From the NCBI RefSeq assembly GCF_900129295.1, contig NZ_FQUU01000014.1, forward strand, positions 62,001-126,000: 64,000 nt of DNA. The letters run 5' to 3'. This document shows positions 1-64,000 of the stretch, one piece after another. The translations under genes and the position numbers were made by a program. This DNA is from Flavisolibacter ginsengisoli DSM 18119. Lineage in GTDB: Bacteria; Bacteroidota; Bacteroidia; Chitinophagales; Chitinophagaceae. The stretch's first letter is position 1. The number at the start of each line of letters is the position of its first letter. The notes beneath the pieces are model-generated. The model was given only the letters and a program-made list of their open reading frames with translations. It was not told where the DNA came from and searched no databases.

Positions 1-1
1 T

Positions 2-1450
2 TTATATTCTATAGCTAATTCTAAAGGTACTGTTCCTGCGCCAGTTGAGGCTTACCAGCCAAAAGCTGTAGATGGTTATTTTGCCAACTTAACATTAAGC
101 TACCAGGATTACCTGACGTTGGATGGTGCATTTAGAAGAGACCGTTCTTCAACATTACCTGTTGATAAGAATGCCTATAACTATTACGCTATCTCAGGTA
201 GCTGGTTATTCTCTCACCATCTTTCTACTGTTCCATGGTTATCTACCGGTAAACTTCGTTTGAACTATGCTACCGTGGGTAATGATGCGCCATGGGGAAG
301 TATCAAGGATGTTTATGACCAACCGAATCCATTTGGAAGCACTATCCTATTCTCACTTCCGGGTGTTAAAAACAACAACGAGTTGAAGCCAGAGCAAACA
401 ACCAGTAAAGAAGCTGGTCTTGAACTTGGTTTCTTCCATAACAGGTTAGGAGTGGACGCTACCTATTATATTGCCAACACTGTTGACCAGATCTTCAACG
501 TAGCCACTACAACAGCTACTGGTTACAGCAGCAAATATGTAAACGCAGGTAATATTGAAAACAGGGGTATTGAATTGTCTTTATATGGTACACCTGTTAA
601 GACTCAGGATTTCTCCTGGAATATCAATGTGAACTGGACACGTAACAGGAACAAGGTTATTTCTCTTTACAATGACAGTAAGAACCTGCAATTAGGTTCT
701 TTCCAGGGTGGTGTTAGTATCAACGCAACCTTAGGTCAGCCTTATGGAACGATCCAGGGTAAAACATGGCAGATGGTCGATCCTGCCAATCCAGCAAACC
801 TGATCGCATGGGATGGTAGAGGTGAAAAAGTTGTAAAATCTAATGGACGATATGGTATGACATCTACCACATCAAATGTTATTGGAAATGTGAATCCTGA
901 CTGGTATGGTGGTATTTCTAACAGCTTCCGTTATAAGAATCTTACACTTGGTTTCTTAATAGATATGCGCCAGGGCGGTGATGTATTCTCCCTTGATATG
1001 TACTATGGTGGTGCAACAGGAGTGTTGAAAGAATCTGCTGAGCTTAATGACCTTGGCAATCCTTCCCGTAATACCATTGCCAATGGTGGTGGTGTGATCA
1101 TGCCAGGTGTGACTGCAGATGGTAAGCCTAACACCAAGCGTGTGGAAAATGTTTTCGGAACGTTTGGATATGCTTATAATCCTGCAGCAGCGTTTGTTTA
1201 TGATGCCAGCTATGTGAAATTAAGAGAAGCAAATATCTCCTATACTATTCCACAATCTGTATTCAATAGTGTGAAAGCTATTAAAGGTGCAGAACTATCC
1301 CTGATCGGTAGAAATTTATGGATCATTCATAAGAACCTGCCTTATTCCGATCCTGAAGAGAATTTATCTTCCGGAAATATCCAGGGTTACCAGAGTGGTG
1401 CGTACCCAACCACAAGATCAATGGGTGTTAACCTTAAATTGAAATTCTAA
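2..1450 (+). CDS. SusC/RagA-family TonB-linked outer-membrane protein, C-terminal part (5' cut by window edge)
   Basis: The reading frame is open from base 2, so the true start lies outside the window and about 483 C-terminal residues remain. What is visible is the beta-barrel part: alternating aromatic strands, repeated Asn/Gly turns, and a final strand ending in Phe (VNLKLKF), as needed for barrel assembly. The IENRGIE-like turn and the Y-x-P-E/D-P-E stretch near the end are usual in SusC barrels. It is followed 9 bases later by a SusD-like lipoprotein gene, the standard SusC-SusD pairing. By family knowledge the pair forms a lidded transporter importing glycans or peptides with TonB energy. 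The substrate cannot be told. The plug and any N-terminal extension are not in the window. Confidence 0.93.
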   Translation, partial: LYSIANSKGTVPAPVEAYQPKAVDGYFANLTLSYQDYLTLDGAFRRDRSSTLPVDKNAYNYYAISGSWLFSHHLSTVPWLSTGKLRLNYATVGNDAPWGSIKDVYDQPNPFGSTILFSLPGVKNNNELKPEQTTSKEAGLELGFFHNRLGVDATYYIANTVDQIFNVATTTATGYSSKYVNAGNIENRGIELSLYGTPVKTQDFSWNINVNWTRNRNKVISLYNDSKNLQLGSFQGGVSINATLGQPYGTIQGKTWQMVDPANPANLIAWDGRGEKVVKSNGRYGMTSTTSNVIGNVNPDWYGGISNSFRYKNLTLGFLIDMRQGGDVFSLDMYYGGATGVLKESAELNDLGNPSRNTIANGGGVIMPGVTADGKPNTKRVENVFGTFGYAYNPAAAFVYDASYVKLREANISYTIPQSVFNSVKAIKGAELSLIGRNLWIIHKNLPYSDPEENLSSGNIQGYQSGAYPTTRSMGVNLKLKF

Positions 1451-1459
1451 TAAAACATC

Positions 1460-2887
1460 ATGAAAAAATTAGCATATATATTACTTCCTGTACTGCTGTT
1501 ATCGGCATGTACCAAGGATATTTCCCGATTCAACGAGGAAACAAAAAGGCCGGCAACCGTGCCTGCAGGACCCCTGTTTTCCAATGCAGTGAAAAGCCTG
1601 GCAGATGTATTGGCTTCCGGTAGCGTCAATACCAATATATTCCGTTTTACGGTGAAGCATTGGGCGATGGCTGTGTACCAGGATGAAGCGCAATTTGATT
1701 TTACAACCCGCGCTATTCCACAGGCATGGTGGGCTTCTATGTACCGTGATGTATTAGTTGACCTGAACGAATCAAATAAGATTGTTGCAGCCAATGCTTT
1801 AATGGCACCCGCTGTAAAAGCCAATCAGCAGGCCACTATTGACATCATGGAGGTATATACATACTACGTGTTAGTGAATACATTTGGAGATGTTCCTTAC
1901 AGCGAAGCTTTGGATCCCAATAACCTGTTTCCTAAATATGATGATGCCAAAACGATCTATACTGATCTCCTAAAAAGACTGAGCGAAGACATTGGTAAGC
2001 TTGACGCTGCTAATGGTGGATTCTCTTCTTCTGAAGACCTGGTATACGGTGGTAATGTGGCAAAATGGCTGAAGTTTGCCAATTCATTAAGAATGAGAAT
2101 GGGTATGGTGATCGCTGATGTTGACGATGCTGCTGCGAAGGCTGCAGTAGAAGCTTCGGATGCCGGTGCCATGAGTTCTTCAGCTGATGATGCTAAAGTG
2201 AAATACATGACAGCCAGTCCAAACACCAATCCTTTATACACTGATATCGTATTGGGTGGCCGTTCTGACTATGTTGCTGCAGAAGACCTGATGAATGTAT
2301 TGGTAAGCCTGAACGATCCCCGCAAATCATTGTATTTCGGAACAAACAATGCCGGTGCCTACCAGGGTGGTGTAGTAGGTAAGGTGAATACATTTGCCGA
2401 TATGTCCAAGCCTAGTGATAAAGTATCAGCTCCTGATGCTCCGCTTGTATTAATGGATTATGTGCAAACAGAGTTTTTGAGAGCTGAGGCGAAAGAGCGT
2501 GGTTATAATGTAGCCGGCACTGCTGAACAGCATTATAATAATGCTATCACGGCATCGATTATAGCCTGGGGTGGAACAGCAGCTGATGCTGCCGCTTACC
2601 TGGCTCAGCCAGCAGTTGCCTATTCTACTGCTGCGGGCAACTGGAAGCAAAAAATCGGTACTCAGGAGTGGATTGCCTTGTACAACCGTCCATTTGAAGG
2701 ATGGCTGGAATTGAGGAGACTTGATTACCCTGTATTGACTTTACCGGTTGCAGCTAAATCTGGATTTCCAAACAGGTTTACCTATCCGGGTAATGAACAA
2801 CAATTAAATGGTACAAATTATACTTCAGCAGCTGCCAAGATTGGTGGTGACAAAGTAGAAACCAAATTGTGGTGGGATAAGTATTAA
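1460..2887 (+). CDS. SusD/RagB-like nutrient-binding lipoprotein
   Basis: A 475-residue protein with a lipoprotein signal (Lys-Lys, hydrophobic core, LSAC lipobox with Cys17). The body is alpha-helical with the features of the SusD-like family: a WASMYRDVL segment near residue 90, VNTFGDVPYSEAL near residue 140, YGGNVAKWLKFANSLRMRM near residue 195, and FLRAEAKERG in the C-terminal half. It starts 9 bases after the preceding SusC gene and the pair ends in a strong terminator. As the surface lid of the SusC transporter it would bind the substrate outside the cell. The sequence looks closest to the SusD-like_2 subgroup often linked to non-glycan or peptide substrates; that is an inference. Confidence 0.93.
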   Translation: MKKLAYILLPVLLLSACTKDISRFNEETKRPATVPAGPLFSNAVKSLADVLASGSVNTNIFRFTVKHWAMAVYQDEAQFDFTTRAIPQAWWASMYRDVLVDLNESNKIVAANALMAPAVKANQQATIDIMEVYTYYVLVNTFGDVPYSEALDPNNLFPKYDDAKTIYTDLLKRLSEDIGKLDAANGGFSSSEDLVYGGNVAKWLKFANSLRMRMGMVIADVDDAAAKAAVEASDAGAMSSSADDAKVKYMTASPNTNPLYTDIVLGGRSDYVAAEDLMNVLVSLNDPRKSLYFGTNNAGAYQGGVVGKVNTFADMSKPSDKVSAPDAPLVLMDYVQTEFLRAEAKERGYNVAGTAEQHYNNAITASIIAWGGTAADAAAYLAQPAVAYSTAAGNWKQKIGTQEWIALYNRPFEGWLELRRLDYPVLTLPVAAKSGFPNRFTYPGNEQQLNGTNYTSAAAKIGGDKVETKLWWDKY

Positions 2888-2904
2888 CACTTACCAGCAT
2901 ATTT

Positions 2905-2934
2905 AAAAAAGGCTGCCTAAGGGCAGCCTTTTTC
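2905..2934 (+). terminator. Rho-independent terminator of the first SusC/SusD operon
   Basis: A perfect stem GGCTGCC/GGCAGCC, extended by A-T pairs, with a TAAG loop and a run of T follows the SusD stop by 18 bases. Confidence 0.9.
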
Positions 2935-3119
2935 GTTTATATATCTAAATTTCCTTTCATCAGGAAAATTTTTCTTAAAACATATTTAACCTTTTATTAA
3001 AAAACCACTAAATTGGCGCAGCATTTTTAATGGATGGGCTGTCTTTTTAGATACTCAGCCTTATCTATAGCTGGACTGGTTTATTTTTTTGCTTTTATCT
3101 ATTAACTTAAAACGTTCAC

Positions 3120-6100
3120 ATGAGAAAAATTGTATCACTGCTTGCGGTGCTGATGCTCTTTAGTGCATTTGCATTCGCACAAAACAGGACTGTGTCAGGC
3201 AAGGTCTTAGACGAAAAAGGAGTTCCCATTCCTTTTGCCACTGTTACTGAAAAGGGAACAAAGAATGGTACTTCCGCAGACGCTAATGGAAATTTTAGCC
3301 TGGAAGTAAAAAATTCAAACACCCTGGTTATCTCTTCTACAGGTTTTGACACCAGAGAAGTCAGCATTCAAGGCAGAAACTCAGTTAATGTTCAGTTAGC
3401 TGCTGCTGCCAATGTTATTGACGAGGTGATTGTAACTGCGGGTGGTGTAAGGACAAAAAGAAAAGAAATTGGTACTGCTACATCAGTTGTTAAAGCAGAA
3501 ACTTTAACTGCAGGTAAGGCTGTAAATATAGCTGGAGGTTTGCAGGGTAAAGTTGCCGGCTTACAGATCAACGGTACAGGTGGTGGTGTAAACCCTAACT
3601 TCCGTGTGATACTGAGAGGTCAGCGTTCTTTAACTGGTAACAACCAGGCATTATTGGTTTTGGATAACGTTATCGTTCCTAACGAGGTGCTTGGTAACCT
3701 GAATCCTGATGACGTCGAGGAAGTATCTGTACTGAATGGTGCTGGTGCTGCTGCGCTTTATGGTTCTCAGGCATCCAACGGAGCTATCATTGTTACTACA
3801 AAAAAGGGAAAAAGGGGTGTGAACAGTATTGGTTTATCTCAAACTACTACCGTTGAAAGTGTTGCTTTTTATCCTAAAATGCAAAAAACATTCGGATCAG
3901 GTGGAACCGGTTATGGTTATGATGCAAATGGTAATCCTAATTTTTTCTCTTACCTGGAAAATCAGGCCTATGGACCTGCATTTGATGGTGTAAAAAGACC
4001 ATTAGGACCACCATTAGAAGATGGAACACAAGATTCTGCTTTATACCAGTATAATGAAGGTCATTTGAAATTCTGGGAGAAGGGCCTTACTAACCAGTCT
4101 GATATCAATTTTACTTCAGGTGATGAGAATTCTACCTTCTATATGTCAGGTCAGTATGTAGACACCAAAGGAACTACTCCTGGTGATAAATACAATCGTG
4201 CTAACCTCAGACTGAATGGTACACGTAAAGTAGGCCAGTTAGTAAATATTACCTATACAGCTGGTTATACACAAAACCGGTACGATATCACTACACAAAC
4301 TGGCGCTATGTATGGTAACATGCTGAATATGCCATCTAACGTAGATATCACCCGTTACAAAAACTGGAGAACTGATCCATTTGCTAATCCTATTGGATTT
4401 TACAACCCTTGGTATCAGAATCCTTACTTTACTGCTGATAACTACAGGTCGAAGCAGCGTAATGATTATTTAATTGGTAACCTCGAGATCAGGTTTAGCC
4501 CTTTCAAAGGATTTGATCTCGTTGGCCGCCAGGGTATAACCACACGTAACCTGTCTAATAAAAACACTGTTGGTGAATTCAAATACTCTGATTACTCCAA
4601 ACATACAGATGGTAGCTCAAAAGCTGATATAGCAGGTTCTGTTTCTGATGGTAGTGCCTACAGAACACAAATGCTTACAGACTTGTTTGCACAGGTGACC
4701 AAGAAAATCAGCGATTTCAAAGTTGACCTGATAGCAGGTGGACAATGGACACAAAATACTGCCAAGAACGTAAACGTTAGTGCTAATGGCCTGGTGGTTC
4801 CAAATCTTTTCAATGTTGGAAATGGTGTTGGTACGCCCGGAGCTTCTGAAAGCAATTTCCAGGCACGCCAGATCGGTGCTTATGCTGACTTGCGTATAGG
4901 CTATAAAGGTTTCTTATTCCTTCACGGTACTGGTCGTAATGACTGGGTTTCTATCTTATCAGAAAAAAACCGTTCTTTCTTCTATCCTTCAGTAGATGCG
5001 GCATTGATCGTATCTGACGCTATTGCTTCTTTAAAAGAAAGCAACACGATCAGCTATTTAAAATTAAGAGCTGGCTGGTCTAAAGTAGGACAGGTGAACC
5101 TGGGTGGTACATTTGGTGCCTACCAGTTATTGCCAACGTTCAGCAGTACTGCAAGCGGGTTCCCTTATGGAAGCTTGCCAGGATATACTGTTGACAATAC
5201 ACTGGTATCAAATGACCTGAGACCTGAGATCACAAAAGGATACGAAGCAGGTTTTGATCTGAATTTGTTCAAAGACCGCTTTACATCTAATGTGACTTAC
5301 TTCAGCACTAAAACTGATGACCAGACTGTAACTACACGTATTTCAAGCACAACTGGTTTTACTTCTTTAAGAACCAACACTGGTCAAACACAGAGCAGTG
5401 GTCTTGAAGTTGCAGCGCACGTTACCCCAATTAAAAACAGGGACTGGAATGTTACTATAGGTGGTAACTATTCTTACCTGGATAACAAGGTTAATTCTAT
5501 CAGTGCTGACCTTCCTCGTTTAGCTTTAGCAACTTACGGAACAGACGGTCCGGGTTCTTATGCTGTTGCAGGAAGAGTTTTCCCTGTAATCATGGGATTT
5601 GATTACAAACGCGATCCGGAGGGACATGTTATTGTAGATGCCATTTCTGGTCTGCCTACAAAATCTGATACTATTTCTATCCTGGGTAATGCTACACCAA
5701 AGCACAGGCTTGGTCTGGATGGGTTAGTGAAATATAAAAACCTTTCTTTATCATTCCTGTTTGATTATCGTGGAGGTTACCAGGTATATAATGCCATGGG
5801 CCCTGAAATGGATTGGTCAGGACAAGGATGGAGAACTGCTGTTTACAACCGTCAGCGTTTTGTATTCCCTAATTCTGTTTACGATGATGGAACCGGTAAA
5901 TACGTACCCAATACTGATATCACTGTAAAAAATGGTGGTGGTAACTCTGGCTTCTGGACTGATGGTATCAACCGTGACATCACGTCTAACTATGTTACTT
6001 CAGGTGATTTCTGGAAGTTAAGAGAGCTTTCTTTAGCTTATGATTTCCCAATGTCAGTTTTAGGTAAGACTAAGGTGATCAAAGGTGCAAGGATCAGTGT

Positions 6101-6260
6101 TCAGGGTCGTAACCTGTTCATGTGGATGGCTAAAGACAACTATTATACTGACCCTGAATACAGTGATGCAGGTAATGACAGCAACGGTATTGGTTTGACT
6201 GGTATTGGCCAGACACCTCCTTCCCGTTATTATGGTGCTACTTTATCAGTTAAGTTCTAA
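3120..6260 (+). CDS. SusC/RagA-family TonB-linked outer-membrane transporter
   Basis: Complete, 1046 residues, a normal length for SusC. It has a signal peptide (residues 1-20, cut after AFA), a carboxypeptidase-regulatory-like domain (about 22-98, VSGKVLDEKGVPIPFATV), a DEVIVTA segment near residue 100 at the junction to the TonB plug (about 110-235, with VILRGQRSLTGNNQALLVLD), then the barrel to a terminal LSVKF strand. It would import an oligomeric nutrient across the outer membrane together with the SusD protein encoded 84 bases downstream. The upstream 232-base gap is AT-rich and must hold the promoter, but I could not place a clear -33/-7 pair. No sigma/anti-sigma or hybrid two-component regulator is next to it. 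Substrate unknown. Confidence 0.96.
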   Translation: MRKIVSLLAVLMLFSAFAFAQNRTVSGKVLDEKGVPIPFATVTEKGTKNGTSADANGNFSLEVKNSNTLVISSTGFDTREVSIQGRNSVNVQLAAAANVIDEVIVTAGGVRTKRKEIGTATSVVKAETLTAGKAVNIAGGLQGKVAGLQINGTGGGVNPNFRVILRGQRSLTGNNQALLVLDNVIVPNEVLGNLNPDDVEEVSVLNGAGAAALYGSQASNGAIIVTTKKGKRGVNSIGLSQTTTVESVAFYPKMQKTFGSGGTGYGYDANGNPNFFSYLENQAYGPAFDGVKRPLGPPLEDGTQDSALYQYNEGHLKFWEKGLTNQSDINFTSGDENSTFYMSGQYVDTKGTTPGDKYNRANLRLNGTRKVGQLVNITYTAGYTQNRYDITTQTGAMYGNMLNMPSNVDITRYKNWRTDPFANPIGFYNPWYQNPYFTADNYRSKQRNDYLIGNLEIRFSPFKGFDLVGRQGITTRNLSNKNTVGEFKYSDYSKHTDGSSKADIAGSVSDGSAYRTQMLTDLFAQVTKKISDFKVDLIAGGQWTQNTAKNVNVSANGLVVPNLFNVGNGVGTPGASESNFQARQIGAYADLRIGYKGFLFLHGTGRNDWVSILSEKNRSFFYPSVDAALIVSDAIASLKESNTISYLKLRAGWSKVGQVNLGGTFGAYQLLPTFSSTASGFPYGSLPGYTVDNTLVSNDLRPEITKGYEAGFDLNLFKDRFTSNVTYFSTKTDDQTVTTRISSTTGFTSLRTNTGQTQSSGLEVAAHVTPIKNRDWNVTIGGNYSYLDNKVNSISADLPRLALATYGTDGPGSYAVAGRVFPVIMGFDYKRDPEGHVIVDAISGLPTKSDTISILGNATPKHRLGLDGLVKYKNLSLSFLFDYRGGYQVYNAMGPEMDWSGQGWRTAVYNRQRFVFPNSVYDDGTGKYVPNTDITVKNGGGNSGFWTDGINRDITSNYVTSGDFWKLRELSLAYDFPMSVLGKTKVIKGARISVQGRNLFMWMAKDNYYTDPEYSDAGNDSNGIGLTGIGQTPPSRYYGATLSVKF

Positions 6261-6344
6261 TTCAGGAATAACGTAAAACAAAGAACAATTTCTGGTTTCC
6301 GGCTTAATTGAATCCGGGAAGCCGTTGTTGAAAAATAAATTATT

Positions 6345-7910
6345 ATGAAAAAAACACTTGTTTATCTTTTTATGGGGGTTATGGTTTTAGGGACCTCCTG
6401 TAAAAAATATCTCGATATTAACGAGAATCCGAACTCGGCTACTTCGGCCACTCCACCATTGATCCTGCCCCAGGCATTGACTACTACGGCTATCAGCCTG
6501 AATGGATTTAATTCCTATGGTGCACAACTGGTAGGTTATATGGCTAATGCCGGTGGTTATGGTGGTTTTGGTACTGCTATAACTTATAACTTTTCTGCCA
6601 ATGATTTTTCAGGCAGGTGGACAACCACCTATGATAACCTGGAAGACTACCAGGCCATTTTGAACCAGACAGCAGGTGATGCAAAATGGAGTTATTTTGA
6701 TGCAGTTGCACGTATAATGAAAGCCCATAGCTTCCAATTACTGGTTGATACCTATAATGACGTTCCTTACTTTGATGCCCTGAAAGGTGCAAATAATTTA
6801 GGACCTGCATATACTGATGCTAAGGTGATCTATAAGGACCTGGCAAACCAGTTAGATACTGCCATTAACGAGATCAATACAGGTTTGAATACTCCAGGTG
6901 TGACACCGTTGGGTTCCTCTGATGTTATGTTTGGCGGAAGTTTGACAAAATGGAAACAATTTGCCAACACATTGAAGTTGCGCATTATCCTACATGCTAA
7001 TGGTAAGGTTACCTTTACGAATACTTCATTCACTGATGATGGATTCCTGGATGATGATGCTTTGATCAACCCTGGATTTAAGAGAGATAACGGCAGGCAA
7101 AATCCAAAATGGAATACCTGGGCTTTTGATGCAACAGGTTCTGATGCCAATAAAGCCTGGATGCCAAACACTTTTGTTATGACATTTTATAACAAAAACA
7201 AGCTTGATGATGCGGGAAGAGGCAGCGCTATCTATTACAAATTCCCTAATACTCCCACTAATCGCTTAGGTAATGAAGGTAATAACATTTCTTCCAGCCC
7301 ATCAGGTAGCTTTTGGTATCCTGAGAATGATAGGGATGGAAAGAGCGCTGGTAATACAACCGGAGTTTTAAAAGGACCTGAAGCTGGTTATCCTGTAATT
7401 ACTGCAGCAGAAAGCTATTTTTTACAAGCAGAAGCAGTAGTAAGGGGAATCATTACAGGAGATGCCAAACAACTATTTGAAGATGGTATTAGAGCTTCCT
7501 TCCATTATTTATATGAACTTCCAAATGGACAAATAGCAGATGGATGGGATCCGGAAGGTGATGCTGCTGCCTATATGGCTGCTAATGATGGTAGCTATCT
7601 TGTAAATTTCTCTTTAGCTGCATCTGATGAGCAAAAGATTGAAGCTATTATCACTCAAAAGTATATTGCCTTGAATATGGTGAACAGCGAAGAAGCCTGG
7701 AACGAGTACAGGAGAACGCATTATCCAACTATTTCAAACAGTGTATCTGCAACAGGAACGCAAACATTTGCCTCTTCAGTTTCAGAATCCACAGCTCCCG
7801 ACAGGTTGCCAACAAGGATATTGTATCCTACATCTGAAGGATCTTACAATACGAAGAACGTTCCTAAAGGAATATCTCCGTTCACTTCGAAAATTTTCTG
7901 GGCTTTATAA
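6345..7910 (+). CDS. SusD/RagB-like nutrient-binding lipoprotein
   Basis: A 521-residue protein with a lipoprotein signal ending GTSC (Cys19) followed by KKYLDINENPN, a very common SusD start. Internal family marks are AHSFQLLVDTYNDVPYFDAL near residue 125, FGGSLTKWKQFANTLKLRI near residue 198, and ITAAESYFLQAEA near residue 350. It belongs to the SusD-like family and pairs with the SusC gene upstream; a DUF1735 lipoprotein follows 19 bases later. The first pair's SusD (1460-2887) is a different-length relative, so the two systems are related but not recent duplicates. The expected role is substrate binding as the lid over the SusC barrel. Substrate not predictable from the sequence. Confidence 0.94.
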   Translation: MKKTLVYLFMGVMVLGTSCKKYLDINENPNSATSATPPLILPQALTTTAISLNGFNSYGAQLVGYMANAGGYGGFGTAITYNFSANDFSGRWTTTYDNLEDYQAILNQTAGDAKWSYFDAVARIMKAHSFQLLVDTYNDVPYFDALKGANNLGPAYTDAKVIYKDLANQLDTAINEINTGLNTPGVTPLGSSDVMFGGSLTKWKQFANTLKLRIILHANGKVTFTNTSFTDDGFLDDDALINPGFKRDNGRQNPKWNTWAFDATGSDANKAWMPNTFVMTFYNKNKLDDAGRGSAIYYKFPNTPTNRLGNEGNNISSSPSGSFWYPENDRDGKSAGNTTGVLKGPEAGYPVITAAESYFLQAEAVVRGIITGDAKQLFEDGIRASFHYLYELPNGQIADGWDPEGDAAAYMAANDGSYLVNFSLAASDEQKIEAIITQKYIALNMVNSEEAWNEYRRTHYPTISNSVSATGTQTFASSVSESTAPDRLPTRILYPTSEGSYNTKNVPKGISPFTSKIFWAL

Positions 7911-7929
7911 TTCTTAAATAGTATTCATT

Positions 7930-8877
7930 ATGAGACAATCAAAAATATTTTTCTTCTTATTGGCGGCAGCCGTAAGTGTGACTTCCTGTTTAAAAAAGGA
8001 CAGGATGAATATAGACCTGGACCAGGGCCCAAAAAATGTGGTAGAATTTGATAATACCGGAAGCAATATGGCTAAGGTAAGTTCCAAATTCCCTGGTTTT
8101 TATTCTGACCTTGGAGTGCTTTCAGCAGGTCAATCCAAAACCTTTAATATTAATGTGAGTTATTCTGGTGCTGATGTTGCTCCACAGGATATAACTGTGA
8201 AGCTGGAATTGGACCAGGCAGCATTGGATAAGTACAACGAGGATAATGGAACATCATTAGAAATACCTCCAAGCGATGTGGTATCTTTCCCTTCGACTGT
8301 AGTGATCAAACAAGGTCAAAGATCAGCAACAGTACCTGCAACAGTTACTTTAGCTAGTGACTTTGATTTTGATAAGGCTTATGGCTTACCATTGAAAATA
8401 GCTTCTGCAACGACTGGTACTATCAGCCAGAATTTTGGCAAGGTGGTTTATTCTTTCGGGGTAAGGAACAAATATGATGGTATTTATAAACTAACAGGTC
8501 ACCATAACCGTGTTCCTTATAACTATCCATATGAAGTAACTATGCATATGGTAACTGTTGGACCTAACTCAGTTATATTCTACTGGCCTGATGTACAGAC
8601 TTATGGTCACCCAATTGGTGTAGGTCCTGACCCAGTGAACGATGTTAGCTGGTATGGGGGTGGAATTGCTCCAGTAGTAGTTTTTGACCCTGCAACTGAC
8701 AAAGTAGTAAATGTGTATAATTCTGGTGGAGCCACTCCAATCACGATGTTTACAGGTGCAGGTAGCCGGGTAAGCTTATTTGATCCTGCTACCCATAACA
8801 TTACTGTTGACTGGAATTACAACAATAATCCATTACGTGCCTTTTTCGATAACCTTGAATATATAGGTCCAAGATAA
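7930..8877 (+). CDS. DUF1735-domain surface lipoprotein
   Basis: A 315-residue protein with lipobox VTSC (Cys20). Residues of about 60-140 match the DUF1735 pattern: a beta-sandwich with LELDQAALDKYNEDNGT, then a Pro-rich VVSFPSTVVIKQGQRSATV strand pair. The C-terminal half (from about residue 190, YDGIYKLTGHH) is a separate beta-rich region ending in a short WNYNNNP segment. Third gene of the SusC-SusD operon, 19 bases after SusD, and closed by a terminator. Proteins in this position usually serve as accessory surface glycan-binding proteins; here that role is inferred from the operon and domain only. Confidence 0.88.
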   Translation: MRQSKIFFFLLAAAVSVTSCLKKDRMNIDLDQGPKNVVEFDNTGSNMAKVSSKFPGFYSDLGVLSAGQSKTFNINVSYSGADVAPQDITVKLELDQAALDKYNEDNGTSLEIPPSDVVSFPSTVVIKQGQRSATVPATVTLASDFDFDKAYGLPLKIASATTGTISQNFGKVVYSFGVRNKYDGIYKLTGHHNRVPYNYPYEVTMHMVTVGPNSVIFYWPDVQTYGHPIGVGPDPVNDVSWYGGGIAPVVVFDPATDKVVNVYNSGGATPITMFTGAGSRVSLFDPATHNITVDWNYNNNPLRAFFDNLEYIGPR

Positions 8878-8896
8878 ATGCATTGTAAAATCATAA

Positions 8897-8927
8897 CAAG
8901 GTCACCAGTTACTGGTGACCTTTTTTA
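8897..8927 (+). terminator. Rho-independent terminator of the SusC/SusD/DUF1735 operon
   Basis: A perfect inverted repeat AAGGTCACCAGT/ACTGGTGACCTT followed by a T-run, 19 bases after the DUF1735 stop codon. Confidence 0.92.
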
Positions 8928-9002
8928 TTAAAATTATGAGTGGAACACATTTAAATTATAGAAATGTTTATTAAGTTTAAACACTAATCAAAACCTACTA
9001 CC

Positions 9003-9662
9003 GTGAGAAGAATTGTATTCACAAGTTTATTTGCCGCTTCAATCCTAACCAGTTGGGCTCAATCAATTTTGGAAAATGTAAACACAAAGCCTCTCCTTTT
9101 TGAGTCTTTTTTAAATGGAACCGTACTTATGAAATCTGGTAGTGTTGAATCAGCCCCTTTAAACTATAATACAGATAACCAGAACATTGTTTTTATCCAG
9201 GATGCTAAATATTTAGTACTGGATGATCTGGATAAGGTTGATACCATTTACCTGCAGCAAAAAAAGTTCATTCCTGTAAACAATAAAATGTACCAGTTGG
9301 TGGGTGAGAACGGTCCTGTTACTTTGTTGGTGTCTTATACTAATCGTAATCATCCTTTAATGACCACAACAGATCATAATGGTAGTTCAAAACAATCTAT
9401 GAGCCAGGTTAGTAATACCGTTACAGAAGTTTATGCTACCAAATTGTATAAAGGGAATTACTCTGTGGAGATATTAAGACATTACTGGTTTAAAAAGAAT
9501 GACAAGCTTTATAAAGTAACGCCTAAAAGGCAATTCGTTAGTTCTTTCACCTCTAAGGCCAGGAATGCGATAGAAAAGTATATTGCTTCGGAAAATATTA
9601 ATTTCAACTATGAGCCTGACCTGGTGAAGCTGGTTGCTTACTGTAATAAAGAAATCAATTAA
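9003..9662 (+). CDS. Secreted protein of unknown function
   Basis: 219 residues starting at GTG, which fits a good signal peptide (RRIVFTSLFAASILTSWAQ, cut after WAQ). The mature part is mixed alpha/beta with many Asn, Lys and Tyr residues and one Cys near the C terminus. I do not recognise a family. It sits alone between the SusC/SusD operon terminator and a DUF3467 gene. Proteins of this size and style in Bacteroidota are often periplasmic or outer-membrane associated. The call as a real gene rests on the signal peptide, length and codon use like its neighbours. Confidence 0.75.
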   Translation: MRRIVFTSLFAASILTSWAQSILENVNTKPLLFESFLNGTVLMKSGSVESAPLNYNTDNQNIVFIQDAKYLVLDDLDKVDTIYLQQKKFIPVNNKMYQLVGENGPVTLLVSYTNRNHPLMTTTDHNGSSKQSMSQVSNTVTEVYATKLYKGNYSVEILRHYWFKKNDKLYKVTPKRQFVSSFTSKARNAIEKYIASENINFNYEPDLVKLVAYCNKEIN

Positions 9663-9692
9663 AGAATTACTCAAGTCGCGGCCAAGGTATGC

Positions 9693-9753
9693 AAAGTCAG
9701 AGGTAAAAACTTAGCAGTAAATCTCCTGTATTGAGTTTTTTACTTCTGACTTT
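9693..9753. repeat. Imperfect inverted repeat between genes
   Basis: Left arm 9693-9711 (AAAGTCAGAGGTAAAAACT) and right arm 9734-9753 (AGTTTTTTACTTCTGACTTT) pair over about 19 bases with one bulge and one mismatch around a 22-base loop. There is no T-run after the right arm, so it is a poor terminator. The AGTCAGA-type wording resembles simple dispersed repeats that I recall from Bacteroidota intergenic regions; that link is from memory. Confidence 0.6.
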
Positions 9754-9759
9754 TGATTA

Positions 9760-9767
9760 TAGATTTG
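9760..9767 (+). promoter_or_regulatory. Candidate -7 box (TAGATTTG) for the DUF3467 gene
   Basis: Exact match to the Bacteroidota -7 consensus TAnnTTTG, 17 bases before the ATG. A TTG at 9731-9733 is 26 bases upstream, longer than the usual spacing, so the -33 element is not convincing. Confidence 0.4.
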
Positions 9768-9784
9768 TTTAAATATTAGAGAAA

Positions 9785-10093
9785 ATGCAAGATCAGTCTC
9801 AAAACCAGATCAATATAGAGATCTCTGAAGAAGTGGCCGAAGGTTCTTATGCCAACCTGGCGATCATTACCCATTCACACGCTGAGTTTGTCATTGATTT
9901 TGTCAATGTAATGCCCGGTACCCCTAAAAGCAAAGTAAAGTCAAGGATCATATTTACACCGCAACATGCCAAGCGATTTATGAAAGCCTTAATTGAAAAC
10001 GTGAACAGGTACGAAGCATCTAATGGGAATATTAAAGACCTTGAAGAGGTGCAGGTGCCTATGATGTTTGGTGGACCTACGGCGCAGGCCTAG
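9785..10093 (+). CDS. DUF3467 family protein
   Basis: 102 residues, the usual length for DUF3467. Recognised by the pattern EGSYANLAIITHSHAEFVIDF near residues 20-40, the following MPG and the RIIFTPQHAKRFMKAL helix, and the C-terminal MMFGGP. No signal peptide, so cytoplasmic. The biochemical role of the family is unknown. It is a single gene with its own candidate promoter, followed by a gene-poor repeat-rich spacer. Confidence 0.9.
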   Translation: MQDQSQNQINIEISEEVAEGSYANLAIITHSHAEFVIDFVNVMPGTPKSKVKSRIIFTPQHAKRFMKALIENVNRYEASNGNIKDLEEVQVPMMFGGPTAQA

Positions 10094-10359
10094 GGAATAT
10101 CGAACAATAGAACAAGGAATTTCGAATGATGAAGTAGTTTAAGTGGGGGTATACTACAATATCGACCTGTTCTTAGGTTGAAAAGAAATGCTCAATGAGC
10201 AACGCTCAATTTTCAATTTTCAATTGAGGGAAAGAACCCAGGGTTTATTGGATTGAGGATTGTTGGAATATTGTAATAGGAGATAGTTATTAATTTAGGC
10301 CTTCTCTTCCTTGTTAACTTGTCAACCATTCAACATATCAACTCTTACCTTTTGACTCA
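10094..10359. repeat. Gene-free spacer with degenerate short repeats
   Basis: No gene is seen. The stretch is made of low-complexity words: GAATATCGAAC / GGAATTTCGAATGATGAAG near 10094-10133, CTCAATTTTCAATTTTCAAT with the dyad CTCAATT/AATTGAG near 10205-10228, and TTGTTAACTTGTCAACC near 10312-10328. Similar wording is, from memory, scattered in intergenic regions of many Bacteroidota. It may be decayed dispersed repeats. Confidence 0.5.
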
Positions 10360-11052
10360 TCAAAGCAGTCCCTCATCTGCAAAGCTATAATACCCATCAT
10401 CGCTGACGATGAGGTGGTCGAGGATTTTGATATCAAAGTATTTAGCGGCTTCTTTTATTTTAAAAGTAAGATCCTCATCTGCGCGGCTGGGTTTCAGGCT
10501 TCCTGAAGGATGGTTGTGACATAGCACAAGGCTTACTGCATCTTCTTCAAGTGCCCTTTTTAAAATGATACGGGGATCCGCTACTGTGCCGGTGATGCCA
10601 CCTTCACTGATAATCTGGAAATGATTGATCTTATTGGAACGATTTAAGAAGAGCACAGCAAAAACCTCGTGTTTATAATCTCTTAAAATAGTTTGTAAGT
10701 ACCCAGCCACATCCGCGCTGCTTGTAATGACTGGCTTTTCCCTTGAGGCCATTGCCTGCCGGCGGCGACCCAGTTCCATAGCGGCCGCAATACTGATGGC
10801 CTTAGCCTCCCCAATACCCTTGATCTTCATTAATTCCTTTACACTCAATTTTCCTAGCTCATTCAGGTTATCTTTTCCCAGACGTAATACTTCCTGCGCC
10901 AGTTCAACCGCGGTTTTCTGCTTATTTCCATTATTGATCAATATGGCGATTAGCTCTGAGTTACTTAAAATGGAAGGACCTTTTGTAAGTAGTTTTTCGC
11001 GTGGTCTATCGTCAATTGCCCATTGCTTAATTGAGTATTTCTGCTCTTGCAT
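10360..11052 (-). CDS. radC: RadC family protein with JAB/MPN metalloprotease-like domain
   Basis: 230 residues, full length. N-terminal helix-hairpin-helix-like region (about 1-100, with LSNSELIAILINNG and MKIKGIGEAKA), then the RadC JAB domain (about 105-230). The metal-binding signature is intact: LCHNHPSGSLKPSRAD, followed by a conserved Asp (LDHLIVSDDGYYSFAD). Once linked to DNA repair, the family's real function is uncertain. Single gene on the minus strand. A TAATCTTG box (one mismatch to TAnnTTTG) ends 4 bases upstream of the ATG, so the message may be leaderless. Confidence 0.95.
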   Translation of the reverse strand: MQEQKYSIKQWAIDDRPREKLLTKGPSILSNSELIAILINNGNKQKTAVELAQEVLRLGKDNLNELGKLSVKELMKIKGIGEAKAISIAAAMELGRRRQAMASREKPVITSSADVAGYLQTILRDYKHEVFAVLFLNRSNKINHFQIISEGGITGTVADPRIILKRALEEDAVSLVLCHNHPSGSLKPSRADEDLTFKIKEAAKYFDIKILDHLIVSDDGYYSFADEGLL

Positions 11053-11056
11053 GCGC

Positions 11057-11064
11057 CAAGATTA
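11057..11064 (-). promoter_or_regulatory. Candidate -7 box (TAATCTTG) for radC
   Basis: Seven of eight positions match TAnnTTTG. Only 4 bases separate it from the radC ATG. Confidence 0.35.
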
Positions 11065-11117
11065 GAAAATAATTTTATGATTGTCAATATCCTTAAAGAA
11101 AACCTAAAATCCTTCCT

Positions 11118-11315
11118 ATGAGACGTAATTCTACTTCAACAATTGGTGCCTTTCACCCTGTTTTATTTTTTATGCTTGTATATGGCATTTCACTATTCCT
11201 GGCCATATTCGTTTGCCGGACAGTGTATTATAGTCTGAATGACGTACCTGTAAAGGAGACTTCCGCTCAAAAGGCTAAATTCATTACTTCTCCCAATGCT
11301 ACTGCCTTAAGGTAG
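11118..11315 (+). CDS. Small single-pass membrane protein, unknown function
   Basis: 65 residues with one clear hydrophobic segment (about residues 13-34, HPVLFFMLVYGISLFLAIFV) flanked by Arg residues at the N terminus and a polar tail. I do not recognise a family. It is divergent from radC with a 65-base gap and lies 117 bases upstream of prs. The opposite-strand frames at this place give nothing better. Moderate confidence that it is a gene. Confidence 0.55.
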   Translation: MRRNSTSTIGAFHPVLFFMLVYGISLFLAIFVCRTVYYSLNDVPVKETSAQKAKFITSPNATALR

Positions 11316-11432
11316 AAATACAGGGTATAGAAATATAAGCCTTATTGTACATTTTTAAGGATGGAATAAATTGGGGAAACTCTTTTTATCTGTTTTCTTT
11401 GACCTTCCTATCTTCGCCGCACATTTTCAGCT

Positions 11433-12383
11433 ATGAATTCTTCAGCTAAAATTTTTGCCGGCACAGGTTCTCAGTCCCTTGCAGAAGCCATATGTAAAAG
11501 TTATGGATGCAAATTGGGCAAGATCAATATTCAAAAGTTCAGCGACGGGGAAATACAGCCCATTTTCCTGGAAAGCATCAGGGGAGATTATGTATTCCTG
11601 GTACAAAGTACACATGCCCCGGCCGAAAACATAATGGAGCTTTTGCTAATGATAGATGCTGCGCGCAGGGCTTCTGCAGGCAAGATCATAGTGGTAATGC
11701 CCTATTATGGATATGCCAGGCAGGACCGTAAGGACCGGCCAAGGGTCGCTATTGGCGCCAAGCTTGTTGCCAATATGCTGGTTGCAGCAGGCGCCGACAG
11801 GATCATTACCATGGATCTGCATGCGCCCCAGATCCAGGGATATTTTGATATACCTGTTGACCACCTTGATTCTTCAGCGGTTTTTATACCTTATATAACA
11901 CAACTCAAACTCGAAAACCTTACCTTTGCCGCCCCCGATGTGGGAGCAACGAACCGTATAAGGGAAATTGCTTCCTATTTTGAGGCTGAAATGGTAATCT
12001 GTGATAAGCACCGTAAGCGTGCCAATGAGATTGCCAGCATGGTGGTGATAGGAGATGTGACGGAGAGGGATATTGTTATTATAGACGATATCTGCGATAC
12101 AGGAGGCACACTGGCAAAAAGTGCAGCTCTTTTAAAAGAAAAAGGTGCCAGAAGTGTAAGGGCATTAATAACGCACCCTGTATTAAGCGGTAACGCCTAT
12201 GCAAATATTGAAAACAGTGCTTTGGAAGAGTTGGTGGTATGCGATACAATTCCATTAAGAAAGGAAACTTCCAAGATCAAAGCTATTACTGTGGCTGAAT
12301 TATTTGCAGTGGCAATACGAAATGCCTTTGAAAATAAGAGCATTAATAACCTGTTCTTTCATTCGCAGAGAAGGGACAAATGA
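11433..12383 (+). CDS. prs: Ribose-phosphate pyrophosphokinase (PRPP synthase)
   Basis: 316 residues, the standard size. It makes phosphoribosyl pyrophosphate from ribose 5-phosphate and ATP for nucleotide, His and Trp synthesis. Seen: KFSDGEIQP near residue 35, YGYARQDRK near residue 95 (ATP-binding loop), the signature MDLHAPQIQGYF near residue 129, and the PRPP loop VIIDDICDTGGTL near residue 215. Cytoplasmic homohexamer by family knowledge. It is 52 bases upstream of rplY; prs-rplY-pth order is common in bacteria, and these three probably form one expression block. Confidence 0.98.
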   Translation: MNSSAKIFAGTGSQSLAEAICKSYGCKLGKINIQKFSDGEIQPIFLESIRGDYVFLVQSTHAPAENIMELLLMIDAARRASAGKIIVVMPYYGYARQDRKDRPRVAIGAKLVANMLVAAGADRIITMDLHAPQIQGYFDIPVDHLDSSAVFIPYITQLKLENLTFAAPDVGATNRIREIASYFEAEMVICDKHRKRANEIASMVVIGDVTERDIVIIDDICDTGGTLAKSAALLKEKGARSVRALITHPVLSGNAYANIENSALEELVVCDTIPLRKETSKIKAITVAELFAVAIRNAFENKSINNLFFHSQRRDK

Positions 12384-12435
12384 TTGTAAACCATAGGGGT
12401 TACAAGCAAATTAGTTAAAAACAAACATTCATAAA

Positions 12436-13059
12436 ATGAAGACAATTACAATCGAAGGACAACTGAGGACCGAACATGGCAAGTCAGCCACCCGCCAGCT
12501 TCGCTCTCAGGATCTAGTGCCTGGTGTAATTTACGGGGGTGCGCAGGAGATTAATTTTTCTGCTCCTGCAAAGGCATTTAAGCCTTTAGTATATACACCA
12601 AGTTTCCAGTATGCAGATGTAACAGTAGATGGCAAAACTTACCGTTGCATTTTAAAAGACTTGCAATTTGATAAGGTATCAGACGAATTGATCCACGTAG
12701 ATCTTTTGGAACTGGTAGAAGATAAGAAAGTTATCGCTACTATTCCATTGAAATATGTTGGTGTTTCTGAGGGTGTGAAAGCAGGTGGAAGAATGGTTGC
12801 AAAAATGAAATCATTGAAGGTGAAAACCTATCCACGTTACCTGAAAGAGCAGATAGAGGTAAATATTGAAAGCCTTGAGATCGGTGGTAACCTGCGTGTT
12901 CAGGATGTAAAGGAAGAGAATTTCGAGATCCTTAACTCTCCACGTATACCAATTGTATCAGTGGTAACTACCCGGGCCCTTCGCCAGGAAGAAGCAACTG
13001 CCCCTGCAAAAGGTGCAGCAGCAGCTACTCCTGCCAAGGCAGCTCCGGCTAAAAAATAA
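12436..13059 (+). CDS. rplY: 50S ribosomal protein L25 (CTC form)
   Basis: 207 residues: an L25 domain (about 1-95, with the N-terminal G-K-S/A-R-LR pattern HGKSATRQLR and VPGVIYGG) and the C-terminal TL5/CTC beta domain (about 100-185), then an Ala/Pro/Lys-rich tail of about 25 residues. It binds 5S rRNA in the large subunit. It lies between prs and pth, the usual neighbourhood, and is followed by a stem-loop at 13081-13103. Confidence 0.97.
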   Translation: MKTITIEGQLRTEHGKSATRQLRSQDLVPGVIYGGAQEINFSAPAKAFKPLVYTPSFQYADVTVDGKTYRCILKDLQFDKVSDELIHVDLLELVEDKKVIATIPLKYVGVSEGVKAGGRMVAKMKSLKVKTYPRYLKEQIEVNIESLEIGGNLRVQDVKEENFEILNSPRIPIVSVVTTRALRQEEATAPAKGAAAATPAKAAPAKK

Positions 13060-13080
13060 ATGTACTTTCTTTTTGAAAAG

Positions 13081-13110
13081 ATCCCTCCCCATAATGGAGG
13101 GATTTTTATT
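13081..13110 (+). terminator. Rho-independent terminator after rplY
   Basis: Stem ATCCCTCC/GGAGGGAT with a 7-base loop, followed by TTTTATT. It lies 22 bases after the rplY stop and 36 bases before the pth start, so pth may be partly uncoupled from rplY. Confidence 0.8.
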
Positions 13111-13138
13111 TAGAGCGAAAGCGATATTTGCATTTGAT

Positions 13139-13714
13139 ATGAAGTTTTTGATCGTTGGTTTAGGCAATATAGGTAATGAATATGCACATACGCGCCACAA
13201 TATTGGGTTTGATGTTGTAATGGCATTTCTTACAAAACATGGCGCACAGTTAAAGCAGGAACGGCTGGCCTATATGGCCGAGGTGAAATGGAAAGGAAGA
13301 ATTTTTGTTTGTATCTGTCCAACCACCTACATGAACCTTAGCGGTAAAGCAGTAAAATATTGGATGGATAAGGAAAAGTTAGCCATTGAAAATGTGCTGG
13401 TTGTTGTTGATGACCTGGCTCTTCCGTTAAGCAAAATAAGAATCCGGCCCGGAGGAAGTGATGCTGGACATAATGGATTGAAGAGTATTCAGGAAAGCCT
13501 TGGGACTACGGATTATCCAAAACTGCGTTTTGGAATAGGTAATTCATTTCCTAAAGGAATGCAGTCTGAATTTGTGTTGGGCAAGTGGGATAAAATTGAA
13601 GAACCTGTAGTTCAAATGAAGATTTTAAAATGTGTGGAAGTTATTGAAGCCTTTGCTACAATTGGTTTAACAAATGCAATGAATAAATTCAATAATGTGG
13701 AAATTCAATTGTAA
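13139..13714 (+). CDS. pth: Peptidyl-tRNA hydrolase
   Basis: 191 residues from the ATG at 13139. An in-frame opening reaches further upstream, but it would run back through the terminator and into rplY, and MKFLIVGLGNIG is the classic Pth start. It releases tRNA from peptidyl-tRNA that fell off the ribosome. Catalytic residues are present: His20 (TRHNIGF), Asn66 (TYMNLSGKAV), Asp91 (VVVDDLALP), plus the GGSDAGHNGLKSI loop. Cytoplasmic monomer. Last gene of the prs-rplY-pth block. Confidence 0.97.
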   Translation: MKFLIVGLGNIGNEYAHTRHNIGFDVVMAFLTKHGAQLKQERLAYMAEVKWKGRIFVCICPTTYMNLSGKAVKYWMDKEKLAIENVLVVVDDLALPLSKIRIRPGGSDAGHNGLKSIQESLGTTDYPKLRFGIGNSFPKGMQSEFVLGKWDKIEEPVVQMKILKCVEVIEAFATIGLTNAMNKFNNVEIQL

Positions 13715-13858
13715 ATACTAAGAGTAATTAATTATTTTAGCGCCACGAATAACTTTCTCTTTAAGATCCTTATTTCTTTGTAAAAGCCATAAAATATATC
13801 GGATGACGGTCACAATGATTGGGTATCCCCTTGTATTTAACCAAAAACAACTTCTTTT

Positions 13859-14470
13859 ATGAAGATATTTTGTGTAGGTCGCAATTATTCTGAGCATGCT
13901 AAGGAATTGAACAATGAGGTACCGGATGAGCCGGTAATTTTCATGAAGCCCAAAAGCGCTTTATTACAGCCTCACACTCCATTTTACTATCCTGAGTTTA
14001 CCAATGAATTGAATTATGAATGTGAGTTGGTATTGCGTATTTCTAAGAATGGAAAATATATACAGGAAAAGTTTGCCAGCAAATATTATGATGCCATTTC
14101 TGTTGGCATTGACTTTACAGCCCGGGACATTCAAAACGAACTAAAGGCTAAAGGTCTGCCATGGGAAAAAGCAAAAGCATGGGATAATTCTGCTGTCGTT
14201 GGCAAATGGATACCTCTTGCAAATATCAAGAATAAGAAGGACATCAATTTTGGTCTGTATAAAAACAAAGAACTGGTGCAGAAAGGCAATTCCAGTGAGA
14301 TGATCTTTGACTTTGATTATATAGTTTCCTACATTTCAAATTTCTTCTCTGTAAACATAGGTGACCTTGTGTATACAGGAACACCAAAAGGAGTAGGGGA
14401 GATTGTCGTAGGGGATGAAGTGGAAGCTTTTATTGAACAGGAAAACTTACTGACACTTGATGTGAAATAA
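13859..14470 (+). CDS. Fumarylacetoacetate hydrolase (FAH) family protein
   Basis: 203 residues, a minimal single-domain FAH protein of the FAHD1/YcgM type. Seen: the opening KIFCVGRNYSEHAKELNN, the substrate loop FMKPKSALL, the metal ligands in NYECELVLRI (Glu-x-Glu) and GIDFTARDIQ (Asp), and GDLVYTGTPKGVGEIVVGD near the C terminus. Relatives act as acylpyruvate hydrolases or oxaloacetate decarboxylase/tautomerases; which one applies here cannot be told. Single gene between pth and an E1 dehydrogenase gene, closed by its own terminator. Confidence 0.93.
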   Translation: MKIFCVGRNYSEHAKELNNEVPDEPVIFMKPKSALLQPHTPFYYPEFTNELNYECELVLRISKNGKYIQEKFASKYYDAISVGIDFTARDIQNELKAKGLPWEKAKAWDNSAVVGKWIPLANIKNKKDINFGLYKNKELVQKGNSSEMIFDFDYIVSYISNFFSVNIGDLVYTGTPKGVGEIVVGDEVEAFIEQENLLTLDVK

Positions 14471-14510
14471 AGAATCTTAGTACAAACAATCATTTGATAA
14501 TAAATTTTGG

Positions 14511-14535
14511 CACCCATGGCAACATGGGTGTTTTT
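14511..14535 (+). terminator. Rho-independent terminator after the FAH gene
   Basis: Perfect stem CACCCATG/CATGGGTG with a GCAA loop and five T, 40 bases after the stop codon. Confidence 0.9.
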
Positions 14536-14596
14536 ATTAAAGAAGCATCATAAGGGTAATGGTTCTAATTAAGTCTATATGATGGAGGTTGTAGCT

Positions 14597-14604
14597 TAAA
14601 TTTG
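14597..14604 (+). promoter_or_regulatory. Candidate -7 box (TAAATTTG) for the E1 fusion gene
   Basis: Exact TAnnTTTG match 15 bases before the ATG at 14620. No TTG at the usual -33 distance. Confidence 0.4.
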
Positions 14605-14619
14605 CTCGATTGAAGCTAT

Positions 14620-16767
14620 ATGATAGACCGAAATTTATTATTGAGAGCATACAGGTTGATGTACAGCGTTAAAGTAATGTCTGATACTTATGAAGCAAAC
14701 AGGCAGATTACACGTTATGTGCATTCAACATCCAGGGGACATGAAGCTATCCAGCTGGCAACAGCTTTTCAATTAAATCCTTCCGATTGGGTAAGTCCTT
14801 ATTACCGGGATGAGAGCATGTTATTGGGAATGGGATGGACACCTTATGAATTAATGCTTCAATTATTGACAAAAGGCGATGATCCTTTTACAGGTGGCAG
14901 AAGTTACTATTCGCATCCAAATTCAAAAGATAAAGATAAGCCCGGGATCATACATCAAAGCAGTGCTACAGGTATGCAGGTAATACCCACCACGGGGGTA
15001 GCCCAGGGATTGAAATACTTATCCCTGGTAACGGATTCTGAAAAGGTGCACACGGGAGTAATGTCTTCGCCAGCCAGCGAATATGTTTCAGAAGGGACAA
15101 CTGGTAATGCTGATAATGGTGCTAGTTCAAAACATAAAAACTATGTGCATGGCTCCATTGTTATTTGTTCGCTTGGGGATGCATCGGTAACGGAGGGTGA
15201 AGTTAGTGAAGCCCTCCAGTTTGCTGTGCTAAAGCAATTGCCAATAATATACCTGGTGCAGGATAATGATTGGGGTATTAGTGTTACCGCTGAGGAAGGG
15301 AGAGCCATGGATGCCTATGAATATGCAGCAGGTTTTAAAGGACTTAACAGGATAAGGGTAGACGGAACTGATTTCTTTGAAAGTTATGAGGTAATGCAAA
15401 GGGTGATAGAGGATGTAAGACAAAACCAGAGACCCTGGCTGGTGCATGCCAAGGTTTGCCTGTTGAACCATCATACAAGCGGTGTGAGAAAAGAGTTTTA
15501 CAGGAGCGATGAAGACCTGGCTAAACATGCTTTATCCGATCCCTTACCAAAATTCAGGCAACCAATCGTCAATGATTTTGGAAGGGAATATATTGAAGCC
15601 ATGGAGAGACAAGTTGAAGCTGATATTGCCCGGCAGTTTGAAAAGGCTGTGGCTTCAGCGGACCCAGATCCAAAAGCTATAGAGGAATATGTATTTGTTC
15701 CTACACCAATAATTGAAGAAACCGGGGAACGGGCACCTTTCGGCAATAATAAAGTGATCATGGTGGATGCTGCATTATTTGCCATAAGAGAATTGATGGA
15801 GGATGATCCCCGTTGTGTTCTATATGGCCAGGATGTTGGTAAGCGCCTGGGTGGGGTTTTTAGAGAAGCTGCTACACTTGGTGAGCAATTTGGAGATAAC
15901 CGGGTATTCAATACAGCTATACAGGAAGCCTATATTATTGGTTCCACTGTAGGGATGAGTGCAGTTGGTTTAAAACCAATAGTAGAAGTGCAATTCGGTG
16001 ATTATATCTATCCTGGTTTTAACCAGTTGGTTACAGAGATTTCCAAGTCATGTTATCTTTCCATGGGTAAGTTTCCAATATCAACAATTATACGGGTGCC
16101 TGTTGGTGCCTATGGAGGTGGTGGACCATACCATAGTGGATGCGTGGAGTCCACTCTTTTAAGTATCAAAGGAATTAAAATAGCTTATCCATCCAATGCT
16201 GCAGATATGAAGGGGCTTATGAAGGCTGCCTACTATGATCCTAATCCTGTGGTAATGCTTGAACATAAAGGATTATACTGGAGTAAAGTGCCAGGAACAG
16301 AGGATGCTAAGACCATTGAACCTTCCAGAGATTATATCCTCCCTTTTGGAAAAGGCGCTATTGTGTTGGAAGCTACCAGGGAGCGTTTGGAAAATGGAGA
16401 ATCTGTATGTATTATAACCTATGGGATGGGAGTATATTGGGCTAAGGCGGCTGCCAAAAGCTTTAATGGAGCTATTGAAGTAATTGACCTCCGGACATTG
16501 TTTCCCTTAGATGAAGAATTGGTATTCTCCCGGGTCAGGCTACATGGCAAATGCCTTGTACTTACAGAAGAACAACAAAACAATTCATTTGCTGAAGCAC
16601 TGGCTGGACGGATCTCAAAAACCTGCTTTCATTACCTTGATGCGCCTGTTGAAGTAATGGGTGCTTTGAATATACCTGCAGTACCTTTGAACATTGGTCT
16701 TGAGGCTGCGATGTTGCCTAATGCTGAAAAACTTATTGCCCTGGTAGCAAAAATGTTGCGTTCCTAA
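14620..16767 (+). CDS. 2-oxoacid dehydrogenase E1, fused alpha and beta subunits (paralogue 1)
   Basis: 715 residues. The N-terminal half (about 1-350) is an E1-alpha domain with the thiamine diphosphate motif starting GDASVTEGEVSEAL near residue 186 and ending QDNDWGIS. The C-terminal half (from about 377) is E1-beta: LYGQDVGKRLGGVFREA, FNTAIQEAYIIGSTVGM, EVQFGDYIYPGFNQ, GGGGPYHSGCVE. The enzyme decarboxylates a 2-oxoacid and passes the acyl group to a lipoyl E2. Residues resemble the branched-chain/acetoin side of the family more than classic PDH, but the substrate is not certain. No E2 or E3 gene is near. A second fusion of the same design lies at 32605-34998. Confidence 0.93.
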   Translation: MIDRNLLLRAYRLMYSVKVMSDTYEANRQITRYVHSTSRGHEAIQLATAFQLNPSDWVSPYYRDESMLLGMGWTPYELMLQLLTKGDDPFTGGRSYYSHPNSKDKDKPGIIHQSSATGMQVIPTTGVAQGLKYLSLVTDSEKVHTGVMSSPASEYVSEGTTGNADNGASSKHKNYVHGSIVICSLGDASVTEGEVSEALQFAVLKQLPIIYLVQDNDWGISVTAEEGRAMDAYEYAAGFKGLNRIRVDGTDFFESYEVMQRVIEDVRQNQRPWLVHAKVCLLNHHTSGVRKEFYRSDEDLAKHALSDPLPKFRQPIVNDFGREYIEAMERQVEADIARQFEKAVASADPDPKAIEEYVFVPTPIIEETGERAPFGNNKVIMVDAALFAIRELMEDDPRCVLYGQDVGKRLGGVFREAATLGEQFGDNRVFNTAIQEAYIIGSTVGMSAVGLKPIVEVQFGDYIYPGFNQLVTEISKSCYLSMGKFPISTIIRVPVGAYGGGGPYHSGCVESTLLSIKGIKIAYPSNAADMKGLMKAAYYDPNPVVMLEHKGLYWSKVPGTEDAKTIEPSRDYILPFGKGAIVLEATRERLENGESVCIITYGMGVYWAKAAAKSFNGAIEVIDLRTLFPLDEELVFSRVRLHGKCLVLTEEQQNNSFAEALAGRISKTCFHYLDAPVEVMGALNIPAVPLNIGLEAAMLPNAEKLIALVAKMLRS

Positions 16768-16780
16768 TTAAGTGTACATT

Positions 16781-19075
16781 CTAGAAAGGATATCCAATAG
16801 CTAAATTGTAGATCAGGTTATCCTTTCTCCATGATCTATCACCCGGGCTGATCTGGTTGGCTACCCATGGAGTTTTCTCCCATGGTTTACGTAGGGGGAA
16901 ACCGAGGTCCAGTCGAATGACAAATAGTGTGATGTCAAGCCTGAGACCTACACCCGCATCCATTGCCAGTTGGCTTAAGAATTTGGATGTAAACTGGCCA
17001 CCGGGCCTTTTAGTAAAACTGCTGTCATTTACAAGCCATATATTTCCTGCATCGAAAAATACAGCACCATATAATGGACCTGATATCTTTGGCCGGAATT
17101 CTGTATTGAATTCCATTTTGATATCTCCTGTCTGGTCAGGTATGAAAGTGGCAGAGTTTGGAGACCTGTAAACGCCGGGACCAACTGCACGGCTTCGGAA
17201 TCCACGGAGACTATTGTTACCACCTACAAAAAATTGCTTTACATAGGGCACTTCCACTGAGTTGCCATAGGGATACCCAAATCCCAGTATCACCCTGTTG
17301 GCCCATGAAGATCCCAAGCCTACCTTTCGATAATAACGTCCATCTGCTTCAAACATCATATATTGAGCGAATGGAGCACCGTAAATTAGTTTTTCTTTAC
17401 CTGCTTTGTAATTGGCACCAGTGATCAAACCAGCTATATTACCTGAAAAATCAACCCTGCCATTGAAGTAGTAGGAATTAAGCTTCTGAAGTCCATTTAC
17501 CACCTCATTGTAGTTATACTGGTAATTGGTTCCTAAGATGAATTGACTCTGTATTGTTTTCTTTAAAATAGGGTCAGTTTTAACCAGCGAGTCAAATTTC
17601 TTGCTGACATTCAAAGCCTGGACATAGCTAATTGCAACAGGGTTGAACTCATGGGTTTTCTTAAGGCTTCTCTTGGCCACATATCCGTATTCCAGCCTAT
17701 AGGAATTAAGTGTAAACAGCGATTTACGGTTTAGGATGTCATAACCCAAACGTATAGTTGTCCTGGGAGCAAACCCACCTTTATACCTCAGCGTTCTAAA
17801 TGGAATTATAATATGTGGAATGGCAAGTGCAACTTCGGCGCCTGTTCGATAGGTATTGTAACCGCTTAAGGCTCCACTGAACTGGTAATCGGATCCTACA
17901 TAAGCACTAAAACTGAGGTGTTCACCTCCTTTAAAAAAGTTACGGTTGCGCCAGCTTAGTCTTATCTCAGAACCATTTAGATTATTTGACCGGGAAGTTA
18001 CGGTGACCTCAGCTCTTAATGATTTGGAAGGATAGGGGGTGAGATAATAAAAGACGTCTAGCTTAGGTGTATCAGCAAGAGGCTGAAAACGATTTTTGAC
18101 AAATTTGAATAGGTCAAGATTGATAAGGCGGTTAAGGGTAAGGTTATGGTCCGTCCGGTTGTATACATCTCCCGGATAAAATTGCATTGATTCCTGGAAA
18201 AGTCCCGGGTGGAACCGCTTACTCTTATCGACCAGGTAATATCCTTTAAATAATTCCGCATCGCTGCGTACCGTATCCTCTTTTGCAGTATTAAGGCTAT
18301 AATTGCTATAAATAAATACATCATTAATGGTATAGATCTGTCCGGCTACCTTAGGCATTTCAGGTTTAGCAGTTACATAAAGATCCACCTTATTGTTGCC
18401 AATCGTGCTGTCAGCTTTGATCAATAGAAATTCAGGGCTGAAATAATAAAATCCTCTTTCTTTCAGGAAGGCATCTATCCTTATTCGTTCTCCTTTAATA
18501 ACATCCAGATCAAAGGGAGTACCCGTTTTGAGTAATGTTTTAGAAATGCTTTGCTGAATAGTTTGAGAAAGGTCGCTGCTATCTGAAGGGAAATGAACTG
18601 AGGCAATTAAATACTGGACACCTGTTTCGGCTTTATATGATGCGCTGGCTTTTTTTCTCCTGATAGAAGTATCGCCTGTAACCTTTGCATGGAAGTAGCC
18701 TTTATTCTCCAGGTGGTTCTGAAGTATAGTGACATTTTTATTTAAGTCAAGCTGGCTTAAGAGTACAGGTGGCTCTCCCCACTTATCCCTAAGTTTACCA
18801 AAGAAGGAGTTAGGTTTCTTATTATAAAAAAGATTGTAAAAGGAAAGCTTGAAGGGTATTATACCTAGTAGTTTTGAATTAGGCCTGGGGCGTGTTAATC
18901 CAGACAGGTCGCTTCTTAGAGTCTTCTTTTCACGCAAAGTAAGTTTAGGCCCGGTAACACTGACACTTGCTCCGGTATATAATTTATCATTGGCAGGTAT
19001 ATGACTTGTAGTACTGCATGCTGCCAGTACAAACCCTATAAAAATAAACAGGAAAAGATGGTAGTGAGATTTCAT
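16781..19075 (-). CDS. tamL: TamL: TamA-like Omp85 outer-membrane lipoprotein
   Basis: 764 residues. The signal ends in lipobox LAAC (Cys20), so the barrel protein is a lipoprotein, the Bacteroidota TamL type rather than TamA. The N-terminal half has POTRA-like repeats (for example NHLENKGYFHAKV near residue 117 and FLKERGFYYFSPE near residue 205). The C-terminal half is an Omp85 barrel with VGGNNSLRGFRSRAVGPG near residue 615, carrying the L6-loop RGF motif. It overlaps the upstream tamB by the four bases ATGA, so the two are translationally coupled. Expected role: work with TamB in lipid or protein transport to the outer membrane. Confidence 0.93.
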   Translation of the reverse strand: MKSHYHLFLFIFIGFVLAACSTTSHIPANDKLYTGASVSVTGPKLTLREKKTLRSDLSGLTRPRPNSKLLGIIPFKLSFYNLFYNKKPNSFFGKLRDKWGEPPVLLSQLDLNKNVTILQNHLENKGYFHAKVTGDTSIRRKKASASYKAETGVQYLIASVHFPSDSSDLSQTIQQSISKTLLKTGTPFDLDVIKGERIRIDAFLKERGFYYFSPEFLLIKADSTIGNNKVDLYVTAKPEMPKVAGQIYTINDVFIYSNYSLNTAKEDTVRSDAELFKGYYLVDKSKRFHPGLFQESMQFYPGDVYNRTDHNLTLNRLINLDLFKFVKNRFQPLADTPKLDVFYYLTPYPSKSLRAEVTVTSRSNNLNGSEIRLSWRNRNFFKGGEHLSFSAYVGSDYQFSGALSGYNTYRTGAEVALAIPHIIIPFRTLRYKGGFAPRTTIRLGYDILNRKSLFTLNSYRLEYGYVAKRSLKKTHEFNPVAISYVQALNVSKKFDSLVKTDPILKKTIQSQFILGTNYQYNYNEVVNGLQKLNSYYFNGRVDFSGNIAGLITGANYKAGKEKLIYGAPFAQYMMFEADGRYYRKVGLGSSWANRVILGFGYPYGNSVEVPYVKQFFVGGNNSLRGFRSRAVGPGVYRSPNSATFIPDQTGDIKMEFNTEFRPKISGPLYGAVFFDAGNIWLVNDSSFTKRPGGQFTSKFLSQLAMDAGVGLRLDITLFVIRLDLGFPLRKPWEKTPWVANQISPGDRSWRKDNLIYNLAIGYPF

Positions 19076-22000
19076 TGATTAGCTGCGTTTTGTTGTGTCC
19101 CTTCTGTAACCTTTATTTTTTTCCTATGTAACAGTTCCGAGAATTTATTATAATCCATATTGAATATAAAGCCTAGCCCGGTTTCAATTATATAACCATC
19201 TACTACGCCAACATATTCATTTTTCCTATAGAAACGTATCATATAGCGGCCATCCTTGCTTAGCTGGTAATTGACTGCAACATTGCCCGCTATATTGTTA
19301 TTTTTTTGATTGCTGTTTTGTGGTCCTTCCAGCTCGAAGTTGCTGCCTACTGTTACCTGCAGGCGGTCATTTAAAAGTCTTTTACTTAATCCTATATTGA
19401 GGTCAGTACGGTTTCGGCGTTCTCCTGTAGTATAATCTTCAGTAGAAGCAACATCAAAGTTGAGGTCAACCCCCTGAATGAGTCCACCTGCCAGGCTGTT
19501 TAACTGTTCTGTCAATAATTTACTTACACTTTGACGCGCATATGTGCCTGCACTAAACCCACCTCCGCTTGACTGAAAAGGATCTTCTCCTACAAACCGA
19601 CCTAATAATAGTAATGAGAACACTTGCTTATTGACCTCGCCCTGGTCTGTTCTTATCTGGGTCAACCTTGACTGTACCTGCGTAACTATATCATTGGAAA
19701 CACCATAGTTCTTATTCTCTGGTAAGACGATGTCAAATGCTACTTTAGGTAACATTAGTTCCCCTGTTAGTGTCAGGTGTACCTCGAAAGGCAGTTTTTG
19801 CAGGTATGTGTTTCTTATAGCTGGTGTTGCAGCCGCTATCTGGTCCTGTACAAGATCCAGAGGTGAAGTATTGGCAATATAAATTGCTCTTACATCCAAT
19901 TCTGCTGTAGTGGGGGCACCAGTCCAAATGATCTTACTTCCTTTTTCAATATCAAAGCGCCTTTTCAGGAAGTTGAAGGATAATTCATACGCACCTTCTT
20001 CAAGGGTGTAAGTACCTACCAGGGTTATTTTGCCACTGGGATCTATTCCAGAAGATAGTAATGCCTCACCTCTTACATTTAAAAAGTCTCCATTGGCTTC
20101 ATCAACAATGATATTAAAAACAGCCTCCTTTTTAATCTCAAGGTTTACTGCTATATCCATTCCCAGTAAGCGTGAGTAATTCAAAGAGTCATAACGTTTG
20201 AAAAGTGAATCGTTTTCAGGTGCCTTCATATCCACAAATTCTACAACACCTTCTCTTTGCACAACGCCTGGCTCCGCCTGCGGAATCACAAGGCTTAGCG
20301 TTGTTCCATCATTCACACTTAAGGCACCATCTAAAACAGGCCTTTGTTCAGTACCTGAAAGGTGAAGGTCTGAACTGATATTCAGCCGACCGTAATAAAT
20401 ACTGTTGGGAAGTTTCTTACTATTAAGCAATAAAAAGTTATCTGCATTAACATAAAGGTTGAAACGGTAATTGATAAAATTATTCGTGTTAATAGAACCA
20501 TTCAACGTAAGTGCATTATTTGCAGAATCTTTTATGGAGAAACTTTGGAAGGTAAACCCGTCTTCACTTACTGAAAGCTTTTCGTTGTCAATATTGAACT
20601 GGCTGCCCAACATGGTAAGTGCAAAGCTTGCCTTATTGAAATTAAGGTCACCTTTTATATCTGGATTACTTAAGTTACCTATCACCCTGATATCACCATT
20701 TACACTCCCGGATGCGTTGGTAAACACAGTGGCCATAGCACCTTGTATGGTATTTAGCTGCAATTGCCTGACGGCAAGATTCATATCAAGGACCACTTCT
20801 TTGCCTTTTTGTGTCATGCTTCCCACCAGGTTGATATCATTACCTCTTCCTGTTATAGTTGCATTGGCATTATATCTTATGCCATCGCTTGTATTGACAA
20901 GAAAATGTGCATTGCCTATCGTATCCTTATTCATACTAAGGTCATTGATAGTAAGGTCACTGGTAAAAACAGGAGCTTCAAGAAGGTTTTTAAAAGTAAC
21001 ATTTCCATTTATTACACCATCTGCTACCAGGGAATCTGATTTTATAAAGCCGGTAATGGTAGCTAATCGAAAATCTTTGAAACTTACCTGCAATGGGGAT
21101 GGGCTGTTCCCAGACAAACTGGCAATGCTCAATTGCTGAGTGCCTTTTTGCAATACAAAATTTGTTGCTGAAATATTGGTAGTGCTGAACGTTAATAGGT
21201 TGTCTTGTGGCACTGTCCACTTATCATAATTCAATAATAGGCTATCAGGCCGGAGCTTGAGCGAATAAGTTCCAGGCGCGGGTTGATTGAATATACCACT
21301 TAGGTAGTATTTGTTTTTGTTAGAAATATCATTAATCCCCAGCTTAAAATCAATAACATTATGAAGAGCAGTGGCATCAATGCTCGTGTTGTACACATCG
21401 AAAGCATTGCCGCTTTTTAAATGTGCTACGTTTGCAGTAATTCTTAAACCAGTGACAGAAGTATTCGCCTGAACAACGAGATCACTCATTTGATTGCCAT
21501 TATAAGTGATTTGGTTCGTTGTCATTTTAGCTTGCATTCCCCTTACATTAGAAAAGCTCCCTTCTGCATAAATGGTGTCCATAGCCGTTAAACCTGGAAC
21601 AAAGGTGCTCAGTATAGGGTCATAGTTTACATTGATAGAGAATGTAAAATCATACGGCTTTACTGTTGCCACCTGGGCTGGAGCTTCTACGGAAAAATAG
21701 GGTTGTATGGTGCTTTGTATGATATTGCCGAGATCAGAAAACCGGTATTGACCATTCAATTGTGCATTGGCAATACCACTGGAAAAGCGCATGTAGTTTG
21801 CAGAATCACTTCGGCCCGATATTAATTGTACACTATCTAAGGGCAACCTGCTGTTGCCAGATACCAATAATGCTCTTGTGATCAATATATTGGCATCCAG
21901 GTAATCTGGATTCAGGTTGGCAACAGTTCCGTCTATCTGTCCACGGAATATTACTGGCTGCGTAGCAAAATGCAAGGGAAGTAATTTTATGCTATCCACC

Positions 22001-24123
22001 ATCCCATTAACTTTAAATGAAGTAGTGCTGCCAAAGTTGCCGCTGGTGGTAAGATTCATATCAGCATTAGGATCATTTATATCAGCAACGGCCGTGAAGC
22101 TTGTGCCTTTAAGCGTTCCCGAGACATTAATATTATGGTATTGATAATTATTATATCCAAGACTGTTTAGATCAGCTTTAAATTTAGTATCCATGGTTTT
22201 GGGAGTTATACCCTTTCCATTCACACTAAAAACTCCGGAAACCGTTCCAATGGTGGCTTGTTGCCTCAGGATAGAACCTATTCTTAAACCATTTGTACGA
22301 ACATTCGCATTATAACTTATGGATGAAGGTGACATAAGATTAGCAAAACTGCCAACAATGGCAAGAGAACCTGCGGTGGAGTTAACATTTAGATTGGTAT
22401 TTAACTTGCCGGAATTGCCATTGATCGTTCCTGTTATATCAAATGCTTCAGGAAGATTTACCTGCGCATTTGAAAGCCTTTGGCCTGTAAACAGGGCTAT
22501 GTCTGATTGGGTAGTGTGAAATCTGTTTATAATAAAATTGCCTCCTGCCTGCGCGGGGTTCATTACTCCCACAAGCGTACCTTTTGCATCTATTTGTGTA
22601 TTTCCTAAACCAGAAAATTGCAGTGTTTCAAAATACAACCTGTTTAAAGTACCACTACCAATCACATTTAAATTCCAGATTTCATTTGGGTTGGATAATG
22701 CTGGATTAGACCGTAATTGAGGTGCAAATACCAAAATATCTTTTACCTGCACATGGCTGTTTAATAATTCAATGTTGAAAACTGTTTCCGCTGGTTTTTT
22801 CTTTAAGGCATCCAGGGAAGCATATTCAAGTACCAGGCTTTTTTGGATATCTGTGCCAGGAGTTTTTATATAAAGATCCTTGAAGTAGGTTTGATTATTA
22901 GCATACAAAAGATCTCCTTTAAATTCCTGCAAGTCAAACCCGCTTTTTTCCTTCATAGTACCCGCTGTAATGGTAGCTCTTACAGAATCTGGATTTAATA
23001 CAAGGTTTTCGGCATGTAGGGTAATGTCATTAGCGAGGATGTGTGCATAATCCATCCCATGCGAAATAGGTTGCTGGGCATCATTATCAAAACGAACAGT
23101 ATTATTGTCTATAGAAAGTTTATCAATTTTGAAATCCCATCCCTGTGTTTTCTGGGCAACCACTTCCTGTGAAACCTCCTTTGTTATCACATTAGCAGTT
23201 TCTTGTTTACCCAGCCGTACAACAGACTTTGTATTTTTAAGGCTAAGTTCATCCAGGTAGATCTTGTTGTTCTGCAAATCAACTAGACGTGTGTCCGCCT
23301 TTAATTGACCTATTGAAACTGTACTGTAAAATGCTGATATGTCATTATCAAATTGCACATTGATCTTGGAAAGATCAATAGTACCTAATGTCAATTTATA
23401 AGGTACAGGTTGAGAGGCATCAGCAAGATCTTTTGAAAGGGGTTCTGATTTAACAAGTGGCTTATACTGTTTAACTGTTGCCTGCACATTCCTTGCAATA
23501 ATTGAGGGTATGTCAAAATGGTAGGTATATGGATCTAAAGTATCTATCGTTGCTGATAGATTGCCGATATGGGCAAACATGTCATTTCCTGTAATATCAT
23601 CTCTAAACTTTAGCCTGATATTATCCAGGGCAACATCACTTATACTTAATTTAAGAGGGGCTGATTGTGCAGTGTCAGGGACTTTTGTTTTTTCACTTAC
23701 GAAAGCATCTACAATAAACTGGTAGTTAAATAGCGTATCAGGAGCTATCCTTTTAATTTTCGCCGTAATGTTCTGCAATTCTATATCCTTTATCTGGACC
23801 TCATTGGAGAACAGCTTCAGGAAATTAATATGTGATTTTATAGAACCGCCAGATATGAGGGTATCTTTTGTTTTATCCTCTATGTATACGTCCTGCAGAT
23901 TAACTTTCCCTGAAAGGCCAAAAGATATACTACCGATATTAACCTTGGTTTTTAACTTGTTCTGCAGGTAATTTTCTGCCTTACTGGTCATAAAGCGTTG
24001 AACAGGAGGAGTAAGTACCAGTAAAAAAATTACAATGATAAATAAGAAAAGGAACAGGATGATCTTTAAAATGATCCTGGCAATCTTCGCAGGGTAGTTT
24101 ATTTGTTTGCTTTCTTCTTCCAT
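19072..24123 (-). CDS. tamB: TamB: translocation and assembly module, AsmA-like giant bridge protein
   Basis: 1683 residues. One N-terminal membrane anchor (about residues 20-42, IILFLFLFIIVIFLLVL) is followed by a long beta-rich repeat region typical of AsmA/TamB bridge proteins, and a C-terminal TamB (DUF490) domain from about residue 1250 with LNIGLSKRLLNDRLQVTVG and YMIRFYRKNEY near the end. It is first in an operon with tamL, whose ATG overlaps the tamB TGA. Known TamB proteins span the periplasm and carry phospholipids to the outer membrane; the same is inferred here. The gene is preceded by a 535-base gene-free spacer shared with the divergent DUF5686 gene. Confidence 0.94.
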   Translation of the reverse strand: MEEESKQINYPAKIARIILKIILFLFLFIIVIFLLVLTPPVQRFMTSKAENYLQNKLKTKVNIGSISFGLSGKVNLQDVYIEDKTKDTLISGGSIKSHINFLKLFSNEVQIKDIELQNITAKIKRIAPDTLFNYQFIVDAFVSEKTKVPDTAQSAPLKLSISDVALDNIRLKFRDDITGNDMFAHIGNLSATIDTLDPYTYHFDIPSIIARNVQATVKQYKPLVKSEPLSKDLADASQPVPYKLTLGTIDLSKINVQFDNDISAFYSTVSIGQLKADTRLVDLQNNKIYLDELSLKNTKSVVRLGKQETANVITKEVSQEVVAQKTQGWDFKIDKLSIDNNTVRFDNDAQQPISHGMDYAHILANDITLHAENLVLNPDSVRATITAGTMKEKSGFDLQEFKGDLLYANNQTYFKDLYIKTPGTDIQKSLVLEYASLDALKKKPAETVFNIELLNSHVQVKDILVFAPQLRSNPALSNPNEIWNLNVIGSGTLNRLYFETLQFSGLGNTQIDAKGTLVGVMNPAQAGGNFIINRFHTTQSDIALFTGQRLSNAQVNLPEAFDITGTINGNSGKLNTNLNVNSTAGSLAIVGSFANLMSPSSISYNANVRTNGLRIGSILRQQATIGTVSGVFSVNGKGITPKTMDTKFKADLNSLGYNNYQYHNINVSGTLKGTSFTAVADINDPNADMNLTTSGNFGSTTSFKVNGMVDSIKLLPLHFATQPVIFRGQIDGTVANLNPDYLDANILITRALLVSGNSRLPLDSVQLISGRSDSANYMRFSSGIANAQLNGQYRFSDLGNIIQSTIQPYFSVEAPAQVATVKPYDFTFSINVNYDPILSTFVPGLTAMDTIYAEGSFSNVRGMQAKMTTNQITYNGNQMSDLVVQANTSVTGLRITANVAHLKSGNAFDVYNTSIDATALHNVIDFKLGINDISNKNKYYLSGIFNQPAPGTYSLKLRPDSLLLNYDKWTVPQDNLLTFSTTNISATNFVLQKGTQQLSIASLSGNSPSPLQVSFKDFRLATITGFIKSDSLVADGVINGNVTFKNLLEAPVFTSDLTINDLSMNKDTIGNAHFLVNTSDGIRYNANATITGRGNDINLVGSMTQKGKEVVLDMNLAVRQLQLNTIQGAMATVFTNASGSVNGDIRVIGNLSNPDIKGDLNFNKASFALTMLGSQFNIDNEKLSVSEDGFTFQSFSIKDSANNALTLNGSINTNNFINYRFNLYVNADNFLLLNSKKLPNSIYYGRLNISSDLHLSGTEQRPVLDGALSVNDGTTLSLVIPQAEPGVVQREGVVEFVDMKAPENDSLFKRYDSLNYSRLLGMDIAVNLEIKKEAVFNIIVDEANGDFLNVRGEALLSSGIDPSGKITLVGTYTLEEGAYELSFNFLKRRFDIEKGSKIIWTGAPTTAELDVRAIYIANTSPLDLVQDQIAAATPAIRNTYLQKLPFEVHLTLTGELMLPKVAFDIVLPENKNYGVSNDIVTQVQSRLTQIRTDQGEVNKQVFSLLLLGRFVGEDPFQSSGGGFSAGTYARQSVSKLLTEQLNSLAGGLIQGVDLNFDVASTEDYTTGERRNRTDLNIGLSKRLLNDRLQVTVGSNFELEGPQNSNQKNNNIAGNVAVNYQLSKDGRYMIRFYRKNEYVGVVDGYIIETGLGFIFNMDYNKFSELLHRKKIKVTEGTQQNAANQ

Positions 24124-24658
24124 TAGTGAGGTAATCAGGCTCAGTCATGTTCGCAAATAATAGGCCTTGTTATAGAACGCTCCCATCCTCACAAATTAAA
24201 AATAATCCTTAGCTCTTTTAATACCCTGGCTTCGCTTTGTAGAACTATTTCTACATCACTTTTTACAAGTTCTACCAATAAATAGCTCTTATATTGGCTG
24301 ATAATATATTATCTATTTCCAATTAGCTGTTCAGCAATAGGACTACACCCATTAAAATTTGTAACCCAATAAACTATGAATACCTTGTGTGCCTATAGCT
24401 TACGTTTTAGAATTGTAAAATTATTTAAACGGTTGATTGATCAATAGCGCAACATTGATCTAACCTGTACATTTGCAGGCTGAAGTCTGAAAACATGTGG
24501 TTATAGAGAATTATATAGATTTTGGATAGACCATTGGATGCTCTTTAAGCGAATAGATCTGGCTCAACCTGGAGGTTTACAGATCAATGCATTTGTCTAG
24601 ACTTGTAAATTCTATTAGTAACCCAGTATTCACCAAAAAGCTGATATAAATAAAACTA
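24124..24658. other. 535-base gene-free spacer between divergent tamB and DUF5686 genes
   Basis: No open frame worth calling; the longest start-to-stop run seen is about two dozen codons. It must contain both divergent promoters. One exact TAnnTTTG box (TACATTTG, 24468-24475) points toward the DUF5686 gene but lies about 180 bases from its ATG and lacks a properly spaced TTG. AT-rich, no strong hairpin. Confidence 0.5.
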
Positions 24659-27226
24659 ATGCACCATTCCACATATCACTCCCAATTAGTCAAATGGATC
24701 TCCATGGTCTTTTTGCTTCTGGTAGCGAATGCATCTTATTCTCAAACAACTGTAGTTAGTGGAATTGTGATGGACGCAGGCACAAAAGACCCTATTCCTT
24801 TTGCTTCTGTGTATTTTAGGGAAGGGAAAGGAGTGACGGCAGATTCCACAGGCCATTTTGAAATGAGAACCAACAGGGTCGTTAACCAGTTGGTTGTTTC
24901 ATATATAGGCTATAAAACCAGGACGATTTCCATAAAGAATGGAGTGGAACAAACAGTGAATGTTGAATTATGGCTTGATAATACCAAGGACCTGGGCAAA
25001 GTGGTCATCAAGAGTAAAAAGAAAATCAATTATCACAATAAGGATAACCCAGCTGTTGAACTTATACGCCGCGTTATTGCCAACAGGGACAAAAACAAGC
25101 CGGAGTTTTATGACTATGTTGAATATGAGCAATATGAAAAGTTACAGCTTTCATTAAGTAAGGTTTCTGAAAAGGTGGCTAATAATAAGCTATTAAAACC
25201 TTTTCAATTCCTTTTTGAAAATAAGGATACTACCAAGATTCCAGGTAAGACGCTTATTCCTATATACCTGGAAGAAAAGATTACCGACAATTATTTCAGG
25301 AAAAGCCCTGAGAAAAAGAAATCCATAGTAGAAGCGGACCGCAAAGTAAATTTTGGGGAATTCGTTGACAGCAATGGCGTAAGTTCTTACCTGAACAGGC
25401 TTTATGAAGATGTCAATATTTACGACAACAATATATCTCTTTTCACACGCGAGTTTCTTAGCCCGATTGCAGACATGGCACCTACGTTTTACATGTTCTT
25501 CATCCGGGATACTGTAACTGATGCTGCAGGTAAGAAACTTGTAAAAATGTACTTTACTCCCCGAAATACCAATGACTTCCTGTTCAGGGGTACCATGTTC
25601 ATTACGCTTGATTCTAACTATGCTGTTCAAAAATTGAACATGACAGTTAGCCCGAATATCAACCTGAACCTGGTTCGTGAAATGTATATAACCCAGGAAT
25701 TTGAACAATACCCCGCCGATGGTAAATACCATGTTATAAAAAGTAATGTCCTTGCAGAAGCCAGTTTAACCAAAAGAAGAGGTAATGGAATTTTTGGTGA
25801 ACGTACAGTATCCTATAAAAATTACACAATCAATAAACCCAGGGATCCTCAGTTCTATGATGGCCCTTCATTAGTTACCCTTAAAAATCCTATACAAAAC
25901 AGGGATAGTTTTTGGGCAGTGCGAAGGCACGATACCTTGACAGTTGCTGAAGCCAAGGTATATACAAACATCGATAGCCTGAAAACCCTGAAGCCTTATC
26001 GAAGGTTCATGGATGTAGCTAATATATTGCTGGCGGGATATAAGAATTTTGGAAAGTTCGAGATTGGGCCTGCCAATGCTTTTTATAGTTTCAACCCTAT
26101 AGAAGGTTTTAGGTTGCGTTTTGGTGGAAGGACTACTCCTAAATTAAGCAAGCGGGTATACCTTGAAACTTATGGTGCGTACGGCTTTAAAGATGAAAAA
26201 TGGAAAGGCTTCCTGGCATTGACCTATTCATTAAATAATAAGTCTATTTATTCCTTTCCCTTAAACTATATTAAGGCAAGTGCCCAGAGAGAAACAAGAA
26301 TTCCAGGGCAAGAGCTGCAATTTGTGCAGGAAGATAATTTCCTCTTGTCCTTTAAAAGGGGTAAGAACGATAAATGGTTGTATAATACTATTTACCGTTT
26401 GAACTATGTTCATGAGTTAGCCAACCATTTTTCCTACGATCTTGGAATAAAGAACTGGAGACAGGAACCTGCAGGAGCAATTGAATACATAAAAGAGCAT
26501 AATAGTGTATTCGTGAAAGACTCCTCTGTTACTACAACAGATCTTTCATTGGAGTTAAGATGGGCCCCGGGTGAGCAATTTTACCAGGGTACTGTATTTA
26601 GAACTCCCATTATTAATAAACATCCCATATTTCGATTCAGGTACATTAGGGGTATTAAGGGCCCTTTCAATGGTCAATATAATTATGATAACCTGAATCT
26701 TTCTATTTCTAAAAGGGTATATATGTCTCAATTTGGCAATAGTGACATGATACTTGAAGGGGGATATATATTTGGTAAGGTTCCTTATCCATTACTTACG
26801 GTTCATCGTGCCAACCAAACATATGCTTACCAACTTGCTTCATATAATCTAATGAACTTTCTTGAGTTTGTAAGCGACCGGTATGTTAGCCTGAATATAG
26901 ATCACCATTTTAATGGATTTATATTCAATAGGCTTCCACTTATTAAAAAGCTTGACCTCAGGGAAGTTGTTACTGCCAAAGTATTATATGGTGGGGTTCG
27001 AAGTGAGAATGACCCTGAAAAGAATCCAGATCTGTATAAGTTTCCTAATTATAATGGTGTCCCTACCACATTTGCAATGGACAAAGAACCATATATAGAA
27101 GGCAGTGTAGGTATCAGTAACATTTTCAAATTGCTTCGTGTAGATGTAGTGAAGCGGTTTACTTATCTAAATCATCCCGATATAGCCACATGGGGCATTC
27201 GGGGAAGAGTTCGATTTGAATTCTAA
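24659..27226 (+). CDS. DUF5686 and carboxypeptidase-regulatory-like domain outer-membrane protein
   Basis: 855 residues. A signal peptide (cut near ASYSQ, about residue 29) precedes a carboxypeptidase-regulatory-like beta-sandwich (about 31-115, VVSGIVMDAGTKDPIPFASV) and then the DUF5686 region, recognised by NPAVELIRRVIANRDKNKPE near residue 137 and YDYVEYEQYEKL. The rest is beta-rich and ends in a terminal Phe strand (RGRVRFEF), so an outer-membrane barrel is likely. Function of the family is unknown; some relatives are thought to work in the envelope. Divergent from the tamB-tamL operon, closed by a terminator at 27235. Confidence 0.92.
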   Translation: MHHSTYHSQLVKWISMVFLLLVANASYSQTTVVSGIVMDAGTKDPIPFASVYFREGKGVTADSTGHFEMRTNRVVNQLVVSYIGYKTRTISIKNGVEQTVNVELWLDNTKDLGKVVIKSKKKINYHNKDNPAVELIRRVIANRDKNKPEFYDYVEYEQYEKLQLSLSKVSEKVANNKLLKPFQFLFENKDTTKIPGKTLIPIYLEEKITDNYFRKSPEKKKSIVEADRKVNFGEFVDSNGVSSYLNRLYEDVNIYDNNISLFTREFLSPIADMAPTFYMFFIRDTVTDAAGKKLVKMYFTPRNTNDFLFRGTMFITLDSNYAVQKLNMTVSPNINLNLVREMYITQEFEQYPADGKYHVIKSNVLAEASLTKRRGNGIFGERTVSYKNYTINKPRDPQFYDGPSLVTLKNPIQNRDSFWAVRRHDTLTVAEAKVYTNIDSLKTLKPYRRFMDVANILLAGYKNFGKFEIGPANAFYSFNPIEGFRLRFGGRTTPKLSKRVYLETYGAYGFKDEKWKGFLALTYSLNNKSIYSFPLNYIKASAQRETRIPGQELQFVQEDNFLLSFKRGKNDKWLYNTIYRLNYVHELANHFSYDLGIKNWRQEPAGAIEYIKEHNSVFVKDSSVTTTDLSLELRWAPGEQFYQGTVFRTPIINKHPIFRFRYIRGIKGPFNGQYNYDNLNLSISKRVYMSQFGNSDMILEGGYIFGKVPYPLLTVHRANQTYAYQLASYNLMNFLEFVSDRYVSLNIDHHFNGFIFNRLPLIKKLDLREVVTAKVLYGGVRSENDPEKNPDLYKFPNYNGVPTTFAMDKEPYIEGSVGISNIFKLLRVDVVKRFTYLNHPDIATWGIRGRVRFEF

Positions 27227-27234
27227 CAATGCTT

Positions 27235-27262
27235 AAGCTTTTCGGAAACGGAAAGCTTTTTT
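27235..27262 (+). terminator. Rho-independent terminator after the DUF5686 gene
   Basis: A 10-bp stem (AAGCTTTTCG/CGGAAAGCTT, one G-T pair) with a GAAA loop and a T-run, 8 bases after the stop. Confidence 0.88.
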
Positions 27263-27280
27263 AATACATAGAAATAAAAA

Positions 27281-27303
27281 AAGCCTCCTAAGAAAAGAGG
27301 CTA
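27281..27303 (-). terminator. Small terminator closing the array (copy 4)
   Basis: AGCCTC/GAGGCT stem with an A-rich loop, followed on the minus strand by a T-run. Same design as the three other array terminators. Confidence 0.7.
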
Positions 27304-27312
27304 AAGTGTACA

Positions 27313-27364
27313 GAGGAGCAGACTTGAACTGCCGTCCGCCTCAGGCGGATATGAATTCGATGCA
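27313..27364 (-). pseudogene. Broken tRNA-Met 3' portion, copy A
   Basis: On the minus strand it runs from GCATCG through the anticodon loop ATTCATA, then the 15-bp palindrome (27335-27349) in place of the anticodon 3' stem and variable loop, then a T-arm and acceptor 3' strand matching the real tRNA. The 5' half is absent. It overlaps the 3' end of the GIY-YIG gene at 27341. Confidence 0.85.
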
Positions 27365-27619
27365 GTGATATTCCATAATGATCTTTTGATGTATCCAATT
27401 TCTTCCTTGCCCGCTTTTTAATGCTCTTTCTCTTTTCATAGCATCTGCCTTATCTATAAAATACTCACAATAAATTACTTCCCATGGTCTGTATCTTACA
27501 GTCCAACTTTCCCGGGAAAGATAGTTGTGGCTTTTAAAGCGCTCAATAAGGTTAGAAGTAAAGCCTATATATATTTTCTCGTTCTTTGTAGAATAGAGTA
27601 TGTAAACTGTATAAGGCAT
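27341..27619 (-). CDS. Small GIY-YIG nuclease-domain protein (array copy 1)
   Basis: 92 residues, a single GIY-YIG domain of the small YhbQ/UPF0213-like type: YTVYILYS at the start (the GIY strand as VYI), then YIGFTSNLIERFKSHN (YIG plus the conserved Arg), WEVIYCEYF, and a basic helix ERALKSGQGRNWI. The C-terminal FISA and the TGA stop are encoded by the tRNA fragment and palindrome of copy A. By hand alignment about 59 of 92 residues equal those of the second copy. Family members are small DNA-cutting or nuclease-like proteins; actual activity is unknown. A hairpin (AACCCTT/AAGGGT, 27670-27693) lies upstream. Confidence 0.85.
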   Translation of the reverse strand: MPYTVYILYSTKNEKIYIGFTSNLIERFKSHNYLSRESWTVRYRPWEVIYCEYFIDKADAMKRERALKSGQGRNWIHQKIIMEYHCIEFISA

Positions 27620-27699
27620 AAAGCCATTTAAAATAGTAATTTTCTCATTACAAATAAACTTTGATAATAACCCTTCAAGAGGTATTAAAGGGTAATAAA

Positions 27700-27720
27700 A
27701 AAGCTCCAGTAAAGGAGGCT
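27700..27720 (-). terminator. Small terminator in the array (copy 3)
   Basis: AGCCTCC/GGAGCT stem with a bulged C, followed on the minus strand by six T. Confidence 0.6.
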
Positions 27721-27730
27721 AAAGTGTACA

Positions 27731-27785
27731 GAGGAGCAGACTTGAACTGCCGTCCGCCTCAGGCGGATATGAATCCGATGCTCTA
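27731..27785 (-). pseudogene. Broken tRNA-Met 3' portion, copy B
   Basis: Minus strand: TAGAGCATCGGATTCATA, the palindrome (27753-27767), then T-arm and acceptor sequence. It keeps a few more 5' bases (end of the D-arm) than copies A and C. The end reads CTCTGTACA, shared with copy A but unlike the real tRNA end CTCGCTA. Confidence 0.85.
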
Positions 27786-27800
27786 TTTTAGAAATAAGAA

Positions 27801-27820
27801 AGCCTCCTGAAAAGGAGGCT
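27801..27820 (-). terminator. Small terminator in the array (copy 2)
   Basis: Perfect AGCCTCC/GGAGGCT stem followed on the minus strand by TTTCTTATTT. Nearly identical to the terminator behind the intact tRNA. Confidence 0.75.
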
Positions 27821-27830
27821 ATTTAGTAGC

Positions 27831-27884
27831 GAGGAGCAGACTTGAACTGCCGTCCGCCTCAGGCGGATATGAATCCGAATGCTT
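27831..27884 (-). pseudogene. Broken tRNA-Met 3' portion, copy C
   Basis: Minus strand: GCATTCGGATTCATA (one extra T against the tRNA), palindrome (27853-27867), then the T-arm and acceptor strand ending CTCGCTA exactly as in the real tRNA. It lies at the 3' end of the second GIY-YIG gene and supplies its stop codon. Confidence 0.85.
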
Positions 27885-28137
27885 CGTAATCTGAAAATAT
27901 TTTTCGCCTTATCCATTCTCTCCCTTTTCCACCCTTTAATTGTTTTTCGCGAAACATGGCAGATGATTTATCTGGGAAATACTCACAATAAATTACTTTC
28001 CACGGTCTGTAGTTCAATGTCCACCCTTTATGACCTAATTCATTATGGCTTTTGAACATTTCTATCAAATTTGAAGTAAATCCTACATAGGTCTTATTGT
28101 ATTTGGAAGAATAAAGTATATAAACAGTATAACACAT
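27859..28137 (-). CDS. Small GIY-YIG nuclease-domain protein (array copy 2)
   Basis: 92 residues from the ATG at 28135-28137. An in-frame opening 26 codons longer exists but would translate the tRNA remnant at 28179-28200, and the shorter start gives exactly the length of copy 1. The domain is intact: YTVYILYS, YVGFTSNLIEMFKSHN, WKVIYCEYF, EKQLKGGKGREWI. The Arg after the YIG strand in copy 1 (ERF) is Met here (EMF), which could matter for catalysis. C-terminal FISA and TGA come from tRNA fragment C and the palindrome. Paralogue of the gene at 27341-27619. Confidence 0.85.
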   Translation of the reverse strand: MCYTVYILYSSKYNKTYVGFTSNLIEMFKSHNELGHKGWTLNYRPWKVIYCEYFPDKSSAMFREKQLKGGKGREWIRRKIFSDYEAFGFISA

Positions 28138-28178
28138 AAGGCGATACTGAAGATAATAGATTCTCTGCAGGAAGTATA

Positions 28179-28200
28179 AGACCTTAAACTGCCGACCTTG
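28179..28200 (-). pseudogene. Short tRNA-Met T-arm remnant, copy E (no palindrome)
   Basis: Plus-strand AGACCTTAAACTGCCGACCTTG lines up with the real tRNA's AGACTTGAACTGCCGACCTTCG with few changes. Unlike copies A-D it keeps the original GCCGACCTT wording where the palindrome sits in the others. Confidence 0.55.
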
Positions 28201-28243
28201 AAAATAAAACAACAAAAGCTTCGGATGGGATCTTCTCTGTATC

Positions 28244-28297
28244 GAGGAGCAGACCTAAACTGGCGTCCGCCTCAGGCGGATATGAATTCGATGCTCT
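28244..28297 (-). pseudogene. Broken tRNA-Met 3' portion, copy D
   Basis: Minus strand: TAGAGCATCGAATTCATA, palindrome (28266-28280), then a T-arm with two or three substitutions (GCCAGTTTAGGTCTGCTCCTC). Same 5' extent as copy B, from which it lies 513 bases away. More diverged in the T-arm than the other copies. Confidence 0.85.
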
Positions 28298-28318
28298 ATT
28301 TTATTATAGAAATAAGAA

Positions 28319-28338
28319 AGCCTCCAGAAAAGGAGGCT
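28319..28338 (-). terminator. Terminator behind the intact tRNA-Met gene
   Basis: AGCCTCC/GGAGGCT stem, minus-strand T-rich tail TTTCTTATTT, 6 bases after the tRNA 3' end. Confidence 0.8.
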
Positions 28339-28344
28339 ATTTAG

Positions 28345-28418
28345 TAGCGAGGAGCAGACTTGAACTGCCGACCTTCGGGTTATGAATCCGATGCTCTAAC
28401 CAGCTGAGCTACCTCGCC
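28345..28418 (-). tRNA. tRNA-Met (anticodon CAT)
   Basis: 74 bases that fold as a full cloverleaf: acceptor GGCGAGG/CCTCGCT (first pair G-T), D-arm with AGCTCAGCTGGTTAGAGC, anticodon loop TTCATAA, T-arm GGCAG/CTGCT-type stem around TTCAAGT, discriminator A, no encoded CCA. The 1-72 pair and D-arm look like an elongator tRNA, though a CAT anticodon could also be the Ile2 type after modification. The anticodon stem closes with an A31-C39 mismatch, which is unusual. Confidence 0.93.
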
Positions 28419-28568
28419 TTATATCCCACTTCATTTATGCCTGTAAAGATAATTATGAAGTTCCCCTGGTTAAGGGGGTGCAAAAATAAGTATTCAGTCC
28501 TTTAATGGAAAATCATTTTTTCTTCTTTAACAAGGTGTAATAATTACCTTTCTGCAAAACTCCAAGAA

Positions 28569-29171
28569 ATGGTACAGGTGCGGGTGGCCAATGCCTCAGA
28601 TGCCCGGCAAATACTGGAAATATATACTCCCTATATATTGGGCACTGCTTTTACTTTTGAAACAGAAGTTCCTTCAGAAGCTGAGTTCAAAGAAAGAATG
28701 CAAAAATACCTGCATGCAAGACCCTGGCTGGTTTGTACACTTGATGGATCTGTCATTTGCTATGTTTATGCTTCAGGGCACCGGGAAAGGGCAGCCTACC
28801 AATGGTGTTGTGAATCTTCTGTATATACAAAAAAAGATTTCCAGGGAATGGGTATTGGGCGGGAATTATACAAGGTGCTGTTTCAAATCCTTAAAATGCA
28901 GGGATACAGGAATATTTATGCGGGAATAACTCTACCTAATGAACCTAGTATAAAGCTTCACGAAAAATGTGGGTTCACACATTTTGCTACATATGATAAT
29001 ATCGGCTATAAATTGGGAGAATGGAAAAATGTAGGGTGGTGGAAACTTTCTGTCAATCATTATGATCGCAAGCCTTCACCACCCATTGCATTTGGTGAGA
29101 TGGACCCAATCCAGTTTAATGAAATTTTCATCACTGCAGCGGATCGCATCTCAAAGAAGCTGGTTTACTGA
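28569..29171 (+). CDS. GNAT acetyltransferase of the phosphinothricin-acetyltransferase type
   Basis: 200 residues, somewhat longer than usual for the family because of a polar C-terminal tail. Family marks: VRVANASDARQILEIYTPYI at the start, AFTFETEVPS, YVYASGHRERAAYQWCCESS near residue 65-85, then the acetyl-CoA loop FQGMGIGRELY near residue 97 and LPNEPSIKLHEKCGF near residue 120. It would acetylate an amino group on a small amino-acid-like compound; real substrate unknown. Its last 7 bases overlap the convergent SRPBCC gene. Confidence 0.9.
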   Translation: MVQVRVANASDARQILEIYTPYILGTAFTFETEVPSEAEFKERMQKYLHARPWLVCTLDGSVICYVYASGHRERAAYQWCCESSVYTKKDFQGMGIGRELYKVLFQILKMQGYRNIYAGITLPNEPSIKLHEKCGFTHFATYDNIGYKLGEWKNVGWWKLSVNHYDRKPSPPIAFGEMDPIQFNEIFITAADRISKKLVY

Positions 29172-29977
29172 TTTACATACTGGTTGGTACCAGAACCGTC
29201 CTGCACACTTTCAGCTTCGCTGCGTAAAATGTTTGGATTGTCATTTGTGTTTTCAGTAGAACCTTTATGTTTTGTTTCTATATACTCTTTGAAATTCATC
29301 ACATCCTGGCGTATCAGTTTTTCAAATACCGGGTTCAAAGCTTTCGCCAGTCCTGAACCTATTTCTCCTGCAGGTGGATGGTAACTTATCACCACTTCTA
29401 ACTCTGTACCCTGTCCGCCAGCTGCATCCTGAAAGGTAACCTTGCCGGCATTATTGATAGTTGAATTAGGAATAGACTGCCAGCCTATCATATAATTAGG
29501 CTCTTCTTTTACTATTTCAGCATTCCATTTTATTCTTCCTATGTTTCCAGGGATCACGGCTTCCCAATGAGAATGCTTGGAATCTATTTCCGTAACAGAA
29601 GCCAGGTGCTTCATGAATAAAGGAAGATTTTCCAGTTTTCTCCAGAAAGCATACACTTCTTCTTTTGATTTATTCACTATCATGCTCGTACGGATGTTTA
29701 CGGCATCAGTGTTGGAAACACCTTTTGTTTTTCCCATGCTCGCATATACAGGACAGTGACCTGATGCACCCCTGTAAAGCAATACACCACCAACAGCCAG
29801 TTTCACCAGGCTATTCATAGGGTGTTTGATCAAGCTATTCAGACCGGAGGACAATAACCATGCTCCTACAGCTGCGCTTGCTATCCGTTCTCCTTGTCCT
29901 ACATTAATTACTCCGCTTCCTGCCTGAGGTTGAAACTCATTATCGGCATGCCAGCTTCCATATTGTTCATTTGCCAT
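29165..29977 (-). CDS. SRPBCC/START-fold protein with N-terminal DUF2892-like membrane segment
   Basis: 270 residues. The N-terminal part (about 25-80) is a DUF2892-like hydrophobic hairpin (GERIASAAVGAWLLSSGL, LAVGGVLLYRG, then GHCPVY). A polyketide-cyclase/SRPBCC domain follows (about 92-240: VNKSKEEVYAFWRKLENLPLFMKHL, IGWQSIPNSTINNAGKVTF). The tail is polar and probably disordered. Such proteins often sit in stress-related operons of Bacteroidota; ligand unknown. Convergent with the acetyltransferase gene, overlapping it by 7 bases. Confidence 0.87.
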   Translation of the reverse strand: MANEQYGSWHADNEFQPQAGSGVINVGQGERIASAAVGAWLLSSGLNSLIKHPMNSLVKLAVGGVLLYRGASGHCPVYASMGKTKGVSNTDAVNIRTSMIVNKSKEEVYAFWRKLENLPLFMKHLASVTEIDSKHSHWEAVIPGNIGRIKWNAEIVKEEPNYMIGWQSIPNSTINNAGKVTFQDAAGGQGTELEVVISYHPPAGEIGSGLAKALNPVFEKLIRQDVMNFKEYIETKHKGSTENTNDNPNILRSEAESVQDGSGTNQYVNQ

Positions 29978-30063
29978 AAACTGTATTTTTTATGAAATAG
30001 TTGAAATTGATCGTTCTCCCAATATTTTGCAATTATTATGCCTCCGGATGTCAATTTCTGCGC

Positions 30064-30092
30064 ATAAAAAAAGCCCCAACTTTGTTGAGGCT
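30064..30092 (-). terminator. Terminator of the aminotransferase gene
   Basis: Minus strand: AGCCTCAAC/GTTGGGGCT stem with one mismatch, then seven T. It lies about 106 bases after the aminotransferase stop; the space between holds no gene. Confidence 0.75.
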
Positions 30093-30198
30093 AAATCTTA
30101 ATATATCATTTACTGAGTAGCATTTTACCCATCAGCTGGTAGCGAAGATAATGGCTAGTCTATCTTATAGATAGCCTATTCAGTAGTCATTCTGAAAC

Positions 30199-31428
30199 CT
30201 ATAGAATAGCTTCCTCATTTTTCACGCTCTTCACTTCAGTACGGCCAGGGTACACCTGTAATGCTTTCTCTAAACAATCCATTGCGTCGTCAAGGTCTTT
30301 TAAATTAAGTACATACGCCAGGCGCACTTCTTTTTTTCCCAGGCCCGGCGTACCATAAAATCCTGTGGCAGGTGCGAGCATTACTGTACGGTTATTTACT
30401 GAAAATTCTTCAAGCAGCCATTGGCAAAACTTATCCGAATCGTCAATAGGCAATTGAGCCATGGCATAAAATGCACCTCCAGGGTTGGGACAAAATACCC
30501 CGGGCATATTATTCAACCTTTTCACCAGCAAATTTCTCCTGGCAATATATTCAGCTTTGGGAGCATCAAAGTAAGAGGCAGGCAGATCTACCGCAGCTTC
30601 ACCCATGATCTGTGCAAGGCCTGGAGGACTAAGCCTTGCCTGGGCAAATTTCATAGCCGCATCATAAACTGCTTTGTTGCGGGTAACGAAAGCGCCTAAA
30701 CGAGCGCCACAGGCACTGTACCTCTTACTTACCGTATCCATAAGCACCACATTGTCATCCATGCCCGTTAAATGAAGCGCACTTACATATTCACCAGAGT
30801 AGGCAAACTCCCTGTATGCCTCATCAGAAAACAGGTACAGGTTATGTTTCAAACAAATGGTTTTAAGTGCTTCCATCTCCTGGCGGCTATATAAATAGCC
30901 GGTAGGATTGTTGGGATTACAAACAACGATAGCCTTTGTGTTTGCAGTGATCACTGTTTCAAAATCTGAAATAGGAGGAAGGGCAAAACCATTTTCAATA
31001 TTTGAAGTAATGGGCACCACTTTAACTCCGGCGGCTACTGCAAATCCATTATAATTCGCATAGAACGGTTCAGGGATGATCACTTCATCTCTAGGATTGA
31101 GACAGGTTAAAAAACCAAAAAGAATAGCTTCAGATCCACCTGTTGTGATCAATATCTGGTCCTTGGTAATATCTATACCAACCGTTTTATAGTATTGAAC
31201 CAGCTTTTTTCTATAGCTCTCATTTCCCGCACTATGACTATATTCCAATACACGGATATCAGCATCTCTCACTGCATCTAATATGGCAGGCGGAGTTTCA
31301 ATATCAGGTTGCCCTATATTAAGATGGTAAACTTTAATTCCCTTTTTCTTAGCTGTTTCAGCATACGGAACTAATTTTCTTATGGGGGAGGGGGGCATCT
31401 GCTTTCCCCTTTCTGAGATTTCTAACAT
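30199..31428 (-). CDS. PLP-dependent class I/II aminotransferase (aspartate-aminotransferase-like)
   Basis: 409 residues. Fold type I aminotransferase marks: YHLNIGQPDIETPP near residue 34, TTGGSEAILFGF near residue 95, CNPNNPTGYLYS near residue 170, SDEAYREFAYSGEY, and the PLP lysine Lys235 in VSKRYSACGARLG. The final conserved Arg lies in VRLAYVLN. Amino donor and acceptor cannot be told; relatives handle Asp, Ala or aromatic amino acids. Monocistronic; a perfect TATCTTTG box ends 4 bases before the ATG, so the message may lack a leader. Confidence 0.93.
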   Translation of the reverse strand: MLEISERGKQMPPSPIRKLVPYAETAKKKGIKVYHLNIGQPDIETPPAILDAVRDADIRVLEYSHSAGNESYRKKLVQYYKTVGIDITKDQILITTGGSEAILFGFLTCLNPRDEVIIPEPFYANYNGFAVAAGVKVVPITSNIENGFALPPISDFETVITANTKAIVVCNPNNPTGYLYSRQEMEALKTICLKHNLYLFSDEAYREFAYSGEYVSALHLTGMDDNVVLMDTVSKRYSACGARLGAFVTRNKAVYDAAMKFAQARLSPPGLAQIMGEAAVDLPASYFDAPKAEYIARRNLLVKRLNNMPGVFCPNPGGAFYAMAQLPIDDSDKFCQWLLEEFSVNNRTVMLAPATGFYGTPGLGKKEVRLAYVLNLKDLDDAMDCLEKALQVYPGRTEVKSVKNEEAIL

Positions 31429-31432
31429 CCGG

Positions 31433-31440
31433 CAAAGATA
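31433..31440 (-). promoter_or_regulatory. Candidate -7 box (TATCTTTG) for the aminotransferase gene
   Basis: Exact TAnnTTTG match on the minus strand, 4 bases upstream of the ATG. Confidence 0.5.
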
Positions 31441-31519
31441 AAATTTGTAACCAACTGGTAAATAGAGTTATCGCAGGTAATTCATGTTTAACAGGAAAGT
31501 TAGAACAGGTATTAAAAAG

Positions 31520-31548
31520 AAACATCCCCTGGCAGGCAGGGGATGTTT
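31520..31548 (-). terminator. Terminator of the DUF1573 gene pair
   Basis: 11-bp perfect stem AAACATCCCCT/AGGGGATGTTT; the minus strand continues CTTTTTAAT. It lies 26 bases after the stop of the second DUF1573 gene. Confidence 0.88.
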
Positions 31549-31574
31549 CAATATTTATGGATACTTATAAGTAA

Positions 31575-32063
31575 TTATCCCTTCTTTACTTTAGTTTCAA
31601 CTTTACCATTCTTCTCTTCTACTTTTACTTTCTTTACATCATCAGCTTTAAGAGCACCTGCTTTTGACAGCGCATCATAAGCATTAGCATCAACTACTTC
31701 ACCTGTGATCTTTACGATCTTTTGTTGTTGGTAGCCTGCGATCTTTACGTTTACATCTTTTTCAAAATGTCCCATAGCTGCTGCATTGTAACCAACTTTC
31801 AATTTAGAAGTTGCATTAGGCGCAATGGGCTCCTTAGAAAATTCCGGGGTAGTACAGCCACAGCCTGCCCATGCATTTTCAATGGTAATAGGCTTGTCGC
31901 TGGTGTTGGTAATAGTAAAGTAAGTAGTAACAGGCTGACCTTGCTTGATTTTTCCAAAATCATATTTGTCAACATTCACTTTCATTACTTCCTCAGCTTT
32001 TTGTTGTGCCATAGCAGTAAATCCTGTGGCGAATACGGCAGCAAGTAGAAGAATTCTTTTCAT
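31575..32063 (-). CDS. Secreted DUF1573 domain protein (second of pair)
   Basis: 162 residues: signal peptide (cut near TAMAQ, residue 19), then a DUF1573 Ig-like beta domain (about 30-125) with YDFGKIKQGQPVTTYFTITN and AGCGCTTPEFSKEPIAP, plus a Lys/Val-rich C-terminal tail of about 35 residues. Periplasmic or surface. Function of the family unknown. It starts 4 bases after the preceding DUF1573 gene, so the pair is co-transcribed, and the two share most domain motifs, pointing to tandem duplication. Confidence 0.93.
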   Translation of the reverse strand: MKRILLLAAVFATGFTAMAQQKAEEVMKVNVDKYDFGKIKQGQPVTTYFTITNTSDKPITIENAWAGCGCTTPEFSKEPIAPNATSKLKVGYNAAAMGHFEKDVNVKIAGYQQQKIVKITGEVVDANAYDALSKAGALKADDVKKVKVEEKNGKVETKVKKG

Positions 32064-32067
32064 GTTC

Positions 32068-32499
32068 TTATTGTATTTGTTGTTTTAAAAAGTTTACCGA
32101 TGCATTAGATGGAGCAGATCCTGCCGGTGCTTTCCAGACAGTTCCCTTTATCTTGATTTGTTTTGTTTGATTTCCGTTGTATGTAACCGTAATAAATTTT
32201 TCAAAATGTCCTTCAGCTGCAGCATTATATCCCACTTTTATCTTATCTGTAGCCCCGGCAGCAATTGGTTCTTTATTCCATTCAGGCGTGGTACAGCCAC
32301 AACTGGCAGTTACATTCTCCAGTTTTAAGGGAGATTCGGTTTTATTAGTTACATCAAAAAAATGATAAACAGGCTTGCCCTGGGGTATTTTGCCAAAGTC
32401 ATATTCTGTTTCTTTCAGATTTATGGCATCTGCTGGTGTCTGGGCTTTCAGGGCCGTGAAACCCACCATGGTTAAGAATAATACCAACATTTTCTTCAT
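32068..32499 (-). CDS. Secreted DUF1573 domain protein (first of pair)
   Basis: 143 residues with a signal peptide (cut near ALKAQ, residue 20) and one DUF1573 domain: YDFGKIPQGKPVYHFFDVTN, ASCGCTTPEWNKEPIAAG, then KVGYNAAAEGHFEKFITV. It lacks the Lys-rich tail of its downstream paralogue. An exact TATTTTTG box lies 17 bases upstream of the ATG, a plausible promoter for the pair. Divergent from the E1 fusion gene with a 105-base spacer. Confidence 0.93.
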   Translation of the reverse strand: MKKMLVLFLTMVGFTALKAQTPADAINLKETEYDFGKIPQGKPVYHFFDVTNKTESPLKLENVTASCGCTTPEWNKEPIAAGATDKIKVGYNAAAEGHFEKFITVTYNGNQTKQIKIKGTVWKAPAGSAPSNASVNFLKQQIQ

Positions 32500-32516
32500 A
32501 AGAAAGCTATTGAACC

Positions 32517-32524
32517 CAAAAATA
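32517..32524 (-). promoter_or_regulatory. Candidate -7 box (TATTTTTG) for the DUF1573 pair
   Basis: Exact TAnnTTTG match, 17 bases before the ATG on the minus strand; no well-spaced TTG seen. Confidence 0.45.
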
Positions 32525-32592
32525 ATATAATCTAAGGTGAAAGTATAGTAAAACCAACAATTTGTGATTTTTTAACGATGTAGGGTTTCCCC

Positions 32593-32600
32593 TATTTTTG
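32593..32600 (+). promoter_or_regulatory. Candidate -7 box (TATTTTTG) for the second E1 fusion gene
   Basis: Exact TAnnTTTG match ending 4 bases before the ATG at 32605, which would place the transcription start at or next to the A of ATG. Confidence 0.45.
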
Positions 32601-32604
32601 TCAG

Positions 32605-34998
32605 ATGGAAAATACATTTGAAACCCAGGAACAATCCCTTGAAAAACTTTCCTTTGATAGTTTTAAAGCAGAGGTTCTCCAGGATTATCAATGGGTTTGC
32701 ATAAGCCGGGAAGCTAGCCTGATAGGCCGTAAAGAGGTGCTGACAGGTAAGGCAAAGTTTGGCATCTTTGGCGATGGCAAGGAAGTAGCCCAGGTGGCCA
32801 TGGCCAAGTTTTTCCAACCCGGTGATTTCAGATCTGGTTATTACCGTGATCAAACATTTGCCTTTGCCAGTGAGATCGCTACTGTAGAGCAGTTCTTTGC
32901 CCAGTTGTATGCCGATCCTGATGTCAACAATGATCCTTTTAGTGCCGGCAGGCAAATGGTTTCCCATTTTGCTACTCCTTTTGTTGATAGTAATGGCGAG
33001 TGGCTGAATCTTATAGAACAAAAGAACGTTTCTGCTGATATTGCTCCTACAGCCGGCCAGATGGTCAGGGGCCTCGGATTGGCCTTTGCTTCCAAAACTT
33101 TCAGGAATGTGCCCGAATTACAACAGTTTTCCCATCTATCCGAAAAAGGTAATGAAGTTTGTTTCTGTACTATAGGTGATGCCTCAACTTCCGAAGGTCA
33201 ATTTTGGGAAACCATCAATGCCGCAGGTGTTATGCAGGTTCCCCTTGCAGTGTTTGTATGGGATGATGGTTATGGCATATCTGTTCCCAAAAAATATCAA
33301 ACAACAAAGGGATCCATTTCAGAGGCTTTGAGTGGTATGCAGAAAGAGGAATATTCTAATGGATTCAATATATATAAAGTTAAAGGCTGGGATTATGCAG
33401 GTATGTGTGAAGCTTTTGAAGAAGGTATCCGCCTGGCAAGGGAAACACATACACCAGCCTTATTCCATGTAGAGGAGTTAACACAACCCCAGGGGCATTC
33501 GACTTCCGGGAGCCATGAAAGGTATAAATCAAACGAAAGATTGCAATGGGAGCGGGATTGGGATGCTATGAAAAAAATGCGTGAATGGATCCTGGCGAAT
33601 CTCCTTGCTTCTGAAGAGGAGCTTGATGATATTGAAAAAGAAGCTAAAGATCATGTGCGCTCAAGTAAAGCCCATGCCTGGGAAGCCTACCTGCAACCCA
33701 TTAAAAAACAAGTGGCCCGCGCTGTTGAATTAATACAGGATGTTGCTTCAAAGATCAATGAACACCAACACGAACTGGAAGTTATTGCCAGGGAGCTTTC
33801 ATCTATAAAGGAACCATTGAGACGGGATGTGATGAAAAACATTTATGCTTCCCTAAACCTCATTGGGGAACGTGATGAAGCTTATTGGTTAAAGGATTAC
33901 TATAAGGAGTTGCAAAAGGAAAGTGATGCATTATACAACTCTCATTTATACAACCAGGGGCCAAAAAGTACGCTAAACATCAAAGCATCTCCTGTAAAGT
34001 ACAACGCCGATGCCCCAACTGTAAATGGCTTCGAGATCCTGAATCATTATTTTGACCAGCTATTCGCCAGCAATCCAAAAGTTGTAGCTTTTGGTGAAGA
34101 TCTTGGTTATATAGGCGATGTGAACCAGGGGTTTTCCGGTTTGCAGGCAAAGTATGGTGATCAGCGCATTTTTGATACGGGTATACGCGAGCTTACCATT
34201 ATGGGCCAGGGTATTGGATTAGCGATGAGGGGATTAAGACCGATAGCTGAAATTCAATACCTTGATTATTTACTGTACGGATTACAGCCTTTGAGTGATG
34301 ATGTATCAACCCTGCATTTCAGAACAAAGGGTCAACAAAGTTGCCCTATCATAGTGCGTACCAGGGGACATCGCCTGGAAGGCATCTGGCATAGCGGCTC
34401 TCCATTGGGTGTTGTTATTAATGCGCTTCGTGGCATGTATGTATGTGTGCCAAGGAACATGACCCAGGCCGCAGGTTTCTATAATACATTATTGCAGGGT
34501 AATGATCCTGCCATCGTAATTGAATGTTTGAACGGCTATCGTCTTAAAGAAAAACTTCCTTCCAATCTTTTGGAGTATGCTGTGCCACTGGGTGTGCCGG
34601 AAATATTAAAAGAAGGAACTGATATCACCATTGTGTCTTATGGTTCCACATTGCGCATCATTATGGAAGTAGCGCAACGCCTGCAAAAGCAAGGTATCAG
34701 TTGTGAAGTAATAGATGTGCAAACCCTTTTGCCATTTGATACCGGCCACATGATTCTAACATCATTACAAAAAACCAACAGGATCGTTTTTGTTGATGAA
34801 GATGTTCCAGGTGGAGCTTCAGCCTATATGTTCAATAAAGTAATGGAAGAGCAGAAAGGATACCGCTGGCTTGATGTGGCACCCCGAACTATTACAGCCA
34901 AAGCCCACAGGCCTTCGTATGGCAGCGACGGTGATTATTTCAGTAAGCCAAATGCAGAAGAGATTGAAACTGTTCTGCGTGCTATGATGGCTGAATAA
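32605..34998 (+). CDS. 2-oxoacid dehydrogenase E1, fused alpha and beta subunits (paralogue 2)
   Basis: 797 residues. The E1-alpha half (about 25-330) has SGYYRDQTFAFA, then the thiamine diphosphate motif GDASTSEGQFWETIN near residue 191, ending WDDGYGIS. A helical, charged linker (about 340-470) separates it from the E1-beta half (from about 473): AFGEDLGYIGDVNQGF, FDTGIRELTIMGQGIGLAM, RTRGHRLEGIWHSGSP, DEDVPGGASAYM. This long form is widespread in Bacteroidota as a single-chain E1. It shares layout with the 715-residue paralogue at 14620 but differs in linker and motifs, so they probably serve different 2-oxoacids. No E2 or E3 gene in the window. Confidence 0.94.
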   Translation: MENTFETQEQSLEKLSFDSFKAEVLQDYQWVCISREASLIGRKEVLTGKAKFGIFGDGKEVAQVAMAKFFQPGDFRSGYYRDQTFAFASEIATVEQFFAQLYADPDVNNDPFSAGRQMVSHFATPFVDSNGEWLNLIEQKNVSADIAPTAGQMVRGLGLAFASKTFRNVPELQQFSHLSEKGNEVCFCTIGDASTSEGQFWETINAAGVMQVPLAVFVWDDGYGISVPKKYQTTKGSISEALSGMQKEEYSNGFNIYKVKGWDYAGMCEAFEEGIRLARETHTPALFHVEELTQPQGHSTSGSHERYKSNERLQWERDWDAMKKMREWILANLLASEEELDDIEKEAKDHVRSSKAHAWEAYLQPIKKQVARAVELIQDVASKINEHQHELEVIARELSSIKEPLRRDVMKNIYASLNLIGERDEAYWLKDYYKELQKESDALYNSHLYNQGPKSTLNIKASPVKYNADAPTVNGFEILNHYFDQLFASNPKVVAFGEDLGYIGDVNQGFSGLQAKYGDQRIFDTGIRELTIMGQGIGLAMRGLRPIAEIQYLDYLLYGLQPLSDDVSTLHFRTKGQQSCPIIVRTRGHRLEGIWHSGSPLGVVINALRGMYVCVPRNMTQAAGFYNTLLQGNDPAIVIECLNGYRLKEKLPSNLLEYAVPLGVPEILKEGTDITIVSYGSTLRIIMEVAQRLQKQGISCEVIDVQTLLPFDTGHMILTSLQKTNRIVFVDEDVPGGASAYMFNKVMEEQKGYRWLDVAPRTITAKAHRPSYGSDGDYFSKPNAEEIETVLRAMMAE

Positions 34999-35019
34999 AC
35001 ACTCTAAATATTATGTAAG

Positions 35020-35050
35020 ATCCCGGTAACAAAACCGGGATTCTTTTTTT
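35020..35050 (+). terminator. Rho-independent terminator after the second E1 fusion gene
   Basis: ATCCCGGT/ACCGGGAT stem, AACAAA loop, then TTCTTTTTTT; 21 bases past the stop codon. Confidence 0.9.
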
Positions 35051-35081
35051 GATCAATCCTGTTGCACTTATCTTTAGAATA

Positions 35082-35696
35082 ATGTACTCAAGCTTCTTAA
35101 ACCTGATTGATATATTAGGAACATTTGCTTTTGCGGTAGCTGGAGGATTCTCCGCTATGGAAAGAAAGCTTGATCCTTTTGGAGTACTTATCATTGCTTT
35201 TGTTACGGCTATTGGTGGAGGCACCGTACGTGATGTTCTGGTAGGAAATTTTCCTGTCAACTGGCTGCATAATGGCAATACAATATTGATCATTTTTGTA
35301 TCTGCAATCCTTACAATGATCTTTGGTAGTTACCTGAAACATTTAAATACGGCGCTCTTTATTTTTGATGCCCTTGGCCTGGGATTATTTACAATCATAG
35401 GCATTGAAGTTGGTTTGAAACAGGGATTCAGCGCCGGAATATGTATTGCATTGGGTACTATTTCCGCCTGTTTTGGGGGTGTGATCAGGGATGTGTTATT
35501 AAATAAAGTACCATTGATATTTCGGAAAGAGATATATGCACTTGCCTGTATCATTGGTGGCATTGCCTATTACCTGCTCAAGCAAACACATTTGAATGAT
35601 GATGTAGCAAAAGTGATTTGTATACTCATGATATTTGTGATACGTTTTATCGCGGTTCGTTATAATCTTTCATTACCTCAAATTCAATTAAAATAA
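35082..35696 (+). CDS. Trimeric intracellular cation channel (TRIC)-like membrane protein
   Basis: 204 residues from the ATG at 35082; the frame is open further back to a TTG, but that would begin inside the preceding terminator. Two copies of the family repeat with the TRIC/UPF0126 (YicG) marks: LDILGTFAFAVAGG-like start, FVTAIGGGTVRDVLVG near residue 50, and the second-repeat GTISACFGGVIRDVLLN near residue 137. About seven membrane helices. Bacterial relatives are potassium- or cation-permeable channels. A PhzF gene follows 4 bases later, so the two are likely co-transcribed. Confidence 0.92.
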   Translation: MYSSFLNLIDILGTFAFAVAGGFSAMERKLDPFGVLIIAFVTAIGGGTVRDVLVGNFPVNWLHNGNTILIIFVSAILTMIFGSYLKHLNTALFIFDALGLGLFTIIGIEVGLKQGFSAGICIALGTISACFGGVIRDVLLNKVPLIFRKEIYALACIIGGIAYYLLKQTHLNDDVAKVICILMIFVIRFIAVRYNLSLPQIQLK

Positions 35697-35700
35697 TAAG

Positions 35701-36486
35701 ATGAAGTTTTCTATTTACCAGGTTGATGCTTTTGCGGAAAATGTATTTTCTGGTAATCCCGCAGCCGTCATTCCATTAGAACATTGGATAGATGAAGACA
35801 TTATGCAAAAGATAGCGATGGAGAATAACTTGAGTGAAACGGCATTCATTGTAAAAGAAGACGAGGTTTACCAAATACGGTGGTTTACCCCGGAGAATGA
35901 GGTAGATCTGTGTGGACACGCCACACTGGCTTCTGCTTATGTTATCAAGAATTTTATAGAACCTCATATAGCAGAGATCCAATTCAGAACGCAAAGAGCC
36001 GGCATGTTAAAGGCTTCTGCCAAAGAGGGAGTGTATACACTTGATTTTCCGGCCCGTATTCCTGACCCATGTACTGCCCCTGCAGGCTTGTTGAAAAGCC
36101 TTGGCACTGCTATCGCCGTTGAAATATTGAAATCAAGAGATTACTTTGTTGTACTGCCTGATGAAGAAGCTGTAAAAAATATAGAACCTGACTTCATATT
36201 AATGCAGCAGTTGGACAGCTTTGGGGTGATCGTTACCGCTAAAGGGCAATCTGCAGATGTGGTGTCTCGCTGTTTTTACCCAAGTGCAGGCATCAATGAA
36301 GATCCTGTCACAGGTTCAGCGCATTGCAACATTGTACCCTACTGGTCCGAAAAGCTAGGAAAGACCAAACTTCAATGTAAGCAATTATCAAAAAGAGGTG
36401 GTACCCTTGAATGTGAACTGTCAGGAGACAGGGTTTTATTATCAGGAAAATGTGTGCTGTTCCTCCAGGGAGAAATTGATATATAG
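35701..36486 (+). CDS. PhzF family isomerase-like protein
   Basis: 261 residues. PhzF family marks: YQVDAFAENVFSGNPAAVIPL at the start, the catalytic Glu46 in NNLSETAFI, RWFTPENEVDLCGHATLA near residue 60, and NEDPVTGSAHCNIVPYW near residue 198. Only one member of the family makes phenazine intermediates; most have unknown substrates and no phenazine genes are near, so a general isomerase role is the safe call. It starts 4 bases after the TRIC-like gene and its end is 7 bases from the convergent DCC gene. Confidence 0.95.
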   Translation: MKFSIYQVDAFAENVFSGNPAAVIPLEHWIDEDIMQKIAMENNLSETAFIVKEDEVYQIRWFTPENEVDLCGHATLASAYVIKNFIEPHIAEIQFRTQRAGMLKASAKEGVYTLDFPARIPDPCTAPAGLLKSLGTAIAVEILKSRDYFVVLPDEEAVKNIEPDFILMQQLDSFGVIVTAKGQSADVVSRCFYPSAGINEDPVTGSAHCNIVPYWSEKLGKTKLQCKQLSKRGGTLECELSGDRVLLSGKCVLFLQGEIDI

Positions 36487-36493
36487 TATTGCA

Positions 36494-36892
36494 TTATTGC
36501 AGAAACCTTTTTTGCACATCCGGTGTTGGTACCATGCATTCGTCTCGTTTGCCAAACCATTTATAGCGGTTAGTGGCGATGAAATCATATATCGCATCAC
36601 GCAGGAAATAGGGCACTATCCTTAGTATTTGCAATTCCTTCCAATACCAGGCAAAATAATTTGCCACTCTTAAAGCAGCTGCTGATTTCTGATAGACCTT
36701 TCCCTTATCAACCAGGAAAAAAGAATTCAACTCCCTTGCATCCAGGTCATGGGCTGCCAATAATCGCTGACCTGCTTCAGATTGTATGGAAGCAAACCTG
36801 AATATGCCTTTTTTATCATGGCGCAATACAAAGTTGATGGCACCATTACAAAGATTGCAGACCCCATCAAATAATATCACCGGGTTATCCAT
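36494..36892 (-). CDS. DCC-family thiol-disulfide oxidoreductase-like protein (DUF393)
   Basis: 132 residues with the family signature near the start: VILFDGVCNLCNGAINFVLR, holding the DGxCxxC pair (Cys12 and Cys15). It continues RFASIQSEAGQRLL and ends with RYKWFGKRDECMVP, also conserved in the family. No signal peptide, so cytoplasmic. Proposed to handle thiols; true function unknown. Convergent with the PhzF gene with a 7-base gap. Exact -7 box TAATTTTG upstream. Confidence 0.93.
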   Translation of the reverse strand: MDNPVILFDGVCNLCNGAINFVLRHDKKGIFRFASIQSEAGQRLLAAHDLDARELNSFFLVDKGKVYQKSAAALRVANYFAWYWKELQILRIVPYFLRDAIYDFIATNRYKWFGKRDECMVPTPDVQKRFLQ

Positions 36893-36899
36893 AGCTTAT

Positions 36900-36907
36900 C
36901 AAAATTA
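36900..36907 (-). promoter_or_regulatory. Candidate -7 box (TAATTTTG) for the DCC gene
   Basis: Exact TAnnTTTG match, 7 bases upstream of the ATG on the minus strand. Confidence 0.45.
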
Positions 36908-37043
36908 GCTTCATTATGATTATAGAAGGCCCAGGCTCAAATGAAGTGCTTCTTTATATACAAACTTTATTAACGGTTTAGCCCTGCTGAAATGGCAGAT
37001 AGGATAAAACATAAGGGCAGTAACCCTATAGCTTCTTCCGGGC

Positions 37044-37148
37044 TTAGCCCTATCTACTCCCTATCTACGATATAGATACTCCGTGCCGGCACGGAGTATC
37101 TATACCGTTGCTATACCGTAGCTATACCTCAGATAGGGAGGAGCTAAG
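37044..37148. repeat. Compound palindrome built of 11-bp units
   Basis: The core 37071-37104 is a perfect 34-bp palindrome centred on GTGCC/GGCAC. It is flanked by 11-bp units: CCCTATCTACT and CCCTATCTACG on the left, AGTATCTATAC, CGTTGCTATAC and CGTAGCTATAC on the right, and outer arms (CTTAGC at 37044 and GCTAAG at 37148; CTCCCTATCT and AGATAGGGAG) that also pair. The right arm is two units longer than the left. No terminator T-run. Nature unknown; a small mobile palindromic repeat is the best guess. Confidence 0.8.
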
Positions 37149-37324
37149 TGGTAAGTAAACAGAAAACCCCTCATTCGTGGGTTTTACAGGGCTTCAAATG
37201 AGTTTACAGGGATTAGTAGTGATCAAAATGTAGTTGTAGTAAATAAAAGGAAGCTCACAGCCAGTAATACTGTGATTTTGGCAGTTGGCCAATGTTAGGT
37301 TCCTTACCAGGTAATGGGGAATTT

Positions 37325-37358
37325 AAAAAGGCTGTCTTTTTATTAGACAGCCTTTTTT
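37325..37358 (-). terminator. Terminator of the YebC-family gene
   Basis: AAAAAGGCTGTCT/AGACAGCCTTTTT stem with a TTTTTATT-type loop; T-runs on both sides. Six bases past the yebC stop on the minus strand. Confidence 0.9.
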
Positions 37359-37364
37359 AATAAG

Positions 37365-38087
37365 TTATTGGAGGTTATGAAAGACTTTTTGAACATCTTC
37401 ATCCTGTTCGAGCTTATCTACCAGTTTCAGCACATCCTGTGCCTGCTCTTCTGATAATTCAACAGTGGTGGTAGGGATCCATTCTAGTTCGGCACTTAAG
37501 GGCGTTATACCTTTTTCTTCAAGAGCCTTTTGAAGGTTTCCGAAATCACTGAAGGCACAGCGCAGCACTATTACATCCTCTCCATTTTCACCGGTTCCTT
37601 CACCCAGTTCTTCAAGGCCATGGTCAATCAGTTCCAGTTCCAGGTCATCCATGTTCAGACCCTGGGGAGCTAATTTGAAAGTGCCGACCTTTTTAAACTG
37701 GAAGCTTACACTGCCACTGTTACCTAAGGCACCATTGCCTTTATTGAAAATAGATTTTACATTGGCCACTGTGCGTATGTGGTTATCAGTGGCTGTTTCA
37801 ACCAACACTGCCACACCATGAGGGGCATATCCTTCATACAGGATCTCCTCATAATTCTCCATCTCCTTGCCCTGTGCTCTTTTGATAGCTGCTTCAACCC
37901 TGTCCTTGGGCATATTCACTGCCTTAGCATTTTGCATGCAGCGGCGTAAAGCTGGATTGGTGGCAGGATCAGGGCCTCCGGCTTTTACAGCAATGGCAAT
38001 TTCCTTCCCTACCCGGGTAAATTGCTTAGCCATACGGTCCCAACGGGCAAACATGGTGGACTTTCTAACTTCAAATATGCGACCCAT
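37365..38087 (-). CDS. YebC/PmpR family DNA-binding or translation-associated regulator
   Basis: 240 residues, full length. Family marks: the N-terminal basic region with [38 protein letters not shown] near residue 60, [15 protein letters not shown] near residue 85, and [17 protein letters not shown] near residue 112. The usual start M(A)GHSKW is replaced by [16 protein letters not shown], a form seen in many Bacteroidota. Members were described as transcription regulators and more recently as helping ribosomes at proline stretches. Single gene with its own terminator. Confidence 0.95.
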
Positions 38088-38189
38088 AAAAGTTTGATAT
38101 TTATTATTTCAGGTTTTACGAACTTCTCATTCCATCAATACGTAATAATATATATGAATTGGGAAGCGCCGCAAAAGTACTATTTACAA

Positions 38190-38223
38190 ATAAAAAAAGC
38201 AGCTATGTATAACCATAGCTGCC
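38190..38223 (-). terminator. Terminator of the amino-acid permease gene
   Basis: GCAGCTATG/CATAGCTGC stem with a TATAAC-type loop and seven T on the minus strand, 20 bases past the permease stop. Confidence 0.9.
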
Positions 38224-38243
38224 TTATTTAATAAAATTACTAT

Positions 38244-39893
38244 TTATTTTCTTCTTAGCCTATTGCCATATAATACTGCATGAATGGCTGCAAAGACCAG
38301 GGCGAAATAAAACAATCCTGTATCTGGATTTTCAACGTCCATTACCCCATGATGTATAAAGGCTACAATTGCCAAAAGCACAACAAGGGAAAGGCCGGTC
38401 CATCCGATAATACGGTTGCTTCTACCTGTTGATTGTGTATCACCACTTGATAAATGGCTGTTTTTCATGCCATACCATATGTACACATCAAATCCTATCA
38501 TCATCCATACTATCAAACGGATCCAGGTGTCAAGTGGTAGGAAGACCATCATAAATAAGCAGGTGGCGATACCCAGGACAGGAACAAGCGGAACCCATGG
38601 AGTTTTAAAAGCTCTTGGTGCATCCGGTTCGTTTTTCCTTAATACCATTACACCAATACATACAAGGATGAAAGCAAACAGGGTACCTATACTTGTCATT
38701 TCTCCCACCACTCTTGCAGGTACAAAGGCTGCAAAAAGGCTTACAAAAAGCATGAATAGGAAGTTGCTTTTTGAAGGTGTTCTGAATTTGGGATGTACGT
38801 CAGAAAATACCTTAGGCAATAATCCATCACGGCTCATACTATAGAATACACGGCTTTGCCCCATCAGCATCACTAATATCACAGATGAATAACCGGCAAG
38901 GATGGCTACGATAATAGCCCTGTTCAACCATGGATAATCCGGGTGAATGACACCAGCAGCATCAGCCTTACCCATATGTTCAATAGCCACAGCAACTGGT
39001 GCGATACCATCCTGTCCTTTGAAGGAAGTATAACTGGTAACACCGGTCATTACGTGGGCAAAAAGTATATAGAGAACAGTACAGATGGCAAGGGATCCCA
39101 GGATACCCCAGGGCATATCCCTTTTAGGATTTTTAGCTTCCTGTGCAGCGGTACTCACGGCATCAAAGCCTATATAGGCAAAGAACACAATAGCGGCTGC
39201 CCTGATGATTCCACTGAAACCATATTCGCCGAAAGTACCTGTATTCGTAGGGATATATGGGTTGTAGTTGTCATTGTTGATATACTTCCATCCAAGGAAA
39301 ATGAACACCAATACCACTGCAACTTTTAAGGCAACGATAATTGAATTGACAAATGCACTTTCCTGTGTGCCCTTAATAAGCAACAGGCTCATTAAGACAA
39401 CAATGAATACTGCTGGAACATTGATCATACCTCCATCAAAAGGCCCTGTGGCCATCCAGACGGGGAGGTGCACATCAAATCCTTCCAGGAACTTGACCAG
39501 GTAACGGCTCCAGCTAATACTTACTGTAGCGGCACCAACAGCATATTCCAGTACAAGGTCCCAACCTATGATCCAGGCAATGAATTCTCCCATGGTAGCA
39601 TAGCTGTAGGTATATGCACTACCTGCAACGGGGATCATAGAGGCAAATTCTGCATAGCATAAACCGGCAAATAAACAACCGAGAGCTGCAACAACAAATG
39701 AAATGGTGATGGCTGGCCCTGCCTGGTTAGCGGCGGCACCACCTGTAATGGAAAATAATCCCGCACCAATAATTGCCCCAATACCAAGGGCTATCAATCC
39801 GCCAGCACCAAGGGTTTTCTTTAGGGTATGCCCACTACTGTCCTGGGCCTCAGCTAAAAGTCCTGCAAGAGGTTTCTTAACAAATAAACTCAT
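38244..39893 (-). CDS. APC-superfamily amino-acid permease
   Basis: 549 residues with about 12-14 membrane helices. Marks of the cationic-amino-acid-transporter side of the APC family: LGIGAIIGAGLFSITGGAAA near residue 37 (unwound TM1 substrate site), YAEFASMIPVAGSAYTYSY near residue 80, FFAYIGFDAVSTAAQEAKNP near residue 237, and GTLFAFILVCIGVMVLR near residue 395. It brings amino acids across the inner membrane by proton or sodium coupling; specificity unknown. Single gene, divergent from the dicarboxylate symporter gene, with a 158-base spacer that contains a near-palindrome GCGCTGTTAACAAGCGC at 40030-40046. Confidence 0.94.
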   Translation of the reverse strand: MSLFVKKPLAGLLAEAQDSSGHTLKKTLGAGGLIALGIGAIIGAGLFSITGGAAANQAGPAITISFVVAALGCLFAGLCYAEFASMIPVAGSAYTYSYATMGEFIAWIIGWDLVLEYAVGAATVSISWSRYLVKFLEGFDVHLPVWMATGPFDGGMINVPAVFIVVLMSLLLIKGTQESAFVNSIIVALKVAVVLVFIFLGWKYINNDNYNPYIPTNTGTFGEYGFSGIIRAAAIVFFAYIGFDAVSTAAQEAKNPKRDMPWGILGSLAICTVLYILFAHVMTGVTSYTSFKGQDGIAPVAVAIEHMGKADAAGVIHPDYPWLNRAIIVAILAGYSSVILVMLMGQSRVFYSMSRDGLLPKVFSDVHPKFRTPSKSNFLFMLFVSLFAAFVPARVVGEMTSIGTLFAFILVCIGVMVLRKNEPDAPRAFKTPWVPLVPVLGIATCLFMMVFLPLDTWIRLIVWMMIGFDVYIWYGMKNSHLSSGDTQSTGRSNRIIGWTGLSLVVLLAIVAFIHHGVMDVENPDTGLFYFALVFAAIHAVLYGNRLRRK

Positions 39894-40051
39894 GTGAAAT
39901 TGTTGATTATGGTTCGTTTAAGCTCGTAAAATAAATAATAATTCATTAACACTACTTTTCTTTTATGATATATGGCTGCTCAAAAAGAATTGAAAATCTT
40001 TGATATCCCTTTTTTTTCCGATTTTCGGCGCGCTGTTAACAAGCGCACCGT

Positions 40052-41287
40052 ATGAATAAAGGGAACCGTCTTACTCTATATATCATTCTGTCCATGATAC
40101 TGGGTATCCTTGTTGGATATTTTATTTTTACCAGTACCGGTCCTGGCTTTCAAAAAAGCTTTTCAAACAATATTAAAATACTAAGCACCATTTTTATCAG
40201 GTTGGTGCAGATGATCATTGCCCCTTTGGTTTTTACTACGCTGGTTGTGGGTATTGCCAAACTGGGAGACCTGAAAACAGTGGGACGAGTGGGTGGTAAG
40301 GCCATACTTTGGTTTATAACAGCATCATTGGCTTCCCTGCTCATTGGGCTGGCATTGGTTAATTACTTTAAACCTGGCCAATACATCGATCTATCCCAAA
40401 AAGACGTGGAAGGATTGACAGACCTTGTTACCAAACAGAAAAGCTTTTCCCTTCAAAACTTTGTAGAACATGTTATCCCTAAAAGTTTTGTGGAGGCCAT
40501 GGCCAATAATGAAATATTGCAACTGGTTGTGTTCTCTATTTTCTTTGGCGTAGCTGCTGCCGCTATTGGAGACTATACAAAACCACTGATCAAAGCACTG
40601 GATGTGGCTTCACATGTCATATTAAAGATGGTGAACTATGTAATGAACTTTGCACCTATAGGAGTATTTGGTGCCATAGCAGCAGTTGTGGCTTCAAAAG
40701 GCTTAGGAATATTTGTTTTTTACCTTAAATACTTTTCTTTCTTTTTAATTGGTATAGCCATTCTTTGGATACTGCTTTTAACAGTAGGTACTATCATTTT
40801 AAAAGGAAGGATCAGGGAATTGTTGCGCAGGATTGGAAGTCCTTTGCTGATTGCCTTCAGCACCACCAGCAGCGAAGCTGTTTTTCCAAAGCTTACAGAG
40901 GAACTGGAGCGTTTTGGCTGCAGGGATAAGATCGTGGCATTTGTTTTACCACTTGGCTATTCATTCAACCTGGATGGCAGTATGATGTATATGACCTTTG
41001 CCAGCCTGGCCATAGCGCAGGCTTATGGTATGCATATGCCAATTGAGACCCAGTTGATGATGCTGTTAGTGCTCATGTTAACTAGTAAAGGTATAGCTGG
41101 AGTGCCAAGAGCGTCGCTTGTTGTGGTTTTAGCCACCTGCTCCATGTTTAACATTCCACCTGAAGGAGTAGCTTTAATATTGCCAATTGATCATTTTTGT
41201 GATATGTTCAGAACAGCAACCAATGTGGTTGGAAATGCATTGGCAACCAGTGTGGTAAGTAAATGGGAGGGAGAATTAACTGAATAG
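40052..41287 (+). CDS. Dicarboxylate/amino-acid:cation symporter (DAACS family)
   Basis: 411 residues, eight-helix plus two-hairpin fold typical of glutamate transporter homologues. Seen: FIRLVQMIIAPLVFTTLVVG near residue 50, the HP1 serine-rich tip AFSTTSSEAVFPKL near residue 272, VLPLGYSFNLDGSMMYMTFA near residue 298 (the NMDGT-like cation site as NLDGS), and the HP2 region SKGIAGVPRASLVV near residue 350. Takes up glutamate, aspartate or C4-dicarboxylates with sodium or protons. First of a run of three membrane-protein genes on the plus strand. Confidence 0.96.
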   Translation: MNKGNRLTLYIILSMILGILVGYFIFTSTGPGFQKSFSNNIKILSTIFIRLVQMIIAPLVFTTLVVGIAKLGDLKTVGRVGGKAILWFITASLASLLIGLALVNYFKPGQYIDLSQKDVEGLTDLVTKQKSFSLQNFVEHVIPKSFVEAMANNEILQLVVFSIFFGVAAAAIGDYTKPLIKALDVASHVILKMVNYVMNFAPIGVFGAIAAVVASKGLGIFVFYLKYFSFFLIGIAILWILLLTVGTIILKGRIRELLRRIGSPLLIAFSTTSSEAVFPKLTEELERFGCRDKIVAFVLPLGYSFNLDGSMMYMTFASLAIAQAYGMHMPIETQLMMLLVLMLTSKGIAGVPRASLVVVLATCSMFNIPPEGVALILPIDHFCDMFRTATNVVGNALATSVVSKWEGELTE

Positions 41288-41346
41288 CGATCATTTTAAG
41301 TACAGTAAAAAAGCAGCGTACAAACCTTTAAATCAGAAACAACCAG

Positions 41347-42036
41347 ATGTTTAGCTTACTACATATAACAATGCTCCAGGGAGGATTTATTCAACAGTTT
41401 ATAGAATGGATCATAACAAACGGGGGGCTATATTTCCTGTTGTTTGTGGTTTTTGCTGAAACAGGGTTATTCGTTGGCTTCTTTTTACCTGGGGACTCAT
41501 TATTATTTGCTGCAGGCATTTATCTTGAAAACCTGGGTAAGGAGTTTTTCGGTCTTCCCTACGTTGTAATTATATTGGTGATCATCGCCTCTTTTTTAGG
41601 CAATATAGCTGGTTATTGGTTCGGCAGAAAGACGGGCCCCTTATTATATGAACGCAAAGAGACATGGTTGTTTAGAAAAAAACATTTGCTGAGAGCAACT
41701 GAATTTTATCACCAATATGGAAAGGCTACTATCTTTTTGGCAAAGTTTCTTCCCATCATCCGGACTTTTGCTCCTATTGTTGCGGGTGTTGTAAAAATGG
41801 AAAGACCTACTTTTATTTTCTATAACCTTTTAGGAAGTATTGCCTGGGTATGCAGTATGATGCTGGGTGGATATTTCCTGCAGTCCTGGGTGGAGCGTGA
41901 ATTTAATTTCAGTTTGAAGGATCATATAGAGGCGATCACTATTGCCATAATATTGGTGACAACCCTGCCTGTCATTTACAAATTATTCTTTACCAAAAAG
42001 CAGCCTGCAACTACAACCGATCATAATTCAAAATGA
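41347..42036 (+). CDS. DedA family membrane protein
   Basis: 229 residues with about five hydrophobic segments. DedA/SNARE-associated marks: FAETGLFVGFFLPGDSLLFAAG near residue 35, GNIAGYWFGRKTG near residue 85, FYHQYGKATIFLAKFLPIIRTFAPIVAG near residue 120 (the conserved F-x-x-R-x-x-P/A amphipathic part). Family members help flip or recycle lipid carriers such as undecaprenyl phosphate in the inner membrane; here that is an inference. The MFS gene begins 3 bases after its stop, so they are co-transcribed. Confidence 0.95.
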   Translation: MFSLLHITMLQGGFIQQFIEWIITNGGLYFLLFVVFAETGLFVGFFLPGDSLLFAAGIYLENLGKEFFGLPYVVIILVIIASFLGNIAGYWFGRKTGPLLYERKETWLFRKKHLLRATEFYHQYGKATIFLAKFLPIIRTFAPIVAGVVKMERPTFIFYNLLGSIAWVCSMMLGGYFLQSWVEREFNFSLKDHIEAITIAIILVTTLPVIYKLFFTKKQPATTTDHNSK

Positions 42037-42039
42037 TAA

Positions 42040-43284
42040 ATGAAACAAAAGAATCATTCTTCTGTTTTTAGCCTGGCTGTAGTGGTGGCAGCTCTGGGTT
42101 ATTTTGTTGATATCTATGACCTGCTGCTTTTTACCATCGTCAGGGAACCCTCATTACAGGGAGTAGGCATAGACCTGGCTAATACAAAGCAGGTATTGGC
42201 TGCAAGCACAAGGATTATTAACTGGCAAATGATTGGCCTGCTGATTGGTGGCATCATTTGGGGTATCATGGGTGATAAGCGAGGAAGACTCAGTGTTTTA
42301 TTTGGATCCATACTATTATATTCAATAGCCAATTTTATTACGGGATATGTTACTACCATTGACCACTATGCCTATGCCAGGTTTGTGGCAGGCATTGGGC
42401 TTGCAGGAGAATTGGGAGCAGGCATCACACTGGTAAGTGAGCTGTTACCAAAGGATAAACGTGGTATAGGTACTTCCCTTGTAGCAGGTATTGGTTTATT
42501 TGGGGCTGTATTTGCATTTTTTACCTACGAATACACCCAGGACTGGCGATTGTGTTATAAAATAGGAGGGGGACTTGGAGTTATATTGCTTCTGCTTAGA
42601 ATTAGCGTGGCGGAGAGTGGTATGTTTCACGAGGTGAAACAGCAAAATGTGATACGGGGTAATATATTAATGTTCTTCAATAATGCAGTACGGTTCCGGA
42701 AATATGTACTGGCTATTTTGATTGGATTACCCACATGGTTTGTAATTGGCGTATTGGTAAACCTTAGCAACCGGTTTGCCCTAAGTCTGTATGGCGAAAA
42801 TGCAGTGAATAGCGGCAAAGCCATTATGTATGCATATATAGGTATTGCTGTTGGTGATATATTGATTGGATTCATCAGCCAGTATTTTAAAAGCAGGAAA
42901 AAGGCGCTCTATCTTTTTTATGCTTTAAGCATTATCTCAGCTTTCCTGTTTTTCAGCCCCTGGAATAACAACGATACACGTATGTACATTATATGTACGG
43001 CTTTGGGGTTCAGCACGGGCTTTTGGGCCATTTTTGTAACTATGGGCGCCGAGCAGTTTGGAACCAATTTAAGAGCAACTGCTGCTACCACCATACCCAA
43101 TATGGTGCGGGGATCGTTGCCCCTGATAAACCTGCTATTTAAAAATGTTTTCCAGGATAGCTGGGGCTGGGCACTTGTGAAAAGTGCTGTTGTTACAGGC
43201 ATATTAGTAATGATCATTACTCTTATATCGGCTTATTTTACTGAAGAAACCTACCATAAGGATCTTAAGTATGTAGAAGAGTAA
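42040..43284 (+). CDS. MFS transporter, metabolite:proton symporter type
   Basis: 414 residues, 12 membrane helices. The MFS A-motif appears as GIMGDKRGRLSVLFGS near residue 80, and RFVAGIGLAGELGAGITLVSELLPKDKRG near residue 112 is typical of the sugar/benzoate-like branch. The N-terminal LGYFVDIYDLLLFTIV carries the conserved Asp of TM1. Substrate not predictable. Starts 3 bases after dedA. Confidence 0.93.
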   Translation: MKQKNHSSVFSLAVVVAALGYFVDIYDLLLFTIVREPSLQGVGIDLANTKQVLAASTRIINWQMIGLLIGGIIWGIMGDKRGRLSVLFGSILLYSIANFITGYVTTIDHYAYARFVAGIGLAGELGAGITLVSELLPKDKRGIGTSLVAGIGLFGAVFAFFTYEYTQDWRLCYKIGGGLGVILLLLRISVAESGMFHEVKQQNVIRGNILMFFNNAVRFRKYVLAILIGLPTWFVIGVLVNLSNRFALSLYGENAVNSGKAIMYAYIGIAVGDILIGFISQYFKSRKKALYLFYALSIISAFLFFSPWNNNDTRMYIICTALGFSTGFWAIFVTMGAEQFGTNLRATAATTIPNMVRGSLPLINLLFKNVFQDSWGWALVKSAVVTGILVMIITLISAYFTEETYHKDLKYVEE

Positions 43285-43375
43285 TGGATCAAATGTTTAT
43301 GAACTCAAATAATACATAGGTATAATAAAGGATCTCCAACTTTGCAATTCCAAATAAAAATCCAATCCAAAGACT

Positions 43376-44389
43376 ATGAAGTTTTTGATAATCAGGTTTT
43401 CTTCCATTGGTGATATCGTTCTTACCACACCAGTGGTACGCTGTTTAAAAAAGCAGGTGCCAGGTGCGGAGATACATTTCCTTATAAAGCCCCAGTTCAA
43501 AACTGTTATGGCGCACAATCCCTACGTGGATAAGCTGCACTTACTTAGTGATGATTGGGAACAAATGATCGCTGATTTAAATGAAGAAAAGTTTGATCAC
43601 ATTATTGACCTGCACCATAATTTAAGGACCCTTAGAGTTAAGAAAGCGCTGAAGGTGCCTTCGGTAAGTTTCAATAAGCTCAATATTGAAAAGCTCATCT
43701 TCGTTAAGCTTAAGTGGAATGTAATGCCTAAGCTGCATATCATTGACCGCTATATGGAAACCGTGAAATCATTTGGCGTGCGGAATGATGGGGCAGGCAT
43801 GGATTATTTTATTCCAAAAGAAGAGGAAGTTCAGCAAAATGATATTCCTGCATCGCACCAGCTTGGCTTTGTTGCCATCGTTATTGGTGCTTCTTTTTAT
43901 ACCAAGAAGCTACCTGTATATAAGTTGCAGGAACTGTGTCAGAAGATGGATCACCCTATTATCTTGTTAGGGGCGAAAGAAGAATTTGCTGAAGGGGAGG
44001 AAATAAGAAAGGTGGATCCGGTAAAGGTGTACAATGCTTGTGGAAAGTTTTCATTGAATGAAAGTGCGGACCTGGTACGTAAATCAAAACTGGTGATTGC
44101 TCACGACACAGGCCTGATGCACATAGCCGCTGCACTGAAAAAGCCTGTCATTGCTGTTTGGGGTAGCACTACACCATCGTTTGGGATGGTGCCTTATTAT
44201 GGCGATAATTTCCTGCTTACACATGCGCGGCCTTATGACGATGCACAGGTACATAAGCTTTGGTGCAGGCCCTGTACAAAAATGGGAAGGAACCATTGTC
44301 CGCAGGGGCATTTCAAATGCATGAAAAAGATGGATATTGATGAATTGATAAGGAAAGCAAATGTCCGCCTGGGAAGATCAGCTCAATAA
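43376..44389 (+). CDS. Glycosyltransferase family 9 (heptosyltransferase-like)
   Basis: 337 residues. GT9 marks: FLIIRFSSIGDIVLTTPVVR at the start, IDLHHNLRTLRVKKAL near residue 78, IVIGASFYTKKLP near residue 170, and the donor-binding segment HDTGLMHIAAALKKPVIAVWGSTTP near residue 243. It would add a heptose or similar sugar to lipid A core or another surface glycan at the inner face of the inner membrane. No other LPS gene is adjacent. It has a conserved Cys-rich C-terminal part (LWCRPCTKMGRNHCPQGHFKC) often seen in Bacteroidota members. Confidence 0.94.
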   Translation: MKFLIIRFSSIGDIVLTTPVVRCLKKQVPGAEIHFLIKPQFKTVMAHNPYVDKLHLLSDDWEQMIADLNEEKFDHIIDLHHNLRTLRVKKALKVPSVSFNKLNIEKLIFVKLKWNVMPKLHIIDRYMETVKSFGVRNDGAGMDYFIPKEEEVQQNDIPASHQLGFVAIVIGASFYTKKLPVYKLQELCQKMDHPIILLGAKEEFAEGEEIRKVDPVKVYNACGKFSLNESADLVRKSKLVIAHDTGLMHIAAALKKPVIAVWGSTTPSFGMVPYYGDNFLLTHARPYDDAQVHKLWCRPCTKMGRNHCPQGHFKCMKKMDIDELIRKANVRLGRSAQ

Positions 44390-44425
44390 ACGGATCCACT
44401 ATCAGTGGTTAGCACCCGCTATTGA

Positions 44426-45058
44426 TCAAAATTCAAATTTCTTTACTGTTGGATCATGCAGTATCATCTTGGTGAACCTGTTATGATTTTTTTCCGAACC
44501 ATGCACGATCCATGTTCCTACCAGGTATTCTCCATTTTTTGTGCGCTTCAATCGTTTGTAATGAAGCTGGCATTCTTTGAACATGTTCTCGTATTGTTTA
44601 AGCAGGTCTTCCTGGTAAATGCTGACAATTTTATAAGTGTGCGATTGGTTGATCCTGTCTATAATACGCTCAAGTTTTGTCAATAACATCAAAGCCGACA
44701 TAATGACCACAGTGCTGATGCCTACTAATACATACGCATTATCGGCAATGCCCATTCCCAGTGCTGCCACAGCCCATATGGTAGCCGCAGTGGTGATTCC
44801 ATTGATCCTGTTATCAGACTTAAAAATGACTCCCGCGCCTAAAAAGCCAATTCCTGTTACAATATTCGAAGCTATCCTGTCAGAACTGGAGCCTGAGATA
44901 TGAATAGAAAATGTGGTGAATAGAAAAGACCCCAGGCAGATCAGGATCATGGTTCTAAACCCAGCGCTCTTGCTATGGTATTCTCTTTCGGCACCAATCA
45001 ACCCGCCTACCACGATCACCATTAAAAGCTGAAGTAACAATATGTCTATTGAAGGCAT
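44426..45058 (-). CDS. MgtC/SapB family membrane protein
   Basis: 210 residues: four to five N-terminal membrane helices with the family's GGLIGAEREYHSKSAGFRTMILICLGS near residue 18 and GIGFLGAGVIFKSDNRINGITTAATIW near residue 70, then a cytoplasmic tail (about 140-210). The longer tail is ACT-like in size. MgtC relatives act in magnesium-poor or acid stress by inhibiting the F-type ATPase or related targets; not tested here. An exact TAAATTTG box lies 19 bases upstream. Confidence 0.94.
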   Translation of the reverse strand: MPSIDILLLQLLMVIVVGGLIGAEREYHSKSAGFRTMILICLGSFLFTTFSIHISGSSSDRIASNIVTGIGFLGAGVIFKSDNRINGITTAATIWAVAALGMGIADNAYVLVGISTVVIMSALMLLTKLERIIDRINQSHTYKIVSIYQEDLLKQYENMFKECQLHYKRLKRTKNGEYLVGTWIVHGSEKNHNRFTKMILHDPTVKKFEF

Positions 45059-45077
45059 GCTATATGATATCAGTTTT

Positions 45078-45085
45078 CAAATTTA
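45078..45085 (-). promoter_or_regulatory. Candidate -7 box (TAAATTTG) for the MgtC-family gene
   Basis: Exact TAnnTTTG match on the minus strand, 19 bases upstream of the ATG. Confidence 0.45.
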
Positions 45086-45130
45086 TATCACTCAAGTGGG
45101 TACCTGGTACTATTAGAGGATAAATGATAA

Positions 45131-45154
45131 AAGAAAAGTCCGCCGAAGCGGACT
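45131..45154 (-). terminator. Terminator of the Hsp20 gene
   Basis: AGTCCGC/GCGGACT stem with a TTCG loop on the minus strand, followed by TTTTCTTTT; 4 bases past the hsp20 stop. Confidence 0.92.
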
Positions 45155-45158
45155 GTCA

Positions 45159-45608
45159 TTAAGCTATTTCGATCATTCTTGGGGGTTTCTGTTTCGCATG
45201 CTCCTTTTTAGGTACCACAAGATTTAAAACACCATTCTCATACTTTGCCTGGATCTTATCAGAATCCACCACATCTTTAGGAAGCTGGAAACTGCGTTGG
45301 AAAGATTGGTAACTAAATTCCTGCCGTGTATACTTTTCACCATCCTTCATCTCATTGCGATCTTCTTTTTCACTGCTAATAGTCAACAAGTTACCATCCA
45401 GCTCAATCTTGAAGTCATCTTTTGTCATACCGGGAGCGGCCATCTCAACTATAAAGTTATCATTGGTTTCCCTGATGTTCACCGATGGTAAGGTGGTATT
45501 TGTGGCTGAGTTATTGACAAGGCCCCAGTTTAAAAGGTCCCTGTTAAACAGATCATCAAAGATGCTGTTCATTCCCTGGAAAGAATTGTTTCTTTTAATT
45601 ATTGACAT
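45159..45608 (-). CDS. Small heat-shock protein, Hsp20/alpha-crystallin family
   Basis: 149 residues. Alpha-crystallin domain (about 42-140): PSVNIRETNDNFIVEMAAPGM, then FKIELDGNLLTISSEKE and the C-terminal signature YENGVLNLVVPKKE. A short PRMIEIA tail carries the I-x-I anchor. It is an ATP-independent holdase chaperone in the cytoplasm. A good GGAGG lies exactly 5 bases before the ATG, rare in this genome, inside a leader shared with the gene at 56278-56517. Confidence 0.96.
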   Translation of the reverse strand: MSIIKRNNSFQGMNSIFDDLFNRDLLNWGLVNNSATNTTLPSVNIRETNDNFIVEMAAPGMTKDDFKIELDGNLLTISSEKEDRNEMKDGEKYTRQEFSYQSFQRSFQLPKDVVDSDKIQAKYENGVLNLVVPKKEHAKQKPPRMIEIA

Positions 45609-45668
45609 AATAACCTCCGTTTTATTGGTTAATACATGCTAAAAGCAACAATAGCTTTCCATCAACCT
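45609..45668 (-). promoter_or_regulatory. hsp20 leader with GGAGG ribosome-binding site, shared with the 79-residue gene at 56278
   Basis: On the minus strand it runs from AGGTTGATGG through ATTGT to TTAACCAATAAAACGGAGG, 5 bases before the ATG. The leader at 56518-56576 has the same blocks in the same order with nearly the same spacing (60 and 59 bases). No TAnnTTTG box within it, so another sigma factor or regulator may act. Confidence 0.7.
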
Positions 45669-45727
45669 AAATGCCATTACCAGCAACAACTGAAGTTTTT
45701 GCAGAATTCCTGAAAACTTGTCCCTTA

Positions 45728-46303
45728 TCAGGGAGTACCTTCTGTAATATTATCATTATCTGCACTGCCCAGGCTGTAATCATTGTTTTCTTCGTCCTCT
45801 TCCCCAATTCTTTCATTTGCATCATCATTCTCCGACCCGGGAACATCAAGGTCGCTTGCGGTCCTCACTTCCCCAAAGCTTCGTTCATTTAATGGTTCAT
45901 TCTGGAAGTCGGTATTGTCCATTCTTGCCTCTATGAGGTTATTTTCATCACGTGTGGGCAGGTAATCTATTTGCTCAAGTGCTTGTTTTTCACCCCTTGA
46001 CACATCGCCTTCAGTTCCGGGTGTAAAATCTTCACTATCATCAAGGTCAAAAACACCTACGCCTTCTTCATCATCTGAGGCAATGGTAGTGTCACCAAGT
46101 GCGCCCACCGGAGGTGCATTTACAAACTCCTGCCCAGGTATATCTTTCACATCAGGCAGGTCAATAAATTCTTCCTGTGTTCTCATTTCCTCTCTGTCTT
46201 TTTGTGAATCCGGAAGATCTCCCGGAATTGAGGAGCGCCTTTCAATCCTGCTATTGCCGGGCTCCCTTTCACCACGGGGTATATTATTTTCTTTGCTATC
46301 CAT
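45728..46303 (-). CDS. Acidic, probably disordered protein of unknown function
   Basis: 191 residues, very rich in Asp, Glu, Asn, Gly and Pro, with almost no hydrophobic stretches and no Cys, Trp or His. No signal peptide or membrane segment. Phrases such as DLPDVKDIPGQEF and SDDEEGVGVFDLDD suggest an extended chain. I do not recognise a family. It lies between the hsp20 leader and other stress-type genes, which hints at, but does not prove, a desiccation or stress role. The long uninterrupted frame supports a real gene. Confidence 0.75.
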   Translation of the reverse strand: MDSKENNIPRGEREPGNSRIERRSSIPGDLPDSQKDREEMRTQEEFIDLPDVKDIPGQEFVNAPPVGALGDTTIASDDEEGVGVFDLDDSEDFTPGTEGDVSRGEKQALEQIDYLPTRDENNLIEARMDNTDFQNEPLNERSFGEVRTASDLDVPGSENDDANERIGEEDEENNDYSLGSADNDNITEGTP

Positions 46304-46349
46304 ATCTTTAGTTTACAGGATACTTGAAAATTTTATGCCGTGACAAGAC

Positions 46350-46374
46350 AATGGCCAGTCTAAGACTGGCCATT
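46350..46374. other. Perfect hairpin without T-run
   Basis: AATGGCCAGTC/GACTGGCCATT, 11-bp stem with a 3-base loop, between the acidic protein gene (start at 46303) and the next minus-strand gene's stop (46412). It may still end transcription of the 46412 gene, but neither side has a T-run. Confidence 0.6.
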
Positions 46375-46411
46375 CAAATCTGGTATGGTTAAGGCAGTAG
46401 GTAGTTTAGGG

Positions 46412-46747
46412 TCAAATCAGGACCTCGATCTCATTTATTTCTTTAATAAGGTCTTTGCCGCGGTATATTTTTATAGTGTCATACTTATGCAAACCCGGGA
46501 GTTTTTCTGAGAAAACCACCTCTTCCTCGCCTGAGGTACTTACTGAATCGCTTAATTCAACGCTTAACACCAGCGTTTGAGGATCGTTCTCCTGTATGCA
46601 TTTTATAAAGAATGGATGTTGTGATGTTTTAGAAACAGGTACTTCACCCAAAATATAAAGGGTTCCGAAACTTTCTGTGCCTTCATGATCGAATTCGATC
46701 CAGGCTTCCCAAAGGTCTATTTCTGAAAGCAGGGTATTATTTCTCAT
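46412..46747 (-). CDS. Hypothetical protein, 111 residues
   Basis: A soluble, acidic protein with a plausible beta-rich fold (WEAWIEFDHEGTESFGTLYILGEV at the start, KYDTIKIYRGKDLIKEINEIEV at the end). No signal peptide. I do not recognise a family. A TAACTTG sequence, one T short of the -7 consensus, lies about 8 bases upstream of the ATG. Good codon use and absence of a better frame support it. Confidence 0.7.
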   Translation of the reverse strand: MRNNTLLSEIDLWEAWIEFDHEGTESFGTLYILGEVPVSKTSQHPFFIKCIQENDPQTLVLSVELSDSVSTSGEEEVVFSEKLPGLHKYDTIKIYRGKDLIKEINEIEVLI

Positions 46748-46847
46748 GCCAGCAAGTTAGAAAACATAACATTGCGTGAAATGCGCAAAACACCATAAAT
46801 AAACCCGTTTTTTCACCTAATTATTTACAAATGAGGGTAATGCCTCA

Positions 46848-47684
46848 CTATACTTCAGAACCTGTCATATGGGCTGTATGTAACAGGCGGCCAAGTAGCT
46901 CGGTGACAGGTCCGGGTTTCCCGTTTCCTATAGGCTTTCCATTTATTATAGTAACGGGCAAAATCCCTTTTGTGGTGCTGCAAATAAAGGCTTCGCTTGC
47001 CTGTAAGGCTTCATCCGGTGATATGTTTCTTTCTTTAAGTTCAAAATGGCCCATTGCGGCCTTTATGATCCGGCTCCTGGTAACACCCTTTAATATATTT
47101 TCCCCCGCTGTATGGATCTCTCCGCCTGTTGTTACAATGAAAAAGTTTGACCGAGGACATTCTGTTATCGCACCATCCCTGAAATACAAAATATCATCTG
47201 CAGCGTGCAAATGAATATACGGTTGCAACCATATCTCCATAAGATAATCAATGGTTTTGGCTTCCGGAAGTTGCCGCTGGTACGGATACAGTGCCAGCCT
47301 GATCCCTTCTTTATACTGTACTTCTTTTGGTAGGGTGAACTGGTTTTCTGAAATAATAATATTGGGATTTGTCAAAGAATATCCATTGCCGGAATATCCC
47401 CCGGTAACAGTGATCCTTATGCCGGAATCGGAGATCCCATTTTTACTGATCAGAGAGTAGATAACTGATTTGATTGTTTCCCGGGAAAGTGGAATGGAGA
47501 GGTGCATTATTTCTGCCGAACGAAACAAGCGGTCCAGGTGCTCTTCTACTAAAAGCGGTACTTTGTCCTTTACCCGGAAGAAATCAAAGAAGCCATAACC
47601 TCTTTGAATGGAAAGGTCACGATAATGAATCAAGCCTTTATCTTCTGTTACAAAATCATCATTAATAAAAACAAAGGTTTCCAT
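46848..47684 (-). CDS. Class IV PLP aminotransferase (branched-chain or D-amino-acid aminotransferase / aminodeoxychorismate-lyase-like)
   Basis: 278 residues, usual for fold type IV. Seen: the opening FVFINDDFVTEDKGLIHYRDLSIQRGYG-type start split over residues 4-31, FFDFFRVKD with the substrate-contact region, the PLP lysine in LPEAKTIDYL near residue 142, ITECPRSNFFIV near residue 173 (the E-x-x-x-S-N-x-F motif), and EAFICSTTKGILPV near residue 228. Which reaction it runs is not clear; the SNFFI site and size suit any of the three groups. Neighbours do not help. Monocistronic. Confidence 0.9.
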   Translation of the reverse strand: METFVFINDDFVTEDKGLIHYRDLSIQRGYGFFDFFRVKDKVPLLVEEHLDRLFRSAEIMHLSIPLSRETIKSVIYSLISKNGISDSGIRITVTGGYSGNGYSLTNPNIIISENQFTLPKEVQYKEGIRLALYPYQRQLPEAKTIDYLMEIWLQPYIHLHAADDILYFRDGAITECPRSNFFIVTTGGEIHTAGENILKGVTRSRIIKAAMGHFELKERNISPDEALQASEAFICSTTKGILPVTIINGKPIGNGKPGPVTELLGRLLHTAHMTGSEV

Positions 47685-47717
47685 TAGTGTTCGGGGTTAG
47701 TGAAAGATGCGTAGTTT

Positions 47718-48188
47718 TTAATAGATCTTCCCACTTTCATCATTATTGATCAATTCCTGGGCAACGGAGGAATTAAAGATACCCTCACGGTTGTTTATCA
47801 CCTGGCGAAGTAGATCGTGAATGGTAATGATACCGGCAAAGCTTTTGTTTTCGTCATAAGCCAGCAGGTAACGTATCTTATGGCTATTCATTAATTGCAT
47901 GCAATATTCCACGGTATCATTAAATCCTACAATAGGCAAATCGGTTGTCATAACCTCTTTAACTTTTGTAGAATTACTTGCCCTGCCTTTCAGTATAACA
48001 TTCCGGCTGTAATCTCTTTCGCTGAAAACCCCCTGGTAATTTTGGTCTTGCATCACCACCAGGTAGCTTAAATTCACTGAACTTAAAAGATTAAGGGCGT
48101 CAATAACAAGGGTGTCTGGTGTAACGGTATTAAAGGGCTTTGCTTTACTCTCAAGTACATTTTTCACTGTTAGCATCGTATAGTTCAA
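47718..48188 (-). CDS. Two-CBS-domain protein
   Basis: 156 residues holding a CBS pair: first domain about 10-72 (VTPDTLVIDALNLLSSVNLSYLVVM, GVFSERDYSRNVI), second about 77-138 (VKEVMTTDLPIVGFNDTVEYCMQLM, IRYLLAYDENKSFAGIITIHDLLR). CBS pairs bind adenosine nucleotides and act as sensors. No attached enzyme or channel domain. Translation could also start at Met5 (48176). Single gene, no clear -7 box. Confidence 0.92.
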   Translation of the reverse strand: MNYTMLTVKNVLESKAKPFNTVTPDTLVIDALNLLSSVNLSYLVVMQDQNYQGVFSERDYSRNVILKGRASNSTKVKEVMTTDLPIVGFNDTVEYCMQLMNSHKIRYLLAYDENKSFAGIITIHDLLRQVINNREGIFNSSVAQELINNDESGKIY

Positions 48189-48313
48189 TTTTATTTTTGC
48201 ATCAAAGTTCGTTCATCATTCTCAAAACACGGTGGTGGAAAATGTTTCTTACGAAAAGTCTGCCTGCTTAGCTGCGGCATAGAATTTATAGTTGTTAAGA
48301 TAAATCCCCTTTT

Positions 48314-49120
48314 ATGGATAAAATGAAAGATCTCCTTGATCTGTTAAAACACGAAGTGCAAGATCTGTATTCAGTGGAAGAACAGATCATTGCAGCTATG
48401 CCTTTAATGATAGAAAAAGCAAACAACTGGGAGTTGAAAAAAGCATTACAAACCCATCTAAAGGTAACTCAAAAGCAATTTTCCAGGCTGGAACAAGTGC
48501 AGAATATGATGGGAATTGAGCAGGAAAATGATGAAAAGAAAGGCTTGTTTAGCCGTCTTTTTAAAAGCCGGCAGGTTTGTAAAGGCATGCAAGGTATAAT
48601 TGAAGAAGGCAACAAGGTGATGAAGGAAGATATGAATCAGGATGTTTTGGATGCAGCCATTATTGCCAGTGCACAGAAAATTGAACACTATGAAATATGC
48701 GGCTATGGTACAGCACGTACATATGCCAGGGAACTTGGATTGAATGAAGTAGGCCAGCTCCTTGAAACAACCTTAAATGAAGAGTATGAAGCAGATGACT
48801 TGTTGACAAAACTGGCAGTGACGGGTATTAATAGAGAAGCAGAAGGTAAACCCAGGTCCCAAAAAAGAAGCCATGTAGGCGGAACGCAAAAACAGGAAAC
48901 AGCACAAAACACTAAAGTGCCTGAAGCAGAAATGGAAATGGTATCTAATAACAAAAGTAGTAGTGGGACAAACACGAGGAAGAGATCAGTGGGAACAGAG
49001 GGGCCGCAAAAAAAAGAGGTTACCAGGCTATCTTCTTCACCACAACGAAGCGCCGGTACAAAAAGAACCAGTGCAGCGAGTGAAAGATCAAATAGGAAAG
49101 TCTACCCAGGTAAACCGTAA
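48314..49120 (+). CDS. DUF892 (YciE/YciF-type ferritin-like) protein with long basic tail
   Basis: 268 residues. The DUF892 four-helix bundle fills about residues 1-165 (LKHEVQDLYSVEEQIIAAMPLMIEKA split at residues 12-37, KIEHYEICGYGTARTYARELG near residue 122, LNEEYEADDLLTKLA near residue 152); the Glu/His residues fit a ferritin-like metal site. The rest is a low-complexity Lys/Arg/Ser/Thr tail. Family members are stress-induced. The tail stops at 49120, but a +1 frame reads on with the same tail-like composition to 49178 (ending GRRSSDSDSRTR), so a frameshift or sequencing slip near 49090 is possible. Confidence 0.9.
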   Translation: MDKMKDLLDLLKHEVQDLYSVEEQIIAAMPLMIEKANNWELKKALQTHLKVTQKQFSRLEQVQNMMGIEQENDEKKGLFSRLFKSRQVCKGMQGIIEEGNKVMKEDMNQDVLDAAIIASAQKIEHYEICGYGTARTYARELGLNEVGQLLETTLNEEYEADDLLTKLAVTGINREAEGKPRSQKRSHVGGTQKQETAQNTKVPEAEMEMVSNNKSSSGTNTRKRSVGTEGPQKKEVTRLSSSPQRSAGTKRTSAASERSNRKVYPGKP

Positions 49121-49211
49121 GGATACCAGCACTGGAAAAGGAAGAAGATCATCTGACAGTGATTCACGAACACGTTAAATAGCTATGCAATAACTAGTCT
49201 CTTACAAAGCG

Positions 49212-49240
49212 CCGTCTCCAGGTTTGGGGACGGTTTTTTT
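49212..49240 (+). terminator. Terminator after the DUF892 gene
   Basis: CCGTCTCC/GGGGACGG stem (one G-T pair) with an AGGTTT loop and eight T. Confidence 0.88.
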
Positions 49241-49250
49241 ATCTTGTAGT

Positions 49251-49853
49251 CTATGGTCCCAAAATAATACCAATAGAGAAATTGGAAGGGTCAAGCTTGA
49301 TGTTTCTACGTGTTCCTGAAGGGTAAAGCGAATAGGCCATGAACGGTCCCAAGGAAAAATAATCAGAGAATTTGTGCTGAAAACCACAACGAATGTAGCC
49401 ACCAACAGTATTCCTTTTTATCATTGGCCCCGGTGTATACCATGGAGTAAATCCTGTATATATAAAACTGGCTCCTGCTGCATATTCATACCTGTTACTT
49501 CCAATTAACTTTTTTTGGCCCAGGCCGGCATATATCGTTACTATTTCCGAGCCTGTATTAGGTGGCTGATAAAGGTTACCTCCCTGGCCATCTTCCATAT
49601 AATCTTTCGCAGGGCATAAAGCCGCAGTGAATCCCCAGTCAAATGATAGTTTACTTCCATTCAGTTTGTGCATCATGGAAAGACCTGCCATATAATTAAC
49701 GGTATACGGTCTAAAGCTGGAGTTCATGATATGAATACCTACCGGCATTTGAAAATGAAAGCTGCCTTCTTCCCGTTCCTGTGAAATGGCATGGCCTGCC
49801 ATAACAAGGAACATGAGCAAAAAAATCGAAGATCTCTTATAGGCAGGAATCAT
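49251..49853 (-). CDS. Secreted, probably outer-membrane beta-barrel protein of unknown function
   Basis: 200 residues. Signal peptide (hydrophobic SSIFLLMFLVMAGHAIS, cut near SQ, residue 25). The mature part alternates polar and aromatic residues, has many Gly/Tyr/Phe and turns with Asn-Gly or Asp-Gly, which suits an eight-strand barrel (SFIYTGFTPWY, YFSLGPFMAYSLYPSG). The C terminus IGIILGP is not a typical aromatic end. I do not recognise a family. Convergent with the DUF892 gene. Confidence 0.72.
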   Translation of the reverse strand: MIPAYKRSSIFLLMFLVMAGHAISQEREEGSFHFQMPVGIHIMNSSFRPYTVNYMAGLSMMHKLNGSKLSFDWGFTAALCPAKDYMEDGQGGNLYQPPNTGSEIVTIYAGLGQKKLIGSNRYEYAAGASFIYTGFTPWYTPGPMIKRNTVGGYIRCGFQHKFSDYFSLGPFMAYSLYPSGTRRNIKLDPSNFSIGIILGP

Positions 49854-50051
49854 ATGAATTCTTTTAACTAATATGATTAATTATTGAATAATACAGAATG
49901 AGGCCCATCATAAATAGCACTGACAATACTCAGTAACGGTAATTATATTTTAAACCTACACTTCCTATTGTTGAGATAATTATATGCACACAGCTGGGAT
50001 TATAATCTCTTCCTTTCAATCTCATGCATTGTAGCAGGGACAATAGATTCA

Positions 50052-50522
50052 ATGGTATTTAATAACTTTGAATACAAATCCGGGATCATGAATATTACCA
50101 CTAGAATTTCAAGGTGGAGACATTCTTATCCATCTTTCTTATTATTGATAGCAAGGATCATCCTTGGGATTATTTTAATAGTAAAAGGTATCTTTTTTAT
50201 CAGCCATGCACAGCAATTGAAAGATATGATCCTGGCTAGCCGTTTTTCAGGTTGGGTTGGAATTTTAACCGCCTACGTAACTTTTGCCCACCTTTTTGGT
50301 GGTGTATTTATAATTATAGGGTTATTCACCCGTATAGCTGCTCTCCTTCAAATCCCTGTCTTGCTGGGCGCTTTATTCTTTATATTACCAGTTCACGAAG
50401 TAAATGATATGGGCTCCGACCTGATACTTTCTTTAATTGTTCTTGGTTTACTCATTTATATATTAAAGAAGGGTAGTGGTAGTATTTCAATGGAAGACTA
50501 TCTGAAACACCATCTTCTTTAA
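50052..50522 (+). CDS. DoxX family membrane protein
   Basis: 156 residues (144 if translation starts at the ATG at 50088, MNITTRISRW, which I find equally likely). Four membrane helices: ARIILGIILIVKGIFFI near residue 35, FSGWVGILTAYVTFAHLFGGVFIIIGLFTRIAALLQI split over residues 65-100, LGALFFILPV, and LILSLIVLGLLIYILKKG. DoxX-type helices with the GGVxxIxGxxTR pattern. Role in redox or stress systems is reported for some relatives; unknown here. Confidence 0.88.
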   Translation: MVFNNFEYKSGIMNITTRISRWRHSYPSFLLLIARIILGIILIVKGIFFISHAQQLKDMILASRFSGWVGILTAYVTFAHLFGGVFIIIGLFTRIAALLQIPVLLGALFFILPVHEVNDMGSDLILSLIVLGLLIYILKKGSGSISMEDYLKHHLL

Positions 50523-50589
50523 CATTTTTGTACCTGTACTATTAACTGACTTTACCTGATAAAGCCTTTCTTTGAACCACTATTACCAG

Positions 50590-51015
50590 GTGAAGCAAAT
50601 TCTATTTATCATATCATTTCTTACTTACACCCTTGCTACCAATGCCCAGGGTAAGGTAATTGCCAGTGTTACACAGCTTGCCAGTAATAAAGGCGTTTGC
50701 AGGGCTTGCATTTTTGCCAATGCCTCCGATTTTCAAAAAATGGCCGCACTTCAATGTTTAACTGTTCCCATAGTAAATCAAAAAGCTTTGTTCACGTTCA
50801 CTGGTATTCCAAAAGGCAAGTATGCCTTATTTGTTTTTCATGATGTAAACGAGAACAATAAGCTGGATAAGAATTGGTTGGGAATACCAAAAGAAGGATA
50901 CGGGGCATCCCTCAACAAATTGCCTTTTGCTGCCGCACCTGCTTATGAACCTAATAGTTTTGTCTTAAATAATAAGGATTCTCTTTTTCTTTCCATACGG
51001 CTAAGAAATTTGTGA
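50590..51015 (+). CDS. Secreted DUF2141 domain protein
   Basis: 141 residues from a GTG at 50590; a TTG six codons earlier is the alternative. The GTG start places a Lys next to a hydrophobic signal (QILFIISFLTYTLATNAQ). The DUF2141 mark is clear: GIPKGKYALFVFHDVNENNK near residue 75, followed by LDKNWLGIPKEGYGAS, a calcium-loop-like Asp/Asn-rich turn. Periplasmic or surface; function unknown. It is 45 bases upstream of the penicillin-acylase-type gene and may be co-transcribed. Confidence 0.87.
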   Translation: MKQILFIISFLTYTLATNAQGKVIASVTQLASNKGVCRACIFANASDFQKMAALQCLTVPIVNQKALFTFTGIPKGKYALFVFHDVNENNKLDKNWLGIPKEGYGASLNKLPFAAAPAYEPNSFVLNNKDSLFLSIRLRNL

Positions 51016-51060
51016 GCTTTTAATCTTCTTTCATAGGTACCCATTCATTAAATTGTGCTA

Positions 51061-53253
51061 ATGAAATACCTGTTGCTGTTTTTGCTTCTGCCGATCGCGG
51101 GCTCTTCACAAACATTTTCATCTGACGAGATCAGCCATTTTAAAAAGCAGGCGCAAAAAGTTACCATTACAATAGACAATTGGGGAATCCCTCATATTCA
51201 TGGACATACTGATGCAGATGCAGTATTCGGTCTTATGTATACACAATGCGAACAAAACTTTGCCAGGGTAGAAAGAAACTACCTTGAAGTATTTGGTAGA
51301 TTGGCTGAAGTGGATGGGGAACAGCAACTGTTTGGTGATTTGCAGATGCAAATGATCTATGACACGGTAGCTGCCAAAACAGATTATGCCCGTAGTCCTC
51401 AATGGTTAAAAAAGTTATTGCAGGCTTTTGCAGACGGGGTAAACTATTACCTGGCATTGCACCCGGAAACCAAGCCGGCTGTCTTTCAAAGATTTCAACC
51501 CTGGTTTCCATTAATGTACACTGATGGAAGTATATCTGCTACTCAAATGGGGGGTATAAATATGCGCGACACACGAAACCTTTATGATTCTTCGGGCGAC
51601 AAGTCATTAGGTGATGTTCCTGTCTATAATGATTTTTCCCAACTGCGTCTCACGGGTTCGAATGGTTTTGCTGTTGCCCCTTCTAAAACAGCTTCTAAAA
51701 ACTCTATACTTTATATCAATCCTCATGTAACTTTTTATTTCAGAACGGAAGCCCACATGATCAGCGATGAAGGGCTTAATGTATATGGGGCTGCTACCTG
51801 GGGAAACTTTTTTATTTACCAGGGTTTCAATGAGCATTGTGGCTGGATGCACACCTCCAGCTATGCTGACGTCGCTGACCTGTATAAAGAAAAAATAGTC
51901 CGTAAGAACAATGCGCTTTTTTATGAATACAATGGGCAATTAAAACCGGTACAATCAAAATCCATCACTGTACAATACAAAAAGGGAAACAACATTGAAG
52001 CGAAACACTTTACAGCCTACTTTACCCATCATGGGCCTGTACTGGGAAGCCGCGATAACAACTGGTTGAGCCTGAAGGAAAGAAACCGCTCATTGGAAGC
52101 ACTGGAGCAGTCGTGGTTGCGAACGAAAGCTAATAGCTTTAGTGCTTTCAAAAAGATCATGGAGCTGCGTTCAAATAATTCTAATAACACTGTCTATGCC
52201 GATGATCAAAAGAATATTGCTTACTGGCATGGCAACTTTGTGCCTGTCCGGGACCCTAAACTTGACTGGCAACTTCCTGTTGATGGAACCACATCCGCTA
52301 CTGAATGGAAAGGGGTACATAAACTAGACGAAATTGTGCATGTAATAAACCCATCAAGCGGATGGATACAGAATTGCAATTCTACACCCTTTACTTCTTC
52401 AGGTACAAGTAGTCCAAAGAAACAAAATTACCCCGCGTATATGGCTCCGGATGGACAAAACGCCAGGGCTATAAATGCCGCCAGGTTATTGAGTGAAACA
52501 AATAATATTACTCTAGATAAGATCATAAATATTGGGTACAGCCATTATCTTACTGCCTTTGATATATTATTACCTTCTTTACTTACGGCCTATGATAATT
52601 TACCCAACCAGGATACTACTAAACAGGGTTTAAATGAAGCCATATCTCTCTTAAAACATTGGGATAGAAATTCATCTGCCAGTTCTGTAGCAACAACACT
52701 GGCAATAGAATGGGCTACTAATTTAAGTTCATTTGTCCCTGCGCCTGCTACAGATGCAGATGCCACTAATGCTATCGCCATATTTAACTGGTTGGCCAGG
52801 GAAGTTCCTGCGGATAAGAAACTGGAACTATTGAAAAAGACATTGGTAGACCTGGAAAACAGGTTTGGGAACTGGCATGTGGCATGGGGTGATATCAACC
52901 GTTTCCAGAGAAACGAAAACAGTACTAATAATAATTTTGATGATGCTAAATGGAGTCTGCCAGTGGGTCTTGCTTCAGCAACCTGGGGTTCCCTGCCTTC
53001 TTTTAACAGCAGGAAATTCTCTAATACCAATAAAAGGTATGGTGTATCAGGTAATAGTTTTATAGCTGCAATAGAATTTGGAAATAAGTTAAAAGCAAGA
53101 ACCATCATGACCGGAGGGGAATCATTTGTTCCGGGATCAGAACATTTTACCGACCAGGCAGAAGGATTTATACAAGGAATGTTTAAGGAGATTAATTTTT
53201 ACCAGCCAGATATCTTAAAAAATGCAGTAAGAACTTATCATCCTGGTGAATAA
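51061..53253 (+). CDS. Penicillin-acylase family (S45) amidase, secreted
   Basis: 730 residues from the ATG at 51061 (an in-frame GTG lies two codons earlier). Signal peptide MKYLLLFLLLPIAGSSQ. The alpha part has DNWGIPHIHGHTDADAVFGLMY near residue 39 and QCEQNFARVERN. The beta part begins at the self-cleavage site in LTGSNGFAVAPSKT (Ser near residue 200, the N-terminal nucleophile), with INPHVTFYF and the Asn in NNTVYADDQKNIAYWH near residue 380. Relatives cleave penicillins, acyl-homoserine lactones or other amides; substrate unknown. Closed by a terminator at 53280. Confidence 0.93.
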   Translation: MKYLLLFLLLPIAGSSQTFSSDEISHFKKQAQKVTITIDNWGIPHIHGHTDADAVFGLMYTQCEQNFARVERNYLEVFGRLAEVDGEQQLFGDLQMQMIYDTVAAKTDYARSPQWLKKLLQAFADGVNYYLALHPETKPAVFQRFQPWFPLMYTDGSISATQMGGINMRDTRNLYDSSGDKSLGDVPVYNDFSQLRLTGSNGFAVAPSKTASKNSILYINPHVTFYFRTEAHMISDEGLNVYGAATWGNFFIYQGFNEHCGWMHTSSYADVADLYKEKIVRKNNALFYEYNGQLKPVQSKSITVQYKKGNNIEAKHFTAYFTHHGPVLGSRDNNWLSLKERNRSLEALEQSWLRTKANSFSAFKKIMELRSNNSNNTVYADDQKNIAYWHGNFVPVRDPKLDWQLPVDGTTSATEWKGVHKLDEIVHVINPSSGWIQNCNSTPFTSSGTSSPKKQNYPAYMAPDGQNARAINAARLLSETNNITLDKIINIGYSHYLTAFDILLPSLLTAYDNLPNQDTTKQGLNEAISLLKHWDRNSSASSVATTLAIEWATNLSSFVPAPATDADATNAIAIFNWLAREVPADKKLELLKKTLVDLENRFGNWHVAWGDINRFQRNENSTNNNFDDAKWSLPVGLASATWGSLPSFNSRKFSNTNKRYGVSGNSFIAAIEFGNKLKARTIMTGGESFVPGSEHFTDQAEGFIQGMFKEINFYQPDILKNAVRTYHPGE

Positions 53254-53279
53254 TTTCATTACGGGCATTAATACTATGA

Positions 53280-53310
53280 AAAAAAGCTCCCCGGAAATGG
53301 GAGCTTTTTT
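53280..53310 (+). terminator. Bidirectional terminator between the amidase and DUF1579 genes
   Basis: AAAAGCTCCC/GGGAGCTTTT stem with a CGGAAAT-type loop and runs of A and T on the two sides. Confidence 0.9.
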
Positions 53311-53333
53311 GATAGTATAACTTTTATAGTCCT

Positions 53334-53975
53334 TTAGTTCTTACGGGTATATTTTATTTCCATTGTTTTAAATTCTTTTCCATCACGGGCGATAGCATAC
53401 ATTTCCATGACCTGGTAATTGTTGTCTATTGGTTTAAAGATCTCTTTAGTATCTAATAGTTTCCCGCTTGCAGGATCTGACATAGTACCCTTGAATGTTA
53501 TTGATTTACTGGCAGGGTCCCAGGGACCTTCAGCGGTCATCATCCCGGTGCTGGTATTATCTATCCAGGTTGATAAAAACAGCTTCCTGGAATTATCGTA
53601 GGCCAACGTACCTATGCCCTCAAAAGGCTTACCCTGGTATGTGCCTTTAAAAGTGGATTGCTGATACCGGTTACCCAAAACCATTTTATTTACAACGGTT
53701 GCATTGCTTTTCACAGGTTGGGCATCTGGAGTTGCCCACATAGTTACCTCACCGGTCCAGGTGCCATTCCATAAACTCATCATTTTATGCATTTCTCCAG
53801 GCTGACTATTGTTGGTTATGGCATTCTGCAAAACGCTTGAATCTTTCGCTTCAACAGGAGAAGAAGGAATGGTAGTAGCCGCCGCAGCAACTTTTGTTTC
53901 CTGTGGAGTTTGCTCTGCATTTTTACATCCGAAAGCAAACAGAACCACACAAATTGAAATGGTAAGGGATTTCAT
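53334..53975 (-). CDS. DUF1579 domain lipoprotein
   Basis: 213 residues from the ATG at 53973-53975, chosen because it opens a lipoprotein signal (MKSLTISICVVLFAFGC, Cys17); a longer frame adds 15 polar residues before it. After a low-complexity Ala/Thr/Ser linker (about 18-60) comes the DUF1579 beta-barrel-like domain: MSLWNGTWTGEVTMW, STFKGTYQGKPFEGIGTLAYDN, FLSTWIDNTSTGMM, ITFKGTMSDPASG. Function of the family unknown. Confidence 0.9.
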   Translation of the reverse strand: MKSLTISICVVLFAFGCKNAEQTPQETKVAAAATTIPSSPVEAKDSSVLQNAITNNSQPGEMHKMMSLWNGTWTGEVTMWATPDAQPVKSNATVVNKMVLGNRYQQSTFKGTYQGKPFEGIGTLAYDNSRKLFLSTWIDNTSTGMMTAEGPWDPASKSITFKGTMSDPASGKLLDTKEIFKPIDNNYQVMEMYAIARDGKEFKTMEIKYTRKN

Positions 53976-54126
53976 TGGATTTATTTGTACTAATGTAAAA
54001 CAAGAATAAGACTCCTGCAAGTCTGGAGGGACAGTTAAAAGTCAGTTAATGGCAGAGTTTGGAAGGATATGGCACAATCTTTTCCTTTTATAAGGCAAAT
54101 AATCAAGCTTAACCCTATAGAATATT

Positions 54127-54564
54127 ATGAGTTTTCCCAACAAACCGGTTTTATTGTATGCGGAAGATGACATGGACGATTTTGAAAGCCTAGTAGATGC
54201 ACTCGAACAATTAACCGATAAATACCAGATAGTAAATGCTAAAAATGGAACTGAAGTGATCTCAATGCTTCAGAACGATTTTGCTGAGCATCACCCTAGT
54301 GTTGTCATCCTTGACCTGAATATGCCTCTCATGGATGGTAAGGAGGTTCTTGCGTGGATGAAAAGTGAGGAAGAGTTTAGGCATATTCCTGTCATGGTAT
54401 TTACTACTTCTTCAAGGGAGGAGGATGTTCGCATGTGTCAGAACCATAAGTGTACTTTCTTCAGAAAGCCTACTTTATACAGGGATCTCCTGCATGTTGC
54501 GCAGATCATTCTTGATATGAGCAATGGTGTAACTGATGAACATAAAGGCGTTGTCCATCTTTGA
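54127..54564 (+). CDS. Single-domain response regulator (receiver only)
   Basis: 145 residues, one receiver domain without output. Acid pocket AEDDMDD at residues 12-18, phosphate acceptor Asp63 in VVILDLNMP, Thr93 or 94 in VFTTSSRE, and Lys114 in FFRKPT. This form with YAEDDMDDFE is common in Bacteroidota. No kinase gene is next to it; an orphan sensor kinase lies at 57368. Its tail overlaps nothing if the next gene starts at 54629. Confidence 0.95.
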   Translation: MSFPNKPVLLYAEDDMDDFESLVDALEQLTDKYQIVNAKNGTEVISMLQNDFAEHHPSVVILDLNMPLMDGKEVLAWMKSEEEFRHIPVMVFTTSSREEDVRMCQNHKCTFFRKPTLYRDLLHVAQIILDMSNGVTDEHKGVVHL

Positions 54565-54628
54565 GCCGGGCCTTTCATTTAACTTTACATACCCTGCACT
54601 TGAACTCAAACTAATTCGTTACTTACAC

Positions 54629-55402
54629 ATGGAATTATTTGTCCCCCGCCATTCTATTGTTCGTCAAATTTGGGGTAAGGGTGATACCATTTTGTTCATC
54701 TTTGCAGGAGCAGCGGCAGAATTTGCCTTAAATAAGGCTGTAGACTGGCTGTATTTTACAGGAAAGTTACCTGCAGATCCTTTGGGCCGTCTTTTTTCCA
54801 CAGTTTCTTATGCACGCAGGATCGTCTTTGAAGAACACGATGCAGCACTACAAACTATCGACACTATCAGCAATATTCATAACTCCCTGGAACTCAAGAG
54901 AGGCCAGCAGATACCTGACTGGGCATACAGGGATGTGTTGTTTATGTTGATCCATTATTCCATTGCTTCTTACGAATTACTTGAAAGAAAGCTAACTGAT
55001 ACCGAGAAACAGGAAGTTTTTGATGTTTTTCTAAGAGTTGGCCAAAGAATGAACATTCCAAAATTGCCAGCCTCCTACAATGAATGGTTGCAAAAACGAT
55101 GGAAACACCTGGAATATAACCTGGATAATACCCCTTATACAGTAGATTTATTCAAGCAATACAGGAAACACCTTGGGCCTGTGAGGTATTTCCTTCTTAG
55201 GGAAGCCCAAAAACTTGTAGCACCCCGCCAGGTTAAAAAGCTTTTAGAATATTCCCGGATCTCTGTAATCAAGCCTGTCATACCAGTTTATAAATTATCA
55301 AGGAGGGTAAAGCTTGATTGGTTCTTTAAGTCATTAATCCTTCCCTCAAATTATAAAAAACAAATCAAGGACCTGGATGTAGTTCCCGTGGCCAATCAGT
55401 AA
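54629..55402 (+). CDS. DUF2236 (MpaB/latex-clearing oxygenase-like) family protein
   Basis: 257 residues from the ATG at 54629; an upstream in-frame ATG would overlap the response-regulator gene by 29 bases and adds no conserved sequence. The DUF2236 pattern is present: GDTILFIFAGAAAEFALNKA near residue 16, PADPLGRLFSTVSYARRIVF, SNIHNSLELKRGQQIPDWAYRDVLFMLIHYS split over residues 88-118. The His residues fit the heme ligands of the rubber-oxygenase fold, which suggests a heme oxidase. Substrate unknown. It follows the response regulator by 64 bases. Confidence 0.85.
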   Translation: MELFVPRHSIVRQIWGKGDTILFIFAGAAAEFALNKAVDWLYFTGKLPADPLGRLFSTVSYARRIVFEEHDAALQTIDTISNIHNSLELKRGQQIPDWAYRDVLFMLIHYSIASYELLERKLTDTEKQEVFDVFLRVGQRMNIPKLPASYNEWLQKRWKHLEYNLDNTPYTVDLFKQYRKHLGPVRYFLLREAQKLVAPRQVKKLLEYSRISVIKPVIPVYKLSRRVKLDWFFKSLILPSNYKKQIKDLDVVPVANQ

Positions 55403-55466
55403 TTGCAGTGTACAATAAAGGTTTGAATGGAAATCTGAAGCTCATTTCTTATACTTGCAGTTATCC

Positions 55467-56141
55467 ATGACTGCTGGCTTAAAAAAGATACTGGTACTTT
55501 TCCCGGTGCTGTTGCTCACCGTTTTCTTTTTGCACGACCATTATGCAAGGGATTATGCTCATACCTCCAAATGGAGAATTATATTTTTTTCATTTACCTT
55601 ATTATTACTCTATACCTGGATGTTATATGACCTGCTCAATAAAGAAGTAGGTTCACTGTTGCATATAGGGGTCAATTCCAGTTTCTATGTTTACATTTTC
55701 ATGGTATTAACGCTTACAGGGTACTTTATTCTATTCAGGGAAGTGTCCATGCATGACTGGTGGCATAAAATGGTCCTCAGGGTAGCAAGAAAAGACAGGG
55801 TTAATCTTGAGCTGTTCAAGGTGTTTAAGATTTACAGGATAACCAACCGCCAGGTACTGGGTAACCTTGTAATGCTTTTTCCACTAGGCATTTATCTGCC
55901 TTTGTTGTATAACAAGATGTCCGGATTTTTCAAGGTGACCTGTATTTGTATGCTTTTCTCAGTGGCAATTGAGTTATTACAATTGGTAACCAGTTTCAGA
56001 AGCACTGATATAGACGATGTGTTTTTAAATACTACGGGTGCAGCTTTTGGTTACATCACTTACTTGGTAATTTCTAATTACTTCAAATCTTCAAAACCTT
56101 TACAGAAAGAAGAAATGGAGATTAGTTATAACCCCACTTAA
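55467..56141 (+). CDS. VanZ-like family membrane protein
   Basis: 224 residues from the ATG at 55467. About five membrane helices. VanZ marks lie in the second half: NLVMLFPLGIYLPLLYNK near residue 131, IELLQLVTSFRSTDIDDVFLNTTGAAFGY split over residues 170-200, holding the conserved E-x-x-Q and D-x-x-D-x-x-x-N-x-x-G pattern. VanZ proteins are linked to resistance to some glycopeptides, but most family members have no known role. Shares a bidirectional terminator with the convergent gene at 56278. Confidence 0.9.
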   Translation: MTAGLKKILVLFPVLLLTVFFLHDHYARDYAHTSKWRIIFFSFTLLLLYTWMLYDLLNKEVGSLLHIGVNSSFYVYIFMVLTLTGYFILFREVSMHDWWHKMVLRVARKDRVNLELFKVFKIYRITNRQVLGNLVMLFPLGIYLPLLYNKMSGFFKVTCICMLFSVAIELLQLVTSFRSTDIDDVFLNTTGAAFGYITYLVISNYFKSSKPLQKEEMEISYNPT

Positions 56142-56189
56142 AACTAGTTTCCTTGTTAGATGTTCGTTTATAAATATATCTAAAATACT

Positions 56190-56224
56190 AAAAGAGGCTG
56201 CCTTTATGAGGTAGCCTCTTTTAT
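56190..56224. terminator. Bidirectional terminator between the VanZ-like gene and the 79-residue gene
   Basis: AAAAGAGGCTGCC/GGTAGCCTCTTTT stem with one mismatch and a TTTATGA loop; T-run on the plus strand and A-run before it, so it can serve both directions. Confidence 0.88.
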
Positions 56225-56277
56225 TTCAATCGCAAAGATGCGCATCCGAAAATTGTTCTCTATTGAAAATATTTGTA

Positions 56278-56517
56278 TCAGTCGTGTCCCTGCAACTTAA
56301 CAAGCTTATTGTAAAGACCCATCAATAAAATGTTTGTTGGCCAATGAGCAATAAAATTACTTTCCTTTTTTCTGCCTGCGATTTGCAACGCTGCGGATAC
56401 TGCCATAAATCCAATTCCTACCCATAGGAAAATGTCTGAAGGCAATTTAGCTGTTTGTTCTTCAATAGCTCTTGCCACTGGTCCTTCTCTATGTTCTGGC
56501 TTTAAGTTTACGCCCAT
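56278..56517 (-). CDS. Small membrane protein, 79 residues, unknown function
   Basis: A hydrophobic segment at about residues 27-48 (SDIFLWVGIGFMAVSAALQIAG read in two parts) and a weaker one at about 56-70. The ends are polar (start GVNLKPEHREGPVARAIEEQ, end KLVKLQGHD). From memory similar small proteins occur in other Chitinophagaceae. Strong support comes from the leader: GGAGG exactly 5 bases before the ATG, within a block shared with hsp20. It is probably expressed under the same stress. Confidence 0.75.
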   Translation of the reverse strand: MGVNLKPEHREGPVARAIEEQTAKLPSDIFLWVGIGFMAVSAALQIAGRKKESNFIAHWPTNILLMGLYNKLVKLQGHD

Positions 56518-56576
56518 AAATTCCTCCTTTTTATTAGTTAATATCCTAATAATTACAATTTCCTTGCCATCAACCT
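56518..56576 (-). promoter_or_regulatory. Leader with GGAGG ribosome-binding site, shared with hsp20
   Basis: Minus strand from AGGTTGATGGCAAGG through ATTGTA to TTAACTAATAAAAAGGAGG and 5 further bases to the ATG. Corresponds block by block to the hsp20 leader at 45609-45668. Confidence 0.7.
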
Positions 56577-56900
56577 TTATGTATAGTTGAAAGATTATGG
56601 ATGATCATTGGCTTATTATAACAGGATATATTAAACCGTGCCGGGCCTTTACAGTTATGCTTTCATTGATGAGTATATTTTTGCTTTTCAATTGAGTAAT
56701 ACATTTATGAAAAGGATTCATTGCTGTATGTCAAATGTATAAAGTAGAATCCCCAATGTTTGTCAGAATTGAGCGTGTGACTTTAGCATTATCCTAATAA
56801 ATAAAGGCGCATTTTGCATAGCGTTATTCAATATTTTGAATACACCAATTCGAACCTCACCAGAAGTAAAACTGAAAGCAGTTAATTTAGTATATAAACA
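56577..56900. other. 324-base gene-free spacer
   Basis: Lies between the divergent 79-residue gene and the thioesterase gene. AT-rich; no open frame worth calling, no strong hairpin, no exact TAnnTTTG box near the thioesterase start. It must hold two promoters. Confidence 0.45.
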
Positions 56901-57338
56901 ATGCCTATGTCAATTTGGTTTCAGCCCTGCACTTTAGAAAGCGTACAACAAAGAGGAGCAGGCACGATGGTCGAGCATTTAGGTATTACTATAGTGGAGC
57001 TTGGTGATAATTTTCTTTCAGGCACGATGCCCGTTGATCATCGAACGGTGCAACCAATGGGCATACTTCATGGCGGTGCATCGGTAGCATTAGCTGAAAC
57101 ATTGGGAAGCATAGCCGCAAATCTTGTTGTTGATCCTTTGAGTAAATATTGCGTGGGGTTAGACATTAATGCCAATCATATAAGGGCTGCACGCAAAGGG
57201 TTAGTTACAGGCAAAGCTGTTCCAGTTCATTTAGGCTCCTCTACGCAGGTATGGCAAATTGAGATCAGTGATGAACAGCAAAGATTAATTTGTATTAGCC
57301 GTCTTACAATGGCTGTGTTGAGTAAAGAAAGGGTGTAA
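56901..57338 (+). CDS. Hotdog-fold thioesterase (PaaI / DHNA-CoA hydrolase type)
   Basis: 145 residues. Family marks: HLGITIVELGDNFLSGTMPVD near residue 26, HRTVQPMGILHGGASVALAET near residue 47 with the catalytic HGG and Glu, SKYCVGLDINANHIRAARKG near residue 80, and VWQIEISDEQQRLICISRLT. Most like the MenI/YdiI group that hydrolyses 1,4-dihydroxy-2-naphthoyl-CoA or related acyl-CoAs; no menaquinone genes are near. Start could also be the ATG two codons later. Convergent with the sensor-kinase gene. Confidence 0.93.
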   Translation: MPMSIWFQPCTLESVQQRGAGTMVEHLGITIVELGDNFLSGTMPVDHRTVQPMGILHGGASVALAETLGSIAANLVVDPLSKYCVGLDINANHIRAARKGLVTGKAVPVHLGSSTQVWQIEISDEQQRLICISRLTMAVLSKERV

Positions 57339-57367
57339 GTGAAATATATATCCTATTTCAGTCTATA

Positions 57368-58819
57368 TTATGCTTGAAGTGGAAGTGTAAAAGAAAATAT
57401 ACTTCCCTGCCCAGGCGCACTTTCAATATGCATTTTACCTCCATGTTTCGCCAGGAATTCTTTACACAGCATTAAGCCAAGTCCTGTTCCTGATTCGCTT
57501 TCTGTTCCCTTTGTAGTATAGAAGTTGTTCTCATTGATCTTTTCAATAGCTTCTTTAGTTATTCCCTGACCAGAGTCCTGGACAAAAACCTCAACAAAAT
57601 AATTATGTTGGTGTATGCCAATAGATATTCTCCCCATAGATGGGGTGAACTTTATTGCATTGGATATAAGATTGCGCAACACAAGGTTGATCATATCCCG
57701 GTCGGCATATACATGTGTAGCATCGCATACTGTACTTTCTATCTTTACAGATTTAGCTTCTGCCTGTAAATGCAGAACTTTAATAACGTCATTGATCAGT
57801 TGTGAAAGATCAATCTCCTGCGCCCGGACAGACTCTGCCTGCATTTGCGATTTTGACCATTGCAACAGGTTTTCCATCAATCCTATAGTATAGTTGAGGT
57901 CCTTTAAGACATCAGGAACCATAGATTTCACTTCCTCTGCGGGAAGATCATAGTGATGCATATTCTGGAAGAGATTACGCATGGCATACATTGGAGATTT
58001 CAGGTCATGCGAAATCACACTGAACAACCGGTTCTTTAAAGCATCTAGCTGGGTGAGCTCTTTCTTTTGTGTTTGCAATAGTTTAGCCTTATGAGCAATG
58101 ATCTGCTTTTGTTTACTGATCTCAAGATTCTTTTTATGCAGTGCCCTGTTTTGTTTTATTAACCTGAACTGGTATTCGGTATTTTCCTTTTTGACCAGGT
58201 AAAGACCATAAAAAATAAAAACAATAGCAATGGCCTGGTTACACAGGTAAAGCACTTTGTTTTCAAATTCTACCTGGTAAATAAAGTCTTTTAAAACAAC
58301 TGAAAGAATAAAATAGCTCACCATAGAGAAAGCTACAGTAAACAACATGTACCCTATATCCTGGAGAAAGAAAACTGATAAAATGCCAAATAGTATAAAA
58401 TGCAATTCCATCCCGGAATTCATACCGTTCAGGTAAACAATACAGGTGAAAAAGGGATAGGCAATAAAGTAGGTTAATAATGCAGTTTCATACCTGCGTT
58501 TGTAATTCATGAATAAAACCACCAGGCTTGTCAATGCCGGCAGGCAGGCTATCACCCATGCAGAAAAAGGAAGCTTGTCTGCATGCAACATTCCAATGAT
58601 GGGGATCAGGGTGCCTGTTAGTAATTGGAAAAAATTAAGCTGATTAAAAACACCAAGCTTGCGTTTTTCGTATTCACCCAATTCGGAAGCAGAACCTAAC
58701 ACTTTTATCCTGGCAAGTAATTGAAATGGATAATGCAGAATGGGATCCATGTTACGGAGAATATCTGCTGCACGCAATTTTTCCTGCAGATACTGGATCT
58801 TTTGATACACGATTTCCAT
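57368..58819 (-). CDS. Membrane-bound sensor histidine kinase (orphan)
   Basis: 483 residues. The N-terminal half has about six membrane helices (from about residue 60 to 205) without a recognisable sensor domain, then a coiled coil (about 210-260, KQNRALHKKNLEISKQKQII). The HisKA domain has the phospho-acceptor near residue 270 in FSVISHDLKSPMY, followed by an ATPase domain: N-box LVLRNLISNAIKFTP, G1 DSGQGIT, G2 GTGLGLMLC. No response-regulator gene is adjacent; the nearest in the window is the receiver-only protein at 54127. Signal unknown. Confidence 0.95.
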   Translation of the reverse strand: MEIVYQKIQYLQEKLRAADILRNMDPILHYPFQLLARIKVLGSASELGEYEKRKLGVFNQLNFFQLLTGTLIPIIGMLHADKLPFSAWVIACLPALTSLVVLFMNYKRRYETALLTYFIAYPFFTCIVYLNGMNSGMELHFILFGILSVFFLQDIGYMLFTVAFSMVSYFILSVVLKDFIYQVEFENKVLYLCNQAIAIVFIFYGLYLVKKENTEYQFRLIKQNRALHKKNLEISKQKQIIAHKAKLLQTQKKELTQLDALKNRLFSVISHDLKSPMYAMRNLFQNMHHYDLPAEEVKSMVPDVLKDLNYTIGLMENLLQWSKSQMQAESVRAQEIDLSQLINDVIKVLHLQAEAKSVKIESTVCDATHVYADRDMINLVLRNLISNAIKFTPSMGRISIGIHQHNYFVEVFVQDSGQGITKEAIEKINENNFYTTKGTESESGTGLGLMLCKEFLAKHGGKMHIESAPGQGSIFSFTLPLQA

Positions 58820-58940
58820 AAGGTGGCTGGTTGTAAGTAACGGTACCTCAACAAAATAGAATAAATTTTTGATTAACTCAAGCCTTTAATTCCATTTAAT
58901 GGTTTTCAAGTAATTAAATATGAAATAAACTGTTTACCTG

Positions 58941-59477
58941 TTAAGAGTTTCTTTTTAGCCTATGCCTCTGGTTTAGTAAAGGCCTAACTGGTGAAACAGG
59001 TTTTCTATTCCCGGCTTCGTACTTATTGCCAGTTGCCTGGTCATACCCATGATAAGGATAAAACTCATCCATTGATATCCAGGGAAATCTTTTATGGATA
59101 TGAAAAATTGTTCCTTTAGAAAATACTGCGTTATGCGTAAGCAATAACATAGCAGATGCCAAAAGCAGTACACTCCACCAGGCCAAAGGTTCCGCCCACA
59201 TGCCCATAAATGAATCTACCTTTGAACTGGCAGGATGGAATTTTAAATAGCGGATACGTACTGTCCTTTGCTGGAAGGGAATGTCATTGCGCATGTGTTC
59301 ATTAGAATATTGCTTACCGTTAGCTTCATATTGTAGTTGTATAGTGGTTACTCCATAAGGAGTGATCACCTTAGCAGTAGTTACATTGCTGAATAACCAG
59401 GGAGCAAAATATAACAACAGGCTTGCCGCTATAAGACCATTGAAATAGAAAAACATCCTGAGCTTTCCAAACTGCAT
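58941..59477 (-). CDS. Two-helix membrane protein, DUF3592-like layout, unknown function
   Basis: 178 residues. Membrane helix at about 8-30 (MFFYFNGLIAASLLLYFAPWLF), a beta-rich loop with TTIQLQYEANGKQYSNEH and RTVRIRYLKFHPASSKVDSF, a second helix at about 98-115 (WWSVLLLASAMLLLT), then a basic cytoplasmic tail. The order of parts resembles DUF3592 proteins, but the match is weak. Divergent from the TerB-like gene at 59593 with a 115-base spacer. Confidence 0.7.
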   Translation of the reverse strand: MQFGKLRMFFYFNGLIAASLLLYFAPWLFSNVTTAKVITPYGVTTIQLQYEANGKQYSNEHMRNDIPFQQRTVRIRYLKFHPASSKVDSFMGMWAEPLAWWSVLLLASAMLLLTHNAVFSKGTIFHIHKRFPWISMDEFYPYHGYDQATGNKYEAGNRKPVSPVRPLLNQRHRLKRNS

Positions 59478-59592
59478 TGAAAAAAGTTATACTTTAAATT
59501 AGAATCATTTTTCTTTATCTGGCCTTTTGAAGAATACTACCTGGGATACTCTATACTGGCATAATTTTTTCATCACTCTCAAAAATCAAAAT

Positions 59593-60309
59593 ATGGATGA
59601 AACCAACAGTATTCTTGAAGGCCATACTGATATAGAAAAAACTGCTTACCTGGGGGCCATTGCTTCTATTGCCACTGCTGACAGGAAGGCGACAGAAGAT
59701 GAATTAACTTATATATCCGGGTTATGTAACGCTGCAGGGTTAAATCCCGATCAAAGCGCAACTGTGCAAAATGCTGCAACTGATATCAGCGGTACTGCAT
59801 TGACAAATAACCTTGAGGTTTTAAAGAATAGTAATTTAAAGTTTTCTCTTGTTGCAGACCTGATGACCTTTGCAAAGTATGACAGCAATTACAGTGAGGA
59901 GGAAGACGAAAGCATTCACAAGATTGCCGAATACCTTGGAGTTGATCAGCACCAGTTCTCCTTGTTAGATCAAGTTGCTGATAAGGCCACCAACACAGGA
60001 ATAGATACAACCCAAAATAATCCCCAGCAAATTTTGAATGGTTCCGGCATAAAGGACAAACTTGAAAATGCTGGAATCAACAGCAGTTCATTATTGAAAG
60101 GTCTTGTAACCATTGCAGCACCAATGATCTTATCCAGAGTATTTTCAAGAGGCATGGGCAGATCATCCGGAGCATCAACTGGTGGTGGCCTGGGAGGACT
60201 CCTGGGTGGAGGTGGTTTAGGTTCCCTTGTAGGTATGTTAAGCGGTGGGAGAGGCTTGGGCAGTGCGGGTGGTTTACTGGGGCGGATCTTAGGGGGTGGT
60301 GGATTCTAA
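59593..60309 (+). CDS. TerB-like domain protein with glycine-rich tail
   Basis: 238 residues from the ATG at 59593; a TTG further up gives an unconvincing extension. Residues of about 15-130 look like the TerB/tellurite-resistance-like helical domain (TAYLGAIASIATADRKATEDELTYI split at residues 16-40, then YDSNYSEEEDESIHKIAEYLG with the acidic metal-like cluster). The last 60 residues are almost all Gly, Leu, Ser and Arg (LGGLLGGGGLGSLVGML). First of three genes in a row. Function unknown; the tail may mediate self-association. Confidence 0.82.
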   Translation: MDETNSILEGHTDIEKTAYLGAIASIATADRKATEDELTYISGLCNAAGLNPDQSATVQNAATDISGTALTNNLEVLKNSNLKFSLVADLMTFAKYDSNYSEEEDESIHKIAEYLGVDQHQFSLLDQVADKATNTGIDTTQNNPQQILNGSGIKDKLENAGINSSSLLKGLVTIAAPMILSRVFSRGMGRSSGASTGGGLGGLLGGGGLGSLVGMLSGGRGLGSAGGLLGRILGGGGF

Positions 60310-60367
60310 ACCCAGCGATCGGCTTATTCAAATAGCTTTCAATTTTCCCTAATACAAAATATAAAAA

Positions 60368-60862
60368 ATGAAAAAAAGCAATGCAAAACTCTTGATTATG
60401 GGTGCTCTGCTATCCATAAGCATGCAATTGATTTCCTGTAAAAGCAAACTAAAAGACACAGACATTCAATCTTCTTTGAATGAAAAAGTACAGGCTGACA
60501 GCCGCTTAAGCCATGTAACAACATCTGTAAACGATGGGGTGGTAACACTAACAGGAGATTGTCCTGACGAGGCTTGCCGCACATCAGCAGAACAGGCAGC
60601 CAAGGATGTAAAAGGAGTAAAGTCTGTAGTGAACAACATTACAATAATGCCTGCCACACCTCCTGTTGAAGTGAATACCGATAGTGGCCTGGAATCTGGT
60701 TTGAGAGATGCTACCAAGGATTATCCCGGTGTTACAGCCACTGTCAATAACGGTGAAGTCACATTAACGGGTACCATTGAAAGAAGTAAGCTTCCTAAAC
60801 TGATGCAATCCATCAATGCACTCAATCCCAAAAAAGTAAACAACAACCTAACTATCAAATAA
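60368..60862 (+). CDS. Lipoprotein with two BON domains
   Basis: 164 residues: lipobox QLISC (Cys24), then two BON (OsmY-type) repeats. The first is about 35-92 (LNEKVQADSRLSHVTTSVNDG, VVTLTGDCPDEACR, VKGVKSVVNNI), the second about 105-164 (YPGVTATVNNGEVTLTGTIER). BON domains bind membranes or other envelope parts and OsmY-like proteins respond to osmotic stress. It follows the TerB-like gene by 58 bases and precedes an SH3 protein by 12 bases, so the last two share a transcript. Confidence 0.93.
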   Translation: MKKSNAKLLIMGALLSISMQLISCKSKLKDTDIQSSLNEKVQADSRLSHVTTSVNDGVVTLTGDCPDEACRTSAEQAAKDVKGVKSVVNNITIMPATPPVEVNTDSGLESGLRDATKDYPGVTATVNNGEVTLTGTIERSKLPKLMQSINALNPKKVNNNLTIK

Positions 60863-60874
60863 AAATAATAAGTT

Positions 60875-61294
60875 ATGGCAGTTCAGGAAAAATATGCAGA
60901 GTTAATTAATGCTGCAAAAAGCTCAGGTGTCAATAACCTGCAGGTAAGGGAAGAAAATAATGTTCTTTATATAGATGGGCAAGCCCCCAGCGGGCAGGTA
61001 AAGGATAACCTTTGGAGTATCTATAATAAATTAGATCCCGACTTCCGTTCAGGAGATGTAGTGCTGGACGTAAATGTAGCGGAAGCTGCAGCCGGATCTA
61101 AGGCAAAGGTCATTACTGAATCAACTAACCTTAATATACGTAAAGGACCTGGTACTGACCAGCCAATAGTTGGTAAAGCAGCGCACAATGAAGTGGTCAC
61201 TGTTCAAAGTCAGGCGAATGACCAATGGAGCCTGATCAAAACAGACAAAGGTGTGGAAGGGTATGTTTATAATCAATACCTCCAGCAAGTATAG
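60875..61294 (+). CDS. BON-like plus bacterial SH3 domain protein
   Basis: 139 residues. N-terminal BON/LysM-neighbour type domain (about 1-72, with EENNVLYIDGQAPSGQVKDN) and a C-terminal bacterial SH3 domain (about 78-139, STNLNIRKGPGTDQPIVGKA, GYVYNQYLQ). No signal peptide, although such SH3 domains usually work outside the cytoplasm. Its location is therefore uncertain. 12 bases after the BON lipoprotein gene, ended by a strong terminator. Confidence 0.88.
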   Translation: MAVQEKYAELINAAKSSGVNNLQVREENNVLYIDGQAPSGQVKDNLWSIYNKLDPDFRSGDVVLDVNVAEAAAGSKAKVITESTNLNIRKGPGTDQPIVGKAAHNEVVTVQSQANDQWSLIKTDKGVEGYVYNQYLQQV

Positions 61295-61323
61295 CAAAAA
61301 CTGAAGTCGGCATACCTTCTATA

Positions 61324-61364
61324 AAATAAAAATTGCCTTCCCTTGGGAAGGCAATTTTTATTTT
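61324..61364. terminator. Bidirectional terminator between the SH3 protein gene and gcvP
   Basis: Long perfect inverted repeat AAAAATTGCCTTCCC/GGGAAGGCAATTTTT with A- and T-runs on both sides, serving both convergent genes. Confidence 0.93.
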
Positions 61365-61379
61365 AATCCATCTTAGCTT

Positions 61380-64000
61380 TTAAGCCTGTACAGCATATTC
61401 CTCCGTTGGAGGGCATACACAAATCAGGTTCCTGTCACCATAGGTATCATTCACTCTTGATACCGAAGGCCAGAATTTATTCTCTTTGATCTCTTTTAAT
61501 GGGAAGGCAGCCATTTCCCTTGAGTAAGGCTTTTTCCATTCATCAGAACATACCGTGAACATGGTATGTGGTGCATTGCGCAGCGGGTTGTCTTTCCTGT
61601 CCACCTGGTTTTCTTCTATCAATGCTATCTCACGGCGAATGCTTAATAAAGAATCGCAAAAACGATCCAATTCATCCTTGTCCTCACTTTCCGTAGGCTC
61701 AATCATGATAGTGCCGGGAACAGGGAAAGAAAGGGTAGGTGCATGAAAGCCATAATCCATTAATCGCTTGGCTACATCTACTGCCTCAATCTCTGCGGAT
61801 TTTTTGAAAGGTCGCAGGTCAACTATAAACTCATGTGCACAAGCTCCAAAATGATTGGTATAAAGAATATCATACTGGTCTTTTAAACGGGCCAACATGT
61901 AATTGGCATTCAGGATAGCATATTCCGTAGCCATCTTCACGCCATCCTTGCCCAGCATACGTATGTAGGCATAAGAGATCAACAAGATTGATGCGGAACC
62001 ATAAGGTGCAGCGGATACTGCATGTCCAGCCCTCGAAGGCGAACCATTAGCTGCGCCATTAGCCATAGTAACATGACCAGGCAGGTGAGGGGCAAGGTGC
62101 TTCTTCACACAAATTGGTCCCATGCCCGGGCCACCGCCTCCATGAGGAATGGCAAATGTTTTATGAAGGTTCAGGTGACATACATCAGCGCCAATCAAAC
62201 CAGGAGCGGTAAGTCCTACCTGTGCATTCATATTGGCTCCGTCCATATATACCTGTCCACCATATTGGTGAACGATCTTTGTTATATCTGTAACAGTTTC
62301 TTCATATACACCATAGGTAGATGGATAAGTGATCATAATGCCGGCCAGGTTAGCCGCATTTTGTTCTGCTTTTACTTTCAGATCTTCTATGTCAATGTAT
62401 CCATTCTCTAGTGCTTTAACCACAACCACCTTCATACCGCTCATTACTGCAGATGCAGGATTGGTGCCATGTGCTGAAATAGGTATCAGCATCACATCCC
62501 TATGTTCTTCACCGTTAGCTTTATGAAATGCTTTTATGGTCAGCAATCCCGCATACTCTCCCTGAGCCCCGCTGTTAGGTTGCAGGCTGCAGGCATCAAA
62601 GGCAGTAATTTCACAGAGGTAGCGGCTCAGTTCTTTTACGATAAAGCTGTAGCCTTCCACTTGCTCCACTGGTGCAAAAGGATGCATCTTGCTCCAGTGT
62701 GTCCAGCTAAGCGGGATCATTTCACTGGCAGCATTTAGCTTCATGGTGCAACTACCCAGTGGTATCATACCATGTACCAATGAAAAGTCCTTGTTTTCCA
62801 ATGTACGTATATAACGCATCATCAGCGTTTCGCTGTGGTACTTATTAAATACAGGATGCTTCAAAAAGGTTGAAGTGCGGCTTAATGGAGCCGGGATAAT
62901 ATCCAGTTGATCTTCGTGCTCTATCTCATACGCTACCGGATCTACGTCATTAACAAAAGAATTAATGATATCAAACAGGTCTGAAGGAGTAGTAGTTTCA
63001 TCAAGTGATATTCCTATCAGGTTGTTGCTATAATACCTGAAATTGAGCCTTTGTCTTTCTGCTTTTTGCCTGAATGGATTTACCTCACCCACCTTCACTA
63101 AAATGGTATCAAAGAAATATTCATTGATCACATCATAACCTCTTTCTTCAAGTGCATTAGCAAGGGTCTGTGTTAACAGGGCTACACGCCTTGCTATACG
63201 TCGCAAACCTTCTGGGCCATGGTACACAGCATACATGGCGGCCATGTTGGCCAACAATGCCTGTGCAGTGCAAATATTTGAAGTTGCTTTCTCACGCTTA
63301 ATATGTTGTTCCCTGGTTTGAAGCGCCATTCTTAATGCACGGTTGCCCTGGGCATCTACGCTTACGCCAATGATCCTCCCAGGAATGCTTCTTTTGAATT
63401 CTTCTTTAGCTGCAAAGAAAGCTGCATGAGGACCACCGTAGCCTAAAGGCACTCCGAAGCGCTGAGCCGAGCCTAGCGCTACATCCGCTCCCAATTCACC
63501 GGGAGGAACCAGTAATGTCAATGCCAGCAAATCGGTAGCCATGGCAACAAAAACGCCTGTATCATGTACGTTTTTAATGAATTCTCTATAGTCTTCAATA
63601 GAACCTTTGTCATTTGGATATTGCACCAATGCTCCAAAATAAGTTTCATCAAGTTGGGCTGACTGGTAGTCACCAAAAACAACTTCAATACCCAGAGGAA
63701 CCGCTCTTGTAAGGACCACATCTTTGGTTTGTGGGAAAGTGTCATTGTCCACGAAAAATTTAGGACGTTGAATATGATGTTCCTTATTCAGGGTATTGAA
63801 AAACATGGTCATGGCTTCAGCCGCTGCTGTGGCCTCATCCAGTAAGGATGCATTTGCCAGGGGTAAAGCAGTAAGCTCACTAACCACTGTTTGGTAATTC
63901 AGCAGGCTTTCCAGGCGCCCCTGCGCTATCTCGGCCTGGTAGGGAGTATATTGTGTGTACCAGGCTGGATTTTCAAATATATTCCTGAGGATTACTGATG
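61380..64000 (-). CDS. gcvP: Glycine dehydrogenase (decarboxylating), P protein, C-terminal part (5' end outside window)
   Basis: The frame is open to the window edge, with about 872 residues visible; the first residues read [18 protein letters not shown], which is typical of GcvP. P protein decarboxylates glycine on PLP and passes the aminomethyl group to the H protein of the glycine cleavage system. Seen: [12 protein letters not shown] and SFR-region RGIIGVS-like [19 protein letters not shown], then the PLP lysine in [20 protein letters not shown], and [21 protein letters not shown]. Full-length single-chain form (the usual total is about 950 residues). No gcvT or gcvH gene in the window. 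Confidence 0.97.

Follow-up and report, generated by a model that had tools for sequence, protein, structure and literature searches.

A tandem array of palindrome-broken tRNA-Met copies and small GIY-YIG nuclease genes in Flavisolibacter ginsengisoli looks like an undescribed selfish element of tRNA genes

Results

The window, i.e. the whole stretch of 64,000 nucleotides of Flavisolibacter ginsengisoli DSM 18119 that was analysed, contains an intact tRNA-Met gene with a CAT anticodon (28344..28418, minus strand, predicted by ARAGORN), which is presumably of the elongator type as judged from its anticodon-stem motif. A terminator hairpin with the arms AGCCTCC/GGAGGCT (28319..28338) lies immediately 3' of it; this and all further terminators, tRNA copies and genes of the array are on the minus strand, and the terminators as well as the ends of the copies were placed by eye. 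The initial annotation had claimed that the 3' part of the tRNA-Met appears four more times behind the intact gene, and four broken copies were indeed found. Copy A (28241..28298) consists of the anticodon-arm 5' part, a palindrome, the T arm and the acceptor 3' strand, and it is a solo unit, as no GIY-YIG gene separates it from the intact gene. Copy B (27827..27880) has a 3' part identical to that of the intact gene and is followed by a terminator hairpin (27801..27820), copy C (27726..27785) is again a solo unit, about 100 bp away from copy B, with its terminator at 27702..27720, and copy D (27308..27364) is the outermost one, with the outer terminator at 27282..27302. The small terminators that had been ascribed to the units are thus present behind copies B, C and D and the intact gene, whereas none is evident by eye behind copy A.

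All four broken copies contain the palindrome TCCGCCTCAGGCGGA (plus strand), which was located by exact sequence search and has no strand of its own (28266..28280 in copy A, 27853..27867 in copy B, 27753..27767 in copy C and 27335..27349 in copy D). By eye it occupies tRNA positions of about 38-45, i.e. the anticodon 3' stem and the start of the variable loop, in line with the earlier proposal that it replaces these parts. In the 4.68-Mb assembly the exact palindrome occurs only these four times, all at this locus, so it was rejected as a genome-wide repeat; its restriction to the locus, together with the same arrangement at other tRNA genes, points to more than chance.

Each of the two larger units carries one GIY-YIG nuclease gene of 92 amino acids, as had been claimed. 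Gene 1 (27341..27619) and gene 2 (27859..28137, with its ATG at 28137) have their stop codons within the palindromes of copy D and copy B, respectively, and match Pfam PF01541 with E values of 6e-16 and 4e-14 (58.9 and 53.3 bits; curated cut-off 22.6). The FISA end and the stop of both proteins are encoded by the anticodon arm of the broken copy together with a stretch of its palindrome (TTCATATCCGCCTGA, minus strand). The tandem repetition described earlier stood, with a measured spacing of 518 instead of 517 bp, and on alignment the two units share 73% identity across 218 nt. The terminators of the intact gene and copy B were alike in the comparison test, and those of copies C and D look alike, so duplication accounts for at least part of the growth of the array. 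No integrase was found in the units; those of the window and of the fully read loci hold only the GIY-YIG gene or no gene.

Similar units at other tRNA genes had been named as support for mobility, and they do occur. In the same genome a like arrangement was observed at tRNA-Pro and tRNA-Val, and at tRNA-Ser in a decayed state with no clear palindrome. In other genomes, mainly of Bacteroidota, small GIY-YIG genes (about 80-92 aa) lie directly behind intact tRNA genes, and in many cases a tRNA copy broken by a palindrome comes next. A tRNA was present within 300 bp upstream for 31 of 49 GIY genes (median distance 53 bp), and for 21 of 28 the downstream side holds a tRNA 3' fragment; the 18 and 7 genes, respectively, which are without them count against the explanation favoured below. 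In the class-wide set 21 of 30 GIY genes have such an upstream tRNA, and three of the other nine are inner members of arrays. Broken copies were found at initiator Met, elongator Met, Val, Pro and Leu (decayed at Ser), and in case of Asn and Ala the tRNA and the nuclease are present on contigs which end before any copy could appear. Palindrome and nuclease also go together elsewhere, since GIY-YIG genes are present in 20 of 21 palindrome-bearing genomes versus 113 of 274 others. Moreover, broken copies accumulate on the upstream side of the tRNA, where the 5' half is the new one (L029, L036 and L249), and in L249 they stand on both sides of the tRNA, all with one palindrome; the one-sided insertion of a 3' half, as first proposed, did not foresee this. 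In Met-type copies both inner palindrome pairs are formed in 37 of 39 cases across three arm types, i.e. the arms change in sequence while their pairing is kept.

In an alignment of 21 nucleases Y6, Y17 and E64 are invariant and R27 is conserved in at least 90%; we take the Tyr/Tyr, Arg and Glu positions of I-TevI to be the GIY-YIG active-site residues. Window gene 1 has all four, whereas gene 2 has Met in place of Arg27, a point against the explanation favoured below. The C-terminal Asn is described as a mark of the UvrC/homing endonuclease lineage of GIY-YIG proteins in the portion of the family survey considered here (PMC1564403); an invariant Asn of this kind, expected of an I-TevI-type homing endonuclease, is absent from the alignment, and the proteins have only 80-92 aa. 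The fold match to I-TevI has an E value of 0.8 versus 1e-4 for UPF0213 and Slx1, the nearest solved relatives by profile are 1ywl, 1zg2 and SLX1, and gene 1 matches the group I intron endonuclease model TIGR01453 (E 1.6e-4, 21.8 bits) below its cut-off of 56. The nuclease hence resembles Slx1/UPF0213 more than I-TevI. No separate DNA-binding domain was visible in Pfam and further domain and profile searches, which leaves the specificity unexplained and also weakens the favoured explanation. The nucleases evolve under purifying selection, with dN/dS of 0.08-0.25 among the nine closest pairs of the group. In the nuclease tree, which rests on only 86 columns, the tRNA labels cluster yet switch (22 changes versus a shuffled mean of 33; none of 200 shuffles reached so low a number); the one nuclease clade per tRNA expected from target fidelity was therefore rejected.

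Comparison of tRNA-Met loci with and without the array has shown that empty sites exist, and thus not all relatives share one array. Among congeners, 12 of 14 elongator tRNA-Met loci are without a tRNA copy above shuffles in a stretch of up to 1.4 kb; one of these twelve, L155, does have units at a distance of about 26 kb, beyond an integrase-bearing island. Likewise, 20 of 21 tRNA-Met loci of relatives obtained by flank search lack any tRNA copy over a distance of 1 kb. In four of five Niabella relatives, which were selected for a flank similar to the query, the terminator directly 3' of the unoccupied tRNA-fMet is the one that in L016, which is occupied, stands behind the broken copy (match scores 24.5-29 versus shuffle maxima of 9-11); one of the five, G334, has an inner-like terminator despite being unoccupied, against the favoured explanation. 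Occupied and empty alleles of one site are thus represented by L016 versus L184, L185, L186 and L201, and also within the window's own genus, in a comparison between species rather than strains and with precise empty sites for the single occupied locus L016. For the genome's own tRNA-Pro no empty site was obtained, the flank being found in congeners with no tRNA in the five loci inspected; this, too, counts against the favoured explanation.

The earlier view that an insertion brings a new 3' half and pushes the old terminator outward fits the Niabella comparison, whereas the terminators of the window and of many other loci are alike. In a first test 39 loci were entered and 33 gave a result: among 27 single-copy loci the inner terminator resembled the outer one in 16, was unlike it in 8 and lay between in 3, and among six multi-unit loci the two were alike in five and unlike in one. 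The single-copy loci were then reduced to 25 (26 of the 27 were tested, L242 being omitted as the same locus as L070, and the flank of L158 was too short), of which 12 have unrelated and 13 have alike terminators. In 7 of these 13 the outer unit continues, as in a truncated array, and 6 share the terminator alone, which is not given by insertion of a foreign unit; the 13 of 25 thus point to duplication. At most loci the 3' halves of the displaced copies hardly differ from those of the intact ones and so do not directly betray a foreign donor, which also tells against the favoured explanation.

Discussion

The arrangement looks like an undescribed selfish element which enters tRNA genes and leaves a working copy behind; searches of the open-licence PMC literature found no description of it. 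The reading which we favour, and hold to be moderately probable, is that of a homing-like element whose nuclease would break the tRNA gene, the repair then adding a unit that restores a functional tRNA. It would be a very small mobile element inside tRNA genes (about 0.35-0.5 kb, or about 0.1 kb without the gene), and its unit runs from the tRNA 3' part (positions of about 38-75) through the terminator, the GIY-YIG gene and the tRNA anticodon-arm 5' part to the palindrome, which abuts the old tRNA 3' part (from about position 46). The nuclease probably breaks the intact gene, close to the anticodon where the Met family is concerned, and repair may copy the unit from an occupied gene in another cell or on the sister chromosome, with the two tRNA halves as homology. 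Rebuilding would give the tRNA another 3' half and another terminator, and its previous 3' half would come to lie further out, behind the palindrome. Since the restored tRNA could be broken again, further rounds would add further units, and the same process leftwards from the break would give upstream units with a new 5' half and promoter. As the palindrome would take the place of the arm at the break, displaced copies should cease to be substrates.

On the other hand, the intact tRNA itself should stay cleavable, a cost which classical homing avoids, and its presence in occupied loci speaks against a strictly protected allele. A clear carrier phage or plasmid is also missing from the picture: a search with the L016 nuclease gave no phage record and one weak plasmid match (Azospirillum, 36%), and a profile search gave two weak viral contigs. 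If the homing-like reading is true, essential tRNA genes, those of the initiator included, suffer repeated invasion by a selfish element that is among the smallest to bear a gene and that survives through rebuilding what was broken. It would then also account for fragments of tRNA and for orphan small GIY-YIG genes in Bacteroidota annotation, and would offer a candidate partner for the orphan palindromes of Bacteroidota.

A bolder version, which we regard as possible and rather doubtful, is a new class of mobile element addressed by a DNA hairpin, in which a minimal Slx1-like structure-specific nuclease would act both on tRNA arms, which are inverted repeats by nature, and on the GC-rich palindrome of its own element. 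tRNA genes would then be accordions, with palindrome-killed copies on either side of an ever-renewed intact gene. The same partnership may move the dispersed TCCGCC...GGCGGA palindromes of these genomes. Some genomes carry scattered sites of the looser family TCCGCCN{2,5}GGCGGA (9 in G000, 72 in Niabella, 27 in Pedobacter psychrophilus and 62 in G193), and hence palindromes of this class are not exclusive to the element. The idea, formed by eye, that the dispersed palindromes are centres of larger stem-loops was rejected, as flank pairing beat shuffles in only 4 of 32 cases, and this lowers the odds of the hairpin-addressed class and also counts against the homing-like reading. Double-hairpin and GC-cluster elements of mitochondria are likewise short GC-rich palindromes scattered through the genome; to our knowledge they are not linked with nuclease genes of tRNA arrays.

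Islands encoding a tyrosine recombinase regenerate the intact tRNA in which they integrate and leave a 3' fragment at the far end, and the downstream arrays have this geometry, with the intact gene as attL and the 3' fragment as attR. The units could therefore be passive circles integrated like cassettes, with the tRNA 3' part as attachment site, the recombinase supplied in trans by an island and the GIY-YIG gene as cargo, which we consider unlikely. One such island was met in G298 behind the same tRNA-Met, with a tyrosine recombinase (PF00589, E 9e-22) and a clean copy of tRNA positions 33-75 at its far end, and clean tRNA copies adjoin unrelated sequence in L248 (G165) and L218 (G029). Unlike the units, these islands encode an integrase, are kilobases long, carry a tRNA copy without palindrome and lie on one side only. 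Cassette-like integration does not account for the upstream arrays with a new 5' half, for the palindrome next to almost all displaced copies, for palindromes in the D, anticodon or T arm, or for the recurrent cargo being a conserved nuclease gene.

It is still harder to credit plain tandem duplication, by which a GIY-YIG gene once settled behind the tRNA, unequal recombination duplicated the region and the broken copies decayed. The likeness of units and terminators in the window, the 13 single-copy loci with alike terminators and the occurrence of near-perfect tandem arrays agree with it, whereas the unrelated terminators of the 12 other loci, the Niabella empty sites and the several kinds of tRNA affected do not; further, decay would not leave palindromes of a single class at a single tRNA-Met position across many families, their arms changed yet paired. 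An RNA-level role, in which the broken tRNA and hairpin would serve the nuclease mRNA or tRNA-processing enzymes as a 3' end or decoy and the protein would act on RNA, is very improbable: the maintained pairing, the nuclease reading frame running into the tRNA piece and the broken tRNA-Pro that ARAGORN still calls a tRNA are set against palindromes of the same kind away from tRNAs in these genomes, solo and upstream units without nuclease gene, and empty sites and tandem units which it does not predict.

In comparison to known systems, the nuclease of the homing-like element has its nearest solved relatives, by profile and by fold, in the standalone Slx1/UPF0213 (YhbQ-like) proteins; on the side of differences, SLX1 is a structure-specific nuclease, and linkage of standalone members to tRNA genes is not mentioned in the portion of PMC1564403 considered here. 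The mobile ORFs (mORFs) of fungal mitochondria, with a replacement gene 3' end, are described for atp6 of Allomyces macrogynus and for atp6, atp9, cox2 and nad3 of Glomus sp.; in these a nuclease ORF (LAGLIDADG, or GIY-YIG in atp9) invades a gene and supplies it with another 3' end, the original one being left downstream (PMC3630166). As far as the sections of that paper on mORFs go, these concern protein genes and no tRNA genes, have no palindrome in the displaced end and no arrays on both sides, and their inserted and displaced ends differ clearly, whereas those of the tRNA elements hardly differ (PMC3630166). Differences between inner and outer 3' halves of the Glomus kind were looked for and are few in most loci, which speaks against a foreign 3' half; of the terminator pairs 12 of 25 are unrelated and 13 alike, and the outer terminator of the Niabella locus matches relatives. 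If the homing-like reading is true, the trick of the replacement gene end extends from fungal mitochondria to bacterial tRNA genes.

SegB of phages T4/T6 is a free-standing GIY-YIG homing endonuclease which likewise adjoins tRNA genes, and breaks in tRNA sequences followed by homologous recombination are proposed to cause tandem segmental amplification of tRNA plus nuclease (PMC13096335). Unlike the present case, the relevant sections of that paper deal with a phage and with full-length tRNA, and describe no insertion within a tRNA gene, half-replacement or palindrome (PMC13096335). The homing-like element would be a cellular parallel to this amplification. Its units do amplify in tandem, and the largest array holds 10.2 tandem copies of 457 bp, 99% identical, immediately behind a tRNA-fMet.

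Organization of the array

The array is headed by an intact tRNA-Met(CAT) gene (28418-28344, minus strand). Behind it, read along the minus strand, follow a terminator, broken copy A, nuclease gene 2 (28137-27859, minus strand), copy B, a terminator, copy C, a terminator, nuclease gene 1 (27619-27341, minus strand), copy D and a terminator, with the terminators and the ends of the broken copies placed by eye. In every broken copy the anticodon-arm part (..ATTCATA) runs into TCCGCCTGAGGCGGA, followed, from about position 46 onward, by the T arm and the acceptor 3' strand. The copies are spaced 413 nt (A to B), 100 nt (B to C) and 418 nt (C to D), which defines two kinds of unit: nuclease-bearing ones of about 415 nt, and solo units of about 100 nt that lack the gene. 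By eye, copies C and D have a common 3' end and terminator start (..CTCTGTACACTTTAGCC) and a different one (..CTCGCTACTAAATAGCC) is common to copy B and the intact tRNA-Met; the array was thus assembled stepwise, in part through duplication.

Recurrence at other tRNA genes

The genome has 11 GIY-YIG domain matches, including the two of the window. Two were found at tRNA-Val(TAC), one at tRNA-Pro(GGG), one at tRNA-Ser(TGA), one at a contig start behind an apparent tRNA 3' end, two within longer open frames (494 and 607 aa) and two, at loci L001 and L003, away from any nearby tRNA. In the displaced tRNA-Val copy TTCCGCTTAAAGGCGGAA takes the place of the anticodon arm and a second palindrome splits the T arm, while CCCCGCCAGAGGCGGGG replaces the D arm in the displaced tRNA-Pro copy; the arm holding the palindrome thus differs between tRNAs. 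ARAGORN still calls the tRNA-Pro copy with its palindromic D arm a tRNA gene (L002, 1394-1470; L257), which carries a risk of false tRNA annotation. The GIY-YIG genes of L001 (contig C23) and L003 (contig C15) belong to another subfamily and have around them copies of an intergenic repeat, GTCATCC..GGATC, in which the centre is swapped for CCCGCC..GGCGGG or TCCGCC..GGCGGA; perhaps this is a REP-like system whose partner is a GIY-YIG protein.

Nuclease gene 1 as query recovered 46 loci, chiefly from Bacteroidota, with a few from Cloacimonadota and candidate phyla and one from Pseudomonadota. A set of 49 GIY genes with at least 400 bp upstream was taken from L001-L057 (overlapping L006 and L007 dropped, both window genes included), its loci, the window excepted, having been picked by protein and not by tRNA or palindrome. 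A same-strand tRNA lies within 300 bp upstream of 31 of these 49 genes (median 53 bp), and a tRNA 3' fragment lies downstream in 21 of the 28 that have an upstream tRNA and downstream room. By eye, a palindrome adjoins 24 of the 25 tRNA fragments listed, the exception being the decayed tRNA-Ser. In a profile search (E <=1e-12) the family was detected in 133 of 295 Bacteroidia genomes; among its best 30 loci, window included, 21 were tRNA-linked and three of the nine misses were inner array members.

The initial annotation had made its mobile element depend on palindrome and GIY-YIG gene occurring together elsewhere, and they do. Its palindrome in anticodon context (CATATCCGCC..GGCGGAC) was found in 21 of the 295 genomes, with no match for the reversed control, and 20 of these 21 carry the nuclease family as against 113 of the 274 others (Fisher p 7e-7, kinship ignored and some family matches not being tRNA-linked).

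In 37 of 39 Met-type copies the palindrome has both of its inner pairs formed (CC/GG 28, TC/GA 6, TT/AA 3), related copies being counted separately and hence not representing 37 independent events; the copies were picked by the outer four pairs alone, which are therefore paired by construction. The loop is variable. Other types are TCCCGATTCGTCGGGA (L048) and CCGATAGCTATCGG (L028, tRNA-Leu), and T-arm palindromes are present in L168 and L189. Palindromes of the form TCCGCCN{2,5}GGCGGA are also dispersed in G331, G332, G193 and other genomes, with 27-72 sites in three genomes; several of the sites, by eye, stand within families of similar intergenic repeats. Of 32 sites tested, only 4 have flanks that out-pair shuffles.

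Insertion, duplication and empty sites

Plain tandem duplication of one old insertion had been offered as the alternative, and it seems to account for part of the record. For 25 loci that have a single complete displaced copy, the sequence behind the intact tRNA (inner) was compared with that behind the displaced copy (outer). In seven, the two are alike and the likeness continues into the next unit, as in a truncated array; in six it is confined to the terminator; in 12 the two are unrelated, which is insertion-like and speaks against duplication as the whole explanation. Insertion as well as local duplication therefore seem to be at work. Amplification is extreme in genome G108, where tRNA-fMet is directly followed by 10.2 units of 457 bp that are 99% identical; G280 and G060 have three units each.

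Empty tRNA-Met sites, which the insertion reading predicted, were found in the genus itself and among relatives of a Niabella species. The elongator tRNA-Met locus was located in 14 of 17 other genomes of the genus, and 12 of the 14 have no tRNA copy above shuffles in the stretch of up to 1.4 kb examined. The other two are L158, with a solo 100-nt unit bearing TCCGCCGGTTGGCGGA, and L157, with a 17-nt remnant; by eye, a decayed remnant may be present in L159. In L155, one of the 12, the tRNA is followed by a tyrosine-recombinase island; some 26 kb further along there are tRNA pieces, a clean copy of tRNA positions 33-75 and two nuclease genes, of which one is truncated. Clean tRNA-Met copies that start near position 33 and run through to the 3' end abut unrelated sequence before GIY-YIG units in L213/L214 (G298), L248 (G165) and L218 (G029); that of G298 is the far end of a tyrosine-recombinase island, which accounts for some GIY genes without a nearby tRNA. 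In G110 and G295 the GNAT gene adjacent to tRNA-Met in the window is present and the unit is absent.

The most precise empty-site case is Niabella ginsengisoli (L016), where the intact tRNA-fMet and terminator T-in come first, then the nuclease and the CATA-palindrome-3' half, and finally terminator T-out and an Era-like gene. A search of 59 genomes with the outer flank of this locus gave matches in 42, mostly through the Era-like gene. Of the 29 relatives' loci read (L184-L212), 21 contain a tRNA-Met, and 20 of these lack a tRNA copy within 1 kb; L189 holds a solo unit bearing a different palindrome. Five relatives with a query-like flank were tested, and in four T-out stands directly behind the intact tRNA-fMet (scores 24.5-29, shuffles at most 9-11). 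The fifth, G334, has a T-in-like terminator there and no unit, perhaps the trace of a past visit. The distance from the tRNA to the start of the Era-like gene is about 0.2 kb in three of these relatives and 1.1 kb in one.

Broken copies also occur upstream (for example in L029, L035, L023, L036 and L249), as a 5' half, palindrome and T-arm piece, after which come a new leader and a further 5' half. L036 has three palindromes at 74-nt spacing ahead of tRNA-Val, and L249 carries two copies upstream and three units downstream, all with one palindrome, TCCGTTGGCTAACGGA. In L049 (Candidatus Kerfeldbacteria, 1650-2008) the arrangement is mirrored upstream of tRNA-Met: a broken 5' copy with a D-arm palindrome, the nuclease gene, and the intact tRNA, whose 5' end is overlapped by the nuclease 3' end. 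A model must therefore allow both directions, and a break inside the tRNA mended from either side would do so.

Proposed mechanism and the nuclease

In the proposed mechanism a break would arise within the tRNA gene, the unit would be copied in with the tRNA halves as homology, and the tRNA would be restored while the palindrome-bearing copy is displaced; positions 38-45 would be lost when trimming of the right end proceeds as far as the homology. This model would account for the missing 38-45, regeneration of the gene, a new terminator at those loci that have one, the two-sided arrays and the amplification. It is paralleled by SegB, the GIY-YIG homing endonuclease of phages T4/T6 (PMC13096335), and by the mORFs of fungal mitochondria (PMC3630166). 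The mORF-like way of working is thus known; the nuclease lineage, bacterial tRNA-gene target, palindrome and two-sided arrays are apparently new, no description of them having been found in the open-licence literature searched.

The small protein is the candidate for making the break, on account of its linkage, conservation and family. Hairpin recognition would be a natural source of specificity, because no DNA-binding domain is visible and the fold is Slx1-like. The AlphaFold2 model of gene 1 (pLDDT 91.8) has its closest matches in UPF0213 and Slx1 (E 1e-4 to 1e-3), in accord with the profile search, with I-TevI at E 0.8; gene 1 also has a below-threshold NCBIfam match to group I intron endonucleases. 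Across 21 sequences 18 columns are invariant, including Y6, Y17, H31 and E64; Arg27, near-invariant elsewhere, is missing from window gene 2. The dN/dS of the ten closest pairs is 0.02-0.25, the lowest being the L001/L003 pair, which is not tRNA-linked, and the remaining nine 0.08-0.25. Several elongator-Met elements encode the nuclease C-terminus, (G)FISA, within the anticodon arm of the tRNA together with part of the palindrome.

In the nuclease tree (58 rows, 86 columns) sequences cluster by tRNA target beyond chance, yet with switches, and one Cloacimonadota row falls among Bacteroidota. In L019 and L020 (Candidatus Cloacimonadota) a Bacteroidota-type nuclease lies behind tRNA-Asn, and the contigs stop inside the gene.
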